From: Akkermansia muciniphila
GTDB lineage: Bacteria; Verrucomicrobiota; Verrucomicrobiia; Limisphaerales; SIAT01
NCBI GenBank assembly: GCA_945860945.1
Contig: CAMASG010000007.1
Coordinates: 1 to 50,100, forward strand
Reading direction: 5' to 3'
Length of the DNA stretch: 50,100 nucleotides
Part shown: one piece after another, positions 1-50,100 of the stretch
Numbering within the stretch: position 1 is the first letter of the stretch
How the letters are laid out: each line of letters begins with the position of its first letter
Program-made: the position numbers and the translations under genes
Notes under the pieces: generated by a model
The model's input: the letters and a program-made list of their open reading frames with translations, nothing else
Told to the model about the DNA's origin: nothing
Database searches by the model: none

Positions 1-249
1 ATTCGCGACTGCCGAAAGAACACTGGTAAGCGCAAGCAGGAGGATGAACTTTGCGCTGGTCGGTAATTCACTCCACTTGAAAGTTCTCCAAGCGAATAAT
101 GCGGCGATAGCCAAGAGGATATGGTAGGCGGCACAGGCGGCTACGGAAACAAAGATGCCGATCGCGAGAGAAAGGACAGCCAGCCAGATTAGCCAATGTG
201 GTAACTCTGAAAGGTCTTGTCTTTTGGTTGAGGAGATTGATTGGGGCAT
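1..249 (-). CDS. Membrane protein, N-terminal part (cut by window edge)
   Basis: An open frame runs from an ATG at 249 leftwards to base 1 without a stop, giving 83 residues of a protein that continues outside the window. The N-terminus is polar (MPQSISSTKRQDLSELPHW) and is followed by at least two strongly hydrophobic stretches: about residues 20-48 (LIWLAVLSLAIGIFVSVAA onwards) and about residues 64-83. This is the layout of a multi-span inner-membrane protein. The short helix pairs with a W-R-x-F-K loop recall O-antigen ligase/polymerase N-termini, but too little is visible to name a family. The next gene on the same strand ends 46 bases upstream, so co-transcription is possible. Confidence 0.6.
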   Translation of the reverse strand, partial: MPQSISSTKRQDLSELPHWLIWLAVLSLAIGIFVSVAACAAYHILLAIAALFAWRTFKWSELPTSAKFILLLALTSVLSAVAN

Positions 250-294
250 ACAGTTCGAACAATCCGCCTGAATAGCGCGAAAGGCAGGTTCGCG

Positions 295-867
295 TCAGTT
301 TTCAACGCCAGTCGGCATGAACTGCTCGGCGCGTCGCTTGGCTTCGGCGATGAGGTCTGGGCGCATTATTTTGGCCAGCGTGTCGCGAGCGGTAATGTGG
401 TCAACATCACCTTGATCGGCGGCGAGACTAAGCCACTTGTAGGCTTCCACAGTGTTTTTTTCAACGCCACTGCCTTCGCGGTGGGCGAGCCCGAGTAGGT
501 ATTGGCCATTCGCGTGGCCTTGTTCAGCGGACTTCCGATACCAACTTGTGGATTCGATAAAATTCTGCGGCACGCCTTGGCCGTTCTGGTGGAGCGAGCC
601 GAGCGCGAATTGCGCGTCGGCATTACCTTGCACCGCAGCTTGGTAAAACCAGTCGGCGGCCTTCGTGAAATCTTGTTTCACACCCTCCCCGAGGTAATAG
701 CGATAGCCGATGGCGAGCTGCGTTTCGCTGTCCTCGGTTTCCTCCGGCACCTCAACCATCTGAGATTGGATGGCTTCTGATTTCTTGCTGCAACCGGGTA
801 AGGCGAGAGCGATGACCAATATACAGAGTGGCCAAAGGCATCCACGGAAAATGGTCAGTGCATTCAC
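295..867 (-). CDS. Sel1-repeat lipoprotein
   Basis: Predicted lipoprotein of 190 residues. The frame stays open to 984, but a GTG at 867 places a clean lipoprotein leader at the N-terminus: MNALTIFRGCLWP, then a hydrophobic core, then LPGC, where the Cys would be lipidated. ATG does not occur in frame near this point. The body has three Sel1-like (TPR-related) repeats of about 36 residues with the usual A-x-x-x-L-G, G-x-G-V and A-x-x-W-x-x-x-A-A-x-Q-G positions. Sel1 repeats are protein-protein interaction modules; no catalytic domain is present. The next upstream gene on the same strand is a larger Sel1 protein with a protease domain, about 100 bases away, so the two may act together at the envelope. 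The exact target is unknown. Confidence 0.75.
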   Translation of the reverse strand: MNALTIFRGCLWPLCILVIALALPGCSKKSEAIQSQMVEVPEETEDSETQLAIGYRYYLGEGVKQDFTKAADWFYQAAVQGNADAQFALGSLHQNGQGVPQNFIESTSWYRKSAEQGHANGQYLLGLAHREGSGVEKNTVEAYKWLSLAADQGDVDHITARDTLAKIMRPDLIAEAKRRAEQFMPTGVEN

Positions 868-970
868 GGTTTTCGGCTTTGTTTCTCCTTGGAACAAGGC
901 CGGATTAAACCTGAAAAACAGTCGTAAAGTCAAGGAAAGTCTGGTCGGCGGACGGCTCCATCGTTTGGCG

Positions 971-2536
971 TCACTGATAAACAATCACCAAGGCGGCAGA
1001 TTCTTGAACCTCTTTCACCACGTCCTCGTATTTACGATCAGCGACCTTTGGTTCCTTCAGTTTGGCAGCCAATTCGGGCACAACATCGAGGAATGCGCCG
1101 ACGAACGCGCTCTTCACGGCATAGTTCACGTTTTGCGGCAAGGAGCCGGTGAGTCGGAACGTTTTCAGATCGTCGAGGCGAAAGGTGACGATGCCGACGA
1201 CGTTCCCGCGCGCGTCCACGAGCGCGCCGCCGGAGTTGCCCGGCTGCACCGCGACGCTAATCTGGAAATGGCGAGGGTCATCCTGCATCCCGAAAAGGCC
1301 GTTGATTTTGCCGTCGGTGAACTTCGGTTCCATTCCCTGCACGGCGGTGTTCGGAAAGCCGATGGTGAAAACCGCCTCGCCGAGTTTTACACCGCGACTC
1401 GCGCCGAGAGCGAGCGGTCGAAACAGCTCCGTGCCGCGCGCGACCTTGAGCAGCGCGAGGTCATTCGCGCGGTCGGCCTTGACCAGCTTGGCTGGAAATT
1501 TGCCCTGACGCGTTCGCACTTCGATTCGTACTGCATCAGAGACAACGTGAAAATTGGTGAGGAGATAGCCGTCATCGCTGACGAAGAAGGCGGTCCCTGT
1601 GGTGAAACCTACGGTATTGTTCGTCGCGGCATTGCTCGCGCTCACGTTCGTGTTTGTTGAGTGGCGGGCGCTGAAGAGCGCGGAGAGTTTCTGTGCCTCG
1701 GCGATTTGAAGCGGTGTCATCTTCTCGGAGACCGTGAGGCGATGTTCGGCGGCGGCGAGATGGCTTTGCGCGGCAGCGAGATTGATCCATTTATAAGCCT
1801 CGACGTAGTCCTGCGGGGCGCCTTCACCGAGGAAAAGCGCAGAGCCGAAGAGGAACTGCGCCGTGGCGTCGCCCTGCTCGGCGGCTTTGCGATACCACTT
1901 CACCGCCTCGGAGGAATCCTTCGCTACCCCTTGTCCGCTGGCGAGCATCCCGCCGAGATTCGCCTGCGCGAGCGCGAAGCCTTGTTCGGCGGCTTTGCGG
2001 TGCCACATCGCGGCCTGCGGCAAATCCTTTTCCACGCCGTTACCCGCCTGCAACAGCGCGCCGAGATTTGTTTGCGCAGCGGCATGTCCTTGCTCGGCCG
2101 CTTTGCGATACCATTTCGCGGCTTCGGCGATGTCTTTCGCGACGCCTTGCCCATTTTCGAACAGCGTGCCGAGGCTAAACTGCGCGATGGCATCCTCCTG
2201 ATCGGCGGCCTTGCGCAGCCATTTCGCGGCTTCGGTGAAATCCTGAATGGTGCCCTGACCAGAATGATAACAAAGGCCGAGAATGCCCTGCGCTTTTGCG
2301 TAGCCTTTGTCCGCTGCGAGACGGAACCAACGCGCGGCTTCTTCGGGATTCTTTTTGCCACCGACACCGTAGAGAAAGCTCAGGCCCGTCTTGAATTGCG
2401 CTTCAGCCTCGGCGCGGTCGGTCTTCGGTGCTGGCGTCTCGTTCACTAGTTGAGCGATGGAAACGAGAGAGAAATGGACGACGAAAAGGGCGGCGAACAA
2501 GCAACGGAGCGACGGGCGTTTGGGCGCGAACAACAT
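971..2536 (-). CDS. Sel1-repeat / trypsin-like serine protease fusion
   Basis: Secreted or periplasmic protein of about 521 residues from the ATG at 2536; a GTG at 2578 would add 14 residues. The leader MLFAPKRPSLRC is followed by a hydrophobic stretch, a likely signal peptide. Six consecutive Sel1 repeats follow (about residues 43-262). The C-terminal half (about 310-480) is a DegP/HtrA-class trypsin-like peptidase (S1C). The triad is visible: His330 in LLTNFHVVSD, Asp359 in NDLALLK and Ser435 in QPGNSGGALVD. No PDZ domain follows, unlike DegP. The Sel1 array replaces it as the probable substrate or partner platform. Neighbour: the Sel1 lipoprotein just downstream. Protease assignment is firm; the substrate is unknown. 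Confidence 0.85.
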   Translation of the reverse strand: MLFAPKRPSLRCLFAALFVVHFSLVSIAQLVNETPAPKTDRAEAEAQFKTGLSFLYGVGGKKNPEEAARWFRLAADKGYAKAQGILGLCYHSGQGTIQDFTEAAKWLRKAADQEDAIAQFSLGTLFENGQGVAKDIAEAAKWYRKAAEQGHAAAQTNLGALLQAGNGVEKDLPQAAMWHRKAAEQGFALAQANLGGMLASGQGVAKDSSEAVKWYRKAAEQGDATAQFLFGSALFLGEGAPQDYVEAYKWINLAAAQSHLAAAEHRLTVSEKMTPLQIAEAQKLSALFSARHSTNTNVSASNAATNNTVGFTTGTAFFVSDDGYLLTNFHVVSDAVRIEVRTRQGKFPAKLVKADRANDLALLKVARGTELFRPLALGASRGVKLGEAVFTIGFPNTAVQGMEPKFTDGKINGLFGMQDDPRHFQISVAVQPGNSGGALVDARGNVVGIVTFRLDDLKTFRLTGSLPQNVNYAVKSAFVGAFLDVVPELAAKLKEPKVADRKYEDVVKEVQESAALVIVYQ

Positions 2537-2622
2537 CGCGGCGAAGATAGGGCGGGGGATGGCAAACTCAAGCCGCACTTGTTGACATCGCGGCGTGCGG
2601 TCCCGTGTCGCTACGGAGAGAA

Positions 2623-5600
2623 TCAGAGCGGTTGAACGCCGAGCGTGCCGTGAAGTTCGTGCAAGTAATCAGCCGACTGCACGTCCATCAGCGTTCGTTT
2701 CGCTTCAGAAAGGCGCTCAGGAATCCCAATCCGTGCTGCTGCTGCGGCATGCGAGGAATCGGCGAGAAAGGTTTCGAGGTAGCGCACGTGCTGTTGCCAG
2801 AGTCGCGTGTCGTTGACCTGTTTCGCTTTCAATCGCGCGGCATACCAATCGCTGGCGAGCATCTGATCGCGCGTGAAGAGGGCCCGGATTTCCGGGTGGT
2901 CGAGGCTTTTACCCTCGTGCTGGCCCTCGCGCATGATGTGCAGCAGCACCTTCAACGGTGGGCAGGCGAGAGCAATGCTGCCGTCGGCGAAGTAGTGGTC
3001 GGCCACGCGCCGCTGGGTTTCCACGATGTTGTCTATTCCGTCGGCAAAAATGTCAGCGTCCTGTTTCTCGGGGCGCAACATCTCCTCGGTGAGAACCGCG
3101 TGAGGATAGTTGAACATCCGGCCGAAGAAGTGGCGAACGAAGCGTTTGGTGATGCGCCAGCCAAGCCGACTGGCGAGTACGAGTTGACCTTTGTGCTCGA
3201 AGTCGGTGCAACGCTCGAGATGGCCTTCGGCGATGAGGTGGCGCGGATCGCGTTCCTCGACGGTCATCCGGCACCAAATCTCCGGCGCGACGAGGCTGAT
3301 GTCGTGATCCACGCGCACGTGCGGGCCGACGTAGCCGGCAGCAGTGACGAAGCCGTGCTGGCCGGTGAGCAGATGCGAGACGAGCGTGGCGTTCAGATCG
3401 AAGACGGGCGGCAGAGCGTTGAACGGCCCTTTCGTGAGAGCGCCTTCGCTGCCTGCGCCAGTGGTGGAAGGCGACTTGCCGGTCATCGAGCAGATGAACT
3501 CCATCAGCAATTCTGGCAGCTCCATGTAATGAATGGGGCTGTAGCAGGCGAGCGAGCGGATGCCCGTGTCGGGCGGATTATTGCGGCGGCCCATCAGCAC
3601 GGCGTTGACGGGCGTGGGCACTGGTTGGCCGAGCGGGACGCGGCGGGAGAGGCTCGTGCAAATCTCGGCCAGATAAACTGCGCGCGGATTTACGAGGTCG
3701 GGGCGTGTCTGAAGGTAGCGCGGATTTTTCGTCGGCTTGCCGTCCACGAGGCGCGGGTGCGCGGGCGAGACGAAGTAGTCGGGAGAATTTCCGGCGGCGA
3801 CCTCGCGGATGAGCCGCTGCATCGGCTCGGTGTATTGATCGAAGTTGAGCGTGTCGTCGATCAGCTCGTGCGCGAGCGGCGCGGGCAACGGTTCGTAGTT
3901 CGAGAAGAAGTTGCCCGGCTGCGCGTAGTCCGCTTCGGTCTGCTTGTCGTAGCCGCGATGGACTGCGTCGTCCGGCCGCTGGAAAAGGCGCGTCTCACAG
4001 TTCTGCGTGAACTTCACCGACAGCTCCGCGTAGTCCGGATTCAGATACGACACGCGCGCGGTCGGCACCACGACGGAGGCGCTGATGTCGTCCTCCATCG
4101 CCAATTTCACGGCGGGCTGAAAATCTTTCCGCAGGTTGAAAGTGCGCCACGCATCGCGGTCAAAGCCGATGCGTAGATAAGTAGTGAGCAGTTTCTTCGT
4201 GTCGCGCTTCAGCTCGTTGCCCGTCTCACCGTTCACGATGTCCACGCTGAAATGCGCGCGCCAGTCCGCGTTCCACGTCGGTTTGTAGTAGCGCTTCACG
4301 ACGAAGAGCAGCTCCTTGATGTGCGGCGGAATGGAGTTGAGCCATGCGTTGTATTCCTCCGAGTAATCGCGTGTCGTCGGCGTGAAAAGTTTGATGACCG
4401 AGCCGATGGAGCGCTCGGGGCTGAGGATCGGACGCTTGTCGGCGCCGTCCTTGCTCGCGTCCTTGAAGCGGGCGGAATAATCGCGGTTGATGAGTTGCTC
4501 GACGAGGTCGAAGTCTTTTTGAAAATCGGCGACGAAGACCGGCCCGATCAGCACCGCGTCGCTGATCGGTTTGGAGATTTCCGATTTACCGCCGCCGGAG
4601 ACAGTGCACGGTTTGTGGCAGAACGTCCCCTCCGCCACGGTCCCGACGAGGCGCCAGACGCGGCCCGCCGCCGGTTTCTCCATCTGCACGCGATAGCCCG
4701 AGGGCCGCACGTAGGTCTTGTGCGGGAGCAGTTTGATCATCTGTATTCCGCTACAGTGCGGCCAGCTCACCGTCTGCTTGTTCAGATCGAAGTGAACTTT
4801 TTCGGAGACGTAGATAATGTCGGGGAACTTTCGATCCACCGCGAAGCCTTCCGCTTTCACCTCCATCAAGTCGCCGCAGAGCCGGAGCATCTCATCGAAG
4901 CTATGTCCGCGGTTGCGCACATGGAGATCACCGCTGAACTCGTCCGCGAGATCGTAGCTCGGATAAACCAGCGCGCCGCCCGCGTGCTCTTCCTCGGCGA
5001 GACCGTACAGATTCGTGGCGAAGCTGATCTGCGTCTTCACCTCTTTTTTACAATAGCCGAAGTAATTGTCCGCGATGATCGTGACAATCAGGCCGGAGGC
5101 GTCGCGCGCCGTCAACTTGAAGGCGCCACCGTTGTTGTAACGCTCGGCGGAATCGCGCCAGCACAAACCATCGCGCCGTTGCCGCTCGGTGGCCTCCTCG
5201 AAACGCGGCAGGCCAGCCTCTCGCTTGGTCACGTTGATGAGATGCGGCGCGAGAATCACGCAGCCGGTGTGGCCGGTCCAATGTTCGACGTCCAATCCCG
5301 CGTCGTTCTCCGGAAGCGCCGGGTTGCCGGCGTTGCCGAAGATGCTCTCCACGAAATCGAGGTTGCTCACCAAACTGCCGGGCGCGAAGAAGCGTAGCTC
5401 CATCCGCTTCTCGGAGATGAAGCCCGGCACCGCGGGACAAACCAACGGCCGCAGCAGCAATGAGACGAAGCATTCCGTCGGCTGCGATGCTGTGCTCGTG
5501 TAGGGCAAGCGCAACAGTTCCGGCGTCGGCACGAAAGCGCGGCGCAGCAGTTCCGCGAAGACCGTGACGGGCACGGCCAGCTTGTCGTCCGGAATCGGCA

Positions 5601-5955
5601 GGCCACCTTCGGTCACGTGGAAGATGCCCTGTGTCGTGCGGCGGTCGCTCTTCGGATTGTGCAGCACGCCTTGCTTCACGCGATACGAGCTAATGATGTC
5701 CGAATGGAACTCGTCGCGATCCGGCGGCAGCGAGAGTTCGCGCACGAGTCCGGCTTGATCGAGGACGAATGTTCGCTGCGGTAGTTGAGGGAGATCGGCT
5801 GTCACTCCCGCCGTGCGGAGATAACGGTCGAGAAAATTCTGAAGCCGTTCATCAATGGGCGAGAGGGCTGTCGGCGCGGAATCACGCAGCGCGGCCAACC
5901 GCTCGGCAATCGCTTCGGCGGCAGTGGGCACAGGACAGCTATCGTTCGTTTCCAT
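2623..5955 (-). CDS. Probable PPi-type phosphoenolpyruvate carboxykinase
   Basis: Very long cytoplasmic protein, 1,110 residues from the ATG at 5955 (METNDSCPVP). The frame is open a further 50 codons to 6105, but that extension looks non-coding. It has no signal peptide or membrane span. A P-loop-like motif TVSGGGKSEISK lies near the middle, with Lys457, resembling the kinase-1a loop of PEP carboxykinases. The size, this loop and the C-terminal region (ITKRFVRHFFGRMFNYPHAV) fit my memory of the pyrophosphate-dependent PEPCK family, whose members are about 1,100-1,200 residues and interconvert oxaloacetate plus PPi with PEP, CO2 and phosphate. That family is very divergent from the ATP and GTP types, and annotation pipelines often leave it hypothetical. 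The naming rests on recall, not alignment. It is a single gene, divergent from yfiR. Confidence 0.55.
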   Translation of the reverse strand: METNDSCPVPTAAEAIAERLAALRDSAPTALSPIDERLQNFLDRYLRTAGVTADLPQLPQRTFVLDQAGLVRELSLPPDRDEFHSDIISSYRVKQGVLHNPKSDRRTTQGIFHVTEGGLPIPDDKLAVPVTVFAELLRRAFVPTPELLRLPYTSTASQPTECFVSLLLRPLVCPAVPGFISEKRMELRFFAPGSLVSNLDFVESIFGNAGNPALPENDAGLDVEHWTGHTGCVILAPHLINVTKREAGLPRFEEATERQRRDGLCWRDSAERYNNGGAFKLTARDASGLIVTIIADNYFGYCKKEVKTQISFATNLYGLAEEEHAGGALVYPSYDLADEFSGDLHVRNRGHSFDEMLRLCGDLMEVKAEGFAVDRKFPDIIYVSEKVHFDLNKQTVSWPHCSGIQMIKLLPHKTYVRPSGYRVQMEKPAAGRVWRLVGTVAEGTFCHKPCTVSGGGKSEISKPISDAVLIGPVFVADFQKDFDLVEQLINRDYSARFKDASKDGADKRPILSPERSIGSVIKLFTPTTRDYSEEYNAWLNSIPPHIKELLFVVKRYYKPTWNADWRAHFSVDIVNGETGNELKRDTKKLLTTYLRIGFDRDAWRTFNLRKDFQPAVKLAMEDDISASVVVPTARVSYLNPDYAELSVKFTQNCETRLFQRPDDAVHRGYDKQTEADYAQPGNFFSNYEPLPAPLAHELIDDTLNFDQYTEPMQRLIREVAAGNSPDYFVSPAHPRLVDGKPTKNPRYLQTRPDLVNPRAVYLAEICTSLSRRVPLGQPVPTPVNAVLMGRRNNPPDTGIRSLACYSPIHYMELPELLMEFICSMTGKSPSTTGAGSEGALTKGPFNALPPVFDLNATLVSHLLTGQHGFVTAAGYVGPHVRVDHDISLVAPEIWCRMTVEERDPRHLIAEGHLERCTDFEHKGQLVLASRLGWRITKRFVRHFFGRMFNYPHAVLTEEMLRPEKQDADIFADGIDNIVETQRRVADHYFADGSIALACPPLKVLLHIMREGQHEGKSLDHPEIRALFTRDQMLASDWYAARLKAKQVNDTRLWQQHVRYLETFLADSSHAAAAARIGIPERLSEAKRTLMDVQSADYLHELHGTLGVQPL

Positions 5956-6327
5956 CACGGGTGATGTCAGGGGAATCGGAAGCCCACCGACGCTTTGCAG
6001 AGTAGGTGCGGGCGCGAAATCAGCAAGCCTGTTTTGAAGAAGTAAGCAGGAGGTCGTCGAAAACGAGCGGAACTGCGCGCTGGATTTTTCGTTGATTGCC
6101 GCCACCCATTCGTCGCAACATCAGGAGAGCCCCCGAGTTTTGAGGCGAAACCGCCTCATGCTCGGTTTGGCTGTCAGTAAACAACTAATTCCTACGAGTC
6201 GTGCCATGAAGTCGCGCCGTTGTTCGTTATCGTCTGCATTGGATTTTTTAGCTGAACCACTCCGCCCGCTTAGGTCGCTGATTGGCATCCTCTGACTCTC
6301 TGGTAGCGTGCCGGTGGCCTTTTTTAC
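5956..6327. other. Divergent intergenic region with one hairpin
   Basis: The 372 bases between the long PEPCK-like gene and the yfiR-like gene contain no convincing gene. The only clear structure is a two-part hairpin at 6133-6165. Its inner stem is TGAGGCG (6141-6147) pairing with CGCCTCA (6152-6158) over a 4-base loop, and its outer stem is CCGAG (6133-6137) with CTCGG (6161-6165). It sits in the likely 5' leader of yfiR or between two divergent promoters. Its role is not known. Confidence 0.4.
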
Positions 6328-6387
6328 ATGAACGAGACAATCCAAACCTGACGGAAGAAGGCGCTACTGGCCGCTTTTGGTTTTGGA

Positions 6388-6918
6388 TTGGGCTGTTGGA
6401 TGGCGGCGGCCGTGTGCGTGCAGGGGCAGGAGGCTGCGCCGACGGCGGAGGAGCTTAAGCTCGCGTATCTGCTCAAGTTTCCAGGTTTCGTGACGTGGCC
6501 GAAGAAGGCGTTTCCAAACGCGAAAGCGCCTCTGATCGTCGCCGTCTGGTCGGGCGCCAAGGCCGTGCCGGAAGGATGGATCAAGATCATCGAGAAAGAG
6601 CGGTACGGGACTCGGCCTGTGAAGTTCCGCGAGGTGAAGTCGTGGGAGGAGACGAAGGAATGCCACGTGCTCTTTCTTCCCGACGCTGACTCGCCCCCGC
6701 CGCCGCCCGACGCGGTGTATCGCCAGCCGTTGCTGATCGTGAGGGGCAGCGCGCCGACGGTGCCGGAGGCGTCCATCACTTTTGTGAAGGAAGGCGATCG
6801 GCTGCGGTTCGACATCAGCGTGCCGGCAGTCAAAGCCGCGGGTCTTGTGATGGACGCGCGGCTGCTGAAGCTCGCGCGGCAGGTGCGTCTGCCGGCCGAC
6901 AAGGAGAGGAAGCGATGA
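6388..6918 (+). CDS. YfiR-like (DUF4154) periplasmic protein; start disturbed by in-frame TGA
   Basis: A family marker of YfiR/DUF4154 is visible: ELKLAYLLKFPGFVTWPKKAF, read here in two parts (ELKLAYLLKF, then PGFVTWPKKAF), with a C-terminal LVMDARLLKLARQVR tail. In Pseudomonas, YfiR is a small periplasmic repressor that holds the YfiN diguanylate cyclase inactive. Here the stop overlaps the ATG of a histidine kinase (ATGA, 6915-6918), so the two are translationally coupled. The start is a problem. The natural N-terminus appears to be ATG at 6328 (MNETIQT), but a TGA at 6349-6351 interrupts it before RKKALLAAFGFG and the rest of a signal peptide. The listed TTG at 6388 is only the first usable start after the TGA and would lack the positively charged n-region. 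Confidence 0.75.
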   Translation: MGCWMAAAVCVQGQEAAPTAEELKLAYLLKFPGFVTWPKKAFPNAKAPLIVAVWSGAKAVPEGWIKIIEKERYGTRPVKFREVKSWEETKECHVLFLPDADSPPPPPDAVYRQPLLIVRGSAPTVPEASITFVKEGDRLRFDISVPAVKAAGLVMDARLLKLARQVRLPADKERKR

Positions 6919-9900
6919 GCTGGCGCGTGGCAGACTGGCCGTTGCGGGCGAAGTTCACGGCGCTGACGATGTTCATCAGCCTCCTGAGCCTCACGCTTTT
7001 CTCGGGCGTGTATGCCTTGAACGAGTATTACACGGCGCGCACGGATGTGCGCCGCGAGCTGATGACGTTGAACGACGCTGCCGCACCGGCGGCGTTGGGC
7101 GCATTGGCCTTCGACGATGCTGAACAAGCAGAGCGCGCGATCAGGGTGCTCCGTGCAAATCCGGCTGTGATGGCGGTGCGGCTGTATAAAGCAGACGGCA
7201 ATGTGGCCGCGAAATGGTCTCGGGAAAATGCGATGGAACATGATTGGCCCGCCGTCGGTACTGCCGACAGCGAGTTGTATGGATGGAAGATGCTCCACCT
7301 GACGCGAATCATCCGACTCCCTGATGGCACGCGGATCGGGTCGCTCTGTCTTTGCTCGGACTTGCTGCCGGTGAAGGAACGGATGAGACAGACGCTGGGC
7401 GCGTTGCTCGGGCTTTGGCTGATCTCTTTGGGAGTGGCTTACCTCGCGACGCGGTATCTGCAGGAGTTGGTGATTCGCCCGGTGCTCGATCTTTCCGATG
7501 CGATGCATCAAGTGACGGAGTCGAAGAATTACGCGCGGCGCGTGCCGATGACGAGTGGAGATGAGATTGGCCGGCTTGAGACGAGCTTCAACGAGCTTCT
7601 TGGAAAAGTGGAGGCAAGCGAGAGCGAGCTGGAGCAGCGCGTGCGCGAGCGCACCGCCGAGTTGGCGGAGATGAACGAGCGTCTGATTGGTGAGGTGCAG
7701 AAGCGGTTCCGCACGGAGGCGGCGCTGCGGTCGAGCGAGGAGCGTCTGGCACTTGCCATGAAGGGCTCGGACTTGGGGCTGTGGGATTGGAACGTGGTCA
7801 CCGGCCACGTCATTTTCAGCCGGCGATTGGTGGAGATGATCGGTTACACGCTGGAAGAGGTGGCGCCGCACGTTTCCACGTGGGCGAACTGGGTTCATCC
7901 CGAGGATTTGCCGAATGTGATGGCCGCGCTGAACAGGCATCTGGCAGGGGAGACGAAAATCTACGAGACCGAGCACCGGCTCAAGATGAAGGATGGCGGC
8001 TGGCTTTGGATACTTCACCGCGGACAGGTGGTGGAACGCGATACCAAAGGAAAGCCGCTCCGCGCCGCCGGCACGCACTTGGACATTTCCCCGCGCAAGG
8101 AAGCCGAGCGGCTGTTGCGGGAGTCGCATGATTTGCTGGAGCAACGCGTGAACGCACGCACCGGGGAATTGGCGACGAGCGACGAGCGTTTCCGACAGTT
8201 GGCCGAGAACATCGCAGAGGTGTTCTGGATGACGGAGCCGGATAAGAACCAGATGCTCTACATCAGCCCCGGCTACGAACAGATATGGGGGCGTGCTTGC
8301 AAAGAACTCTACGCGAACCCGCGCTCGTGGCTGGACGCGATTCACGTCGATGACCTCGACCGCGTGCTACAGGCGTTTCCCAAACAGGCGGCGGGCACGT
8401 ATGACGAGGAGTATCGCATCACGCGGCCGGACGGCGCGACGCGGTGGATTCGCGATCGCGCTTTTCCCGTGCGCGATGCGTCTGGGAAAGTGGTGCGTGT
8501 GGCCGGTATCGCGACGGATATCACCGAGGAGAAACTCGCGGCGCTGGGCGTGGCGCGACAGAGCCATGCGTTGCAGCAACTCGCGCGGGATCCCGTGCTG
8601 CACGAAGGCGATTTTGATGCCGCGCTGCGCGCGATCCTCTCCTCCAGTGTGGCGGCCGTGGAGGTGGCGCGGGTGAGTTACTGGGCTTACACAAAGAACG
8701 GGGCGGCTCTCCGTTGCGAGCAGCTTTGGAACGGGGCGGGCCTGCAACCGGTGTTCACGGGCGTCGAACTGCGCGTGGCGGATTATCCCTGTTACTTTGC
8801 AACCTTGAAGAATGAACGAGTGGTTGCGGTGAATGACGCGGTGGCCGATCCGCGCACGTCGGAATTCGCCGAGCTTTATCTTAAGCCGCACGGCATCACC
8901 TCGATGTTGGATGCGCCTGTGCGCGCGAACGGCCGTGTGGTGGGCGTGGTTTGCCACGAACACACTGGGACGCGCCGCGTGTGGACGTCGGAGGAGCGGC
9001 AGTTCGCCGCATCGGTGGGCGATCTAGTCGCAATCGCGCTCGGTGCGCAGAAACGGCAACAGGACGAGGAGCAGATTCTGCTGCTCGCGCACACGCTGGA
9101 GAGCACGCGCGAGATGATTGCGATCGCCGATGCGGACAACCGTTTCATTTACATCAACGAAGCGTTCCAGCGTGGCTATGGTTATTCGCTGAGCGAATTG
9201 ATAGGCAAGCCGGCGTCTGTGATCAGCCTGAATACTCCGGAGTCGCAGATGCAGGAGATTCCGCAGAAGACCGTTGCGGGCGGTTGGCAGGGGGAATTGA
9301 TGAACCGGGCGAAGGACGGCCGCGAGTTCCCGGTCTCTCTCAGCACCTCGCCGGTGTTCGATGCCGCCGGCAAGCTGATCGCGATGGTCGGTGTGGCGAC
9401 GGATATCTCCGAGCGCAAACGGCTCGAGCGCGAGACGCTGGAGGCGGGCGAACGTGAACGCGAACGCATCGGCCAAGATTTGCACGACGATCTTTGCCAG
9501 CACCTCACAGGCATACGGTTCAAGGCCGCGCTGCTGGAGAAGAAGCTCGGCGCCGGCGAGAATAAAATGCAGAGCGACGCGGGCGAAATCGTCCGGCTGC
9601 TCGCCGACGCCACGGAGCTGGCGCGTGCTTTGGCGCGCGGTCTGCAGCCAGTGGACCCTGCGCCCGGAGGCTTGATGGCCGCGCTGCAGCAACTCGCGGT
9701 GAACACGACGCAGATATTCAAGCTCTCCTGCGATTCCCGTTTCCCGAAGCCGGTGTTGATGCACGATCTCCACCTCTCCACGCACCTTTATCGCATCGCG
9801 CAGGAAGCGGTGCAGAACGCCGTCAAGCACGCCGCGCCCGGCTGCATCGAGATCGTGCTCGAGACACATGGCGACCGGATGATTCTGAGCGTGATCGATG

Positions 9901-10073
9901 ATGGCTCCGGTATCCAGCCATCCAAGAACGGCGAACTCGGTCTCCGTACGATGCGTCATCGCGCGCAGTTGATCGACGCTGTGCTGGAGGTCAAGCCGTT
10001 GCCCGAACGCGGCACGGTGGTGACCTGTTCGGTGAACTATCACTCGTCGCCGAGAAATAAAAAGGAGACGTGA
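6915..10073 (+). CDS. CHASE8-HAMP-PAS-PAS-GAF-PAS sensor histidine kinase (NarX/DegS-type catalytic core)
   Basis: Inner-membrane sensor kinase of 1,052 residues. Order: first membrane span about 15-36; periplasmic domain about 45-145 with the CHASE8-like stretch AAAPAALGALAFDDAEQAER; second span about 158-180; HAMP about 180-230; a coiled coil; PAS about 272-395; PAS about 421-545; GAF about 555-713; PAS about 720-840; HisKA_3 dimerisation domain with phospho-accepting His857 in IGQDLHDDL; HATPase with N-box Asn968 in AQEAVQNAVKHA and G-box DDGSGI and GELGLRTM. It should phosphorylate the LuxR-type regulator 64 bases downstream. CHASE8 is also the periplasmic sensor of YfiN/DgcN, the partner of YfiR, so the overlapping yfiR-like gene is a plausible ligand for this domain. 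Confidence 0.9.
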   Translation: MSWRVADWPLRAKFTALTMFISLLSLTLFSGVYALNEYYTARTDVRRELMTLNDAAAPAALGALAFDDAEQAERAIRVLRANPAVMAVRLYKADGNVAAKWSRENAMEHDWPAVGTADSELYGWKMLHLTRIIRLPDGTRIGSLCLCSDLLPVKERMRQTLGALLGLWLISLGVAYLATRYLQELVIRPVLDLSDAMHQVTESKNYARRVPMTSGDEIGRLETSFNELLGKVEASESELEQRVRERTAELAEMNERLIGEVQKRFRTEAALRSSEERLALAMKGSDLGLWDWNVVTGHVIFSRRLVEMIGYTLEEVAPHVSTWANWVHPEDLPNVMAALNRHLAGETKIYETEHRLKMKDGGWLWILHRGQVVERDTKGKPLRAAGTHLDISPRKEAERLLRESHDLLEQRVNARTGELATSDERFRQLAENIAEVFWMTEPDKNQMLYISPGYEQIWGRACKELYANPRSWLDAIHVDDLDRVLQAFPKQAAGTYDEEYRITRPDGATRWIRDRAFPVRDASGKVVRVAGIATDITEEKLAALGVARQSHALQQLARDPVLHEGDFDAALRAILSSSVAAVEVARVSYWAYTKNGAALRCEQLWNGAGLQPVFTGVELRVADYPCYFATLKNERVVAVNDAVADPRTSEFAELYLKPHGITSMLDAPVRANGRVVGVVCHEHTGTRRVWTSEERQFAASVGDLVAIALGAQKRQQDEEQILLLAHTLESTREMIAIADADNRFIYINEAFQRGYGYSLSELIGKPASVISLNTPESQMQEIPQKTVAGGWQGELMNRAKDGREFPVSLSTSPVFDAAGKLIAMVGVATDISERKRLERETLEAGERERERIGQDLHDDLCQHLTGIRFKAALLEKKLGAGENKMQSDAGEIVRLLADATELARALARGLQPVDPAPGGLMAALQQLAVNTTQIFKLSCDSRFPKPVLMHDLHLSTHLYRIAQEAVQNAVKHAAPGCIEIVLETHGDRMILSVIDDGSGIQPSKNGELGLRTMRHRAQLIDAVLEVKPLPERGTVVTCSVNYHSSPRNKKET

Positions 10074-10137
10074 AGCGGACTGAATAGTTGTCCGCTGCGC
10101 GCTTCACGCTTAAACTCCGTTCGCAGCACACGTCGCC

Positions 10138-10818
10138 ATGAAAACCACCGCGCCCGCAAAAACCACCAAGAAGCGGATTCTCCTCGTGGACGACCATCCC
10201 GTGATGCGTGACGGCTTCGCCCAGCTCATCAACCACGAGGCAGACTTGCACGTCTGTGCGCAGGCCGCCACGCCGACTGAGGCGCTCGAATTGCTTTCGC
10301 AGCACAAGCTGCACCTCGCCATCGTGGACCTTTCCCTCGGTGACGCCAGCGGCCTCACGCTCGTGCGCGACCTGCTCCATCGCCAGCGCGATCTGCCGGT
10401 GCTCGTTCTCTCGATGCACGACGAGTCGCTTTACGCTGAACGCGTTTTGCGCGCCGGTGCCCGTGGTTTCGTGATGAAGCAGGCATCCACGGAAGAGGTG
10501 CTGTCGGCTATCCGCACCGTGCTTTCCGGCGTCAACTACGTGAGCGACCGCATAAAGGGTCGTATGTTGCAGGCGATGGTCACCGGCCAGAAATCGGCCG
10601 AAGGACTCGATACCCTGAGCGACCGCGAGATGGAGGTTTTTCAACTGATTGGCAAAGGTCGCAGCACGCGCGAGATCGCCGAGGGACTGAGCCTCAGCAT
10701 TAAGACCATCGAAACCTACCGCATGCACCTCAAGGAAAAGCTCGATGCCCGCACCGCTACCGAGTTGGGCCGCCGCGCCGTGGAATGGACGAGCCGTCAG
10801 CAGACCGGCAAGGTTTGA
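10138..10818 (+). CDS. NarL/FixJ-family response regulator
   Basis: 226 residues. The receiver domain (about 12-130) has the acidic pair in LLVDDHP (Asp18-Asp19), the phospho-acceptor Asp64 in AIVDLSLG, the Ser in VLSMHD and the conserved Lys in FVMKQAS. The LuxR-type helix-turn-helix at about 158-215 shows LSDREMEVFQLIGKGRSTREIAE and SIKTIETYR, given here in separate pieces. It starts 64 bases after the histidine kinase and is its obvious partner. Target promoters cannot be read from the sequence. A hairpin region just downstream (10884-10950) probably ends the operon. Confidence 0.93.
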   Translation: MKTTAPAKTTKKRILLVDDHPVMRDGFAQLINHEADLHVCAQAATPTEALELLSQHKLHLAIVDLSLGDASGLTLVRDLLHRQRDLPVLVLSMHDESLYAERVLRAGARGFVMKQASTEEVLSAIRTVLSGVNYVSDRIKGRMLQAMVTGQKSAEGLDTLSDREMEVFQLIGKGRSTREIAEGLSLSIKTIETYRMHLKEKLDARTATELGRRAVEWTSRQQTGKV

Positions 10819-10883
10819 GGATGTGAAAAGACGGTCTTCGGTGACGGGCTTCGTCATTTCAATCCGCCCCTGCACTTGACAGC

Positions 10884-10950
10884 CATCAGGGAAACCCTGA
10901 TGAAAAAATCAGGGCGCACCCCGATGGTCGGACTGGGGTTTCCCTGTTTT
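10884..10950 (+). terminator. Terminator-like hairpin with competing alternative folds
   Basis: CAGGGAAACCC (10887-10897) pairs perfectly over 11 bp with GGGTTTCCCTG (10936-10946) and is followed by TTTTAATTTC, which has the form of a Rho-independent terminator. The left arm is also part of a shorter hairpin, CATCAGGG (10884-10891) with CCCTGATG (10895-10902). A third arm, ATCAGGG (10908-10914), can compete for the same CCCTGAT. The folds exclude each other. It lies 66 bases past the response-regulator stop. The terminator reading is likely; a regulatory switch is only a possibility. Confidence 0.5.
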
Positions 10951-11030
10951 AATTTCGAAAGCTGATGCTGGAGACGATGGGCTACCGCGTATCGATTAAG
11001 GGTGTCAGTCAAAGGAGACCAGTTGGGTTA

Positions 11031-11076
11031 AGGGCGCGGGCCGCATCTTCGCGGGAACCCGCGCCCTATTTTTTAT
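11031..11076 (+). terminator. Strong Rho-independent terminator
   Basis: AGGGCGCGGG (11031-11040) pairs over 10 bp with CCCGCGCCCT (11058-11067). An inner CCGC/GCGG stem (11041-11044 with 11051-11054) extends it, and ATTTTTTAT follows on the plus strand. No gene ends immediately before it; the closest upstream stop is that of the response regulator at 10818. It may be a second terminator of that operon or the end of a small transcript in 10819-11030. Confidence 0.7.
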
Positions 11077-11142
11077 CTGCGCTACTTCTGATGGATACAC
11101 CCGTTCACGCGAAGGCGCGTACTCGCAAAGTGCAGTGGTAGC

Positions 11143-11189
11143 GACACGCCGATGGCGTGTCATTTTGCGAAGCCAAGCCAGCGGCTTGG
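11143..11189. repeat. Paired short palindromes, REP-like
   Basis: Two perfect hairpins sit 11 bases apart: GACACGCC-GAT-GGCGTGTC (11143-11161) and CCAAGCC-AGC-GGCTTGG (11173-11189). Both have 3-base loops and GC-rich arms. Such twin palindromes between convergent or unrelated genes resemble repetitive extragenic palindromes. Copies elsewhere in the genome would prove it; none was seen inside this window. Confidence 0.5.
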
Positions 11190-11217
11190 TTCTACCTTGT
11201 GCGCCGAACACACGCAT

Positions 11218-11547
11218 TCAAATCACCGTCAGCGGCCCATCAAAAATCGTCAGGCTCACGACCTCCCCTTTGGCCACGTGCGGTCCGTGCTTCACACCCT
11301 TCGGCGCGAAGAAGAGCGTGCCGGGGGCGTAACTCGTCTCCTCTTCCAACCATTCGCCCGAAAGCACATACGCCCATTCATTCGCGAGCGGATGCGTGTG
11401 CGCGGGGATTGTCGCGCCCGCCTTGAAACGGCGCAGCACCGTCACGCCGCCGGTCTGTTCGTTCTTGTGCAGTACGAGCAGTTCGACGCCTTCGTAAGGT
11501 CCCGGCTGCCAGTGCTTGTCTTTCGCCATCGCGATGTATGGAAACAT
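11218..11547 (-). CDS. Small cupin-domain protein
   Basis: Single-domain cupin of 109 residues from the ATG at 11547 (MFPYIAMAKDK). The ATG at 11529 is equally possible, and the frame is open to 11592. Cupin motif 1 is clear: IPAHTHPLANEWAYVLSGEW, with two His and one Glu as probable metal ligands. Motif 2 is PGTLFFAPKGVKHGPH, with the fourth ligand His. This matches the ChrR/anti-ECF-like cupins that bind zinc or another divalent metal, but no sigma factor is nearby, so a regulatory role is not supported. It is divergent from miaE with about 150 bases between the starts. Confidence 0.8.
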   Translation of the reverse strand: MFPYIAMAKDKHWQPGPYEGVELLVLHKNEQTGGVTVLRRFKAGATIPAHTHPLANEWAYVLSGEWLEEETSYAPGTLFFAPKGVKHGPHVAKGEVVSLTIFDGPLTVI

Positions 11548-11696
11548 GGCCGGATGAAACGTCGGCGCGCGTGAAAAGGCAAGTCGCAGCAACTCGCCAC
11601 GCGCCGTTCCTCTCCGGCAATGAGAGAGAAGTTTGCACAGCTTCGTGGACGGCCGTGTTCTTGCCCATCGCGCGCGGGCGGGTTACACATTCGGCG

Positions 11697-12275
11697 ATGT
11701 TGATGCTTCGCGAAAAGGTTCCGGCGGATTGGTTGCCGAAGATGCTGGCCCGTCTGCCGGCCGTGCTGGTGGACCACGCGCACCTCGAGCGCAAAGCTGC
11801 GACCACCGCCATCACGCTCGAGAAATATCCAAACCTCTTCGGCCGCGTGGAGGAGTTGAACGCCATTGCCATCGAGGAGATGCAGCATTTTCAACTCGTG
11901 CTTGCGCTGCTCAAACGTCGCGGCATTCCATTCAGCCAGCCCTTTCCAAGCCCGTGGATCCGCGATCTGATGCACGCCGTTCGCCGTGGTCAAAGGCTGC
12001 AAGTGATTGATCACCTCATCGTCTGCGCGCTCATCGAAGGTCGTTCGTGCGAGAAGTTTCAAATGCTCGCCGCCAGCGCGGAACTCCAGCAGAACGATTC
12101 CGAGCTAACGCAGTTTTACGCCAGCCTCGTCGAGTCCGAAGGCAATCACTACGCCAGCTATCTACTGATGGCGCGCGACATTGATGAGGCCGAAGCCGAT
12201 CGCCGGCTCGACTTTTTTCTCGATCTCGATGCCGAGCTGATTCGTCGGCCACACGAGTTGCCGATTCTACATTAG
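11697..12275 (+). CDS. miaE: tRNA-(ms2io6A37) hydroxylase MiaE
   Basis: Di-iron ferritin-like monooxygenase that hydroxylates the isopentenyl group of 2-methylthio-N6-isopentenyladenosine at position 37 of tRNAs reading UNN codons. The ligand set is complete from the ATG at 11697: Glu31 in DHAHLERKAA, Glu61 and His64 in IEEMQHFQ, Glu114 in LIEGRSCE, Glu146 and His151 in ESEGNHYASY. Length of 192 residues matches the family (about 190-200). The frame is open upstream to 11538, but that extension shows no conserved residues and overlaps the divergent cupin gene. The substrate would be made by MiaA and MiaB, which are not in this window. Confidence 0.93.
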   Translation: MLMLREKVPADWLPKMLARLPAVLVDHAHLERKAATTAITLEKYPNLFGRVEELNAIAIEEMQHFQLVLALLKRRGIPFSQPFPSPWIRDLMHAVRRGQRLQVIDHLIVCALIEGRSCEKFQMLAASAELQQNDSELTQFYASLVESEGNHYASYLLMARDIDEAEADRRLDFFLDLDAELIRRPHELPILH

Positions 12276-12347
12276 CCTCGAATGTAGTCGGTGCGTGCGT
12301 CGGAAAATGTGTTCGCCACACCGTTGGATTCGCGCCTTACTTCGCTC

Positions 12348-13811
12348 ATGAACAAAGCGCTCCTTCTCGTGTCGTTGCTCGTTTTTGCGCTTAACACTTT
12401 CGCCGCCGCGCCACGTAACATCGTTCTCTTCATCGCGGACGACATGGGGCAGGACGCCGGTTGCTACGGTAATCGTGATGTGAAGACGCCGCACCTCGAT
12501 GCGCTCGCGCGGGAAGGAACGCTCTATCGCCGAGCCTTCTGCACCACGGCGAGTTGCAGCGCGAGTCGCTCGGTGATTTTGAGCGGGCTGCACAACCACG
12601 CCAACGGCCACTACGGTCACCAACACGCGTTCCACAACTTCCACGCGTTCCCATCGGTGCAAAGTTTGCCAGTCATTCTCACGCGCAACGGCTACCGCAC
12701 GGCGCGCGCGGGCAAATTCCACGTGCAGCCGGAGAGTGTGTATCAATTTGGAAAAGTCATTCCGGGCGTCGGCTGGAACCCGATGGCGCTGGCCGAGGGT
12801 AGTCGCGAGTTCGTCGCCGACAAGTCGCAGCCGTTCTTCCTCTACTTCTGTCCGCTCACGCCGCATCGCTCCGGCGGCGCGGTGCCCGGACATCCGCTCA
12901 AACCGAATGCCTTCGGAAATCATCAGCCGATGCCCGGTCACACTGATGTGAAATACGAGGAGAAAGCCATCGCCGTTCCGCCGTATCTGCCGGATACGCC
13001 GGCGTGTCGCGCGGAGTTGGCGCAATATTATCAAGCCATCACGCGCACCGACGCCGCGCTCGGTCGGCTCATCGAGATTCTCAAGGAGACAGGCCAGTAT
13101 GAGAACACGCTCATCCTTTTCGCTTCGGATAACGGGATGGCCTGGCCCGGTGCGAAGACGACGCTTTACGAGCCGGGGATGCGCTTACCGCTCGTCGTCC
13201 GCAGCCCAAACCAAAAGCAGCGCGGTGTGGCGAGTGACGCGCTGACATCGTGGGTGGATCTGACGCCGACGATTCTCGATTTCGCCGGCGTGAAGGAAGT
13301 GCTCGCGCCACCGCTGGTTGCCAGTGGCGAGGACGGCGGTAAGGCGGCGAAAAAGAAAGCGGTGGATGTCTCTTACAAATTTCACGGCCGTTCGTTCTTG
13401 CCGACGATTGATGGGAGTGCTGTGCCCGGTTGGGATGTCGTTTTCGGTTCGCACCAGTTTCACGAGATCACGATGTATTACCCGATGCGCTGCATCCGCA
13501 CCGAGCGTTACAAACTCATCCTGAACCTCGCGCATCCGCTGCCGTATCCTTTTGCGTCCGACCTTCACGAGTCGGCTACGTGGCAGGATTTTCTCAAGAG
13601 CGGCGCGAGTCGTTACGGCAAACGCCCCGTGCAGGATTACCTCCAGCGTCCGCGCTACGAGCTGTATGATTTGCAGAACGATCCGGACGAGGTGAGCAAC
13701 CTCGCGCAAAGCGCGAAGCACAAAGCGGTGTTCGAAGAGTTGGGTGCGCGATTGAAGGCGTTTCAGGAACGCACGCGCGACCCGTGGATTTCAAAATACG
13801 TTTACGAGTGA
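12348..13811 (+). CDS. Secreted sulfatase, N-sulfoglucosamine sulfohydrolase (SGSH) type
   Basis: 487 residues from the ATG at 12348, which gives a clean signal peptide (MNKALLLVSLLVFALNTFAA); the frame is open to 12291. Alkaline-phosphatase-fold sulfatase. The formylglycine Cys is Cys70 in TTASCSASRSVILSG, a C-x-A-S-R variant of the usual C-x-P-S-R. Metal ligands are seen in FIADDMGQDAG and FASDNGMAWPG, and the catalytic Lys/His region is ARAGKFHV. The C-terminus has the typical RPRYELYDLQNDPDE sequence. The family removes sulfate from sugars, here probably polysaccharides outside the cytoplasm, and needs a formylglycine-generating enzyme that is not in this window. A ThuA protein and a NIPSNAP protein follow on the same strand. 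Confidence 0.9.
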   Translation: MNKALLLVSLLVFALNTFAAAPRNIVLFIADDMGQDAGCYGNRDVKTPHLDALAREGTLYRRAFCTTASCSASRSVILSGLHNHANGHYGHQHAFHNFHAFPSVQSLPVILTRNGYRTARAGKFHVQPESVYQFGKVIPGVGWNPMALAEGSREFVADKSQPFFLYFCPLTPHRSGGAVPGHPLKPNAFGNHQPMPGHTDVKYEEKAIAVPPYLPDTPACRAELAQYYQAITRTDAALGRLIEILKETGQYENTLILFASDNGMAWPGAKTTLYEPGMRLPLVVRSPNQKQRGVASDALTSWVDLTPTILDFAGVKEVLAPPLVASGEDGGKAAKKKAVDVSYKFHGRSFLPTIDGSAVPGWDVVFGSHQFHEITMYYPMRCIRTERYKLILNLAHPLPYPFASDLHESATWQDFLKSGASRYGKRPVQDYLQRPRYELYDLQNDPDEVSNLAQSAKHKAVFEELGARLKAFQERTRDPWISKYVYE

Positions 13812-13886
13812 GCCATTCCGGCGAATGCGGCCGTTGTCGGAATAGTGAGTTGCCAATCTTTCGATTGAGCAACTATGCTGTCGGGT

Positions 13887-15416
13887 ATGCGTGTGATGCT
13901 TTTCTTGCTGCTCGGTTTCATTGGAACGACTTTCGCTCTCTCCGCCGCCGAACCGCTGAGAATCTTCATTCGATCGGGGCCGAAATCCCACGGGCCAGGG
14001 GATCATGATTATCCGGCTTTTCTGCGCGATTGGGTTCCTCTGCTCAACGCGGCCGGTGCGAAGGCGAGCGGTAGTCAGACTTTCCCCACGGCCGAACAAT
14101 TGGCTGAGACCGACGTGCTAATCATTCACCGGCAAGTCGGCGGCGACTTCAAGCCGGAGGAGAAAGCGCTCGTGGACGCCTACGCCAAACGTGGCGGCGG
14201 CTTTGTTGTCATTCATGCAGCCACTCTCGCCGGCGACGATGCCACGGTTCTCTACTACAAAGATCTCATCGGAGGATCTTGGCGGCACAAGGTCACCAAG
14301 TGGAAAGAAGGCCCGATGCAGTTGCGTTTCACCGATCGGGATTCGCTCATCACGCGAGCCATTGCCGACTTCGGTATGAAGGATGAAATCTACTACGACA
14401 TGGACCTCCGCGATGACATCCGTGCGCTCGCGGTTTCGCCCACGCCGAAGAAGAAGGGCGACGGATTCGAGGAGCAGACGCAAATCTGGACGTACGAGAA
14501 GCCGGGCGCCCAGCGCGCGTTTGTCTTTGTTCCCGGGCACACGTACACGAACTTCAGTCGCAGCGACGTGAAGACGATTTTGCTGCGCGGCATCGCGTGG
14601 GCTGGCAAGCGCAAGAATCTCGACGAGTTCACAAAACCAAACGAAGCCGCTGCCGTGCTTCGTCCTGAAGGGAACAACGCGCCTGTGGTTCCGAAGGCCG
14701 TTGCAAAGAAGGACGCGCCGAAAGGGCCCGCGACACTTCCATTGCCACCGGGTGCGGCGAAGATCGAGTGGAGCACGGGCACGAAGGTGCTGCTCATCGG
14801 TGGCGGTAGCTCGCATGACTTCCACAAGTTCTTCAACCTCGCCGATGTGGCGATGCTTAAGGCCGCGAAGTTCTCCGTGAATTACACCGAAAGTCCGCTC
14901 GACTTCGTGGAGCACGTGAAGACCGTGGACGTCCTCGTCCTCAGCGTGAACACGCCCGCGTTCACCACGCCCGCGGTTCGCAAAGCGCTCTTCGACCACG
15001 TCGCGGCGGGCAAAGGTGTCGTGCTGCTGCACGCCGGCGTCTGGTATAACTACCGCGATTGGCCCGAATACAACCGCGAACTCGCCGGCGGCGGATCGCG
15101 TGGCCACGATCGCCTCGGCGAATACGAGGTGAAGGTTTCGCAGCCGGACCATCCGCTGCTCAAGGGCGTCCCCGCGAGCTTCCGCATCACGGACGAGCTT
15201 TACTACTTCGAGCCCGATGCGGCCGGCACGCCCATCGAGGTTCTCGCCACGGCTCACAGCGCGGCGAAGGGTAAAGACTACCCGCAGCTCTTCATCGTGA
15301 AGCATCCCAAGGCCCGCATCGTCGGCCTCACACTCGGCCACGACGCCCGCGCCCACAGCCTCCCCGCGTATCAGCAGCTTCTCCAGAACGCCATTCTCTG
15401 GACTCAAACGAAGTGA
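13887..15416 (+). CDS. Secreted double-ThuA (trehalose-utilisation fold) protein
   Basis: About 509 residues from the ATG at 13887; ATGs at 13875 and 13896 are alternatives. A signal peptide (MLFLLLGFIGTTFALSAAE) precedes two ThuA domains, which have a glutamine-amidotransferase-like fold. Domain 1 covers about 25-235, with DVLIIHRQVGG, GGGFVVIHAATLAG and FVPGHTYTNF. Domain 2 covers about 300-505, with KVLLIGGGSSHDFHKFF, GKGVVLLHAGVWYNY and LTLGHDARAHSLPAYQQLL. A Pro/Ala-rich linker (about 248-295) joins them. ThuA domains occur in keto-sugar and trehalose metabolism, but no reaction is established for most. Two in one chain is less usual. It may act with the upstream sulfatase on exported sugars. 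Confidence 0.82.
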   Translation: MRVMLFLLLGFIGTTFALSAAEPLRIFIRSGPKSHGPGDHDYPAFLRDWVPLLNAAGAKASGSQTFPTAEQLAETDVLIIHRQVGGDFKPEEKALVDAYAKRGGGFVVIHAATLAGDDATVLYYKDLIGGSWRHKVTKWKEGPMQLRFTDRDSLITRAIADFGMKDEIYYDMDLRDDIRALAVSPTPKKKGDGFEEQTQIWTYEKPGAQRAFVFVPGHTYTNFSRSDVKTILLRGIAWAGKRKNLDEFTKPNEAAAVLRPEGNNAPVVPKAVAKKDAPKGPATLPLPPGAAKIEWSTGTKVLLIGGGSSHDFHKFFNLADVAMLKAAKFSVNYTESPLDFVEHVKTVDVLVLSVNTPAFTTPAVRKALFDHVAAGKGVVLLHAGVWYNYRDWPEYNRELAGGGSRGHDRLGEYEVKVSQPDHPLLKGVPASFRITDELYYFEPDAAGTPIEVLATAHSAAKGKDYPQLFIVKHPKARIVGLTLGHDARAHSLPAYQQLLQNAILWTQTK

Positions 15417-15475
15417 GTTGGCTCGCTTAAAAAGGTTTTGCCAACCCGCCACAGCACGGCATCATCCCACGACGT

Positions 15476-16243
15476 ATGAACAAGATTCTCACATTCCTCG
15501 CCATGACGATTGCCCTCACCGCCACCGCTGCCACTGCTGATAAGGAGGCGCGCGTGTATGAGATTCGCACCTACACCGCCAGCGCCGGCAAGATGGAAGC
15601 CCTGCACAAGCGCTTCCGCGACCACACCGTTCGCCTTTTCCAGAAGCACGGCATCGAGCAGCTCGGCTATTTCGTGCCCGTGGATGCGCCGGAGACCAAG
15701 CTCGTCTTCGTGCTCAGCTACCCCAGCCGTGCCGCGCGCGACCAGTCGTGGAAAGCCTTCATGGCCGATCCGGAGTGGGTGACCGCCTTCAAGGAATCTG
15801 AGAAGAACGGCTCATTGGTCTCCAAGGTCGAGAACCCGTTCTACCTCGCGACTGATTATTCGCCCGCGATCAAAGCCTCGGCTGGCACGGAGGCGCGCGC
15901 GTTCGAGCTCCGCACCTACACCGCCAGCGCCGGCAACCTCGCCGGCCTGAACGCCCGCTTCCGCGACCACACCGTGGCGCTCTTCGCCAAGCACGGCATG
16001 ACCAACCTCGCCTACTGGAACCTGATGCCGGACCAGAAGGGGGCAGGGGACATACTCGTGTACATCATCGCCCACAAGAGTCGCGAGGCCGCGGCGGAAT
16101 CCTTCAAGAACTTCCGCACCGATGCGGCGTGGACGAAGGCCCGCGCCGAGTCCGAGAAGAAAGCCGGCGGCTCGCTCACCGCAGCCAAGGACGGCGTCAT
16201 CTCCCTCTTCCTCAAGGCGACCGATTACTCGCCGACGAAGTAA
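15476..16243 (+). CDS. Secreted NIPSNAP-family protein, two domains
   Basis: 255 residues. Signal peptide MNKILTFLAMTIALTATAAT, then two NIPSNAP domains (about 25-125 and 138-250). Each begins with the same sequence: YEIRTYTASAGKMEALHKRF in the first and FELRTYTASAGNLAGLNARF in the second, each followed by R-D-H-T and F-x-K-H-G. The near-identical openings show internal duplication. NIPSNAP domains are small dimeric alpha-beta-barrel-like folds; in PVC bacteria they are common secreted proteins with no proven reaction. It starts 59 bases after the double-ThuA gene, so a shared transcript is likely, ended by the terminator at 16271. Confidence 0.88.
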   Translation: MNKILTFLAMTIALTATAATADKEARVYEIRTYTASAGKMEALHKRFRDHTVRLFQKHGIEQLGYFVPVDAPETKLVFVLSYPSRAARDQSWKAFMADPEWVTAFKESEKNGSLVSKVENPFYLATDYSPAIKASAGTEARAFELRTYTASAGNLAGLNARFRDHTVALFAKHGMTNLAYWNLMPDQKGAGDILVYIIAHKSREAAAESFKNFRTDAAWTKARAESEKKAGGSLTAAKDGVISLFLKATDYSPTK

Positions 16244-16270
16244 GCCGTTCGCCTTTCTAAAAGGTATAAT

Positions 16271-16304
16271 AAAAGCCCGAGCCAGAATGGCTCGGGCTTT
16301 TATG
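16271..16304. terminator. Bidirectional Rho-independent terminator
   Basis: AAAAGCCCGAGCC (16271-16283) and GGCTCGGGCTTTT (16289-16301) form a 13-bp perfect stem with a 5-base loop. The A-run on the left and T-run on the right make it work in both directions. It lies between the NIPSNAP gene (plus) and the convergent small gene ending at 16322 (minus). Confidence 0.93.
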
Positions 16305-16321
16305 TTTATCTACTGGCTGCC

Positions 16322-16723
16322 TTATGTCGCGGCGGGAGGCGGCGTTGTGTCGGGCTCCTCGGCGAGAGGCGGGGTTGGCGGCTCAGGTTCGGAGCTGTCC
16401 GTCCGGCTGCGCCCAGACCGCTTCTTCTCGATTTCCATCTTCAGGTCCAGCGGGCGCAGCAGTTCCGAGTCGCTCGCGCCCAGTTCCAGATCCGAAAGGA
16501 TGGCGTGGATGTAGCGTTTGAGGTGCGCCGCGGCCGGCTTGGTCAGCCGCTTGCGAACGCCAATGCTCATGCGCCAATCCTGCTCATGAGCGATGGTTTC
16601 GTCGCTGGCGGTTAGGAACGGCTTGAGGTTCTGCTGCCCCTGCGCCAGCGAGTCGCCGCCCAGCTTGCGCTCGGGGAATCGTTCCTCCCAGAGCTTCAAC
16701 AGAATCGAGATGCGGTCATACAT
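16322..16723 (-). CDS. Hypothetical protein with acidic Pro-rich tail
   Basis: 133 residues. The start at 16723 is one of the few here with a strong Shine-Dalgarno sequence (GGAGGTG four bases upstream), which supports expression. The N-terminal about 95 residues are mixed charged and probably helical (MYDRISILLKLWEERFPERK, later KPAAAHLKRYIHAILSDLEL). The last about 30 residues are low complexity and rich in Pro, Glu and Ser/Thr (SSEPEPPTPPLAEEPDTTPP). No signal peptide, membrane span or known domain was recognised. It is convergent with the NIPSNAP gene and shares its bidirectional terminator. Confidence 0.65.
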   Translation of the reverse strand: MYDRISILLKLWEERFPERKLGGDSLAQGQQNLKPFLTASDETIAHEQDWRMSIGVRKRLTKPAAAHLKRYIHAILSDLELGASDSELLRPLDLKMEIEKKRSGRSRTDSSEPEPPTPPLAEEPDTTPPPAAT

Positions 16724-17001
16724 GGGACACCTCCGCGGTTGGATGGTTAACGGCTGTGAGTACTAAGGCTGCCCGAAGGCAGTTGTTGTGGGGCATTTCT
16801 GCGCCGCCCTGGCGTACGACACATAATTTATTCATATGTTGGATTATAAATGCTTCGAGGTGGGCGTTCCGTCAAGCGGTCGTGACATTATTTTATCAGA
16901 GCCTTATCGGTCTTTTTTATATGACGGTTAGCTGGGGTGAAACAGGCCTGAAATGCCGAAAAACGATCCTCTTTAAAATGGGCGTGATGGCCCATTCAAC
17001 C
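16724..17001. other. Intergenic, AT-richer, no gene recognised
   Basis: This stretch has a lower GC content than its surroundings. A reading frame from 16756 to 17019 is open, but its product has no recognisable feature and its composition looks non-coding. A perfect 7-bp hairpin, AATGGGC (16977-16983) with GCCCATT (16990-16996), sits at the right end next to the repeat array. The segment 16981-17001 matches the repeat unit only weakly, at about 12 of 21 positions against the unit at 17191. Confidence 0.4.
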
Positions 17002-17337
17002 GCTCGTATTCTTAATTAAGCCGGTCCAATCATCAATGTGACCGGTCGAATTGCGAATTGAAGCAGTCGAATTATCAATTCAACTGGTCGAATTGATAAT
17101 CGAGGTGGTCGAATTATCAATGGAGGCAGTCGAGTTATCAATGGAGGCAGTCGAGTTATCAATGGAGGTGGTCGAGTTATCAATGGAGGTGGTCGAATTG
17201 TTAATTCAATCGCCTCGATTATCAATTCAAGGGGTCAAACGACGGATTCGGATGCTTCGACGGCTCATTCAAGGGGGAATGGCCGACGGGAGCGGAGAAG
17301 CGCCATAATTATGATTGGTCGAATCATAAATATCGAA
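17002..17337 (+). repeat. 21-bp tandem repeat array, 16 phased units
   Basis: Units begin every 21 bases at 17002, 17023, 17044 and so on up to 17317. The core (17107-17190, four units) is nearly identical, with consensus GGTCGAATTATCAATGGAGG plus a pyrimidine. Outer units decay, but the GGTCGAA opening recurs exactly in phase, for example at 17317 after two very degraded units. Two frames are free of stops across the core. On the plus strand the core reads as the heptapeptide VELSMEA/VELSMEV repeated, with alternating polar and non-polar residues; on the minus strand it reads as PPLITRL-like repeats. No plausible start or ribosome site supports a gene. It is a minisatellite or the relic of a repeat protein. 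Confidence 0.85.
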
Positions 17338-17394
17338 TCGGGATAAATATGACGGGCGGCAAGAGCCGCTAGCGAGACCGCGCTGCTTCTGCGA

Positions 17395-18342
17395 TTACTT
17401 CTTCTTGAACTCGCGGAAGCGCTTTTGCCCCTCGGCACGTTGCTCAGGCGTCAGACGTTTCTCGATAAGTGGAATATATCTCTTGGCGGATCCATTGCCC
17501 TGCACCCCGGAGAGCAGGAACCATTTGTAAGCCTCGACCTCATCCTTCGCCACGCCGAGGCCATTGCCATACATCCATCCGAGGTTGAACTGGGCTTCAG
17601 CGTCCCCTTCATCAGCCGATGGTGCGGCATTTTTCAAGGCCACGGTGTGAGAACCACCCGGCGCAATGGCGGTATTGGCGTTAATCTTGTCGAGGTCTTC
17701 CTTCCGTGCTCCCATAAGACCAACGCGGATTCCCTGTGCTTTGAGGGCAGATGTCGCTCGGCCGTTAAGGATCAGAATTGCTATGGTGCTGATACATGGA
17801 ATCATGGCGAGAGCGACATACAACAAAGGGGCGGGTTCCTTGAGCGCCAGCGCAAGCTGATAGACAAATATTAGTGAAATGACGCCGATGGCGATGGCGG
17901 TGGCGGTGGCGATGGTGATTGGGATGGCTGAAGCTATTTCCGGTCCCATAGCGACGGCTACGAGATACACTAGGATGGATAGTATGGAGATTGGGATAAA
18001 CCAAAGGATAGTCTTCTGCTGTTTCGCGATTTCGAGAATTTCGACATTGCTGTGGTCGCTGTTCGCGCCCGCAGGCTTAAGCGTTTGTGTGATCACTTGA
18101 GAAACTAAGGAAGACGCACCGCTCGCGACATGGGCTTGCTGTGCCACAACCGGAGGAACCGCTGTTGGAATCGGGGGAGGCTGCTTAAATCCAAGCAGCG
18201 CGTGAAGCGGTTGCCAATCAACCGTGCCCTCGTGCCACGCGGAATCGTCAACGGAAACGAGCCCGCCGGTCAGCATTCCCCGAACTTGCTCCTCACTGTA
18301 GGGTCCCGTCTTCGTTCCGTTTTTTACTATGTAGATGTGCAT
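17395..18342 (-). CDS. GYF_2 domain / membrane / Sel1 repeat protein
   Basis: 315 residues; the start at 18342 has an AGAGGGA ribosome site 7 bases upstream. The N-terminal about 55 residues form a GYF_2 (DUF4339) domain: IVKNGTKTGPYSEEQV, then DDSAWHEGTVDWQPL. A Pro/Ala linker follows. Then come three hydrophobic segments (about 112-132, 138-165 and 173-193), and a cytosolic or periplasmic tail with one Sel1 repeat (about 243-280: AEAQFNLGWMYGNGLGVAKD) and a basic end. GYF_2 domains sit on membrane proteins in PVC and Bacteroidota bacteria and probably bind proline-rich peptides. The Sel1 tail closely resembles the whole of the small lipoprotein encoded at 18647-19060, suggesting exchange of this module. 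Confidence 0.82.
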   Translation of the reverse strand: MHIYIVKNGTKTGPYSEEQVRGMLTGGLVSVDDSAWHEGTVDWQPLHALLGFKQPPPIPTAVPPVVAQQAHVASGASSLVSQVITQTLKPAGANSDHSNVEILEIAKQQKTILWFIPISILSILVYLVAVAMGPEIASAIPITIATATAIAIGVISLIFVYQLALALKEPAPLLYVALAMIPCISTIAILILNGRATSALKAQGIRVGLMGARKEDLDKINANTAIAPGGSHTVALKNAAPSADEGDAEAQFNLGWMYGNGLGVAKDEVEAYKWFLLSGVQGNGSAKRYIPLIEKRLTPEQRAEGQKRFREFKKK

Positions 18343-18472
18343 CGACGGTTCCCTCTAGGACGACAGGTTATGCTTTCTGAACCCTGTGCCAGCGCCCACC
18401 AAGACGCAAGCGCTCCGTCATCCGTTCGTCCCGTCCACTCCATCCCCGAGGGAAGAGGGAAGGGCGAGGCGA

Positions 18473-18598
18473 TCACTTCGCGGTGACGACGGTGTAGGTG
18501 CGCTTGCCTTTGCGCAGGAGGAGGTGCTTGTCGAAAAGGAGATCGGCGGTGGTGATGGCGCGCTGGAAATCTCCGTCGCGCTTGTCTTTTCGAGGCGC
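18473..18598 (-). pseudogene. C-terminal remnant of a degraded gene
   Basis: A 41-residue frame with no start codon ends at a TGA at 18475-18473. It reads RDGDFQRAITTADLLFDKHL followed by LLRKGKRTYTVVTAK. The pattern (LLLRKGKRTYTVV at the extreme end) resembles the last beta-hairpin of an S4-type RNA-binding domain such as the C-terminus of TyrRS; this is a weak guess. A TAA stops the frame upstream at 18601-18599. The neighbouring frame continues upstream of that stop as IVKRLEK, so a frameshift probably joined the two. The rest of the gene is gone, replaced by the Sel1 lipoprotein gene on the other strand. Confidence 0.4.
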
Positions 18599-18646
18599 TT
18601 AACGATCAAAGGCGGGGGTTTCACTTGCGGAATGGGGTAGGGTTCA

Positions 18647-19060
18647 ATGACAGTGGAGGGGATGAGGATTTTCCGATTGCTGGTTCTAAGTCTGGTTCTG
18701 GTGTCTGCCTTGATTGGCTGCGGCAAAAAGCCGGAAAAGAAGGTTCCCTCGCAAGAAGTGATCGCATTGGCGGAGAAAGCGGCCGCAGGGGATGCGAAGG
18801 CGCTGGCTGTATTGCGTGGTCGAGCGGAAAAGGGCGATGCCGAGGCGCAGGCCAGTCTCGGGGCGATGTATTTCATCGGCGAAGGGGTGCCGAAGGATAT
18901 GGCAGAGGCTTTCAAATGGTTCATTCTCGCCAGCGCGGAAGGCGATGAATCGGCCAAAAAGACCGCTCGGTTCATCGAGAAACGCATCACGGCTGAGGAA
19001 CGTGCCGAAGGGGAAAAGCGGGCGCGCGAGTTCGAGGAGCGATCGAAGCGGTCGGATTAG
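18647..19060 (+). CDS. Small Sel1-repeat lipoprotein
   Basis: 137 residues from the ATG at 18647, or 132 from the ATG at 18662. Either start gives a lipoprotein leader (MRIFRLLVLSLVLVSALIGC with the lipid-accepting Cys). One clear Sel1 repeat lies in the middle (AEAQASLGAMYFIGEGVPKD, then MAEAFKWFILASAEGDESA). The end is charged and helical (IEKRITAEERAEGEKRAREF). The tail of the GYF_2 protein encoded at 17395-18342 has the same order of elements and similar residues (IEKRLTPEQRAEGQKRFREF), so the two are paralogous modules. Function is not known beyond probable protein binding at the envelope. Confidence 0.75.
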   Translation: MTVEGMRIFRLLVLSLVLVSALIGCGKKPEKKVPSQEVIALAEKAAAGDAKALAVLRGRAEKGDAEAQASLGAMYFIGEGVPKDMAEAFKWFILASAEGDESAKKTARFIEKRITAEERAEGEKRAREFEERSKRSD

Positions 19061-19243
19061 CAATTGAAGCGCTTGAAGGGATGGGCAGGCGTCTCAAAGC
19101 ATCATTTCAACGACGCGATGTGGCTTTTGACACTGTGAAGGCGGCTCCGGAGCATAAGTGCACGACGGGGTAGGGCCGACGCGCTGCGTCGGTCGGACGT
19201 CCCATCGGGCCGTCGTTACCTTTCGTCCGAAAGAGGGAGCGGG

Positions 19244-19837
19244 TTATTTAATCTCGCGCAGGCGGAGGTTGCGGAAGTCGAGCGCGGCGCCTTCGGCTTG
19301 AAATCCGATGTGGCCTTTGGCGGGCTTGATGCCGGTGCCTTCCCACGCGACTTTGCCGTTGCACCAGAAGCTCACCTTGTCGCCTTTCACGAGGACGCGC
19401 CAGGTGTTCCATTCGCCCGCTTTGTTCTGCAATTCGGGCACGGCCTTCGCGCCCTCGACCTTGCCGCCGACGAGGCCGCCCTCGGCGCCCTTGGCGAGGT
19501 TGAGCTGGTTGCTGCCGGTGTCTTTGCCGCTGCGAATGTAGAAACCGCTGTTGTATTTATCCTTCAAGGCGCGCCATTCGAAGATCATCTCGAAGTCGCC
19601 GTATTCGCGTTCGGTGACGAGGTTCGGCTTACCGCCTCCGGTGACCTGAATCATGCCGCCGCTGACCTTCCAATTCTCGGGCCACGCCACGCCTTCCTTC
19701 TGACCGGAGAAACGCCAACCGGCGAAATCCTTGCCGTTAAAGAGGGGTGTGAAGCCGGTTTCGTCCGCAGCCGCCGCGAACGTGGGGCTGATGAGGTTGA
19801 ACATGGCGAGGGTGAGTGGGATGAGGAGGTGTTTCAT
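19244..19837 (-). CDS. Secreted DUF1080 protein (3-keto-disaccharide hydrolase family)
   Basis: 197 residues from the ATG at 19837, which begins a signal peptide (MKHLLIPLTLAMFNLISPTF). It is a concanavalin-like jelly-roll domain. Family hallmarks: GFTPLFNGKDFAGWRF near the start, NLVTEREYGDFEMIFEWR, NSGFYIRS, GEWNTWRVLVKGDKVSFWCN and GHIGFQAEG near the end. Members have been reported to hydrolyse 3-keto-glycosides, although many are untested. It lies 39 bases downstream of the YHYH-domain gene on the same strand, so they probably form an operon. Confidence 0.88.
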   Translation of the reverse strand: MKHLLIPLTLAMFNLISPTFAAAADETGFTPLFNGKDFAGWRFSGQKEGVAWPENWKVSGGMIQVTGGGKPNLVTEREYGDFEMIFEWRALKDKYNSGFYIRSGKDTGSNQLNLAKGAEGGLVGGKVEGAKAVPELQNKAGEWNTWRVLVKGDKVSFWCNGKVAWEGTGIKPAKGHIGFQAEGAALDFRNLRLREIK

Positions 19838-19876
19838 AAATCGTGGAGAGGCCGACGGATCGGGGCGTCTGCTCAT

Positions 19877-20896
19877 TCAAAAAATACCGAAGCCGCCCGG
19901 CGGTGGTTTCTGTTTGCCCGGCGTCGGGCCTTTCTTGGGCGGCGGGAATCCGGGGCGGCCTTGTCCATCGGGGCCGGTTTGAGGTCCTTGTCCAGAAGGG
20001 CCGCCGCCGCCGGGGCCGCGGCGGGCGAAGCTTTGGCTCGGCGTGCCTTTGAAGTAACGCGGGATGAAGGGAAATTCGCTCGTGAGCGCGTAGTAATAAG
20101 TGCCGGCGGGGAACTCGGGCGTGACGCCGATGCGGCCGTTGCACTCATCGAGGTCGCCGATGCCGGCGACGTATTCGTAGTCGGCCACGAAGGTGCCGTC
20201 GTGCTTGCCGCCGGGGCCGCTGGTGCGGTTGCCTTGTTTCACGCGCCAGCTTGGCTTCATCAACTTGAGCGCGCTGGCGGCGTTAGTCGCGCTGGCGGGG
20301 GCGAGGGGTCCGTAGATGGGGAAGCCGTCCGCAGCCCAGCCGACGAGGGTCATGCGAGGTTTGCCGCCGCTGAGGTTCTGGAGGAGCGCGGCGGGGAGAC
20401 CGTGATAATGATACGCGCCGGTCGGCTGCACGTGGGCGTTGCTCTGGTCGAGACCGAGATTGATGGCGCCGCCGAGCGGTTCGTATTGCCACGCGCGGTC
20501 GCCATTCCACCATTCGGCCGCGCCGGGATCGAACACGACGCCGTTCAAAGCGACGCCGAAGAGGTTCATGCCCGCGAAGGTCGGGCGCGCGGCGGCTTGG
20601 GGCTTGGCCGCGACGGTGAAGTTGTAGTTCTGCGCGGAGACACTGTTGGGATTGCCGCGATTAGGGAACTGTCCGGTGACGTGGTTGGGAATGCCGTTGG
20701 CGCGAATGTTCCGCGCATCGCCCTGCACGGTGATGGAGACGGTGCTGACGGGGAATTGCTGCGCGCCGGTCTGCTTCGTGGTGGACGCGAGCGTGGCGAA
20801 CTCGAACCCGACGAACGGAATCTCGTGCTCGTGACCGGGATGCGCCATCAAGCGCGTGACGGCAAGGCAAGCAACGAAAGCGAGGGCGGATTTCAT
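19877..20896 (-). CDS. Secreted YHYH-domain protein with Gly/Pro-rich tail
   Basis: 339 residues. Signal peptide MKSALAFVACLAVTRLMAHP; the mature protein starts with a His-rich HPGHEHE that could bind metal. The central domain carries the name-giving motif in PTGAYHYHGLP (about residue 160), preceded by GVVFDPGAAEWWNGDRAW and followed by LVGWAADGFPIYGPL, DGTFVADYEYV and DLDECNGRIGVTPEFP. These are hallmarks of the YHYH family, which is common in secreted PVC proteins and has no known reaction. The last about 50 residues are a low-complexity Gly/Pro/Gln stretch (RRGPGGGGPSGQGPQ) that may be disordered or bind a surface. It is co-directional with the DUF1080 gene downstream. Confidence 0.88.
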   Translation of the reverse strand: MKSALAFVACLAVTRLMAHPGHEHEIPFVGFEFATLASTTKQTGAQQFPVSTVSITVQGDARNIRANGIPNHVTGQFPNRGNPNSVSAQNYNFTVAAKPQAAARPTFAGMNLFGVALNGVVFDPGAAEWWNGDRAWQYEPLGGAINLGLDQSNAHVQPTGAYHYHGLPAALLQNLSGGKPRMTLVGWAADGFPIYGPLAPASATNAASALKLMKPSWRVKQGNRTSGPGGKHDGTFVADYEYVAGIGDLDECNGRIGVTPEFPAGTYYYALTSEFPFIPRYFKGTPSQSFARRGPGGGGPSGQGPQTGPDGQGRPGFPPPKKGPTPGKQKPPPGGFGIF

Positions 20897-21043
20897 CGTG
20901 TGAAGACATTAATAACACGGTTGGATTGGTGCGACAAGGGTATGTTGTTCAGAGATTGAAGGAAGGTTGCGGGAAGGATTGGAATTGGAGTTTGCCTTTT
21001 GAATAAAGGAGTGCAGATTCAGGTCAGTCAACCAGTCAACGCT

Positions 21044-21592
21044 ATGAAAACAACTATCATTGCACTCTCCGCCGTCCTCCTGGGCTACGTCGCGCAGGCC
21101 GAAGACACCAAGGTCGCCGTAGGTCAACCCGCGCCGGCGTTCTCCATCAAGGACTCGACCGGCAAGATCATCGACCTCAAGACGCTCACCGACAAGGGGC
21201 CGGTGCTCGTGCGTCTCACGTGCGGCTGCCTCGGCTGCGACAAGGAGTTGCCGTATTTCCAGGAAGTGCACGCGGCCTACAAGGCGAAAGGGCTCATCAG
21301 CCTCGCCATCTTCAAAGAGCCCGACACCAAGGTGGAATCGTACGCGAAGGAAAAGAAAATCAACATGCTCTACGCAGTGGATACAAAGGGCGATAGCTGG
21401 AAGGTTTTTCAGACGAAGACCATGCCGAGTAATTTCCTGATTGAGAAGGGCGGCCGCATCTCCGCCATCTCCGCCGGTTGCGACACGAGCGGCCTGCTCG
21501 CGCGCGGCCTCGGCGACAAGGCCGCCAAGCTCGTTGGCACCGAGAAGGTGGACATCAAGACCGTCGTGGATCAGAAGGCGAAGACGAAGTAA
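21044..21592 (+). CDS. Secreted redoxin / thioredoxin-fold protein with CxCxxC site
   Basis: 182 residues from the ATG at 21044, which starts a signal peptide (MKTTIIALSAVLLGYVAQAE); the frame is open to 20999. AhpC/TSA-redoxin layout: VAVGQPAPAFSIKDSTGK, then GPVLVRLTCGCLGCDKELP (Cys60, Cys62, Cys65), the cis-Pro loop TMPSNFLIEKGG (Pro128) and a fourth Cys146 in SAGCDTSG. The active site differs from the usual W-C-x-x-C of TlpA/ResA and from the single peroxidatic Cys of AhpC. Likely periplasmic thiol chemistry or metal handling, but the reaction is unknown. It is a single gene closed by a strong terminator. Confidence 0.82.
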   Translation: MKTTIIALSAVLLGYVAQAEDTKVAVGQPAPAFSIKDSTGKIIDLKTLTDKGPVLVRLTCGCLGCDKELPYFQEVHAAYKAKGLISLAIFKEPDTKVESYAKEKKINMLYAVDTKGDSWKVFQTKTMPSNFLIEKGGRISAISAGCDTSGLLARGLGDKAAKLVGTEKVDIKTVVDQKAKTK

Positions 21593-21627
21593 GCCCCGCG
21601 TCGCAAATCCTGTCTCTCACAAATTGA

Positions 21628-21661
21628 AGAAGGCCCGCTGCAAAGCGGGCCTTCTCTTTTT
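21628..21661. terminator. Rho-independent terminator after redoxin gene
   Basis: AGAAGGCCCGCT (21628-21639) pairs perfectly with AGCGGGCCTTCT (21644-21655) over a GCAA tetraloop. CTTTTT follows on the plus strand. Between convergent genes it serves the redoxin gene and perhaps, more weakly, dapL on the other strand. Confidence 0.92.
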
Positions 21662-21691
21662 ACAATTAAAGCTCCGCTGCGGCAGCGTGGT

Positions 21692-22930
21692 TCACCACTT
21701 CAGTTCCTGCAGGCGGCGGGCGACTTCTTCGGCGTTGGCGCGGCTGTTGAATGCCGAGATGCGGAAGAAGCCTTCGCCCTTGGAGCCAAAGCCGCTGCCG
21801 GGGGTGATGACGACGTTGGCTTCGTTGAGAATCTTGTCGAAGATCTGCCAACTCGTGACGCCTTTCGGCGTGCGCACCCAGATGTACGGCGCGTTGACGC
21901 CGCCAAAAACTTTCAGTCCCGCCTTGCGCGCGCCGGCGCGGAGCACTTTCGCGTTGCCCATGTAATGTTCGATGAGCGCGCGCACCTGCGCCTTGCCGTC
22001 GTCCGAGTACAGCGCCTCGGCCGCGCGTTGGATGATGTACGAGACGCCGTTGAACTTCGTGGTCATGCGGCGATTCCAGAGCGGGTGCAGCGGCTTCACC
22101 TCGCCGGATTTGGTCTGCACGTTGAGCGACTTGGGCACCACGGTGAACGCGCAGCGCGTGCCGGTGAACCCGCCGTTCTTGGAGAAGCTGCGGAACTCGA
22201 TGGCGCATTCGCGCGCGCCGGGGATTTCGTAGATGGAATGCGGGATGCCCGGCTCGCTGATGTACGCCTCGTACGCGGCGTCGAAAAGAATGACGGACTT
22301 GTGCTCGAGCGCGTACTTCACCCACGACTCGAGTTGCTCGCGCGTGGCGGCCGCGCCGGTGGGATTATTCGGCGAGCAAAGATAAATCACGTCCACATGT
22401 TTCTTCGGTGGCTCGGGGATGAAGCCGTTGCTCGGTCGGCAGGGCAGATAAACAATCTTGCCGTACGCGCCGGCCTCGTTCGCTTCGCCGGTGTGGCCGG
22501 CCATCACGTTCGTGTCCACGTACACGGGATAGACGGGGTCGCTGATGGCGATTTTGTTTTTGCCGCCGAGAATGTCGAGGATGTTGCCGCAATCGCATTT
22601 GGAACCGTCGCTCACGAAAATCTCGTCATCGGCCACATCAATCCCGTGATCGCGATAATCATTCTTCGCGATGGCCGCGCGAAGGAAGTCGTAGCCCTGC
22701 TCGGGGCCGTAGCCTTTGAACGTCGCGCGCGCGCCCATCTCATCCACCGCTTTGTGCAGCGCGGCGGTGACGGCGAGCGGCAACGGCTCCGTCACATCAC
22801 CAATGCCGCAACGGATGAGCCGCTGCGCAGCGGCGGGATTCGCGTCGCAGAACGCCTTCACGCGCCGACCGATTTCCGGGAAAAGATAGCCGGCCTTCAG
22901 TTTGAGATAATTGTCGTTGAGATAAGCCAT
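21692..22930 (-). CDS. dapL: L,L-diaminopimelate aminotransferase
   Basis: 412 residues from the ATG at 22930 ([20 protein letters not shown]), the normal start and length for the family; the frame is open to 22987. Fold-type I PLP enzyme that converts tetrahydrodipicolinate directly to L,L-diaminopimelate with glutamate, bypassing the succinyl steps of lysine and peptidoglycan precursor synthesis. Visible motifs: [60 protein letters not shown] and the PLP-binding Lys251 in [12 protein letters not shown]. This DapL route is typical of Chlamydiota, Verrucomicrobiota, cyanobacteria and plants. No other lysine gene is adjacent. Confidence 0.95.
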
Positions 22931-23053
22931 ATTCAGTCTGCTGTTAGTGTTGGTCCTCGTTGTTTGCTCCATCTGCGCACCGTCCAAAATTCAAGATGCT
23001 AACGGTAATGAAGGCGGGCAGGGGATGCAATAGCCTGTTGCGCGGCGGTTCGA

Positions 23054-26000
23054 TTACTTGCCGCGCGCGCCGGCTTGCAGATAGGCGAAGAGGTCGCGCA
23101 ACTGCTGGTCGGTCATCGTTTCGGTCAAGCCCTCGGGCATGGGTGAGATAGCCGACGCTTGGAATTTCTGAATCTCCGCGCGCGGAAGCACAGTGCGCTG
23201 TCCAGCGATGAGCAGCGTCACCGATTGAGGTGATTGTTCGACGAGCAACCCGCTGAGGACTTGTCCGTCGCGCATGTCGACAACGAATGGAATGTACTCC
23301 TCGCGGATGGCGAGGTTCGGATCGACGATAGCCGGCAGGATGAAATCGAGATTGTCGCGTTCGTAGCCAGTGAGGTCCGGTCCGAGCTTGGCGCCCTGTC
23401 CATTCAACGTGTGGCAACTGGAACAGAGTAGTGTGAAAATCTCACGGCCCGCTTTCGCGTCGCCTTTTCCCGAGGCGAGAATTTGTCGAGCCTTCGCAAT
23501 CTGCGCCTCTTTTTCCGTCGAACTCTTCGTGAGCCGGCCCCAATGTTTTTTCAACAGCACATCACATTGCGGGTCGTGCAGATTCTGGATGGCGAGCAGG
23601 TTCGCCACGCCGATTTGTTCCTTCTTCAACTCGCCTTTCTCCACGGTCGCGAGGAGCAGTCGCGCCCACGCGCTGCGACTGACGAGAATGGCTTGCGCGG
23701 AGGCGCGGAGTTTGGCGGTGAACTCCGAGTGAAGCTCGAGCAATGTGCGCGCGACCTTCGGGTCATCGAAACGCTGGAGTGCATTGAGTAATTCCGCGCG
23801 AAGCGACTCGATCTTTTCGGTTCGCAGCAGTTCGAGCAGCAACGGCAGTGCGGCGACTTCGCGGCGCTCGGCGATGAGGGCGAGTAACTTGCTCCGGTCG
23901 ATGGCCGTGGTTGTCGGATTGGCTATATGTTGCGCGGCGGCGACGGCGGCGGGTTCGTGACCGAGGCGGAGCGCGACGCTGACGAGCGCGGGCGTGTGCG
24001 GACGCGATTCCCACAGTGCAGCGACACGCATTTTGAGCGTCGCAGGGATGGCTTGCAGCGAATCGCCGCGCAATCCCTCGTCCATTCCAGCGACGAGATG
24101 GTCCGCGTGCGCGGTTGCCGGAGCGAGTGCGAGCAACATTGCGGCGGCGTTGAAGTTTTCCTCGGTGCGCTCGGCGGTGTAACGCTGCCCGAGGCGTTGA
24201 ACCAGATGCCGCGCGACAATCGGCGTGTTCCAAAAAGCCGGCTCCTTCAAAAGATTCAGCACAGCCGTGCGGTCACTAGCGGCTTTGTTTTCAATCGCCC
24301 ACCAGAGCAGGAGCGGTTGGTGTTTGTCATCGGCGTCCTCGGTGCGCAGACAAAGTTCGCGCACGATGGGCAGCGCGATTGCAGCGGGCCAGCGTTTGCA
24401 CGAGGCGGCGAGCTGGGTGCGAACCTCCACGTTCGCTTCGCTGCGGGCCATTTCAAGAAGGCGAGGCTGAAGCGCGGACGCAAGTTGGCGACTGTCGCCG
24501 AGCAATCGGATGGTCCAGTAGCGGACGAACGGATTCGTGTGTCGCAGCGTTTCGCTGGCGAGGACGTCATCGAAGCCACCGCTGCTGTGGACGGCCCAGA
24601 GCGCTTCGAGTGCGAGTTGGCCGGACTCGTGTTTCAGCAGGGCTTTGAGCGCGGGAATCGCCACCGTATCGCGCCGGTCGGCGAGGAGTCGCTGAGCTTC
24701 TTGACGGAACCATTTGTTCGGCGAGTTCAACTGGCTGATGAGATCGTCCGTGGAAAGTTTGCCGAGATCGAACGGCTTGCTGGCTTTCGCGCCTTTCGCC
24801 TGCAAGCGATAAATGCGGCCGCTCTCTTTGTGCCACGTGTCGCGTGGATCGAGATGGCTGAGCCGGCTATCGTACCAATCGGCGAAGTAAATCGCCCCGT
24901 CGGGACCCGCTTTCGTGTCCACGGGGCGGAACCAGCGGTCGTTGGTGAGGATCAGCGGTTCGACATCCTGGGTACGGAAAGTCGAAGCGTCGGTATACAG
25001 GCGACTTGTCTGAACGCGATTGACGAGCGACATCGCGGCAACGAGATGGCCCTCGAGCGCGGGGATCGCGCCGCCTTCGTAGATGATGATGGACTGCGCG
25101 AAACGCGGCTTGAATCCGTTGTGAGCCATGTGCTCGAACCATCCGTACGAGTGCGGGTTCATCAGCGGCCCGTGTTTGCCCCAACCTTTGATGTAAGCGC
25201 CGCCCTGCTCGTAGTGGACTCCGCGCGTGTCGCCGTAGTTCGATCCCGAGAAGAGTCGGCCCTGCGCATCGAAGTCCACGCAGTACGTGTTGCCGCCGCC
25301 TTCGGCGAAAACCTCGAACTCCTTCGTCACTGGATGATAGCGCCAGATCGCTTGACCGAGGAATTTCACGCCTTTCACATCCGCCGTGCAGGTGCTGCCG
25401 TGCGCGCCGTAAAGCCAGCCGTCCGGTCCCCAACGCAAGCTGTTCGCGCCTGAGTGCGTGTCCTCCAAACCGAATCCGGAGAGGTGCACTTCTGGATCGC
25501 CATCGGGTATGTCGTCGCGGTTTTTGTCAGGATAGAAAAGCAGATAGGGCGGCATCAGAACCCACGCGCCGCCGCGGCCGACCACCACGCTCCGCGCCAT
25601 GTTCAGGCCGTTGAGGAAAACCTTGTGCTTATCGAACGTCCCGTCCCCGTCGCTATCCTCGAGGATCGTAATCTGGTCGGCGCCGCGGAAGTGGCGCGGC
25701 GGCGGCGGCGACACCTTGTCGTAAATCGCGCGCAGGTATTGGTCGTACTTCACCACCTTCATTCCGGCGGGAAAGGGATATTGCAGATACTCCACGACCC
25801 ACAACCGACCGCGCTCGTCGAAGTTCATGTTCAACGGTTGGCGAATCACCGGCTCGTGCGCGACCACCTGCATCTCTACTCCGGGCGCGAGCTTGAATTG
25901 CTGAATCGTCTCGGCGGGCGTGAGCGGCTTGGAGCTGTCGGTGAGCGCGCCGCGTCCTTGGAACTTTTCGACGAACTCTTTCAACGTCGGCGCGAAACGA

Positions 26001-26080
26001 TCTTCCGCCGCGCGGGCGTCGAGGCTCGTCGAGGCGAGCAGAAGGAGAATGCAGATGAACTGGCGCACAGTGCCCATCAT
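23054..26080 (-). CDS. PVC-type membrane-bound dehydrogenase with HEAT repeats and haem c
   Basis: 1,008 residues from the ATG at 26080 (MMGTVRQFICILLLLAS, a signal peptide). Order: N-terminal six-bladed propeller-type dehydrogenase domain (about 60-420) with NMNFDERGRLWVVEYLQYPF, ITILEDSDGDGTFDKHKVF, NSLRWGPDGWLYGAHGS and GPDGAIYFADWYDSRL; an alpha-helical HEAT-like region (about 445-830); a C-terminal cytochrome c domain with the haem motif CSSCH, then LGPDLTGYERDNLDFILPAI and MTDQQLRDLFAYLQ at the end. This architecture is nearly restricted to Planctomycetes and Verrucomicrobia and occurs in many copies per genome. It probably oxidises sugars or alcohols in the periplasm; the true substrate is unknown. 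Confidence 0.93.
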   Translation of the reverse strand: MMGTVRQFICILLLLASTSLDARAAEDRFAPTLKEFVEKFQGRGALTDSSKPLTPAETIQQFKLAPGVEMQVVAHEPVIRQPLNMNFDERGRLWVVEYLQYPFPAGMKVVKYDQYLRAIYDKVSPPPPRHFRGADQITILEDSDGDGTFDKHKVFLNGLNMARSVVVGRGGAWVLMPPYLLFYPDKNRDDIPDGDPEVHLSGFGLEDTHSGANSLRWGPDGWLYGAHGSTCTADVKGVKFLGQAIWRYHPVTKEFEVFAEGGGNTYCVDFDAQGRLFSGSNYGDTRGVHYEQGGAYIKGWGKHGPLMNPHSYGWFEHMAHNGFKPRFAQSIIIYEGGAIPALEGHLVAAMSLVNRVQTSRLYTDASTFRTQDVEPLILTNDRWFRPVDTKAGPDGAIYFADWYDSRLSHLDPRDTWHKESGRIYRLQAKGAKASKPFDLGKLSTDDLISQLNSPNKWFRQEAQRLLADRRDTVAIPALKALLKHESGQLALEALWAVHSSGGFDDVLASETLRHTNPFVRYWTIRLLGDSRQLASALQPRLLEMARSEANVEVRTQLAASCKRWPAAIALPIVRELCLRTEDADDKHQPLLLWWAIENKAASDRTAVLNLLKEPAFWNTPIVARHLVQRLGQRYTAERTEENFNAAAMLLALAPATAHADHLVAGMDEGLRGDSLQAIPATLKMRVAALWESRPHTPALVSVALRLGHEPAAVAAAQHIANPTTTAIDRSKLLALIAERREVAALPLLLELLRTEKIESLRAELLNALQRFDDPKVARTLLELHSEFTAKLRASAQAILVSRSAWARLLLATVEKGELKKEQIGVANLLAIQNLHDPQCDVLLKKHWGRLTKSSTEKEAQIAKARQILASGKGDAKAGREIFTLLCSSCHTLNGQGAKLGPDLTGYERDNLDFILPAIVDPNLAIREEYIPFVVDMRDGQVLSGLLVEQSPQSVTLLIAGQRTVLPRAEIQKFQASAISPMPEGLTETMTDQQLRDLFAYLQAGARGK

Positions 26081-26135
26081 TTCAACACTTGCCGTGGGGC
26101 GCGTCAAACGAAGGTTCGCATCCGGCGCAGATTCT

Positions 26136-27515
26136 TCAGATCAAAAGCCCCGCGACCGCGGCATTAAGTAACGTGGCGACGAATCCGACGAACAATGCTT
26201 TAAGCCCGAGCCGAGCGAGGTCGTGCCGGCGATCCGGTGCCATCGCGCCGATGCCGCCGAGCTGGATTCCGACAGACGCGAAGTTTGCAAAACCGGTGAG
26301 CGCGAACGCCGCGAGCAGATAGGAGCGGTCGCTCATGAATCCCTCCGTAGCTTTCCAGCCTTTCATCACGAGGTAGGCGTAGTGTTCGTTGATGGCGAGC
26401 TTTGCGCCCAGCAGGCTACCGACTTTCGAGATGTCCGCCGGCTCCACTCCCATGAGAAACGCTGCCGGCGAGAACATCCAGCCGAAGATTTTCTGCAGCG
26501 AAAGCGCCGGAGCCACCAACCCGAGTAACGCGTCGAACATCGCCACAAACGCGATGAAGACAATCAACATCGCGCCCACGTTCAGAGCCAGTCGCAAGCC
26601 ATCAGCGGTGCCTCCCGCCGCGGCGTCGATGCCGTTTACGTAGGGTGACTTCTCCGATTGCGTGTGCACCGTGCCCGCGGTTTCCGGTCTGCCCAGTTCG
26701 GGCATAAAAAGTTTCGCGAGATACAGACTGCACGGGCAGGCCATAATGCAGGTCGTGAGGACGGCCACGGGGTCCGCGCCGTAGTTGATGTACACGACCA
26801 TCATGCCGCCGGAGATGTGCGCCATGCCGCTGGCCATCAGCGCGAAGAGTTCCGAGTTCGTCATGCGCGGTATGTATGGCTTCACGATGAGCGGCGCTTC
26901 GGTCTGCCCCATGAAGACGTTCGCTGAAACGGAAAGCGTTTCCGCGCCGCTGGTGCCCATCAGATGCACCATTCCGCGTGCCATCAACCGCACGCCGCGT
27001 TGCAGGATTCCGTAGTGATACAACACGGTGAAAAAAGCTGAGATGAAGAGGATGGGCGGCAGCGCTTTGAACGCGAAGATGAACAGAAATTCCTTTCCCG
27101 GATTGAGCGCCAAATCTCCGGGGCGTGCCAGATTTCCGAAGACGAACTCGGCTCCTTTGTCGGAGAAGTCCATGAACTTCAGCACGACCACTTTGCCTGC
27201 ATGAAAGGCGTCGTTCACCCACGGCACCTTCAGCACCAGCAGCGCGAGGATCACTTGTAGCGCGACGCCCCAGCCGATAGTTCGCCAGTTTACCTGACGC
27301 AAATTGCGCGAGAACATCGCCACCAAACCGAAGAAGAAGAGAATCCCTGCGAAGGCCTGCCCGCGTGTCCCGATCGTGTCGCGGAACAACCAAGCAAGTC
27401 CTGCGAGGCCCGTGATTGCGGCGCCGATTGCCAGACGCCAATTGAGCGGTGTCGGCGGTACGGGCGGCGGCGTGTCGGCGGCTTCGGCTGGATTGATGGA
27501 GGGATCTGTGGTCAT
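26136..27515 (-). CDS. Concentrative nucleoside transporter (CNT/NupC family)
   Basis: 459-residue inner-membrane protein with many hydrophobic spans. The CNT signature is clear: ETLSVSANVFMGQTEAPLIV (nucleoside and cation binding loop), then KPYIPRMTNSELFALMASGM, and a C-terminal FANFASVGIQLGGIGAMAPDRR. The N-terminus adds a short Pro-rich cytoplasmic segment (about 1-25). Family members import nucleosides with H+ or Na+. The direction of energy coupling cannot be decided here. The gene is divergent from the PDZ protein gene and ends 55 bases before the dehydrogenase gene start, so the two may share a transcript, but no functional link is obvious. Confidence 0.92.
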   Translation of the reverse strand: MTTDPSINPAEAADTPPPVPPTPLNWRLAIGAAITGLAGLAWLFRDTIGTRGQAFAGILFFFGLVAMFSRNLRQVNWRTIGWGVALQVILALLVLKVPWVNDAFHAGKVVVLKFMDFSDKGAEFVFGNLARPGDLALNPGKEFLFIFAFKALPPILFISAFFTVLYHYGILQRGVRLMARGMVHLMGTSGAETLSVSANVFMGQTEAPLIVKPYIPRMTNSELFALMASGMAHISGGMMVVYINYGADPVAVLTTCIMACPCSLYLAKLFMPELGRPETAGTVHTQSEKSPYVNGIDAAAGGTADGLRLALNVGAMLIVFIAFVAMFDALLGLVAPALSLQKIFGWMFSPAAFLMGVEPADISKVGSLLGAKLAINEHYAYLVMKGWKATEGFMSDRSYLLAAFALTGFANFASVGIQLGGIGAMAPDRRHDLARLGLKALFVGFVATLLNAAVAGLLI

Positions 27516-27670
27516 CCGAATACAAGAGGGCGATGATTGGTTGGCGGATTAACGCACAGAGTCGGAGGTGGAGATAGAAAATAATCGCCCGCGTTTTTCT
27601 GCGTGGATAACAACTCGATGTCCGAGGTTGCGCAGTCAGACTGTCGGCGGCAATGTGACCTCGAAACAGC

Positions 27671-29224
27671 ATGCGCGCGCACTTCGTCATTCTTCTTCTC
27701 GCCGTCGCGTCCGCGATGATGGGGGCGGAAACGCTTGCACTGCGTACGGGTTCGCTGCACCTCAGCAACGGCGACATCTTCTCCGGCGAGCTTGTTGGCT
27801 TCGATCCGAAAGAAGGGCTTCAGTGGAAACATCCGGCCGCCAAAGCGCCATGGATAATCGCGGCGGAAACCCTCGCTCGACTCGAATTGCACCCCGCGGC
27901 CGTTCCGCGTGAGCAACGTCGCCACAGCGCACTCGTCCGTCTCGTGAACGGTGACACGCTAGTTGGCGATGTCGTTGGTCTGAACGCTGAGCACCTTCTC
28001 CTCGAGACGTGGTATGCGGGGCGCTTGAGTCTGCCGCGCTTTGCGCTTCGCGATCTTTCCTTCACTGCGCACGGTCGCGTGGTGCTGGAAGGCGCAGCGG
28101 CTTTCACCGGTTGGGGCGGCGGCGTCATGGGCGTGCAACTCGGGCAGGACGGCGAGGAAATCGGCGGCGTGCTTGTGAATAGCCTCGTGGCCAACGGTCC
28201 GGCTGAAGGCGCTGGCGTGAAGATCGGCGATGTCGTCATTTCCGTTGATGGTAAAAAGTTCATGAAACGCGACGAGCTCATCGCGAACATCAAAAGCCGC
28301 GCGCCGGGCCAGAAAGTCATGGTCGAGTTTCGTCGCGGCGAAGAGAAAATCGAACGCGCAATCACGCTGGCGGCAATCGGTTGGCAGGTGAAAGACGGGG
28401 CACTCGTCAGCAGCGGTGAAGCGGGCACCATCGGGCGTAATATTGATTTTCCCGACGCGGCGAACATCGAGTTCGACCTGAACTGGCGCGGGCTTTCCTC
28501 GCTCGCCCTCGCCATCTGCACGGACAATCCAGCCTCCTTCTCTCTCGGAAACGCTTACACTCTCAACTTCAACTCGGGATACGCGCACCTTGGCCGCCAC
28601 GAGAAAGTTGGTGATGACTACAGTACCACCAATCTCGATTCACCCGCGCAGTTCAACATCGTCCCGAACGACGCGCCCGTGCAGATGTCCATCCGCTTCG
28701 ATAAGCGCGCCCAGACCATCGCTCTGATTCTGGACGGCGTTCTCGTCAAGCAATGGCGGGACCCGCAAGGGTTCGTCGGCAAAGGGAAAGGGTTAGCATT
28801 TGCGGCAACCATGCAAAGCCAGTCGCGCATCAGCAACCTGCGCGTCACGGAATGGGACGGCCAATTACCGGAGCAGTTGGGCGCGCCCGCCGGTAATGCG
28901 CCCGAGGATTCCATCCGTCTTGCGAACCGCGATATGATCTCCGGCAGTGTCGTGGCTATTCAAGCCGGCAAGGCCACGATGAAGGCCGCCTTTGGCGAAG
29001 TGCAGATTCCGGTGGAACGAATCGGCCGCATCGATTTCACCGTTTCGAAGCCGCTGCCGGCCATCCCAGCAGGAGCGACCACCGGTTTCTTTACAGGACG
29101 AAATCGCCTCACATTCCAGTTGATCGCGTGGCGCGACGGCGAGGCGCAGATTGTCAGCCCGCTCTTTGGTTCGGCCCGCCTTTCCGCCGCGGCATTTAGC
29201 GCACTCGAGTTCGGTCGGAAATAG
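27671..29224 (+). CDS. Secreted PDZ-domain protein
   Basis: 517 residues with a signal peptide (MRAHFVILLLAVASAMMGAE). The first 140 residues contain beta-repeats with the recurring idea 'NGDxxxGxxxGxxx' (SNGDIFSGELVGFD, VNGDTLVGDVVGLN), and a related one returns near the C-terminus (ANRDMISGSVVAIQ). A single PDZ domain lies at about 150-235 (GGVLVNSLVANGPAEGAGVK, IGDVVISVDGKKFM). A jelly-roll-like middle part follows (about 240-400, with NIEFDLNWRGLSSLALAICT). No protease residues are present. It probably binds unfolded or exported proteins or forms part of an envelope complex. Function unknown. Confidence 0.75.
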   Translation: MRAHFVILLLAVASAMMGAETLALRTGSLHLSNGDIFSGELVGFDPKEGLQWKHPAAKAPWIIAAETLARLELHPAAVPREQRRHSALVRLVNGDTLVGDVVGLNAEHLLLETWYAGRLSLPRFALRDLSFTAHGRVVLEGAAAFTGWGGGVMGVQLGQDGEEIGGVLVNSLVANGPAEGAGVKIGDVVISVDGKKFMKRDELIANIKSRAPGQKVMVEFRRGEEKIERAITLAAIGWQVKDGALVSSGEAGTIGRNIDFPDAANIEFDLNWRGLSSLALAICTDNPASFSLGNAYTLNFNSGYAHLGRHEKVGDDYSTTNLDSPAQFNIVPNDAPVQMSIRFDKRAQTIALILDGVLVKQWRDPQGFVGKGKGLAFAATMQSQSRISNLRVTEWDGQLPEQLGAPAGNAPEDSIRLANRDMISGSVVAIQAGKATMKAAFGEVQIPVERIGRIDFTVSKPLPAIPAGATTGFFTGRNRLTFQLIAWRDGEAQIVSPLFGSARLSAAAFSALEFGRK

Positions 29225-29230
29225 GCCGCT

Positions 29231-30355
29231 CTACTTCTTCGAATCGCAGCGGTATTCGCGGGCGATCAACTCCGCGAGTTGTTCCAGATAACGTCCCGCC
29301 TGCGCCTGCGCTTTCTCTGGTGTGATGATTTCCGTGATGCCACGCGCCGTGGCGAAGAGTCGGCGAAGTTGAGCGCGGTCATCCACTCGGCCGCCCAATC
29401 CCACGCACGGGAGTTTCCGTTTTTTGCAACGGCTAGCCAACTCGCCCACGCCTTTGCCCATCAACGTGGATTTATCGAGCGCACCTTCGCCGGTGATGAC
29501 GAGGTCCGTTGCGCATAAATGCTGTTCGAGTTGCGCGTGCCGAGCGAGAAGATCGAAGCCGGGAACCAGTCGCGCTCCTGCGAAAGCGCACAGGCCGAAC
29601 CCGAGCCCACCCGCCGCACCGCTGCCCGGTTCGGTGGCGAAATCGCGATTGAATTGCCGTCGCGCTACCGCGGCCAACCGTCGCAGACATTTCTCTGAGG
29701 CTGGGAAATCTTCGGGACGCAGCCCTTTCTGCGGCCCGTAAATTCGCGAGCATCCACGCGCGCCGAGCAGTCGGTTCTGCACATCCACTGCCACCAGCAC
29801 CTCGCGGAAAAGTCGTGTCTTCGGTGCGCGGATGCTCGCGAGCGAGTGCAGTGCTGTCCACGTTTCGATGGCTTCATCATGCTGATTGAGAAATTGCCAG
29901 CCGAGCGCGCGGGCCACGCCGAAGCCGCCGTCGTTCGTCGCGCTACCACCGATGCCGACGATGCAACGTCGCGCACCTTTTCGCGCGGCGGCGGTAAAGG
30001 CGGCCGCGAGTCCGCGGGTATCGAGTTGGAACGGATGAAATTTACGAGGCGGTAGCAGCGCCAAGCCAACGATCCGAGCGGATTCGATGATGGCCGTACG
30101 ATTTTTCAGTTCCCACCACCACGTGCTCGTGAGTGGACGTTCGGCGGCGTCCACGGTCTTGAGTCGCTGCGGTCGGGCGCCGAGCAGGCCGGAGAGAATC
30201 TCGCCGAAACCATCGCCGCCATCGCTGATCGGTAACAGGTCGAGTTGGTCGGCAGGGCGGGCTTTACGCCAACCGCGGGCGATTGCTTCAGCGGCGGCGT
30301 GGGCGGTGAGCGTTCCCTTGAATTTGTCCGGAGCGATCAAGACCTTCAACGACAT
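29231..30355 (-). CDS. Glycerate kinase (GarK/GlxK family)
   Basis: 374 residues, normal for the family. N-terminal LKVLIAPDKFKGTLTAHAAA, then LLPISDGGDGFGEIL, RCIVGIGGSATNDGGFGVAR, IYGPQKGLRPEDF, PGSGAAGGLGFGLCAFAGA, DLVITGEGALDKSTLMGKG and PCVGLGGRV are the expected substrate and ATP-binding loops. The enzyme phosphorylates D-glycerate, giving 2-phosphoglycerate in the garK class, and feeds glyoxylate or sugar-acid catabolism into glycolysis. It is convergent with the PDZ protein gene (6 bases between stops). No other glycerate or glyoxylate gene is adjacent. Confidence 0.93.
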   Translation of the reverse strand: MSLKVLIAPDKFKGTLTAHAAAEAIARGWRKARPADQLDLLPISDGGDGFGEILSGLLGARPQRLKTVDAAERPLTSTWWWELKNRTAIIESARIVGLALLPPRKFHPFQLDTRGLAAAFTAAARKGARRCIVGIGGSATNDGGFGVARALGWQFLNQHDEAIETWTALHSLASIRAPKTRLFREVLVAVDVQNRLLGARGCSRIYGPQKGLRPEDFPASEKCLRRLAAVARRQFNRDFATEPGSGAAGGLGFGLCAFAGARLVPGFDLLARHAQLEQHLCATDLVITGEGALDKSTLMGKGVGELASRCKKRKLPCVGLGGRVDDRAQLRRLFATARGITEIITPEKAQAQAGRYLEQLAELIAREYRCDSKK

Positions 30356-30471
30356 GCGCCCACGCTACCAGTCGTCTCGCCAAAGTTCAGACAAAAATCC
30401 GTTGAGGTTATTGGAGGAAAGGATTGCCGTCGGTGTCGCTATTGTGAGAGATTGCATCAGGATATTTATTT

Positions 30472-30804
30472 ATGGATAAGCCAAAAATCATCGCCTACAT
30501 GAAGCCGACCTGCGGTTGGAGCAACGGAGTGCGTGCCGTCCTGCGGAAGTACGACTTGCCGTTCGAGGATCGCGACATCATCAACGATCCGGTTCAGCGC
30601 CAGGAAATGATCGAGAAGAGTGGCCAGATGTTGCAGCCGTGCTTGGACATCAACGGCCAGATGCTCGCGGACGTCTCGGGCGACGAGGTGGAGGCGTGGC
30701 TGCTTTCCCACAACGTGGTGCAGGTGAACAGCAAGACGCCCGACGCGCCGACGAACCAGCCGTGCGCGAACGAGATGCCGCAGTGGATGCAGTTCAAGAG
30801 CTGA
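30472..30804 (+). CDS. Monothiol-type glutaredoxin
   Basis: 110 residues; cytoplasmic, no signal peptide. Thioredoxin fold with KIIAYMKPTCGWSNGVRAVL: the active site is C-G-W-S (Cys14, Ser17) rather than C-P-Y-C, so only one redox thiol. Further family features are QPCLDINGQMLADVSGDEVE near the end of the fold. A C-terminal extension of about 25 residues (SKTPDAPTNQPCANEMPQWM) is unusual and holds another Cys. Monothiol glutaredoxins of the CGFS class carry iron-sulfur clusters; CGWS variants are less studied. It is a single gene with its own terminator downstream. Confidence 0.85.
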   Translation: MDKPKIIAYMKPTCGWSNGVRAVLRKYDLPFEDRDIINDPVQRQEMIEKSGQMLQPCLDINGQMLADVSGDEVEAWLLSHNVVQVNSKTPDAPTNQPCANEMPQWMQFKS

Positions 30805-30838
30805 ACGGCTCGAGGATTTCCTTCAAGAATTAATGCAG

Positions 30839-30873
30839 AACGGGCCGCGAGCAATTGCGGCCCGTTTGTTTTG
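30839..30873 (+). terminator. Rho-independent terminator after glutaredoxin gene
   Basis: AACGGGCCGC (30839-30848) pairs over 10 bp with GCGGCCCGTT (30857-30866), with an 8-base loop, followed by TGTTTTG. It separates the glutaredoxin gene from panC. Confidence 0.85.
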
Positions 30874-30924
30874 CGGGTGACAATTTCGTTGAACAGCCTT
30901 GAGCAAGGCGGCTAAGTAGCTTTG

Positions 30925-31782
30925 GTGCGGGTCATTTCAACCATCTCTGCGATGCAGCGACAGGTGCGTCGTTGGCGGCGTGAGGGCGTACGTGTCGGTT
31001 TCGTGCCGACGATGGGCTATCTGCACGATGGGCACCTCGGCCTCGTGCGACGCGCGCGCCGTCTCGTTGGGCCGAACGGTCAAGTGGTCGTGAGCATCTA
31101 CGTGAACCCGACGCAGTTTTCTGCGACGGAGGATTTGAGTAAATATCCGCGAGACTTAACCCGCGACAAAACTCTCTGCGCGGCGGCAGGCGTGGACGCG
31201 ATCTTTTTCCCAGACGACAAACAGATGTATCCCGGCCGAGCAGAAGGCGACTACAGCACTTACGTGGTCGAGGAACGACTCTCGCAAGGGATGGAAGGGG
31301 CGGCGCGTCGGACGCATTTCCGCGGAGTGACGACGGTGGTGGCGAAGCTGTTCAACATCGTGCAACCGGACGTGGCGGTGTTTGGGGCGAAAGATTGGCA
31401 ACAGGCGGCAGTCATTCGCCGGATGACGACGGATTTGAATTTCCCGTTGCGAGTCGTTGTGGCGCCGACGCAACGGGAGCGGGACGGATTGGCGATGAGT
31501 TCGCGCAACGTGTATCTCTCCTCGGACGAGCGGCGGCAGGCGACGGTGCTGCGGCGATCCATCCAATTCGCGCGGCGTGCCGTGAGCGGGAAGGGGGCCT
31601 CGGCCAGTCGGTTGAAAATGCAAATCGCGAGACTAATTTCACTCGAGCCAACGGCGCGGTTGGATTACGTCGAGTTCTTCGATCCTGACACGTTGCTGCC
31701 GATGGCACCGCGGCGCGGGGCGCAGATGGCTTTGGCGGTATTCATAGGCAAAACTCGGTTGATCGACAACGAAAGATTGTGA
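30925..31782 (+). CDS. panC: Pantothenate synthetase (pantoate-beta-alanine ligase)
   Basis: 285 residues from the GTG at 30925; a TTG at 30922 adds one residue, and no ATG gives a full-length product. It joins pantoate and beta-alanine with ATP. The nucleotidyl-transferase motifs are present: GFVPTMGYLHDGHLGLVRRA (HIGH-like), VSIYVNPTQFSATEDLSKYP, FRGVTTVVAKLFNIVQPDVA, FGAKDWQQAAVIRRM and RERDGLAMSSRNVYLS (KMSKS-like). The stop is separated by one base from the GTG start of nadB, so the two are surely co-transcribed. The pairing of CoA and NAD precursor synthesis is sensible because both use aspartate-derived precursors (beta-alanine, iminoaspartate). Confidence 0.95.
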   Translation: MRVISTISAMQRQVRRWRREGVRVGFVPTMGYLHDGHLGLVRRARRLVGPNGQVVVSIYVNPTQFSATEDLSKYPRDLTRDKTLCAAAGVDAIFFPDDKQMYPGRAEGDYSTYVVEERLSQGMEGAARRTHFRGVTTVVAKLFNIVQPDVAVFGAKDWQQAAVIRRMTTDLNFPLRVVVAPTQRERDGLAMSSRNVYLSSDERRQATVLRRSIQFARRAVSGKGASASRLKMQIARLISLEPTARLDYVEFFDPDTLLPMAPRRGAQMALAVFIGKTRLIDNERL

Positions 31783-31783
31783 C

Positions 31784-33397
31784 GTGAGCCCACCGACCCA
31801 CCATTTCGATTTTGTCGTGATTGGCAGCGGTATCGCTGGCTTGAGCTTCGCTTTGAAAATAGCGCCGCGTTTTCGTGTGGCGATTGTGACGAAGCGGTGG
31901 GCGGCGGAATCGAACACGAATTACGCGCAGGGCGGCATCGCTGCGGTGACGGGTGGGGACGATTCGGTGGAGTTGCACGTGAAGGACACGCTCGCGGCGG
32001 GGGCGGGCCTGTGTCGGGAAACGGTGGTGCGGCAAATTCTCACGGAAGGGCCATCGCGCGTGGCGGAGTTGATTGAGTTGGGAATGCGCTTCACGGAGGA
32101 GGAAGGGGAATCGCCGGATGGCGAGCGGCATTTCGATCTCGGTCGCGAAGGAGGCCATTCGCGCCGGCGGATTTTGCACGCGAAGGATGCGACGGGGCGG
32201 GAGATTGAGCGCGCGTTGCTGGCGGGGGTGGCGGCCCAACCGAACATCCGTGTGTTCGAGGAGCACTTCGCCATTGATTTCATTACCACGCGCAAGTTGG
32301 GCCATTCGGGTGAGAATCGATGCGTCGGAGTGTATGTGCTCGATAAGGCGGCGGGGAGGGTGGAGACGTTCGCATGCCGCTCGGTGCTGCTGGCCACGGG
32401 CGGTTGCGGCAAAGTTTATCTCTACACCACGAATCCCGACGTCGCGACTGGCGACGGCGTGGCGATGGCTTATCGCGCAGGCGCGCGCGTCGCGAACATG
32501 GAGTTCGTCCAGTTCCATCCCACGTGTCTGTATCATCCGAAAGCGAAGTCGTTCCTCGTCACCGAGGCGGTACGCGGGGAGGGCGGGGTGCTGCGGACGG
32601 TGGACGGCGTGGAATTCATGGATCGCCATCATCCACTGAAATCGCTCGCGCCGCGTGACGTGGTGGCGCGGGCAATCGATAGCGAGATGAAGCGAACGGG
32701 GGCGGCCCACGTGCTGCTGGACATCACACACAAGCCGGCGCGGTTTATCATCGATCGGTTTCCGAACATTTATCAGACGTGCCTGAAGTTCGGGATGGAT
32801 ATTACGAAGGAGCCGATTCCGGTCGTGCCGGCGGCGCATTACCAATGTGGCGGAGTGGTGGCGACGGTGGACGGCGAGACCGCCATCGCGGGATTGCTGG
32901 CCGTGGGCGAAGTCAGCTGCACGGGGTTGCACGGAGCGAATCGCCTCGCGAGCAACTCGCTTCTGGAAGGGCTCGTTTGCGCTCATCGCGCCGCGGAGAA
33001 GATGTTGGCTGCGCCGCCTGATTTTTCTGAGTTACAGATGCCCGATTGGCAGTTGGGCAAAGCGCAGAACGCGGACGAGTTGGTCGTTGTCTCGCACAAC
33101 TGGGACGAAATCCGGCGCACGATGTGGGATTACGTCGGTATCGTTCGCACAACGAAGCGGCTTGAGCGTGCTCAAAAGCGAATCGCTTTGCTGCAAGAGG
33201 AAATCCAGCAGTATTACTGGGACTTCGTGGTGGCGAGCGATTTGCTTGAGTTGCGCAATATCGCCACCGTGGCCGAACTCATCGTTGCCAGCGCGCTCCA
33301 ACGGGCTGAGAGCCGCGGGTTGCACTACAATCTGGACTTCCAAAAAGCCGATCCGGCTTGGGCGCAACGGGACACGATTCTGAGTCGAGCCCGCTAA
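31784..33397 (+). CDS. nadB: L-aspartate oxidase
   Basis: 537 residues from the GTG at 31784. FAD flavoprotein making iminoaspartate for quinolinate and NAD synthesis. FAD-binding GSGIAGLSFALK (residues 14-19 form GxGxxG), NTNYAQGGIAAVTGGDDS, FDLGREGGHSRRRILHAKDA, FVQFHPTCLYHP, VPAAHYQCGGVVATVDGETA and GLHGANRLASNSLLEGLV are all as expected in NadB rather than in the closely related succinate dehydrogenase subunit. The C-terminal helical part (about 420-530) is complete. It is second in the operon after panC; nadA and nadC are not in the window. Confidence 0.95.
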   Translation: MSPPTHHFDFVVIGSGIAGLSFALKIAPRFRVAIVTKRWAAESNTNYAQGGIAAVTGGDDSVELHVKDTLAAGAGLCRETVVRQILTEGPSRVAELIELGMRFTEEEGESPDGERHFDLGREGGHSRRRILHAKDATGREIERALLAGVAAQPNIRVFEEHFAIDFITTRKLGHSGENRCVGVYVLDKAAGRVETFACRSVLLATGGCGKVYLYTTNPDVATGDGVAMAYRAGARVANMEFVQFHPTCLYHPKAKSFLVTEAVRGEGGVLRTVDGVEFMDRHHPLKSLAPRDVVARAIDSEMKRTGAAHVLLDITHKPARFIIDRFPNIYQTCLKFGMDITKEPIPVVPAAHYQCGGVVATVDGETAIAGLLAVGEVSCTGLHGANRLASNSLLEGLVCAHRAAEKMLAAPPDFSELQMPDWQLGKAQNADELVVVSHNWDEIRRTMWDYVGIVRTTKRLERAQKRIALLQEEIQQYYWDFVVASDLLELRNIATVAELIVASALQRAESRGLHYNLDFQKADPAWAQRDTILSRAR

Positions 33398-33434
33398 AAT
33401 CAGGCCAATTTTTAGGTTTTGGTGCCAGCCTTAG

Positions 33435-33471
33435 TTGTGAATAAGAATCACAAATAAACGGTTTGCAAACC
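33435..33471. promoter_or_regulatory. Two inverted repeats upstream of the CBM48 gene
   Basis: TTGTGA (33435-33440) and TCACAA (33448-33453) form a perfect inverted repeat with a 7-base spacer, close to but not matching a CRP/FNR site (which has a 6 or 4-base spacer). Seven bases on, GGTTTGCAAACC (33460-33471) is a perfect 12-base palindrome. Both lie about 90-125 bases upstream of the small glycogen-binding protein gene, in an otherwise empty 161-base gap. They are operator candidates only. Confidence 0.35.
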
Positions 33472-33558
33472 AATGTCTCGTGAGTAGGTTCGCTACGTTC
33501 TCAGGAAAAGATTCGTCCGCGAAGGATAGCGGACCGGAAATCAGAAAGCGCAACTCCT

Positions 33559-33834
33559 ATGACGATGAAAACCGCAGATAAAACCAAGGTGAACTTCGAA
33601 TTCCATGCCCCCGAAGCCAAAGATGTCCTGCTGGCTGGCAACTTCACAGAATGGGAACACACGCCCATCCGTCTGAAGCGGCAGAAGAATGGCACATGGA
33701 AAACCGCGGTACCTTTGGATCACGGTACCTATGAGTACCGATTCCTGGTGGACGGCCACTGGGAGAATGACCCCCGTTGTGACGGTCACGTTTCTAATCC
33801 GTTCGGTGATCAGAATTGCGTCTGCACCGTCTGA
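33559..33834 (+). CDS. Solo CBM48 / AMPK-type glycogen-binding protein
   Basis: 91 residues from the ATG at 33559; the ATG at 33565 is possible. The whole protein is one early-set (isoamylase N-terminal-like) domain: VNFEFHAPEAKDVLLAGNFT, then EWEHTPIRLKRQKNGTWKTA, DHGTYEYRFLVDGHWENDP and the ending NPFGDQNCVCTV. The conserved W-x-G and Y-x-Y-x-F-x-V-D-G positions are typical of glycogen-binding modules of AMPK beta. No enzyme domain is attached, so it probably binds alpha-glucans or mediates interactions. It stands alone between nadB and the tRNA. Confidence 0.88.
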   Translation: MTMKTADKTKVNFEFHAPEAKDVLLAGNFTEWEHTPIRLKRQKNGTWKTAVPLDHGTYEYRFLVDGHWENDPRCDGHVSNPFGDQNCVCTV

Positions 33835-33907
33835 TGCCTCGCTGGTGGTGATTCGAAACGAGATTCCCCTTGAAATGTCCGAGGTGGTGGGTACTGTGAG
33901 CTCCGCT

Positions 33908-33982
33908 GCGCGCTTAGCTCAGTGGTAGAGCACGTCCTTCACACGGACGGGGTCGCAGGTTCGAGGCCTGCAGCGCGCACCA
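33908..33982 (+). tRNA. tRNA-Val, anticodon CAC
   Basis: A complete cloverleaf is visible. Acceptor GCGCGCT (33908-33914) pairs with AGCGCGC (33972-33978); the D-arm is GCTC...GAGC; the anticodon stem GTCC/GGAC encloses the 7-base loop TTCACAC with anticodon CAC at 33940-33942; the T-arm contains GGTTCGA. The ACCA end is encoded (33979-33982). It reads GUG valine codons. Confidence 0.95.
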
Positions 33983-34043
33983 TTTCTTCTCACTTCTTCT
34001 TAAAACCGCCATCTCCGCGTGGAGATTCGTCTTTGGGCTTTGT

Positions 34044-34520
34044 TCAGTAAGGCGGGGTGAATCCGGTACGAAGCCACATCCGGATGGAGCGGGTACTAAT
34101 CCAGTTCGTGAATCCGCGAGAATCGTACCATTGGGTCGGGTCGCGCGGCACCCACGCGCCAGCGGGCGGTGTGGAGACCCAATTGGAGGCGGCGTTATCG
34201 TACCAGAGCCACGTCGGGGAGTAGAGGCTGCCGATGTAGGTAACGGTGGCGGGATGGTTACGATTGAACTCCCAGAGCATCGGGTCCACGTAGTAATCGC
34301 CGTAAGTGCGTCCGACGCTCGCGCCAGCTCGAGTGGATGACCAGCCAGTCGTCGGGAAAGACTTCTGCTCCACCTTGTTTGTGTCTGGGGTCGGGACGTA
34401 GCTGACGGGACGAAGTGTGGGAGTCTTCCAGAGGGCGTGACCACGTGTGGCAGCCGATAGGAAACAGACGGCGGAAACCGCCACGCAGCACACTGTCATC
34501 CACACAACGACACGCTTCAT
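34044..34520 (-). CDS. Secreted hypothetical protein
   Basis: 158 residues from the ATG at 34520, preceded by AAGGGA three bases upstream. The frame is open to 34637. The start gives a good signal peptide (MKRVVVWMTVCCVAVSAVCF). The mature part is rich in Tyr, Trp, Thr and Pro with short repeats of the kind TYGDYYVDPMLWEFNRNHP, SLYSPTWLWYDNAASNW and DSRGFTNWISTRSIRMW. This aromatic-rich composition suggests a small all-beta extracellular domain. No family was recognised. It lies between the tRNA and the tail-specific protease gene, same strand as the latter, 120 bases downstream of its stop. Confidence 0.65.
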   Translation of the reverse strand: MKRVVVWMTVCCVAVSAVCFLSAATRGHALWKTPTLRPVSYVPTPDTNKVEQKSFPTTGWSSTRAGASVGRTYGDYYVDPMLWEFNRNHPATVTYIGSLYSPTWLWYDNAASNWVSTPPAGAWVPRDPTQWYDSRGFTNWISTRSIRMWLRTGFTPPY

Positions 34521-34640
34521 ATTTCCCTTAATTGTCGCACCGTTTAGCCGTCTGTCAAATTGAGCCGACCGGCAGCTAATCGGTTGGACGGCTTCGCTCG
34601 CCATTTCGTTACAAAGTTTTTCGATTGGAACCTCCATCGA

Positions 34641-36791
34641 TTACTTGGCCGGTGTGCTGCCTATTTGCGGAGTGCCTCCCAGCAGGCGGCCGTAATCGCT
34701 CAAGATGCGGAGGGTTTCGCGAAGCGGAGCGTCGGCGGCAGGATCCGGTTCGGCTGGCTCAAAGTCATCGCCACCGTTGGGTTCGGTCGGTTCGGGTCTG
34801 GCCGCGGCGACGAGCGCGAGCGGCTTGCCAGTCTTGGCGGCATCGAGGGTCAACTCGTAGATTTTCTCGCCGTTGGCGGGCCGGGCCACACGCTCCTTCT
34901 TGCGGGCCTCGATTTGGGCTTTCTGGGTGGCGGCTTCCTGGCGGCGCTTCGCTTCGTTTAGCGAGACACTCTTGTCCTCCTGCTGTTTCTTTACGCGATC
35001 GATGTCTTGCCGGATGTATTCGTAATCTCGGTCGGCGCTGAGGCGTTGGGTCGAAAGGCGATTCAACTCGGCGAGATGCGGTTTGACGCGGTTCAGCGAT
35101 TCGTAACGCGCGGGAGTGATGCTGTCGGCGGGCAGGGCGCGCGGCAGTTTGGCTTCGCCGAGATCCAAGTAATCGAGCACGGACGGGAGTTTGACATCGG
35201 AGGCCACGCCGCCGTGCTGCGTAGTGCCGCCGTTGGCGCGATAGAATTTGGAGATGGTGAACTTGAGCTTTCCGGAATCTTGGCCGAGACCGGCGGCGAT
35301 GGTCTGATTGAGCGGGATGAGCTGCTGCACGGTGCCTTTACCGTGGGTGGATCCCTCGCCGACGATGAGCGCGCGGCCGTAATCCTGCAGCGCGGCGGCG
35401 ACAATCTCCGAGGCGGAAGCACTCATGTGACCGACGGCAACAATCAGCGGGCCGTCGTATGTGATCTTCGAATTCTCATCGCTCAAAATCTGCGTGCGCC
35501 GGCGGCTGTCCTTCACTTGCACGATGGGGCCTTCCTTGATGAAGAGGCCGGCAAGTTCGACGGCCTCGGGCAGGATGCCGCCGCCGTTGCGGCGCAGGTC
35601 GAGCACCAAGCCATCAATCTTCTCCTTCTTCAAACGCGTGATGAGCGTCTCCACATCTTCGGAACAATTCTCGTAGAACCCCGGCAGGTTGACGACGCCA
35701 AGGCGCTCGACGCCTCCACCGGGCTTCGGGTGTTCGATGATGCGGGCCTTGGCGAGTTGGTCGGCGAGCTTCACCTCGTCGCGGATGATGCTGATGACTT
35801 TCTTCGTCGAGGCGTCGGGGGAATTTCCGGGGATGATGGTGAGGCGGACCTCGGTGTTCTTTTTGCCGCGAATCATGTCCACGACTTTGCCGAGCTTCAT
35901 GTCGAGCACATCGACCGGCTCCGCCTCGCCCTGCGCGACGGCGACGATGCGATCATTCGCTTGAAGTTTCTTACTGCGCGCAGCGGGGCCGCCGGGCATC
36001 AAACGCTGGATCTTGGTGTAGCCGTCCTCCTGCGTGAGCACGGCGCCGATGCCGATGAGCGAGAGCTTGATGTTGTTGATATCGAAATTCGTCGCCTCGG
36101 CGGGGCTCATGTAATCCGAGTGCGGATCGTACGTGCGCGTCATCGCGGTGAGATAGATCTCGACGATTTCGGAGTTGTCATACTCCTTCATCGTTTTGAG
36201 CAAGCGGCTGTAACGGCGACCGATTACCTTGAGCGTCTCCTCATCCTGCGCGGCGGGCTTGCCGTTGATTTGTTTGGAGAGACGATCGGCGAGCAACTCG
36301 AACTTGATGCGCTGGCGCCAGAGCGTCTCCGCTTCCGTTGCATCTTTCGGCCACGGCAGTTTCTGGCGGCTGGGGATGAACGACTCGTCGGTGGTGAAGG
36401 TGTACTTCTCCTTGCAAAGCTGGTCGGTGAGTTGCTGGCGTTCGCCGAGGCGCTTGAGGTAGAGCGCAAAGATCTCGTGTGCCGGCGCGACGGTTCCCGC
36501 GAGCGTGAGGTCGTCGAGGTTCTTGGCGTATTTCACGCGGAGCGCGTCCACGTCCGTCTGCAGGAAGATGAGATGGTTGAAGTCGAGCGCGTCGAGATAG
36601 TTCTGGAGGAAGAGCTCGGAGACGGTGTCGTCCAGCGGCGTCTGGCGGTAATGCACCTGCTGCAGGATCCGCCCCACGGCTTGGGCGATCTTCCCGCTTT
36701 GAATTAGGTCGAGGTCGGCGGCGAAGGTCTGCCAGCTGAAGGACAGCGCCACGAAGAGGGTCACGAACTTTCTCATTCGATTGGTAATCAT
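34641..36791 (-). CDS. Carboxy-terminal processing (tail-specific) protease, Prc-like S41 peptidase
   Basis: 716 residues from the ATG at 36791; the ATG at 36776 is also good, and both lead into a signal peptide (MRKFVTLFVALSFSWQTFAA). Prc architecture: N-terminal helical region (about 25-215), PDZ domain about 230-330 (NIKLSLIGIGAVLTQEDGYT, IQRLMPGGPAARSKKLQAND), S41 catalytic domain about 370-560 with the catalytic Ser in VGHMSASASEIVAAALQDYG and Lys in GEGSTHGKGTVQQ, then a long Lys/Arg/Glu-rich C-terminal helical domain (DUF3340-like). It cleaves proteins from the C-terminus in the periplasm. The last about 50 residues form an acidic Pro-rich tail. It is divergent from the tandem DUF1080 gene. 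Confidence 0.92.
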   Translation of the reverse strand: MITNRMRKFVTLFVALSFSWQTFAADLDLIQSGKIAQAVGRILQQVHYRQTPLDDTVSELFLQNYLDALDFNHLIFLQTDVDALRVKYAKNLDDLTLAGTVAPAHEIFALYLKRLGERQQLTDQLCKEKYTFTTDESFIPSRQKLPWPKDATEAETLWRQRIKFELLADRLSKQINGKPAAQDEETLKVIGRRYSRLLKTMKEYDNSEIVEIYLTAMTRTYDPHSDYMSPAEATNFDINNIKLSLIGIGAVLTQEDGYTKIQRLMPGGPAARSKKLQANDRIVAVAQGEAEPVDVLDMKLGKVVDMIRGKKNTEVRLTIIPGNSPDASTKKVISIIRDEVKLADQLAKARIIEHPKPGGGVERLGVVNLPGFYENCSEDVETLITRLKKEKIDGLVLDLRRNGGGILPEAVELAGLFIKEGPIVQVKDSRRRTQILSDENSKITYDGPLIVAVGHMSASASEIVAAALQDYGRALIVGEGSTHGKGTVQQLIPLNQTIAAGLGQDSGKLKFTISKFYRANGGTTQHGGVASDVKLPSVLDYLDLGEAKLPRALPADSITPARYESLNRVKPHLAELNRLSTQRLSADRDYEYIRQDIDRVKKQQEDKSVSLNEAKRRQEAATQKAQIEARKKERVARPANGEKIYELTLDAAKTGKPLALVAAARPEPTEPNGGDDFEPAEPDPAADAPLRETLRILSDYGRLLGGTPQIGSTPAK

Positions 36792-36899
36792 GTTCTTTTT
36801 ATGTCGGGAAGCAACCCGAAAGACCTCGAGCCTTGACTTTGATTCCTTGGCGCAACAGCCTTTCGCGCAGATAATGGTCAAAGTCAACCGACTCCTCCT

Positions 36900-38216
36900 A
36901 TGATCCGCTTATTCCGTGATTGGAAGTCCCTCTGCCTCGCGCTATTCACCGTTCTGATTGTTGCCTGCGCCACGTTGCCCGGCGCGCGCGAAGATGGCTT
37001 CGTCAGCCTTTTCGACGGCCAATCGCTCAAGGGTTGGACCCTCGTCGCTCCGCAAGGCGGCGGCTACGGCGTGACCAACGGCGTTCTCTATTGCGCCAAA
37101 GGCGGCGGTGGAAACCTCCTCACCGAGCGCGAGTATGCCGACTTCATTCTGCGTCTTGAATTCAAGCTCGAAGCCGGCGGCAATAACGGCATCGCCATCC
37201 GCTCTCCGATGGAAGGCGGCAGTCTCGCTTACACTGGGATGGAGCTTCAGATTCTCGACAACGACGCTCCGAAATACGCCAAGCTCCAACCCGCTCAATA
37301 TCACGGCTCCGTCTATGGCATCTGGCCCGCCGAGCGCGGCGCTCTTCGTCCGATTGGCGAGTGGAACAAGCAAGAGGTCACTGTCAGCGGTCGGAACATC
37401 CGCGTCGTTCTCAACGGCCGCCAGATTCTTAACGCCAATCTCAACGCCGTCACCGACATCAACACTCTTCTCAAACACCCCGGCCTTCTCCGCGAAAAAG
37501 GTCACATCGGCTTGCTCGGCCACAACGACTACGTCGAGTTCCGTAGTATCCGCATCAAAGAACTCCCGCGCGCTAACCTCAACAACATCCCGCCCGACGG
37601 CTTCGTCCGCCTTTTCAACGGGGAGAACCTCGACGGCTGGAAAGGTCTCCTCGCACGACCGAACGACAGCCCCACCAACCGCGTCCGCCTCACCCCCGCC
37701 CAACTCGCCACCGAGCAGGCCAAGGCCGACAAACGCATGCGCGCCAGTTGGAAGGTTGTGAAAGCCGAACTCGCCTTCGACGGCAAAGGCGACAGCCTCG
37801 CCACCGCCCGCGACTACGCCGACTACGAGCTCCTCGTCGATTGGAAGATCGAGCCCAAAGGCGACAGCGGCATCTACCTTCGCGGCAACCCGCAGGTTCA
37901 GATATGGGACCCGCGTGATGGCGGCACCAACGCCGTTGTCGGTTCCGGCGGCCTTTACAACAACAAGGTCCACGCCAGCACACCCCTCCGCCGCGCCGAC
38001 CTCCTCACCGGTGAATGGAACCGCTTCCGCATCCTGATGCTCGGCGATCGCGTCCACATCTTCCTCAACGGCGAACTCGTCGTGAACAACACCCCGCTGG
38101 AGAACTACTGGCAACCCGACCAACCCCTCCCCGCCACCGGCAGCATCGAGCTTCAGAACCACGGCAACAACCTCTGGTTCCGCAACCTCTACATCCGCGA
38201 AATCCCGCGCGACTAA
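36900..38216 (+). CDS. Tandem DUF1080 (3-keto-disaccharide hydrolase) protein
   Basis: 438 residues; the leader MIRLFRDWKSLCLALFTVLI followed by VAC suggests a lipoprotein or signal peptide. Two DUF1080 jelly-roll domains are joined in one chain. Domain 1 (about 32-222): DGFVSLFDGQSLKGWTLVAP, NLLTEREYADFILRLEFKLE, NNGIAIRSP and GHIGLLGHNDYVEFRSIRI. Domain 2 (about 232-435): DGFVRLFNGENLDGWKGLLA, LATARDYADYELLVDWKIEP, GDSGIYLRGNPQVQIWDP and GSIELQNHGNNLWFRNLYIR. Codon use in this gene is strongly C-ending, more than in its neighbours. It is divergent from the tail-specific protease. An oxidoreductase follows on the same strand, compatible with keto-sugar chemistry. Confidence 0.9.
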   Translation: MIRLFRDWKSLCLALFTVLIVACATLPGAREDGFVSLFDGQSLKGWTLVAPQGGGYGVTNGVLYCAKGGGGNLLTEREYADFILRLEFKLEAGGNNGIAIRSPMEGGSLAYTGMELQILDNDAPKYAKLQPAQYHGSVYGIWPAERGALRPIGEWNKQEVTVSGRNIRVVLNGRQILNANLNAVTDINTLLKHPGLLREKGHIGLLGHNDYVEFRSIRIKELPRANLNNIPPDGFVRLFNGENLDGWKGLLARPNDSPTNRVRLTPAQLATEQAKADKRMRASWKVVKAELAFDGKGDSLATARDYADYELLVDWKIEPKGDSGIYLRGNPQVQIWDPRDGGTNAVVGSGGLYNNKVHASTPLRRADLLTGEWNRFRILMLGDRVHIFLNGELVVNNTPLENYWQPDQPLPATGSIELQNHGNNLWFRNLYIREIPRD

Positions 38217-38347
38217 TTTTTCCGCCGGAGCCCACTTGATTCTCCGCGGCGTGGTTCGCGGCGTGGTTTCATTGGGTTGGGTAGTCTGAGGCTTGCGATG
38301 AATGGCTGGTTTTGAATAGGCTCTGTCCTGTCCCGTTCCAACTCACC

Positions 38348-39649
38348 ATGAAAACTTTTCTGAACCGCCGTCAGTTTCTCCAGAAGACCACTCTCGGGGC
38401 CGCCGCTGCCACACTCGGTGGGTGCGCGACGGCCGCTCCGCGCAAGCTTTCCGCCAATGGCAAACTTAACATTGGTCTTATCGCCGTCGCAGGCCGCGCC
38501 GCTGGCAACATCGCCGGTGTGAAGGACGAGAACATCGTCGCCATCTGCGACGTGGACGCCAACAACCTCGCCAAGGCGGCCGTGCAGTTTCCGAAGGCGA
38601 AGCAGTACCGCGACTTTCGCCGCCTGCTGGAGCAGGGCGATCTTGATGCGGTCGTCATCTCCACGCCGGATCACACGCACGCTGTCGCCACGGTCGCCGC
38701 GCTTCAGCGGGGGCTTCACGTGTATTGCGAGAAGCCGCTGACGCATACCGTCTCTGAAGCGCGTATTGTCGCCGCGACCGCTCGGAGTGCGGGCCGCGCG
38801 ACGCAGATGGGGAATCAGATTCACGCGGGCGCGAACTATCGGCGCGTGGTGGAACTGGTGAAGAGCGGCGCCATCGGGCCAGTCGGCGAGGCGCACGTGT
38901 GGACCTCGGCGATTTACGGGAACGTCACACCGGTGGAGAGCACGCCGCCGCCGCCCCAAGTGGATTACGATTTGTGGCTCGGGCCGCAGAAGGTTCGTCC
39001 TTACCGCTCCCAGTATATCCCTTTTCACTGGCGCAATTTCTGGGCGTTTGGTGGCGGGACGCTTGCCGATTTCTGGTGTCACTACGCCGATCTCGCGCAT
39101 TGGGCGCTGGATCTGCACCAACCGCTCAGTATCGAGGCCGAGGGCCGCGAGCGGCACGCCGAGGTGGTGCCCGTCCATCTCACGGTGCGCTACAAATACT
39201 CGGCGAACCCCGGCCGCCCCGCGGTGGATCTCACGTGGTATCAAGGTGGCGGCAAGCCCGATTTACTGACGAAGATTCTGCCCGCTGATCAGGTCGCGAA
39301 GTGGAACAGCGGCGTGCTTTTTGTTGGAACGAAGGGCCAGATTCTTTCCAACTACGGCCAGCACCTGCTGCTGCCGGAGAAGGATTTCGCCGGGTTCACA
39401 CGACCGAAAGCGATCATCCCCGACTCCATCGGACACCACGCGGAGTGGTTGCTTGCGTGCAAGACGGGCAGTCCGACGACGAGCAATTTTAATTACGCCG
39501 CCGCGCTGACGGAAGCCGCGCTGCTCGGGAACGTCGCCTTTCGCGTTGGGAAGAAAATCCAGTGGGACGCGCAGACGCTCACCGCGCGCAACTGCCCCGA
39601 GGCGGAGGAATTCATCCAGCACCATTACCGCAACGGCTGGAAGATTTGA
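38348..39649 (+). CDS. Tat-exported Gfo/Idh/MocA oxidoreductase
   Basis: 433 residues from the ATG at 38348. The N-terminus is a twin-arginine leader (FLNRRQFLQKTTLGAAAATL) that also has a Cys in GGCATA, so the mature protein may be a Tat lipoprotein. Rossmann domain: LNIGLIAVAGRAAGNIAGV (the glycine loop is atypical, AGRAAG), then VAICDVDANNLAKA, VVISTPDHTHAVATVAALQR and the catalytic Lys in VYCEKPLTHTVSEA. The C-terminal substrate domain has GDLDAVVIS-type neighbours and FWAFGGGTLADFWCHYADLA. Family members oxidise or reduce sugars with NAD(P); exported versions carry their cofactor with them. It follows the tandem DUF1080 gene by 131 bases. Confidence 0.92.
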   Translation: MKTFLNRRQFLQKTTLGAAAATLGGCATAAPRKLSANGKLNIGLIAVAGRAAGNIAGVKDENIVAICDVDANNLAKAAVQFPKAKQYRDFRRLLEQGDLDAVVISTPDHTHAVATVAALQRGLHVYCEKPLTHTVSEARIVAATARSAGRATQMGNQIHAGANYRRVVELVKSGAIGPVGEAHVWTSAIYGNVTPVESTPPPPQVDYDLWLGPQKVRPYRSQYIPFHWRNFWAFGGGTLADFWCHYADLAHWALDLHQPLSIEAEGRERHAEVVPVHLTVRYKYSANPGRPAVDLTWYQGGGKPDLLTKILPADQVAKWNSGVLFVGTKGQILSNYGQHLLLPEKDFAGFTRPKAIIPDSIGHHAEWLLACKTGSPTTSNFNYAAALTEAALLGNVAFRVGKKIQWDAQTLTARNCPEAEEFIQHHYRNGWKI

Positions 39650-39670
39650 ACAAGAGCCCCGCAGCCTAGT

Positions 39671-40036
39671 TTATTTCCCGCCCCGATAGACGCACTTGGC
39701 GGTGCAGGTTTCCGCAACAACGACTTCGCTGAGTTGCGGTAGGCGCGGTTTGAGGTGCGTCCAAATCCAGCAGGCGATGTTCTCGCTGGTGGGGTTCTCG
39801 AGGCCGACGACCTCGTTGAGATAGTGGTGGTCGAGCTGTTCCCAGAGCGGTTGGAAGGCGGCCTTGATATCGGCGTAATCCATCACCCAGCCGAGGTGAG
39901 GATCGCACTCGCCGCGGACGACAATCTCGGCTTGGAAACTGTGGCCGTGCAGGCGGTGACACTTGTGGCCAGCGGGGAGGTGCGGCAATTGGTGTGCGGC
40001 TTCGAATTGAAAGGTCTTCCGGAGTTCCATGTTCAT
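39671..40036 (-). CDS. queD: 6-carboxy-5,6,7,8-tetrahydropterin synthase-like (QueD)
   Basis: 121 residues, typical QueD length. PTPS fold: zinc ligands His15 in [10 protein letters not shown] and His30, His32 in [11 protein letters not shown]; catalytic Cys26 in [28 protein letters not shown] (Asp69, His70); and [13 protein letters not shown]. QueD makes 6-carboxytetrahydropterin from dihydroneopterin triphosphate for queuosine. The start lies 3 bases after the luxC stop, so it is the third gene of the luxE-luxC-queD operon. No queC, queE or queF is visible here. Confidence 0.93.
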
Positions 40037-40039
40037 AAA

Positions 40040-41413
40040 TCAATCTTCCCAATCGGTCCACGTGACGAGATCGCTGAGTGTGCCGCGGCCATCTTGTCGC
40101 CACGTGAGCGGCGGGTCCTGCATCTGTCCGAGGGGGCAGATGCGAGTGACGCCCCAGCGCGCGAGGCGCCGCGCAATTTCCTTTGCCGTGGCGGGAGGGG
40201 CGGCGAGGCCGACGGTGGAGACTTGCCCGCGGACGATCTCCGCAGCGCGCAGAACTTCATCCAAGCTCTCAATCTCTTTCACGAAGACGAATCGGTTGAG
40301 GCAGGAGATTTGGAAACGGGCGTCAGCCTCGTAAACGACGGTCCACGCAGTGGAACCATCACTGCACCACTGGCGCGTCTCGGGAGAATGCGCGGCGCGG
40401 ACATCGTAAAAAGCGCGGCGAGTGGCGATGCTGGCAGCGCTGGCGACATCAAGCGAACCACGAGGCGTGTGTTGCTCGTGAGCCTCGAGTTCTTTGGCGA
40501 GGATTTCAGCAAACTTCTCGGCGGAGACGGCGCCGTCCTTTTCCACGTAGAAAAGATGCGGGGAAAGGCAACCCTGCTGGTCCCACGCGGCGACATCGCG
40601 CGCGGCCTGCTGCGCGAGCGAGCGGGCGTGAGCGTGGGTGAGTGCATCGCGGCTGAGATAACCGAAGCTGACCCGGTGGCCGTGACCGTGGAACCGCGTG
40701 TGCTGCGGAAGCCGCTGGCCAATGGCGGCGAGAGTGTTGTCCGCGCCGGTGGCCATCACGGAATCAGCCTCGGCAAAAAGCGCTTCCTCGAACGAGAGTT
40801 TGCCGCCGGGCCATTCGGCGATTTCCAGACACGCGCCGAGTTTAGGCTCCGCGTCGTAGAGGGAATGGGCGAAGAGTCGCGGAAGAAGCGCGGCGCCGCT
40901 GGCACATTTGAGGAACTGCGCGGAGTGAAGAAGAATCCCGTGAATGAGGCTCATCAACGCGGGGCAAGGGAGATTGCCGGCGGCGATGTGCGCAATGAGC
41001 GCGGGGCCATTCGCTGTCGAGGCGCGTTTCTCGAGGCGTTCGCCGGGCAGGGAGGCAAATTCATCGAGCCGCCGCGCGTCACCGAGTTCCTGCTCGAGTA
41101 GCAGATTGAGATTCTCCTCCGTGATTCGCGCAAAGAAAGTGTCGAGGCCGGCAGCCAGTGTGGCGCGGGAGAAACCGGTATCCGCAGGGCCGAGATCGAG
41201 CGCGAGCTTGCGGAAAGGGAACTCCGGGTCGCGCCAATTACTCGACACGCGCGCGATCACGCGAACCAGCTGCGCCGTGGGGCGGTCGGCGAGATAACGC
41301 GTGCGGTTCTGCTTCAGAGTGCGGCACGCCTCGGTGATTATCGCCGGCGTGAGTACGGCTTCCGGCGGCAGATCGGCGAGGAAATAATTTGGCAGATTCA
41401 TGGGCAGGCTCAT
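40040..41413 (-). CDS. luxC: Acyl-CoA reductase, LuxC family
   Basis: 457 residues, close to the 480 of marine LuxC. The hallmark active site is present: AWDQQGCLSPHLFYVE with Cys282, the acyl-accepting cysteine of the reductase. Other family features are HIAAGNLPCPALMSLIHGIL and FHGHGHRVSFGYLSRDAL. LuxC reduces an activated fatty acid (acyl-CoA or acyl-LuxE) to aldehyde with NADPH. The start is 3 bases after the luxE stop. No luxA or luxB is present, so the aldehyde is not for light here and may feed a fatty aldehyde or alcohol pathway. The gene symbol is by homology only. Confidence 0.87.
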   Translation of the reverse strand: MSLPMNLPNYFLADLPPEAVLTPAIITEACRTLKQNRTRYLADRPTAQLVRVIARVSSNWRDPEFPFRKLALDLGPADTGFSRATLAAGLDTFFARITEENLNLLLEQELGDARRLDEFASLPGERLEKRASTANGPALIAHIAAGNLPCPALMSLIHGILLHSAQFLKCASGAALLPRLFAHSLYDAEPKLGACLEIAEWPGGKLSFEEALFAEADSVMATGADNTLAAIGQRLPQHTRFHGHGHRVSFGYLSRDALTHAHARSLAQQAARDVAAWDQQGCLSPHLFYVEKDGAVSAEKFAEILAKELEAHEQHTPRGSLDVASAASIATRRAFYDVRAAHSPETRQWCSDGSTAWTVVYEADARFQISCLNRFVFVKEIESLDEVLRAAEIVRGQVSTVGLAAPPATAKEIARRLARWGVTRICPLGQMQDPPLTWRQDGRGTLSDLVTWTDWED

Positions 41414-41416
41414 CGT

Positions 41417-42541
41417 TCAGGCGGTCATCAGCGAACAGCCGCGAGGTTCGGCGAGCACAGCGCGGCCGAGGAGTTCAAAGCCATCGCCACGATGGATGGC
41501 GAGGTCTTCCGTCTGCACGGCGAGCACGGACGAGACGTTGGCGAGATCGAAAATCTGAAGCAGACCCGTGTCGCCGTCATTCACTTCACAACCGGTCTCA
41601 GGAGAGATGATGCGGCTGCGCGCCCACGGCGGAAAAAGAAGGCGACGCTCGGCGCTCGGGGCGAACGCGACGCGGTCGTAAGCTTGCGAGCCGAGTTCGC
41701 TCATGCCGTATTCGCAGACGATTCCCTCCGGCGACACGCCGAGGCGAGTGGTGATGAGCGCGTGCAACTCGTCTCGCGGAAGCGCGCGTGTGCGGCCTTT
41801 GTAGCCACCGGTCTCCATCACGCGCGAACCAGCAGGCAAGGTGAAGCGGCGCGCCTGCCCATCGAGAGCGTCGAGTAGGTTCACGAAAAGGAACGCGGTG
41901 CCGAGGATGATGAGCGGACGGTTTTGCGCCACGGCATTTTCGATGGCGTCGAAGGCGATATCGACATCGAGAACCCAAGTGCTGTCGGTATCGAGTCGTC
42001 CAGCGAAGTGCGAATGGCTCGAGCCAACGTCGCGCTGTACCGTTTCAAACATGTGCGCGAGCGATGAGTTCGGGGCGAGAGTTGGTGGCGGCGTGAGGAG
42101 GAGCAGGTCAACACGTTCGCCCGCCTTCACATCGGGAAGCAGATGAGCCGCGAACCAAGGGCGGAGCGACTCCTCGTAAATCGCGAGTGAGTGAGCGTTG
42201 TGGAAATGGCGGCTGGGCGGTTGCTGCGTGGTGCCGCTGGAATGGAAGAGGGTCGTGCGCTCACTCGGCGGCAGGCCGGTGAGGTCGAGTTCCTTGAAAG
42301 CGGCGGTGGGCGCGGCGGGAATATCTGTCCAGTGAGCGACCATGGCCGGTCTCACGTTGCGAGCTTCGCAAATACGGCGATAGGCGGCGTTGTGCTGAAA
42401 CTGCAGAGCGAAGAGGTCGAGAGCGAGTTCGTTGAAGCGTGTCTCGTTTTGCAGCGGCGAGGAAAGTACGCCGTGCGTGTGGGCGCGGATGAAGTCGCGC
42501 AGGCGCTTGGCGTAGTCCGAAAATAGATCGAGTATGGTCAT
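41417..42541 (-). CDS. luxE: Acyl-protein synthetase, LuxE family
   Basis: 374 residues from the ATG at 42541 (MTILDLFSDYAKRLRDFIRA), matching the 370-380 residues of LuxE; the frame is open to 42625. It is an ANL-superfamily-like adenylating enzyme. The ATP-loop is FHSSGTTQQPPSRHFHN; further motifs are RVMETGGYKGRTRALPRDEL, VCEYGMSELGSQAYD and the C-terminal ending RGCSL with Cys369, where LuxE carries the acyl thioester before handing it to LuxC. First gene of the luxE-luxC-queD operon. An aldehyde dehydrogenase remnant lies 145 bases upstream. Confidence 0.87.
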   Translation of the reverse strand: MTILDLFSDYAKRLRDFIRAHTHGVLSSPLQNETRFNELALDLFALQFQHNAAYRRICEARNVRPAMVAHWTDIPAAPTAAFKELDLTGLPPSERTTLFHSSGTTQQPPSRHFHNAHSLAIYEESLRPWFAAHLLPDVKAGERVDLLLLTPPPTLAPNSSLAHMFETVQRDVGSSHSHFAGRLDTDSTWVLDVDIAFDAIENAVAQNRPLIILGTAFLFVNLLDALDGQARRFTLPAGSRVMETGGYKGRTRALPRDELHALITTRLGVSPEGIVCEYGMSELGSQAYDRVAFAPSAERRLLFPPWARSRIISPETGCEVNDGDTGLLQIFDLANVSSVLAVQTEDLAIHRGDGFELLGRAVLAEPRGCSLMTA

Positions 42542-42686
42542 CGCGGTTTTACTTGCGCCACGCGGCGCGGGCTGGTGTTCCGCCACAGCCGAGAACTTTA
42601 TAGCGAGTTGCGCCGCGAGCGGCAAGCGCTGTCACGCCGGCTTTCGAAGCGGCGGTGGCGGCGTTTAACGACGGCTTGCCGCGCCT

Positions 42687-43130
42687 TCATGCGGATAAGA
42701 CGACGGTGCGGCTCTGCTCGCGCATGAACTGTGCGACGTAGTGGGGGCCGAGCGCGCTTTTGACGCTGCTGCGGGAGCATTTCCAGCCGCCGAAAGACTG
42801 CACGCCCGGCCACGCACCGGCGGCGCGCCGAAGCAGGGCGATGCGCTCCGTCCACTCGGTGTCGCGCCAAGCGGAAAAAGCTGTGCGGGACGCGCCGATG
42901 GCGGCGCGCGTTTCATCCACACCGCCGGACTGGAAGCGGCCGAGTAGGGTCTCGATGTGCGTGGGCGATGTGTCGGCGAAGGTGCCGGCCAGAGCCTTGT
43001 GCGGCTTGCCACCGATGCACATCGGGTGCGGTTGGCCGAACTCGTGCTGCAACTTGGTGAGCGCGGTCTCGTAGCCTTGATGGAAGTCCTCGCCCAGATT
43101 GGCGAGGGACGAATAGGCGATCTTTTGCAT
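42687..43130 (-). pseudogene. Aldehyde dehydrogenase with internal deletion
   Basis: 147 residues from the ATG at 43130. The first about 100 residues are the N-terminus of a long-type aldehyde dehydrogenase of the L-glutamate-semialdehyde (P5C) class: LANLGEDFHQGYETALTKLQ, SPTHIETLLGRFQSGGVDET, FSAWRDTEWTERIALLRRAA. The last about 45 residues are the extreme C-terminus: GAWPGVQSFGGWKCSRSSV and LGPHYVAQFMREQSRTVV. The middle of about 350-400 residues, with the NAD-binding site and the catalytic Cys and Glu, is missing. The join is in frame. It cannot be an active dehydrogenase. This is a pseudogene or an assembly join between two related regions. Confidence 0.82.
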
Positions 43131-43206
43131 AGCGCGGGGACGTTGGTTGGTCTCTATCACAACCTATCCCGCTCTTGGCTCACGACAAGGGACGTGCTGA
43201 AAAGCA

Positions 43207-43234
43207 AAAAGCCCCGGCGTGGTGCCGGGGCTTT
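43207..43234 (-). terminator. Terminator for the ThuA gene (minus strand)
   Basis: GCCCCGGC (43211-43218) and GCCGGGGC (43224-43231) pair with a 5-base loop, extended by A-T pairs on both sides. Read on the minus strand the hairpin is followed by TTTTTGCTTT. It lies 16 bases past the ThuA stop. Confidence 0.88.
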
Positions 43235-43250
43235 GCGTGAAAGGCGGAGG

Positions 43251-44099
43251 TTACTTGGTGACGGGACCGTAGCCGGCCTTGGGCTTGCCGTTTTCGTCGA
43301 GCTTGCCGCAGGCCCAGAGCAGTCCGCGCGCGACGAGGTCGAGGTAGCGGGCATCTTCCACCGTGGTGTTGTTGTGGCCGATGGTGGTGCTGAAGACGCG
43401 CGTGCCTTTGAAGTCATTGACCCAACTGACGACGGTCTCCACGTCCTTCGAGCTGCCGTCTTTCTGCTTCACGGATTGCTTGCCGCTGGCGAGCGCCGTG
43501 GCGGTGGGAAATATCTGGATGTTGTTATAAAGCTCTTCCTTGACGGTGGTCCAATCATCGAGGCCCTTGGTCACGGCGTGGCTCTTGTTGGTGAAGCGGA
43601 TGGCGATCGGCTCCTGCGGACCGTGGCCGGTGGATTGCAGGCCGAGATACTCGAACCACGATGCGTTGTCAGCGCCAGCTTTCACGGGTTGATTGATGTT
43701 GCCGAAGCGGTAGCAGTGCATGGCGCAATGCAGATTCACGCCGGGGATACCTTTGCGATGCGGCGCGAGCACGCCGGCGATCACGGCGGGATCCTTGATG
43801 TCCGCGGAGCATTCGTCGTGGATCACGATGTCGTAGCCCTTGGCGTAATCGGCGTTGCCGTAGATCGGCAGCGGCGGCTTAGTGCTCTTGTCATCGCTGT
43901 GGATCTGGTCCACGACGACATTCGCGCGGGCCTCGAGACCCTTCTTGAGGATGTCCTTCTGCTTGGCGTAATCGTGGCAGCAACCGCCGGTGATGAGCAG
44001 CGCGCGCAGCGGCTTGGGAGCGTCGGCAGCGGTCGCGACGGATGCGAGCACGCCGGCGAGGGCGAGGGTGAGGAGTGGTTTCAAGGAGTGGTGGATCAT
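43251..44099 (-). CDS. Secreted ThuA-domain protein
   Basis: 282 residues. Signal peptide MIHHSLKPLLTLALAGVLAS followed by VATAADAP. One ThuA (class-I glutamine-amidotransferase-like) domain fills the rest: LRALLITGGCCHDYAKQKDI, DIVIHDECSADI, PGVNLHCAMHCYRFGNINQP, EELYNNIQIFPTATALASG and VFSTTIGHNNTTVEDARYLD. It is related to the double-ThuA protein at 13887 but is a separate subgroup, with an LHCAMHCYR sequence in place of HAA/HAGV. Sugar-related function is assumed for the family, not proven. It has its own terminator, so it is monocistronic. Confidence 0.87.
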   Translation of the reverse strand: MIHHSLKPLLTLALAGVLASVATAADAPKPLRALLITGGCCHDYAKQKDILKKGLEARANVVVDQIHSDDKSTKPPLPIYGNADYAKGYDIVIHDECSADIKDPAVIAGVLAPHRKGIPGVNLHCAMHCYRFGNINQPVKAGADNASWFEYLGLQSTGHGPQEPIAIRFTNKSHAVTKGLDDWTTVKEELYNNIQIFPTATALASGKQSVKQKDGSSKDVETVVSWVNDFKGTRVFSTTIGHNNTTVEDARYLDLVARGLLWACGKLDENGKPKAGYGPVTK

Positions 44100-44244
44100 G
44101 GCTTTTGGTGGTTTCTATTTTTCTTCTCGGAAATCAACGCAACGTATCACGCCCAGCTATCAGGCGAACACAACGCGTATATGAGCGGCAGATTGTAGGT
44201 GACGACAATTCATTTGGCTAGAACGCAAATGTTACGGCGGGCAG

Positions 44245-44778
44245 TCACTTGAGGAGATTGAACTTGCCGATGAGCGGCAGTTCCTTGCACTCGCCGCGCG
44301 CAGCGTTGACGACGCCAAGCACCATCAAAATCGTGCAGCCGAGGCCGAGCGCGTAGCCGACTTTGCCCGCATACTTTCCGACGAACGGCATGAACCCGAG
44401 CGTCGAGACGAGCGCGGTAACGAGAAATCCGAGCAGGCAGAGGAGCAGTCCTTGATTCGCGTGATAGCGGGCGAAACGCGATTGCGGCGCGATCACCAAC
44501 CCGACGACAAAGAGGATGCTGATGTACGCGATGATGGCGTACACCTTGTTCTGCTGTACGTCTTCCTGCGCGTCCCGCGATCCTTGCAGCAGACGGTTGG
44601 TGCGCGATGTCGCGGCGCGGAAGTCGGTCAGCGAATTCGCCGGTGCCCAGTCGCTCATCCCCTCGCGCCACACGGGCGTTTCGATGGGGAGCGTCCCGGT
44701 ACGAAGCAGCGTCTGCAGTTGCGCCGTGTCCACTGGGCCGTAGGCCTGGCCGTTCGAAGTGTAATTCCAATCCGCCAT
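44245..44778 (-). CDS. GYF_2 plus DUF4870-type membrane protein
   Basis: 177 residues from the ATG at 44778 (MADWNYTSNGQAYGPVDTAQ). The GYF_2 domain covers about 1-52, with GQAYGPVDTAQLQTLLRTG and ETPVWREGMSDWAPANSL. A charged linker (RDAQEDVQQNKVYAI) leads to a DUF4870-like domain of three hydrophobic spans (about 79-98, 108-128 and 137-160), with SRFARYHANQGLLLCLLGFL, the usual F-H-x-x-Q core. Such proteins are small integral membrane proteins of unknown role, and a second GYF_2 protein sits at 17395. No operon partner is visible. Confidence 0.87.
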   Translation of the reverse strand: MADWNYTSNGQAYGPVDTAQLQTLLRTGTLPIETPVWREGMSDWAPANSLTDFRAATSRTNRLLQGSRDAQEDVQQNKVYAIIAYISILFVVGLVIAPQSRFARYHANQGLLLCLLGFLVTALVSTLGFMPFVGKYAGKVGYALGLGCTILMVLGVVNAARGECKELPLIGKFNLLK

Positions 44779-44873
44779 CGCCGTTATTAACTCAATCGTG
44801 GCGCAGTCGGTCAATCCTGTAGGCGAGGCCCGTCGCGCCGCTGTTCAGCGAGCTTCAATTTCGGATCTCGGAA

Positions 44874-46136
44874 TTATTTCACCTTCACGCAGAGGAGTTC
44901 GCCGCGGGCGTTGCGGCAATAGACGCGGCCATCGGCCAGCACGGGGACGGTCCAGCAGCGCCCGCCGAGGACCTGATGGCGAGCCGTGGGTTTGAAGCCA
45001 TCGGGTGTGGCCGGCGCCGCGAGCAACTCGCCGCGTTCGCTGAGGATCAGCAACGTGCCGTCGGCCGTGCCCATCACGGAACCGCAACCGAGGCCGGTGC
45101 TGCTCGGCACGCGCCACTTCTCTTTGCCGGTGGCAAATTCAAGGCAGACAAACTCCGTGGGCCGTCCGCGGTGCGCCGTGCCATCGAAGCCGTAGAGATG
45201 ACCGCCGATCAGCACGCTGTTGTTCATGTGGTTGCTCATCGACTTGTTTTCGTAGCGTTTTTTTAACGCCCCGTCCGCCAGTTCGAACAGCGCGCAACCG
45301 CGATCGTAACCGGTGGAGATGAACATCCGGCCTTCGTGAATGATCGGCGTCGTCGCTGTCGTGTCGAATGAGGTCTTCCATTGCGTCGTGGCGACGGTGG
45401 TTCCCTTGTCCGCATCGAGCACGACCAACCCCTCGGTTTTCATCACCGCCACCAGCTTTCGCGCGCCGATGGTGAAGGCTTTCGGTGTGCCGTAGGCCGG
45501 TGTGAACTGTTCGCCTTTCCACCGCACGCGCCCCGTCGCGGGATCGAGCGCAAAGGTGGGGCCGGCCTCGATCAGCAGCGTGTCGTCGGTCAAAAAGTAG
45601 GGGGAACAGGCGAAGCCCCACTCCGGCGGTTCGCTCAGGCCGGCCTCGGCGAGCATGTCGCGCTGCCAGATTGGTTTTCCGGTGGCTGCTTCATAACAGT
45701 GCAGGCGGCCGTGCTTGCTGTAGGTGAAGACCTTTCCGCCGCGCACCGTTGGCGTTGCTCCCGGTCCACCTTCGTAGAAGCGGTCCAAGAGTGGTGAGGG
45801 ATAACTGTGCCGCCAGATTTCTGCGCCGGTCATGGCATTGAAACACCAAACGGTTTCGCTACCTGAATCCTTGAGGCCACTGTGTCCCATCGTGAAGACG
45901 CGGCCTTCTGCGACAGCCATGGAGGAGAAACCTGTGCCCACCTTTTGCTGCCACAACGTCTCGCTGAAATCCGGCCGCGCCGGCAGTCGCTCCGTGGTGA
46001 TGCCGTTCTCTTCGCGGCCGCGCCACTGCGGCCAATCCGCGCCAACGCAGGGCAGGGAAAACGCCCCTGCATACAAGGCCAGCGCGATTCCGTTGGTCCA
46101 AATCCATTTCGGCAACTGGCGAATCATCGTGTGCAT
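44874..46136 (-). CDS. Secreted PQQ-like beta-propeller protein (BamB-like)
   Basis: 420 residues; signal peptide after MIRQLPKWIWTNGIALAL. It contains PQQ-type blades over the whole length: ADWPQWRGREENGITTERLP near the start, then VWCFNAMTGAEIWRHSYPSP, LHCYEAATGKPIWQRDM, TFALDPATGRVRWKGEQF, EFVCLEFATGKEKWRVPSST and VYCRNARGELLCVK. The opening W-P-Q-W-R-G is a hallmark of the PVC secreted propellers. They probably bind proteins or PQQ-like cofactors; no catalytic residues can be assigned. The ATG at 46127 is an alternative start. The upstream gene on the same strand is a frameshifted propeller protein. Confidence 0.87.
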   Translation of the reverse strand: MHTMIRQLPKWIWTNGIALALYAGAFSLPCVGADWPQWRGREENGITTERLPARPDFSETLWQQKVGTGFSSMAVAEGRVFTMGHSGLKDSGSETVWCFNAMTGAEIWRHSYPSPLLDRFYEGGPGATPTVRGGKVFTYSKHGRLHCYEAATGKPIWQRDMLAEAGLSEPPEWGFACSPYFLTDDTLLIEAGPTFALDPATGRVRWKGEQFTPAYGTPKAFTIGARKLVAVMKTEGLVVLDADKGTTVATTQWKTSFDTTATTPIIHEGRMFISTGYDRGCALFELADGALKKRYENKSMSNHMNNSVLIGGHLYGFDGTAHRGRPTEFVCLEFATGKEKWRVPSSTGLGCGSVMGTADGTLLILSERGELLAAPATPDGFKPTARHQVLGGRCWTVPVLADGRVYCRNARGELLCVKVK

Positions 46137-46207
46137 ATGTGGTTCATGTGTCTGTTTGATTGCGCGACAAATTAGTCATCGCCGGATGTTGTGTCGAGTG
46201 CTGCTGT

Positions 46208-47567
46208 TCAGCGCTGCGCCGGCTTCAGCTTCGCATCATCGAGATCGAGCCGGTAAAGGATCTGGTTGTAATCGTAACGCGGCGTCGGCGTGGGCTTGTC
46301 CGCGAACTGCATCGTGTAGGTGCCTTCGAAGATCAGGATCGGCGAACCTTCGGGCGTGAGCTCCGCGTGCAGCCGCGGATTGTAGAAGGTATAGTTCGCG
46401 TGGCTGAGCACTTTCACCGCCGGACCCCACGGCCCCGTCGGCGCGTCCGCTTCCGCATACCACAGCTCGCCGAACACCGACGGCTTGCCGAACTTCTCCA
46501 TGAAGACCGCGACCCAGCGTTTGCGGAACCCGTTCCACGCGATGGATCCGCTGTGCGGTTTCACCGGCTTGCCATCGGCGGAGACGAGGCTCACCTGAGG
46601 CTTGAGCGTTTCCCACGTTGCAGAATCCTGCCACGCCTCGAACGTCGCGGGACAGCGGAGCGTGGGGAAAGGGTTGCCGAAAAGAATCCATTCCTTGCCG
46701 TTGCTGTCCTTCCAAAACACCGGATGCCCTTCTGGAAACACGGGCGGTTTGTTCGACGTGTCCGACTTTTTCCAAATCACGCGCAGCGGTTCGAAGTTCG
46801 ACATCGCCTCGTTCCAGACGCACAGACCGGCTTCGCGCGTCTCCAGCGGCGGCGTGATCTTCAGATAGGAGGCGACGAGCCGCGCCGCGCCGATTTTGTC
46901 CGGCAAGCTCGCGTAACCGGTGATCCACGTGGGACCGTTGCCCGGCATCTTAGCGATGGCGCGTGGCGCGCCTTTGCCATCGGTGAAATGATCGAACTGC
47001 AATCGCAGCGGCGGCTCGAAGTTGGACAGCGGTCGCACCGGTGCTGTCGAAGATGCCGAGCGAATACCGCGCGAGTGTCGTGTCGCCCCAAAGCCAGAAG
47101 AGCTTCCCTCGATGCACCGCGTTCTGCACGCTGTCGCAGCCGATGGTGCCGCTCTCCGGCCAGTCCAGTTCGCGCCCGAGCTTCTGACTCTCGGCGAAGA
47201 GTCCGCCCCCCGTGAGCCGCCCAAGCCGCTTGGCGATGATCGTGCGCGAGACCTCGATTTTCAGCGTCGCGCCCGGCTGTGGCGTCAACCGCACACCGCG
47301 CTGACCGAAGCCATCCTTCGTCACCTCGTAACCGTGGCCGAGAACGTCGAACCACGTCTCGCGCCCCATCAACTCCGGCAGGTCGAAAGCGATCACGCCC
47401 GCGTTGTCAGTGACGAATCGAACGTGATGCGTCGTGCGCAGTTCCACCAACGGCACCGGCCAACCCGAACCCTTCTCGACCACCTCGATGCGGCACGGCT
47501 TGAGTGCTTCAGCCGCCGACAGTAATGCCCCGGAGGAGAAGAAAAGCAGGAGCGTGCGAAAGTTCAT
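46208..47567 (-). pseudogene. Secreted propeller-like protein, broken by a one-base frameshift
   Basis: The first part, from the ATG at 47567, gives a signal peptide (MNFRTLLLFFSSGALLSAAE), a carboxypeptidase-regulatory-like beta-sandwich (VEKGSGWPVPLVELRTTHHV) and the beginning of a propeller (GKLFWLWGDTTLARYSLGIF). Near 47022-47032 the frame changes, and the rest continues as NFEPPLRLQFDHFTDGKG up to the stop at 46208. The later part includes ILFGNPFPTLRCPATFEAWQ and GPWGPAVKVLSHANYTFYNP, as in GH43/DUF4185-type five-bladed propellers. The total length, 1,360 bases, is one more than a multiple of three. Removing one C in the GTCC at the junction restores a 452-residue protein. Confidence 0.8.
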
Positions 47568-47579
47568 CCAGAAAAGATA

Positions 47580-47912
47580 TTAAGTCCGAAGCTCAATCAA
47601 CCGTTCTCCTTGCTCCAACCGCTTCAGCGTTTCCGGCCACAGCAGTTCAAGCCATTCAAACAGCGCTCGCTTGGTGCAATTGCCGATACGGAGCCAGATA
47701 ATGGGCGGGCCTTCATCGGAATCCAGAAACCGCTCCACGAAATTGTCGTCTTTGGTGATGACGCCCCAGCCGCCCGTTCTTGCACAGTTTCGGATGCTCC
47801 CGTCGTCCGACTGGAGCAGTCCAACATCTCGCACGGCCGTGGGGGCGCAACCGCGGGCCCACAACCATTGGGCCAGCGCGGGTGGCAACTGGGCATCCAC
47901 CAGAAAGCGCAT
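47580..47912 (-). CDS. DUF5615 PIN-like toxin
   Basis: 110 residues. The DUF5615 (PIN-like, Mut7-C-related) fold shows MRFLVDAQLPPALAQWLWAR with acidic Asp6, then DVGLLQSDDGSIRNCAR (Asp36, Asp37) and GVITKDDNFVERFLD (Asp55, Asp56). These are the probable metal-binding residues of an RNase. It follows a DUF433 gene on the same strand with 61 bases between them. DUF433 plus DUF5615 is a recognised type II toxin-antitoxin arrangement. Activity is inferred from family and context. Confidence 0.87.
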   Translation of the reverse strand: MRFLVDAQLPPALAQWLWARGCAPTAVRDVGLLQSDDGSIRNCARTGGWGVITKDDNFVERFLDSDEGPPIIWLRIGNCTKRALFEWLELLWPETLKRLEQGERLIELRT

Positions 47913-47973
47913 CTTGTTAGGTGGTCACCAAAACCGAGTGGTCAAGATATCGGGCCGCATAGGCGATGGATGC

Positions 47974-48141
47974 CTAGATGTCCTCCGGCTGGAAATCAGG
48001 AAAGTCGGCGAGAACCTTCTCCTGCGTCGCTCCTTCAGCCAGCATATCGAGCACGTCTTTCACGCCGATGCGCATCTCGCGGATGGACGGGCGGCCGCCG
48101 CACTTATCCTGCTCCACCGTGATACGCTCTAGGAGTTTCAT
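47974..48141 (-). CDS. DUF433 antitoxin
   Basis: 55 residues from the ATG at 48141 (MKLLERITVEQDKCGGRPSI). The frame is open much further upstream, but the conserved part starts here. Hallmarks of DUF433 (VapB-like, winged-helix-type) are CGGRPSIREMRIGVKDVLDM, LAEGATQEKVLADFPDF and the ending QPEDI; the family normally binds DNA through its N-terminal helix-turn-helix. It precedes the DUF5615 toxin gene. The sequence ends soon after the 'dFP.L...DI' motif, slightly shorter than most members (about 70-80), so it may be truncated at the C-terminus. Confidence 0.85.
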   Translation of the reverse strand: MKLLERITVEQDKCGGRPSIREMRIGVKDVLDMLAEGATQEKVLADFPDFQPEDI

Positions 48142-48216
48142 GGCTACAGAATACTTCAGCGCGCCCCGCGCAACAAGTCTCCAAAACCATTGGAGGAGAG
48201 TGCGGACAGGCTTGCG

Positions 48217-48627
48217 ATGGACAAGCGGGGCGGTTCGCGGCACGATTCGCGCATGGCCTCCAGCGAACGGGAATATCAGAAGGCGTGCCGTGTCTTGGGC
48301 GCGTTGAAGGCGGTGAAGACGCCGGATCATCCTTACATTACCGGTCGCATGCCGGAGTTGGAGGAGGCCTTGGCCGCGGCGGCGGCGGTGCGCGCAGCCA
48401 TTGACCGCCGTGAACGGGAGTTGGTCGCGCTCCGTGCGCGGCGTGTCACGGCCGACAAGAAGGCGTGGAAGATCGGTGGAGCGATCATCTCCGTGGTGCA
48501 GGTCATCCGGAACGCAACGCAACCGCTCTTGCTGAAACTGATGGGCCTCATCCCGAAGGCGGAGCAGGCTCGGCGCGGTCCGAAGCGGAAGTTGGGTAAA
48601 CTCAAACCGCCCACGCGCCGCCGCTAG
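48217..48627 (+). CDS. Hypothetical basic helical protein
   Basis: 136 residues from the ATG at 48217; the ATG at 48253 (MASSEREYQK) is an alternative, and a TTG at 48190 is open. The middle is strongly helical and Ala/Arg/Glu-rich (LEEALAAAAAVRAAIDRRER), compatible with a coiled coil. There is a hydrophobic patch around GGAIISVVQVI and a very basic end (RRGPKRKLGKLKPPTRRR) that could bind nucleic acid. No known domain was recognised. It is divergent from the DUF433/DUF5615 pair with 75 bases between the starts. Confidence 0.5.
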   Translation: MDKRGGSRHDSRMASSEREYQKACRVLGALKAVKTPDHPYITGRMPELEEALAAAAAVRAAIDRRERELVALRARRVTADKKAWKIGGAIISVVQVIRNATQPLLLKLMGLIPKAEQARRGPKRKLGKLKPPTRRR

Positions 48628-48772
48628 AGCCTCTCCATCCCGCGCTCAAGGCCGGTGGCGCGAACGCCCTCGGCCTGATTCTCCGCGAACAGGCCGTTCC
48701 ACCGCGCGTTAATAGGATGGCAACGGGCTGCCTCGATTACTTTCAATCGCCCGACGCCTTCCTCGCGGTGTT

Positions 48773-48891
48773 TTATTTCGAGGCAACGCTTTGCCATCGT
48801 ATTACGTCGGCGAACAATACGTGGGCAAAGCTTTGCCTCGAAATAAGCGTGTCGTTTGATTCCAAGGCAAGCGAGTGCCTCGAAATAAGCG
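48773..48891. repeat. Cluster of short palindromic repeats
   Basis: Three small hairpins share arms of the GGCA/TGCC kind: GGCAA(48782-48786)/TTGCC(48791-48795), the perfect palindrome GGCAAAGCTTTGCC (48824-48837), and AGGCA/TGCCT (48865-48869/48876-48880). The flank GCCTCGAAATAAGCG occurs twice as a direct repeat (48835-48849 and 48877-48891), and an inverted partial copy, TTATTTCGAGGCA, lies at 48773-48785. No gene is seen in 48628-48977. A REP/MITE-like element is likely. Confidence 0.65.
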
Positions 48892-48977
48892 GGCGGCGGG
48901 AGGGCAGTTTCGAAACGAAACATGCCATCGGAATGCGTTCTTGCGCCGGTTTCGAGAGAGGGAGCGTCATTCCGGCG

Positions 48978-49771
48978 TTAATCCACGAGGCGGTGGCCGC
49001 AATAGACGGTCACGGGGGAGCCTTCGGCGACGAAAGCGGAACGGGGCGGGGCGCTGAGGCAGTCGCGGAAGGCTTCGCCGTAGAGCGGGCCGGCGTCGCA
49101 CTCGAGCCGCGCCTCGGTCACGTCGTAAACGGACCAGCGCGGATGCTCCACGCGGTATTCGAGAGTCGCGCCGTCGGGTTGGCGGTTGTAGCCCCAGTAA
49201 TGTTCCGTGATGAACTCGGCCTCGGTGCCTTCGCGTAGAGCGGTGGCGGGGCCGCGCACGGTCGCGCAGAGCCGCTGGTCGCGTCCAGCAAAGCGCCACG
49301 CGTATTCGAGCGCACGCAGTTGGCCGCACTCGCTCTCCATCTCGAATCGATGGCTCATGGGCAGGGCGACGTAGGGTTCGTCGTAAAGCCGGCGTGCGAG
49401 GAAGGCGATGATCGGCTTCGGCACAATCTCCTTGAGGAAGACGACGCCGCGACGCCAGCCTTCGGGGCCTTTGCGCCGGACGTAGAAGCGGAGGTTGACC
49501 TCCTCGAAATCGCGGTGGAACGGGAAGGGGACGCCCCAGACGCGCGTGTCGCGGAAGAGGAAGCCGACGACGGAGATGAGCGTGCGACCGTCCCACGTGT
49601 CGAGCTCAGTGCCGGCGGGGACGTGCGGCGCGAGCGCGCGCAGGTCGGTCTCGTATTCAATATCACCAAGTGGCGCCACTCGGCGGTGAGGAAGGGTTTT
49701 GCGGGACGGGGGTTCACGTGGTGAGTTTGGGCAGTTTTTCCATTACTGTTGTCGCGTTTAATCTCGGACAT
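48978..49771 (-). pseudogene. DUF2071-family protein, broken by a one-base frameshift
   Basis: The N-terminal part, from the ATG at 49771 (MSEIKRDNSNGKTAQTHHVN), reads PRPAKPFLTAEWRHLVILN and is lost in another frame near 49655-49658. From there the adjacent frame continues as YETDLRALAPHVPAGTELD and on to the stop, with FFVRRKGPEG-like, GVVFLKEIVPKPIIAFLARR and FITEHYWGYNRQPDGAT segments typical of the DUF2071 (acetoacetate-decarboxylase-like fold) family. Adding one T at AATACG (giving AATTACG) restores a 264-residue protein; the measured 794 bases are one short of a multiple of three. The role of the family is unknown. Confidence 0.85.
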
Positions 49772-49921
49772 TACCAGACCGCCGGCAAAAACCATCGTGC
49801 GCGATGCGCGTTGATGACTCGCCCCGCAATCGCTAAGATTCACGGATGCGAAAACTTTCGACAACCGACGCGACGGGAAATCTTGTCCGATGAGACGCAC
49901 GATTCAATCCACCCGCCGCTT

Positions 49922-50100
49922 ATGGGTCTGACCAAACTGGGCTGGAACGCTGAACGCGATCTGCAGTTTGCGCCGCACCTCGCCAAGGGCTTCGTGCCCG
50001 CGCGTGTGGCGGTGGAGGATAAACACTTCTACCGCATCTGGACCGCCGATGCGGAACTCTCCGCGCAAGTCACCGGCAAGTTCATCCATGAATCGCGCCG
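49922..50100 (+). CDS. rsgA: Ribosome small-subunit-dependent GTPase A, N-terminal part
   Basis: Partial gene cut by the right window edge. The ATG at 49922 starts MGLTKLGWNAERDLQFAPH; the same frame is open upstream to an ATG at 49814, but that part looks non-coding. The visible 59 residues are the OB-fold of RsgA, with the family's L-G-W-x-x-x-x opening, then GFVPARVAVEDKHFYRIWTA, ELSAQVTGKFIHES. RsgA helps late 30S maturation by GTP hydrolysis; its circularly permuted GTPase domain would lie outside the window. The short length makes this a tentative call. Confidence 0.7.
   Translation, partial: MGLTKLGWNAERDLQFAPHLAKGFVPARVAVEDKHFYRIWTADAELSAQVTGKFIHESR

Follow-up and report, generated by a model that had tools for sequence, protein, structure and literature searches.

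What does a YfiR-like protein control when the gene beside it encodes a histidine kinase? Work on YfiR has treated it almost exclusively as a switch for c-di-GMP and biofilms. Here we analysed a 50,100-nucleotide stretch of DNA (the window), taken from a 2.63 Mb, 94%-complete assembly, in which a YfiR-like gene adjoins such a kinase gene, and examined the pair in related genomes and across phyla.

The three-gene order given by the initial annotation (YfiR, kinase, NarL-type regulator) was borne out by Pfam and by the coordinates. On the forward strand, the YfiR-like (DUF4154) gene occupies 6388-6918 (176 aa from the listed TTG, the true start being uncertain), the sensor histidine kinase gene 6915-10073 (1052 aa) and the gene for a NarL/LuxR-type response regulator 10138-10818 (226 aa, Response_reg and GerE). 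The four-base overlap it described between the first two genes is also present in the sequence, the yfiR stop TGA lying at 6916-6918 and the kinase ATG at 6915-6917. A pattern match 3' of the operon, on the forward strand, picked out a terminator-like hairpin followed by a T-run (11050-11063); the region contains 11 matches of this kind, against 4.7 expected, and the hairpin is therefore weak evidence alone. On the reverse strand of the window lie a gene encoding six stretches of Sel1 repeats and then a trypsin-like protease domain (971-2578), and a 1160-aa open reading frame with no Pfam match (2623-6105), around which the DNA is 81-84% identical in both congeneric genomes.

The product of 6388-6918 was assigned to DUF4154 (PF13689) by Pfam over residues 22-164 (E=1.1e-22), with the reading frame open across the full domain. 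Its AlphaFold2 model (mean pLDDT 86, 75-row alignment) returned YfiR as the 15 best fold matches in the PDB, which were all those with E <0.001; the matches ranking after YfiR were periplasmic ABC substrate-binding proteins of Rhodothermus. The best NCBIfam match was NF053591 (YfiR_like_TOL0243), over model positions 2-150 of 150, at 99.1 bits against a curated cut-off of 125 bits. The median identity of the window protein to other YfiRs is 26%, compared with 41% overall, and a Gly-Gly loop that is near-invariant in YfiRs (glycine in 144/150 and 132/150) is replaced by Glu-Ala. Neither of the two conserved YfiR cysteine pairs (71-110 and 145-152) was found on alignment of the domain, which has a single Cys, at the Cys110 position, and lacks equivalents of Cys71, Cys145 and Cys152. 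The window protein retains Trp-Pro, the Cys and the binding-patch Phe. Judged by sequence, the YfiR-kinase locus of the window is a divergent member of a known, little-studied module.

The true start of yfiR is uncertain, and the listed TTG at 6388, which gives a short, uncharged leader, is doubtful because a signal-peptide-like frame upstream of it is interrupted by an in-frame TGA. The stretch concerned (6328-6387, forward strand) translates as MNETIQT-stop-RKKALLAAFGFG, and its TGA at 6349-6351 lies between the signal-peptide-like RKKALLAAFGFGLG and the nearest in-frame ATG, at 6328; MNETIQT-stop-RKKALLAAFGFGLGCWMAAAVCVQGQ thus resembles a signal peptide broken at 6349. A CTG at 6367, behind GGAAGAAGG, is a possible alternative start. 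Use of this CTG, a consensus error in the assembly and real decay are all possible readings of the TGA.

The kinase has the architecture TM, CHASE8, TM, HAMP, PAS, PAS, GAF, PAS, HisKA_3, HATPase_c, and the three PAS and one GAF domain expected from the initial annotation were recovered by Pfam. The CHASE8 profile, named there as the check on the sensor, gave a significant match to residues 43-146 (7041-7352, forward strand) at E=1.1e-9 to 2.3e-10 (38.9-41 bits, Pfam cut-off 27), and HAMP matched at E=1e-8. For the E. coli DgcN/YfiN model the match covers residues 14-239 (1.8e-21), and GALAF in the window CHASE8 stands where YfiN has the YfiR-binding AAVVF, sharing the Phe and one Ala. A PDB sequence search with the CHASE8 part gave no significant match; the AlphaFold2 model of the sensor part (mean pLDDT 92, 75-row alignment) matched WalK, CitA and LapD-type periplasmic PAS sensors in the PDB by fold. 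The best NCBIfam match of the sensor half was NF053592 (HK_near_YfiR_like), at 2e-43 over positions 1-222 of 223, with a score of 148.5 bits, below the curated cut-off of 194 bits. Since both proteins fall below the curated cut-offs of NF053591 and NF053592, they are outlying relatives of the two families. The transmitter (9456-10034, forward strand) consists of HisKA_3 (848-913) and HATPase_c (955-1040) by Pfam, with the predicted phosphorylatable His857 within ERIGQDLHDDL. The regulator matched Response_reg (6.7e-25) and GerE (3.1e-14) in Pfam, and its predicted phospho-acceptor is Asp64; a HisKA_3 kinase with an adjoining REC-GerE regulator is the NarL-type two-component layout.

To place this pair, DUF4154 neighbours were surveyed in the class, where the domain was found in 62/286 genomes, at 89 loci besides the window; neighbours were labelled by profiles built for the analysis, and counts are limited to loci with enough flanking sequence. 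A CHASE8-type sensor gene lies directly 3' of DUF4154 in 82/88 other class loci (83/89 including the window), and 79 of these 82 sensor genes have a kinase domain and none has GGDEF. The expectation that related genomes keep the pair together holds, as this neighbour survey had been proposed to check, for the 82 class loci; it does not hold for the two congeneric genomes, G269 and G286, neither of which has the kinase sensor by profile search, G269 having no DUF4154 either and the G286 contig breaking off at the position of the locus. A HisKA_3-type motif was seen in the class survey only in the window kinase, in a motif scan that left many other kinases unassigned. In many class loci, L052, L101, L104, L108 and L109 among them, the gene that immediately follows the CHASE8 kinase encodes another, hybrid kinase (PAS, HATPase and two receivers), which suggests a kinase relay.

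A window-first DUF4154 alignment contained no stretch conserved enough for a GTDB scan, hence the class-core alignment was used as query; it returned 80 named loci, and with this query the survey is biased towards typical members rather than random. The sensor is adjacent in 76/79 of the named loci, with a kinase in 71 and GGDEF in 1, and Pfam CHASE8 matched 75/75 aligned sensors. Kinase pairs occur in MAGs labelled Verrucomicrobia, Acidobacteria, Nitrospirota, Gemmatimonadetes, Ignavibacteriae, Armatimonadota, Planctomycetota, Bacteroidetes, Proteobacteria and others, so that among these named loci the YfiR-CHASE8 kinase pair spans about ten phyla. The sole GGDEF among them is in a Nitrospirota locus (L138, 5737-8974), where a similar YfiR-CHASE8 input has a GGDEF-EAL output, showing an output swap within a related sensor background. 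The kinase, which the initial annotation had presented as a notable local rewiring, is instead the usual DUF4154 partner in the class and in many phyla; it has been in print since 2012 and has its own NCBIfam model.

The two genes also share a history. Distances among YfiRs and among sensors correlated with a Mantel r of 0.76, compared with <=0.14 in 500 permutations (150 distinct pairs), and in multi-copy genomes the actual neighbour fitted better than a swapped paralogue in 27/27 comparisons, which shows, at the level of sequence, that YfiR and its sensor travel and diverge as a unit. Neighbouring genes could covary in this way through inheritance in one operon rather than through contact. 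Malone et al. 2012 (PMC3375315) proposed that a Phe of the sensor contacts YfiR, and this Phe is kept in 137/150 sensors and in that of the window.

Profile searches of the 94%-complete window genome detected no GGDEF, EAL or PilZ domain, and it is therefore well supported that the window module works without c-di-GMP, as had been proposed for its combination of YfiN-like sensor, kinase and DNA-binding output. GGDEF was likewise undetected in 47/63 genomes searched (the 62 with DUF4154 and the congener G269); together with the 0 GGDEF sensors in the class, this makes c-di-GMP independence normal there.

The initial annotation described YfiR and the kinase correctly and did not include the third gene that usually accompanies them, which encodes a TonB-dependent receptor and is not present in the window. 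Such a receptor lies directly upstream of YfiR on the same strand in 66/84 class loci (and divergently in 6 more) and upstream in 60/73 named GTDB loci, giving a share of about 80% with the receptor immediately upstream; Pfam (Plug and beta-barrel) confirmed two receptor calls, and the others were made by a profile built for the analysis. In the open literature, searched by title or abstract, no paper reporting YfiR with a TonB-dependent receptor was found. The receptor association is the new part of the findings, the kinase pairing being already in print.

No TonB-dependent receptor was found in the neighbourhood of yfiR in the window, and a search of the window's own intergenic stretches found no receptor relic; the genome has two TonB-dependent receptors elsewhere, as do its congeners (two each). 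G269 aligns to the window on both flanks of a segment (6036-11217) that contains the whole module and is absent from G269, 409 bp standing there in place of about 5.2 kb. In the translation of these 409 bp, a leader is followed by about 50 residues of a TonB-dependent receptor N-terminus and then a stop (L218, G269:C28:18600-20100, positions 813-959), with the appearance of a relic. This relic matched YfiR-linked receptors at 3.6e-15 by profile and 2.8e-12 by pairwise search; none of the genus's own receptors examined (L209-L211) matched it, and its 49 aa gave no Pfam match. Because the empty site in the congener keeps a receptor fragment, the window locus probably once held receptor, YfiR and kinase. 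The simplest reading is that an ancestor had the receptor-YfiR-kinase locus and that the window and G269 lineages reduced it in different ways; two separate events at this site are a less simple possibility.

We consider the window locus to belong, in derived form, to a widely distributed trans-envelope signalling module that pairs a YfiR-like periplasmic protein with a CHASE8-HAMP kinase and is usually headed by a TonB-dependent receptor; here the kinase would have a NarL-type output, without c-di-GMP (probability roughly 0.6). The gene order, the domains, the homology to YfiR and YfiN, the joint inheritance, the missing c-di-GMP domains, the usual receptor neighbour and the congener's relic are the observations on which we build; divergence of the window copy, loss of Gly-Gly, the doubtful yfiR start and the lack of a receptor gene nearby count against this reading. 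By analogy, the YfiR-like protein would use the same hydrophobic surface as in YfiR-YfiN to bind the CHASE8 dimer in the periplasm, and would keep the kinase in a single signalling state, presumably off. A periplasmic or outer-membrane event would release YfiR from CHASE8, and the conformational change would run through TM2 and HAMP, tuned by the cytoplasmic PAS/GAF inputs, and set the phosphorylation of His857. The phosphate would then pass to the adjoining NarL-type regulator, which would act on promoters. In this scheme we infer the physical binding, the sign of control, the phosphotransfer to the regulator, the ligand and the target genes.

The best surviving alternative, which we nevertheless regard as unlikely, is that yfiR is decaying and its product is not exported, the kinase and regulator working independently of YfiR through PAS/GAF or a direct CHASE8 ligand. 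The TGA inside the signal-peptide-like stretch, the missing Gly-Gly loop, the low identity, the lost receptor and the absence of the module at the G269 site would all fit decay, but the DUF4154 frame is fully open and scores 1.1e-22, Trp-Pro, the Cys and the binding-patch Phe are kept, and the four-base overlap with the kinase is intact. Slightly less probable still is a YfiR-like protein that serves as a ligand-binding co-sensor, similar to a solute-binding protein, and activates the kinase when loaded, with no sequestered repressor. The substrate-binding proteins that follow YfiR among the PDB matches, the uptake function of the usual TonB-dependent neighbour and the lack of YfiB among annotated neighbours point that way; the only studied relatives, the Pseudomonas and E. 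coli YfiRs, act as repressors (PMC3375315, PMC4655355), and the sensor retains the YfiR-binding Phe, both of which argue against it. That the pair feeds c-di-GMP signalling, for example via a distant diguanylate cyclase, was suggested by input domains homologous to YfiR and YfiN, and is rejected as highly improbable given a 94%-complete genome with no GGDEF, EAL or PilZ match and 47/63 genomes without GGDEF.

Returning to the derived trans-envelope module, a broader proposal, which we put forward tentatively and at somewhat less than even odds, is that receptor, YfiR and CHASE8 kinase form one trans-envelope system in about ten or more phyla. The receptor, in the role of YfiB, would pass its ligand state to YfiR, which would switch the kinase, and the window locus would be a remnant left after receptor loss. 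In this class, YfiR belongs to two-component regulation, often in genomes without a diguanylate cyclase, and usually stands beside an outer-membrane receptor. Should that receptor provide the input, uptake at the outer membrane would be linked to transcription by a route that differs from the FecA/FecR or SusC/hybrid systems. The receptor link, rather than the kinase link, is the part worth following.

Among known systems, YfiBNR of Pseudomonas aeruginosa (YfiR-DgcN-YfiB in E. coli) resembles the window in having a DUF4154 gene directly before a CHASE8/PAS-HAMP membrane sensor, and the sensors are homologous (DgcN model, 1.8e-21) and share the Phe of the AAVVF motif. YfiBNR has a GGDEF output, whereas the window has a kinase and a NarL regulator; YfiB lies next to YfiBNR, whereas a Pfam scan of ten neighbouring window ORFs found no YfiB OmpA-like lipoprotein; and of Cys71, Cys110, Cys145 and Cys152 of its YfiR, the window keeps the equivalent of Cys110 alone. 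Malone et al. 2012 (PMC3375315) proposed that the YfiR-YfiN[PAS/HAMP] core is an ancient module and reported distant systems in which GGDEF-EAL, HPT or sensor histidine kinases replace the GGDEF of YfiN, with the verrucomicrobium Opitutus terrae among the distant homologues aligned. The central claim of the initial annotation was therefore already in print, the divergent systems of that paper having, like the window, sensor kinases in place of GGDEF; it covers far fewer genomes than were surveyed here and contains 0 mentions of TonB-dependent receptors. NF053591 and NF053592, the latter named 'sensor histidine kinase, YfiR-like protein-associated' in NCBIfam, describe the same gene adjacency, the window scoring below their cut-offs. 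One close precedent for the HisKA_3/NarL output of the window is an Ignavibacteriae MAG locus (JACQVI010000147.1, L142), which, unlike the window, has a TonB-dependent receptor upstream and a kinase with four PAS domains and no GAF, about 27-31% identical to the window kinase over aligned segments; its gene order is that of the window (YfiR, CHASE8-HAMP-PAS-HisKA_3 kinase, LuxR-type regulator), and its genes overlap.
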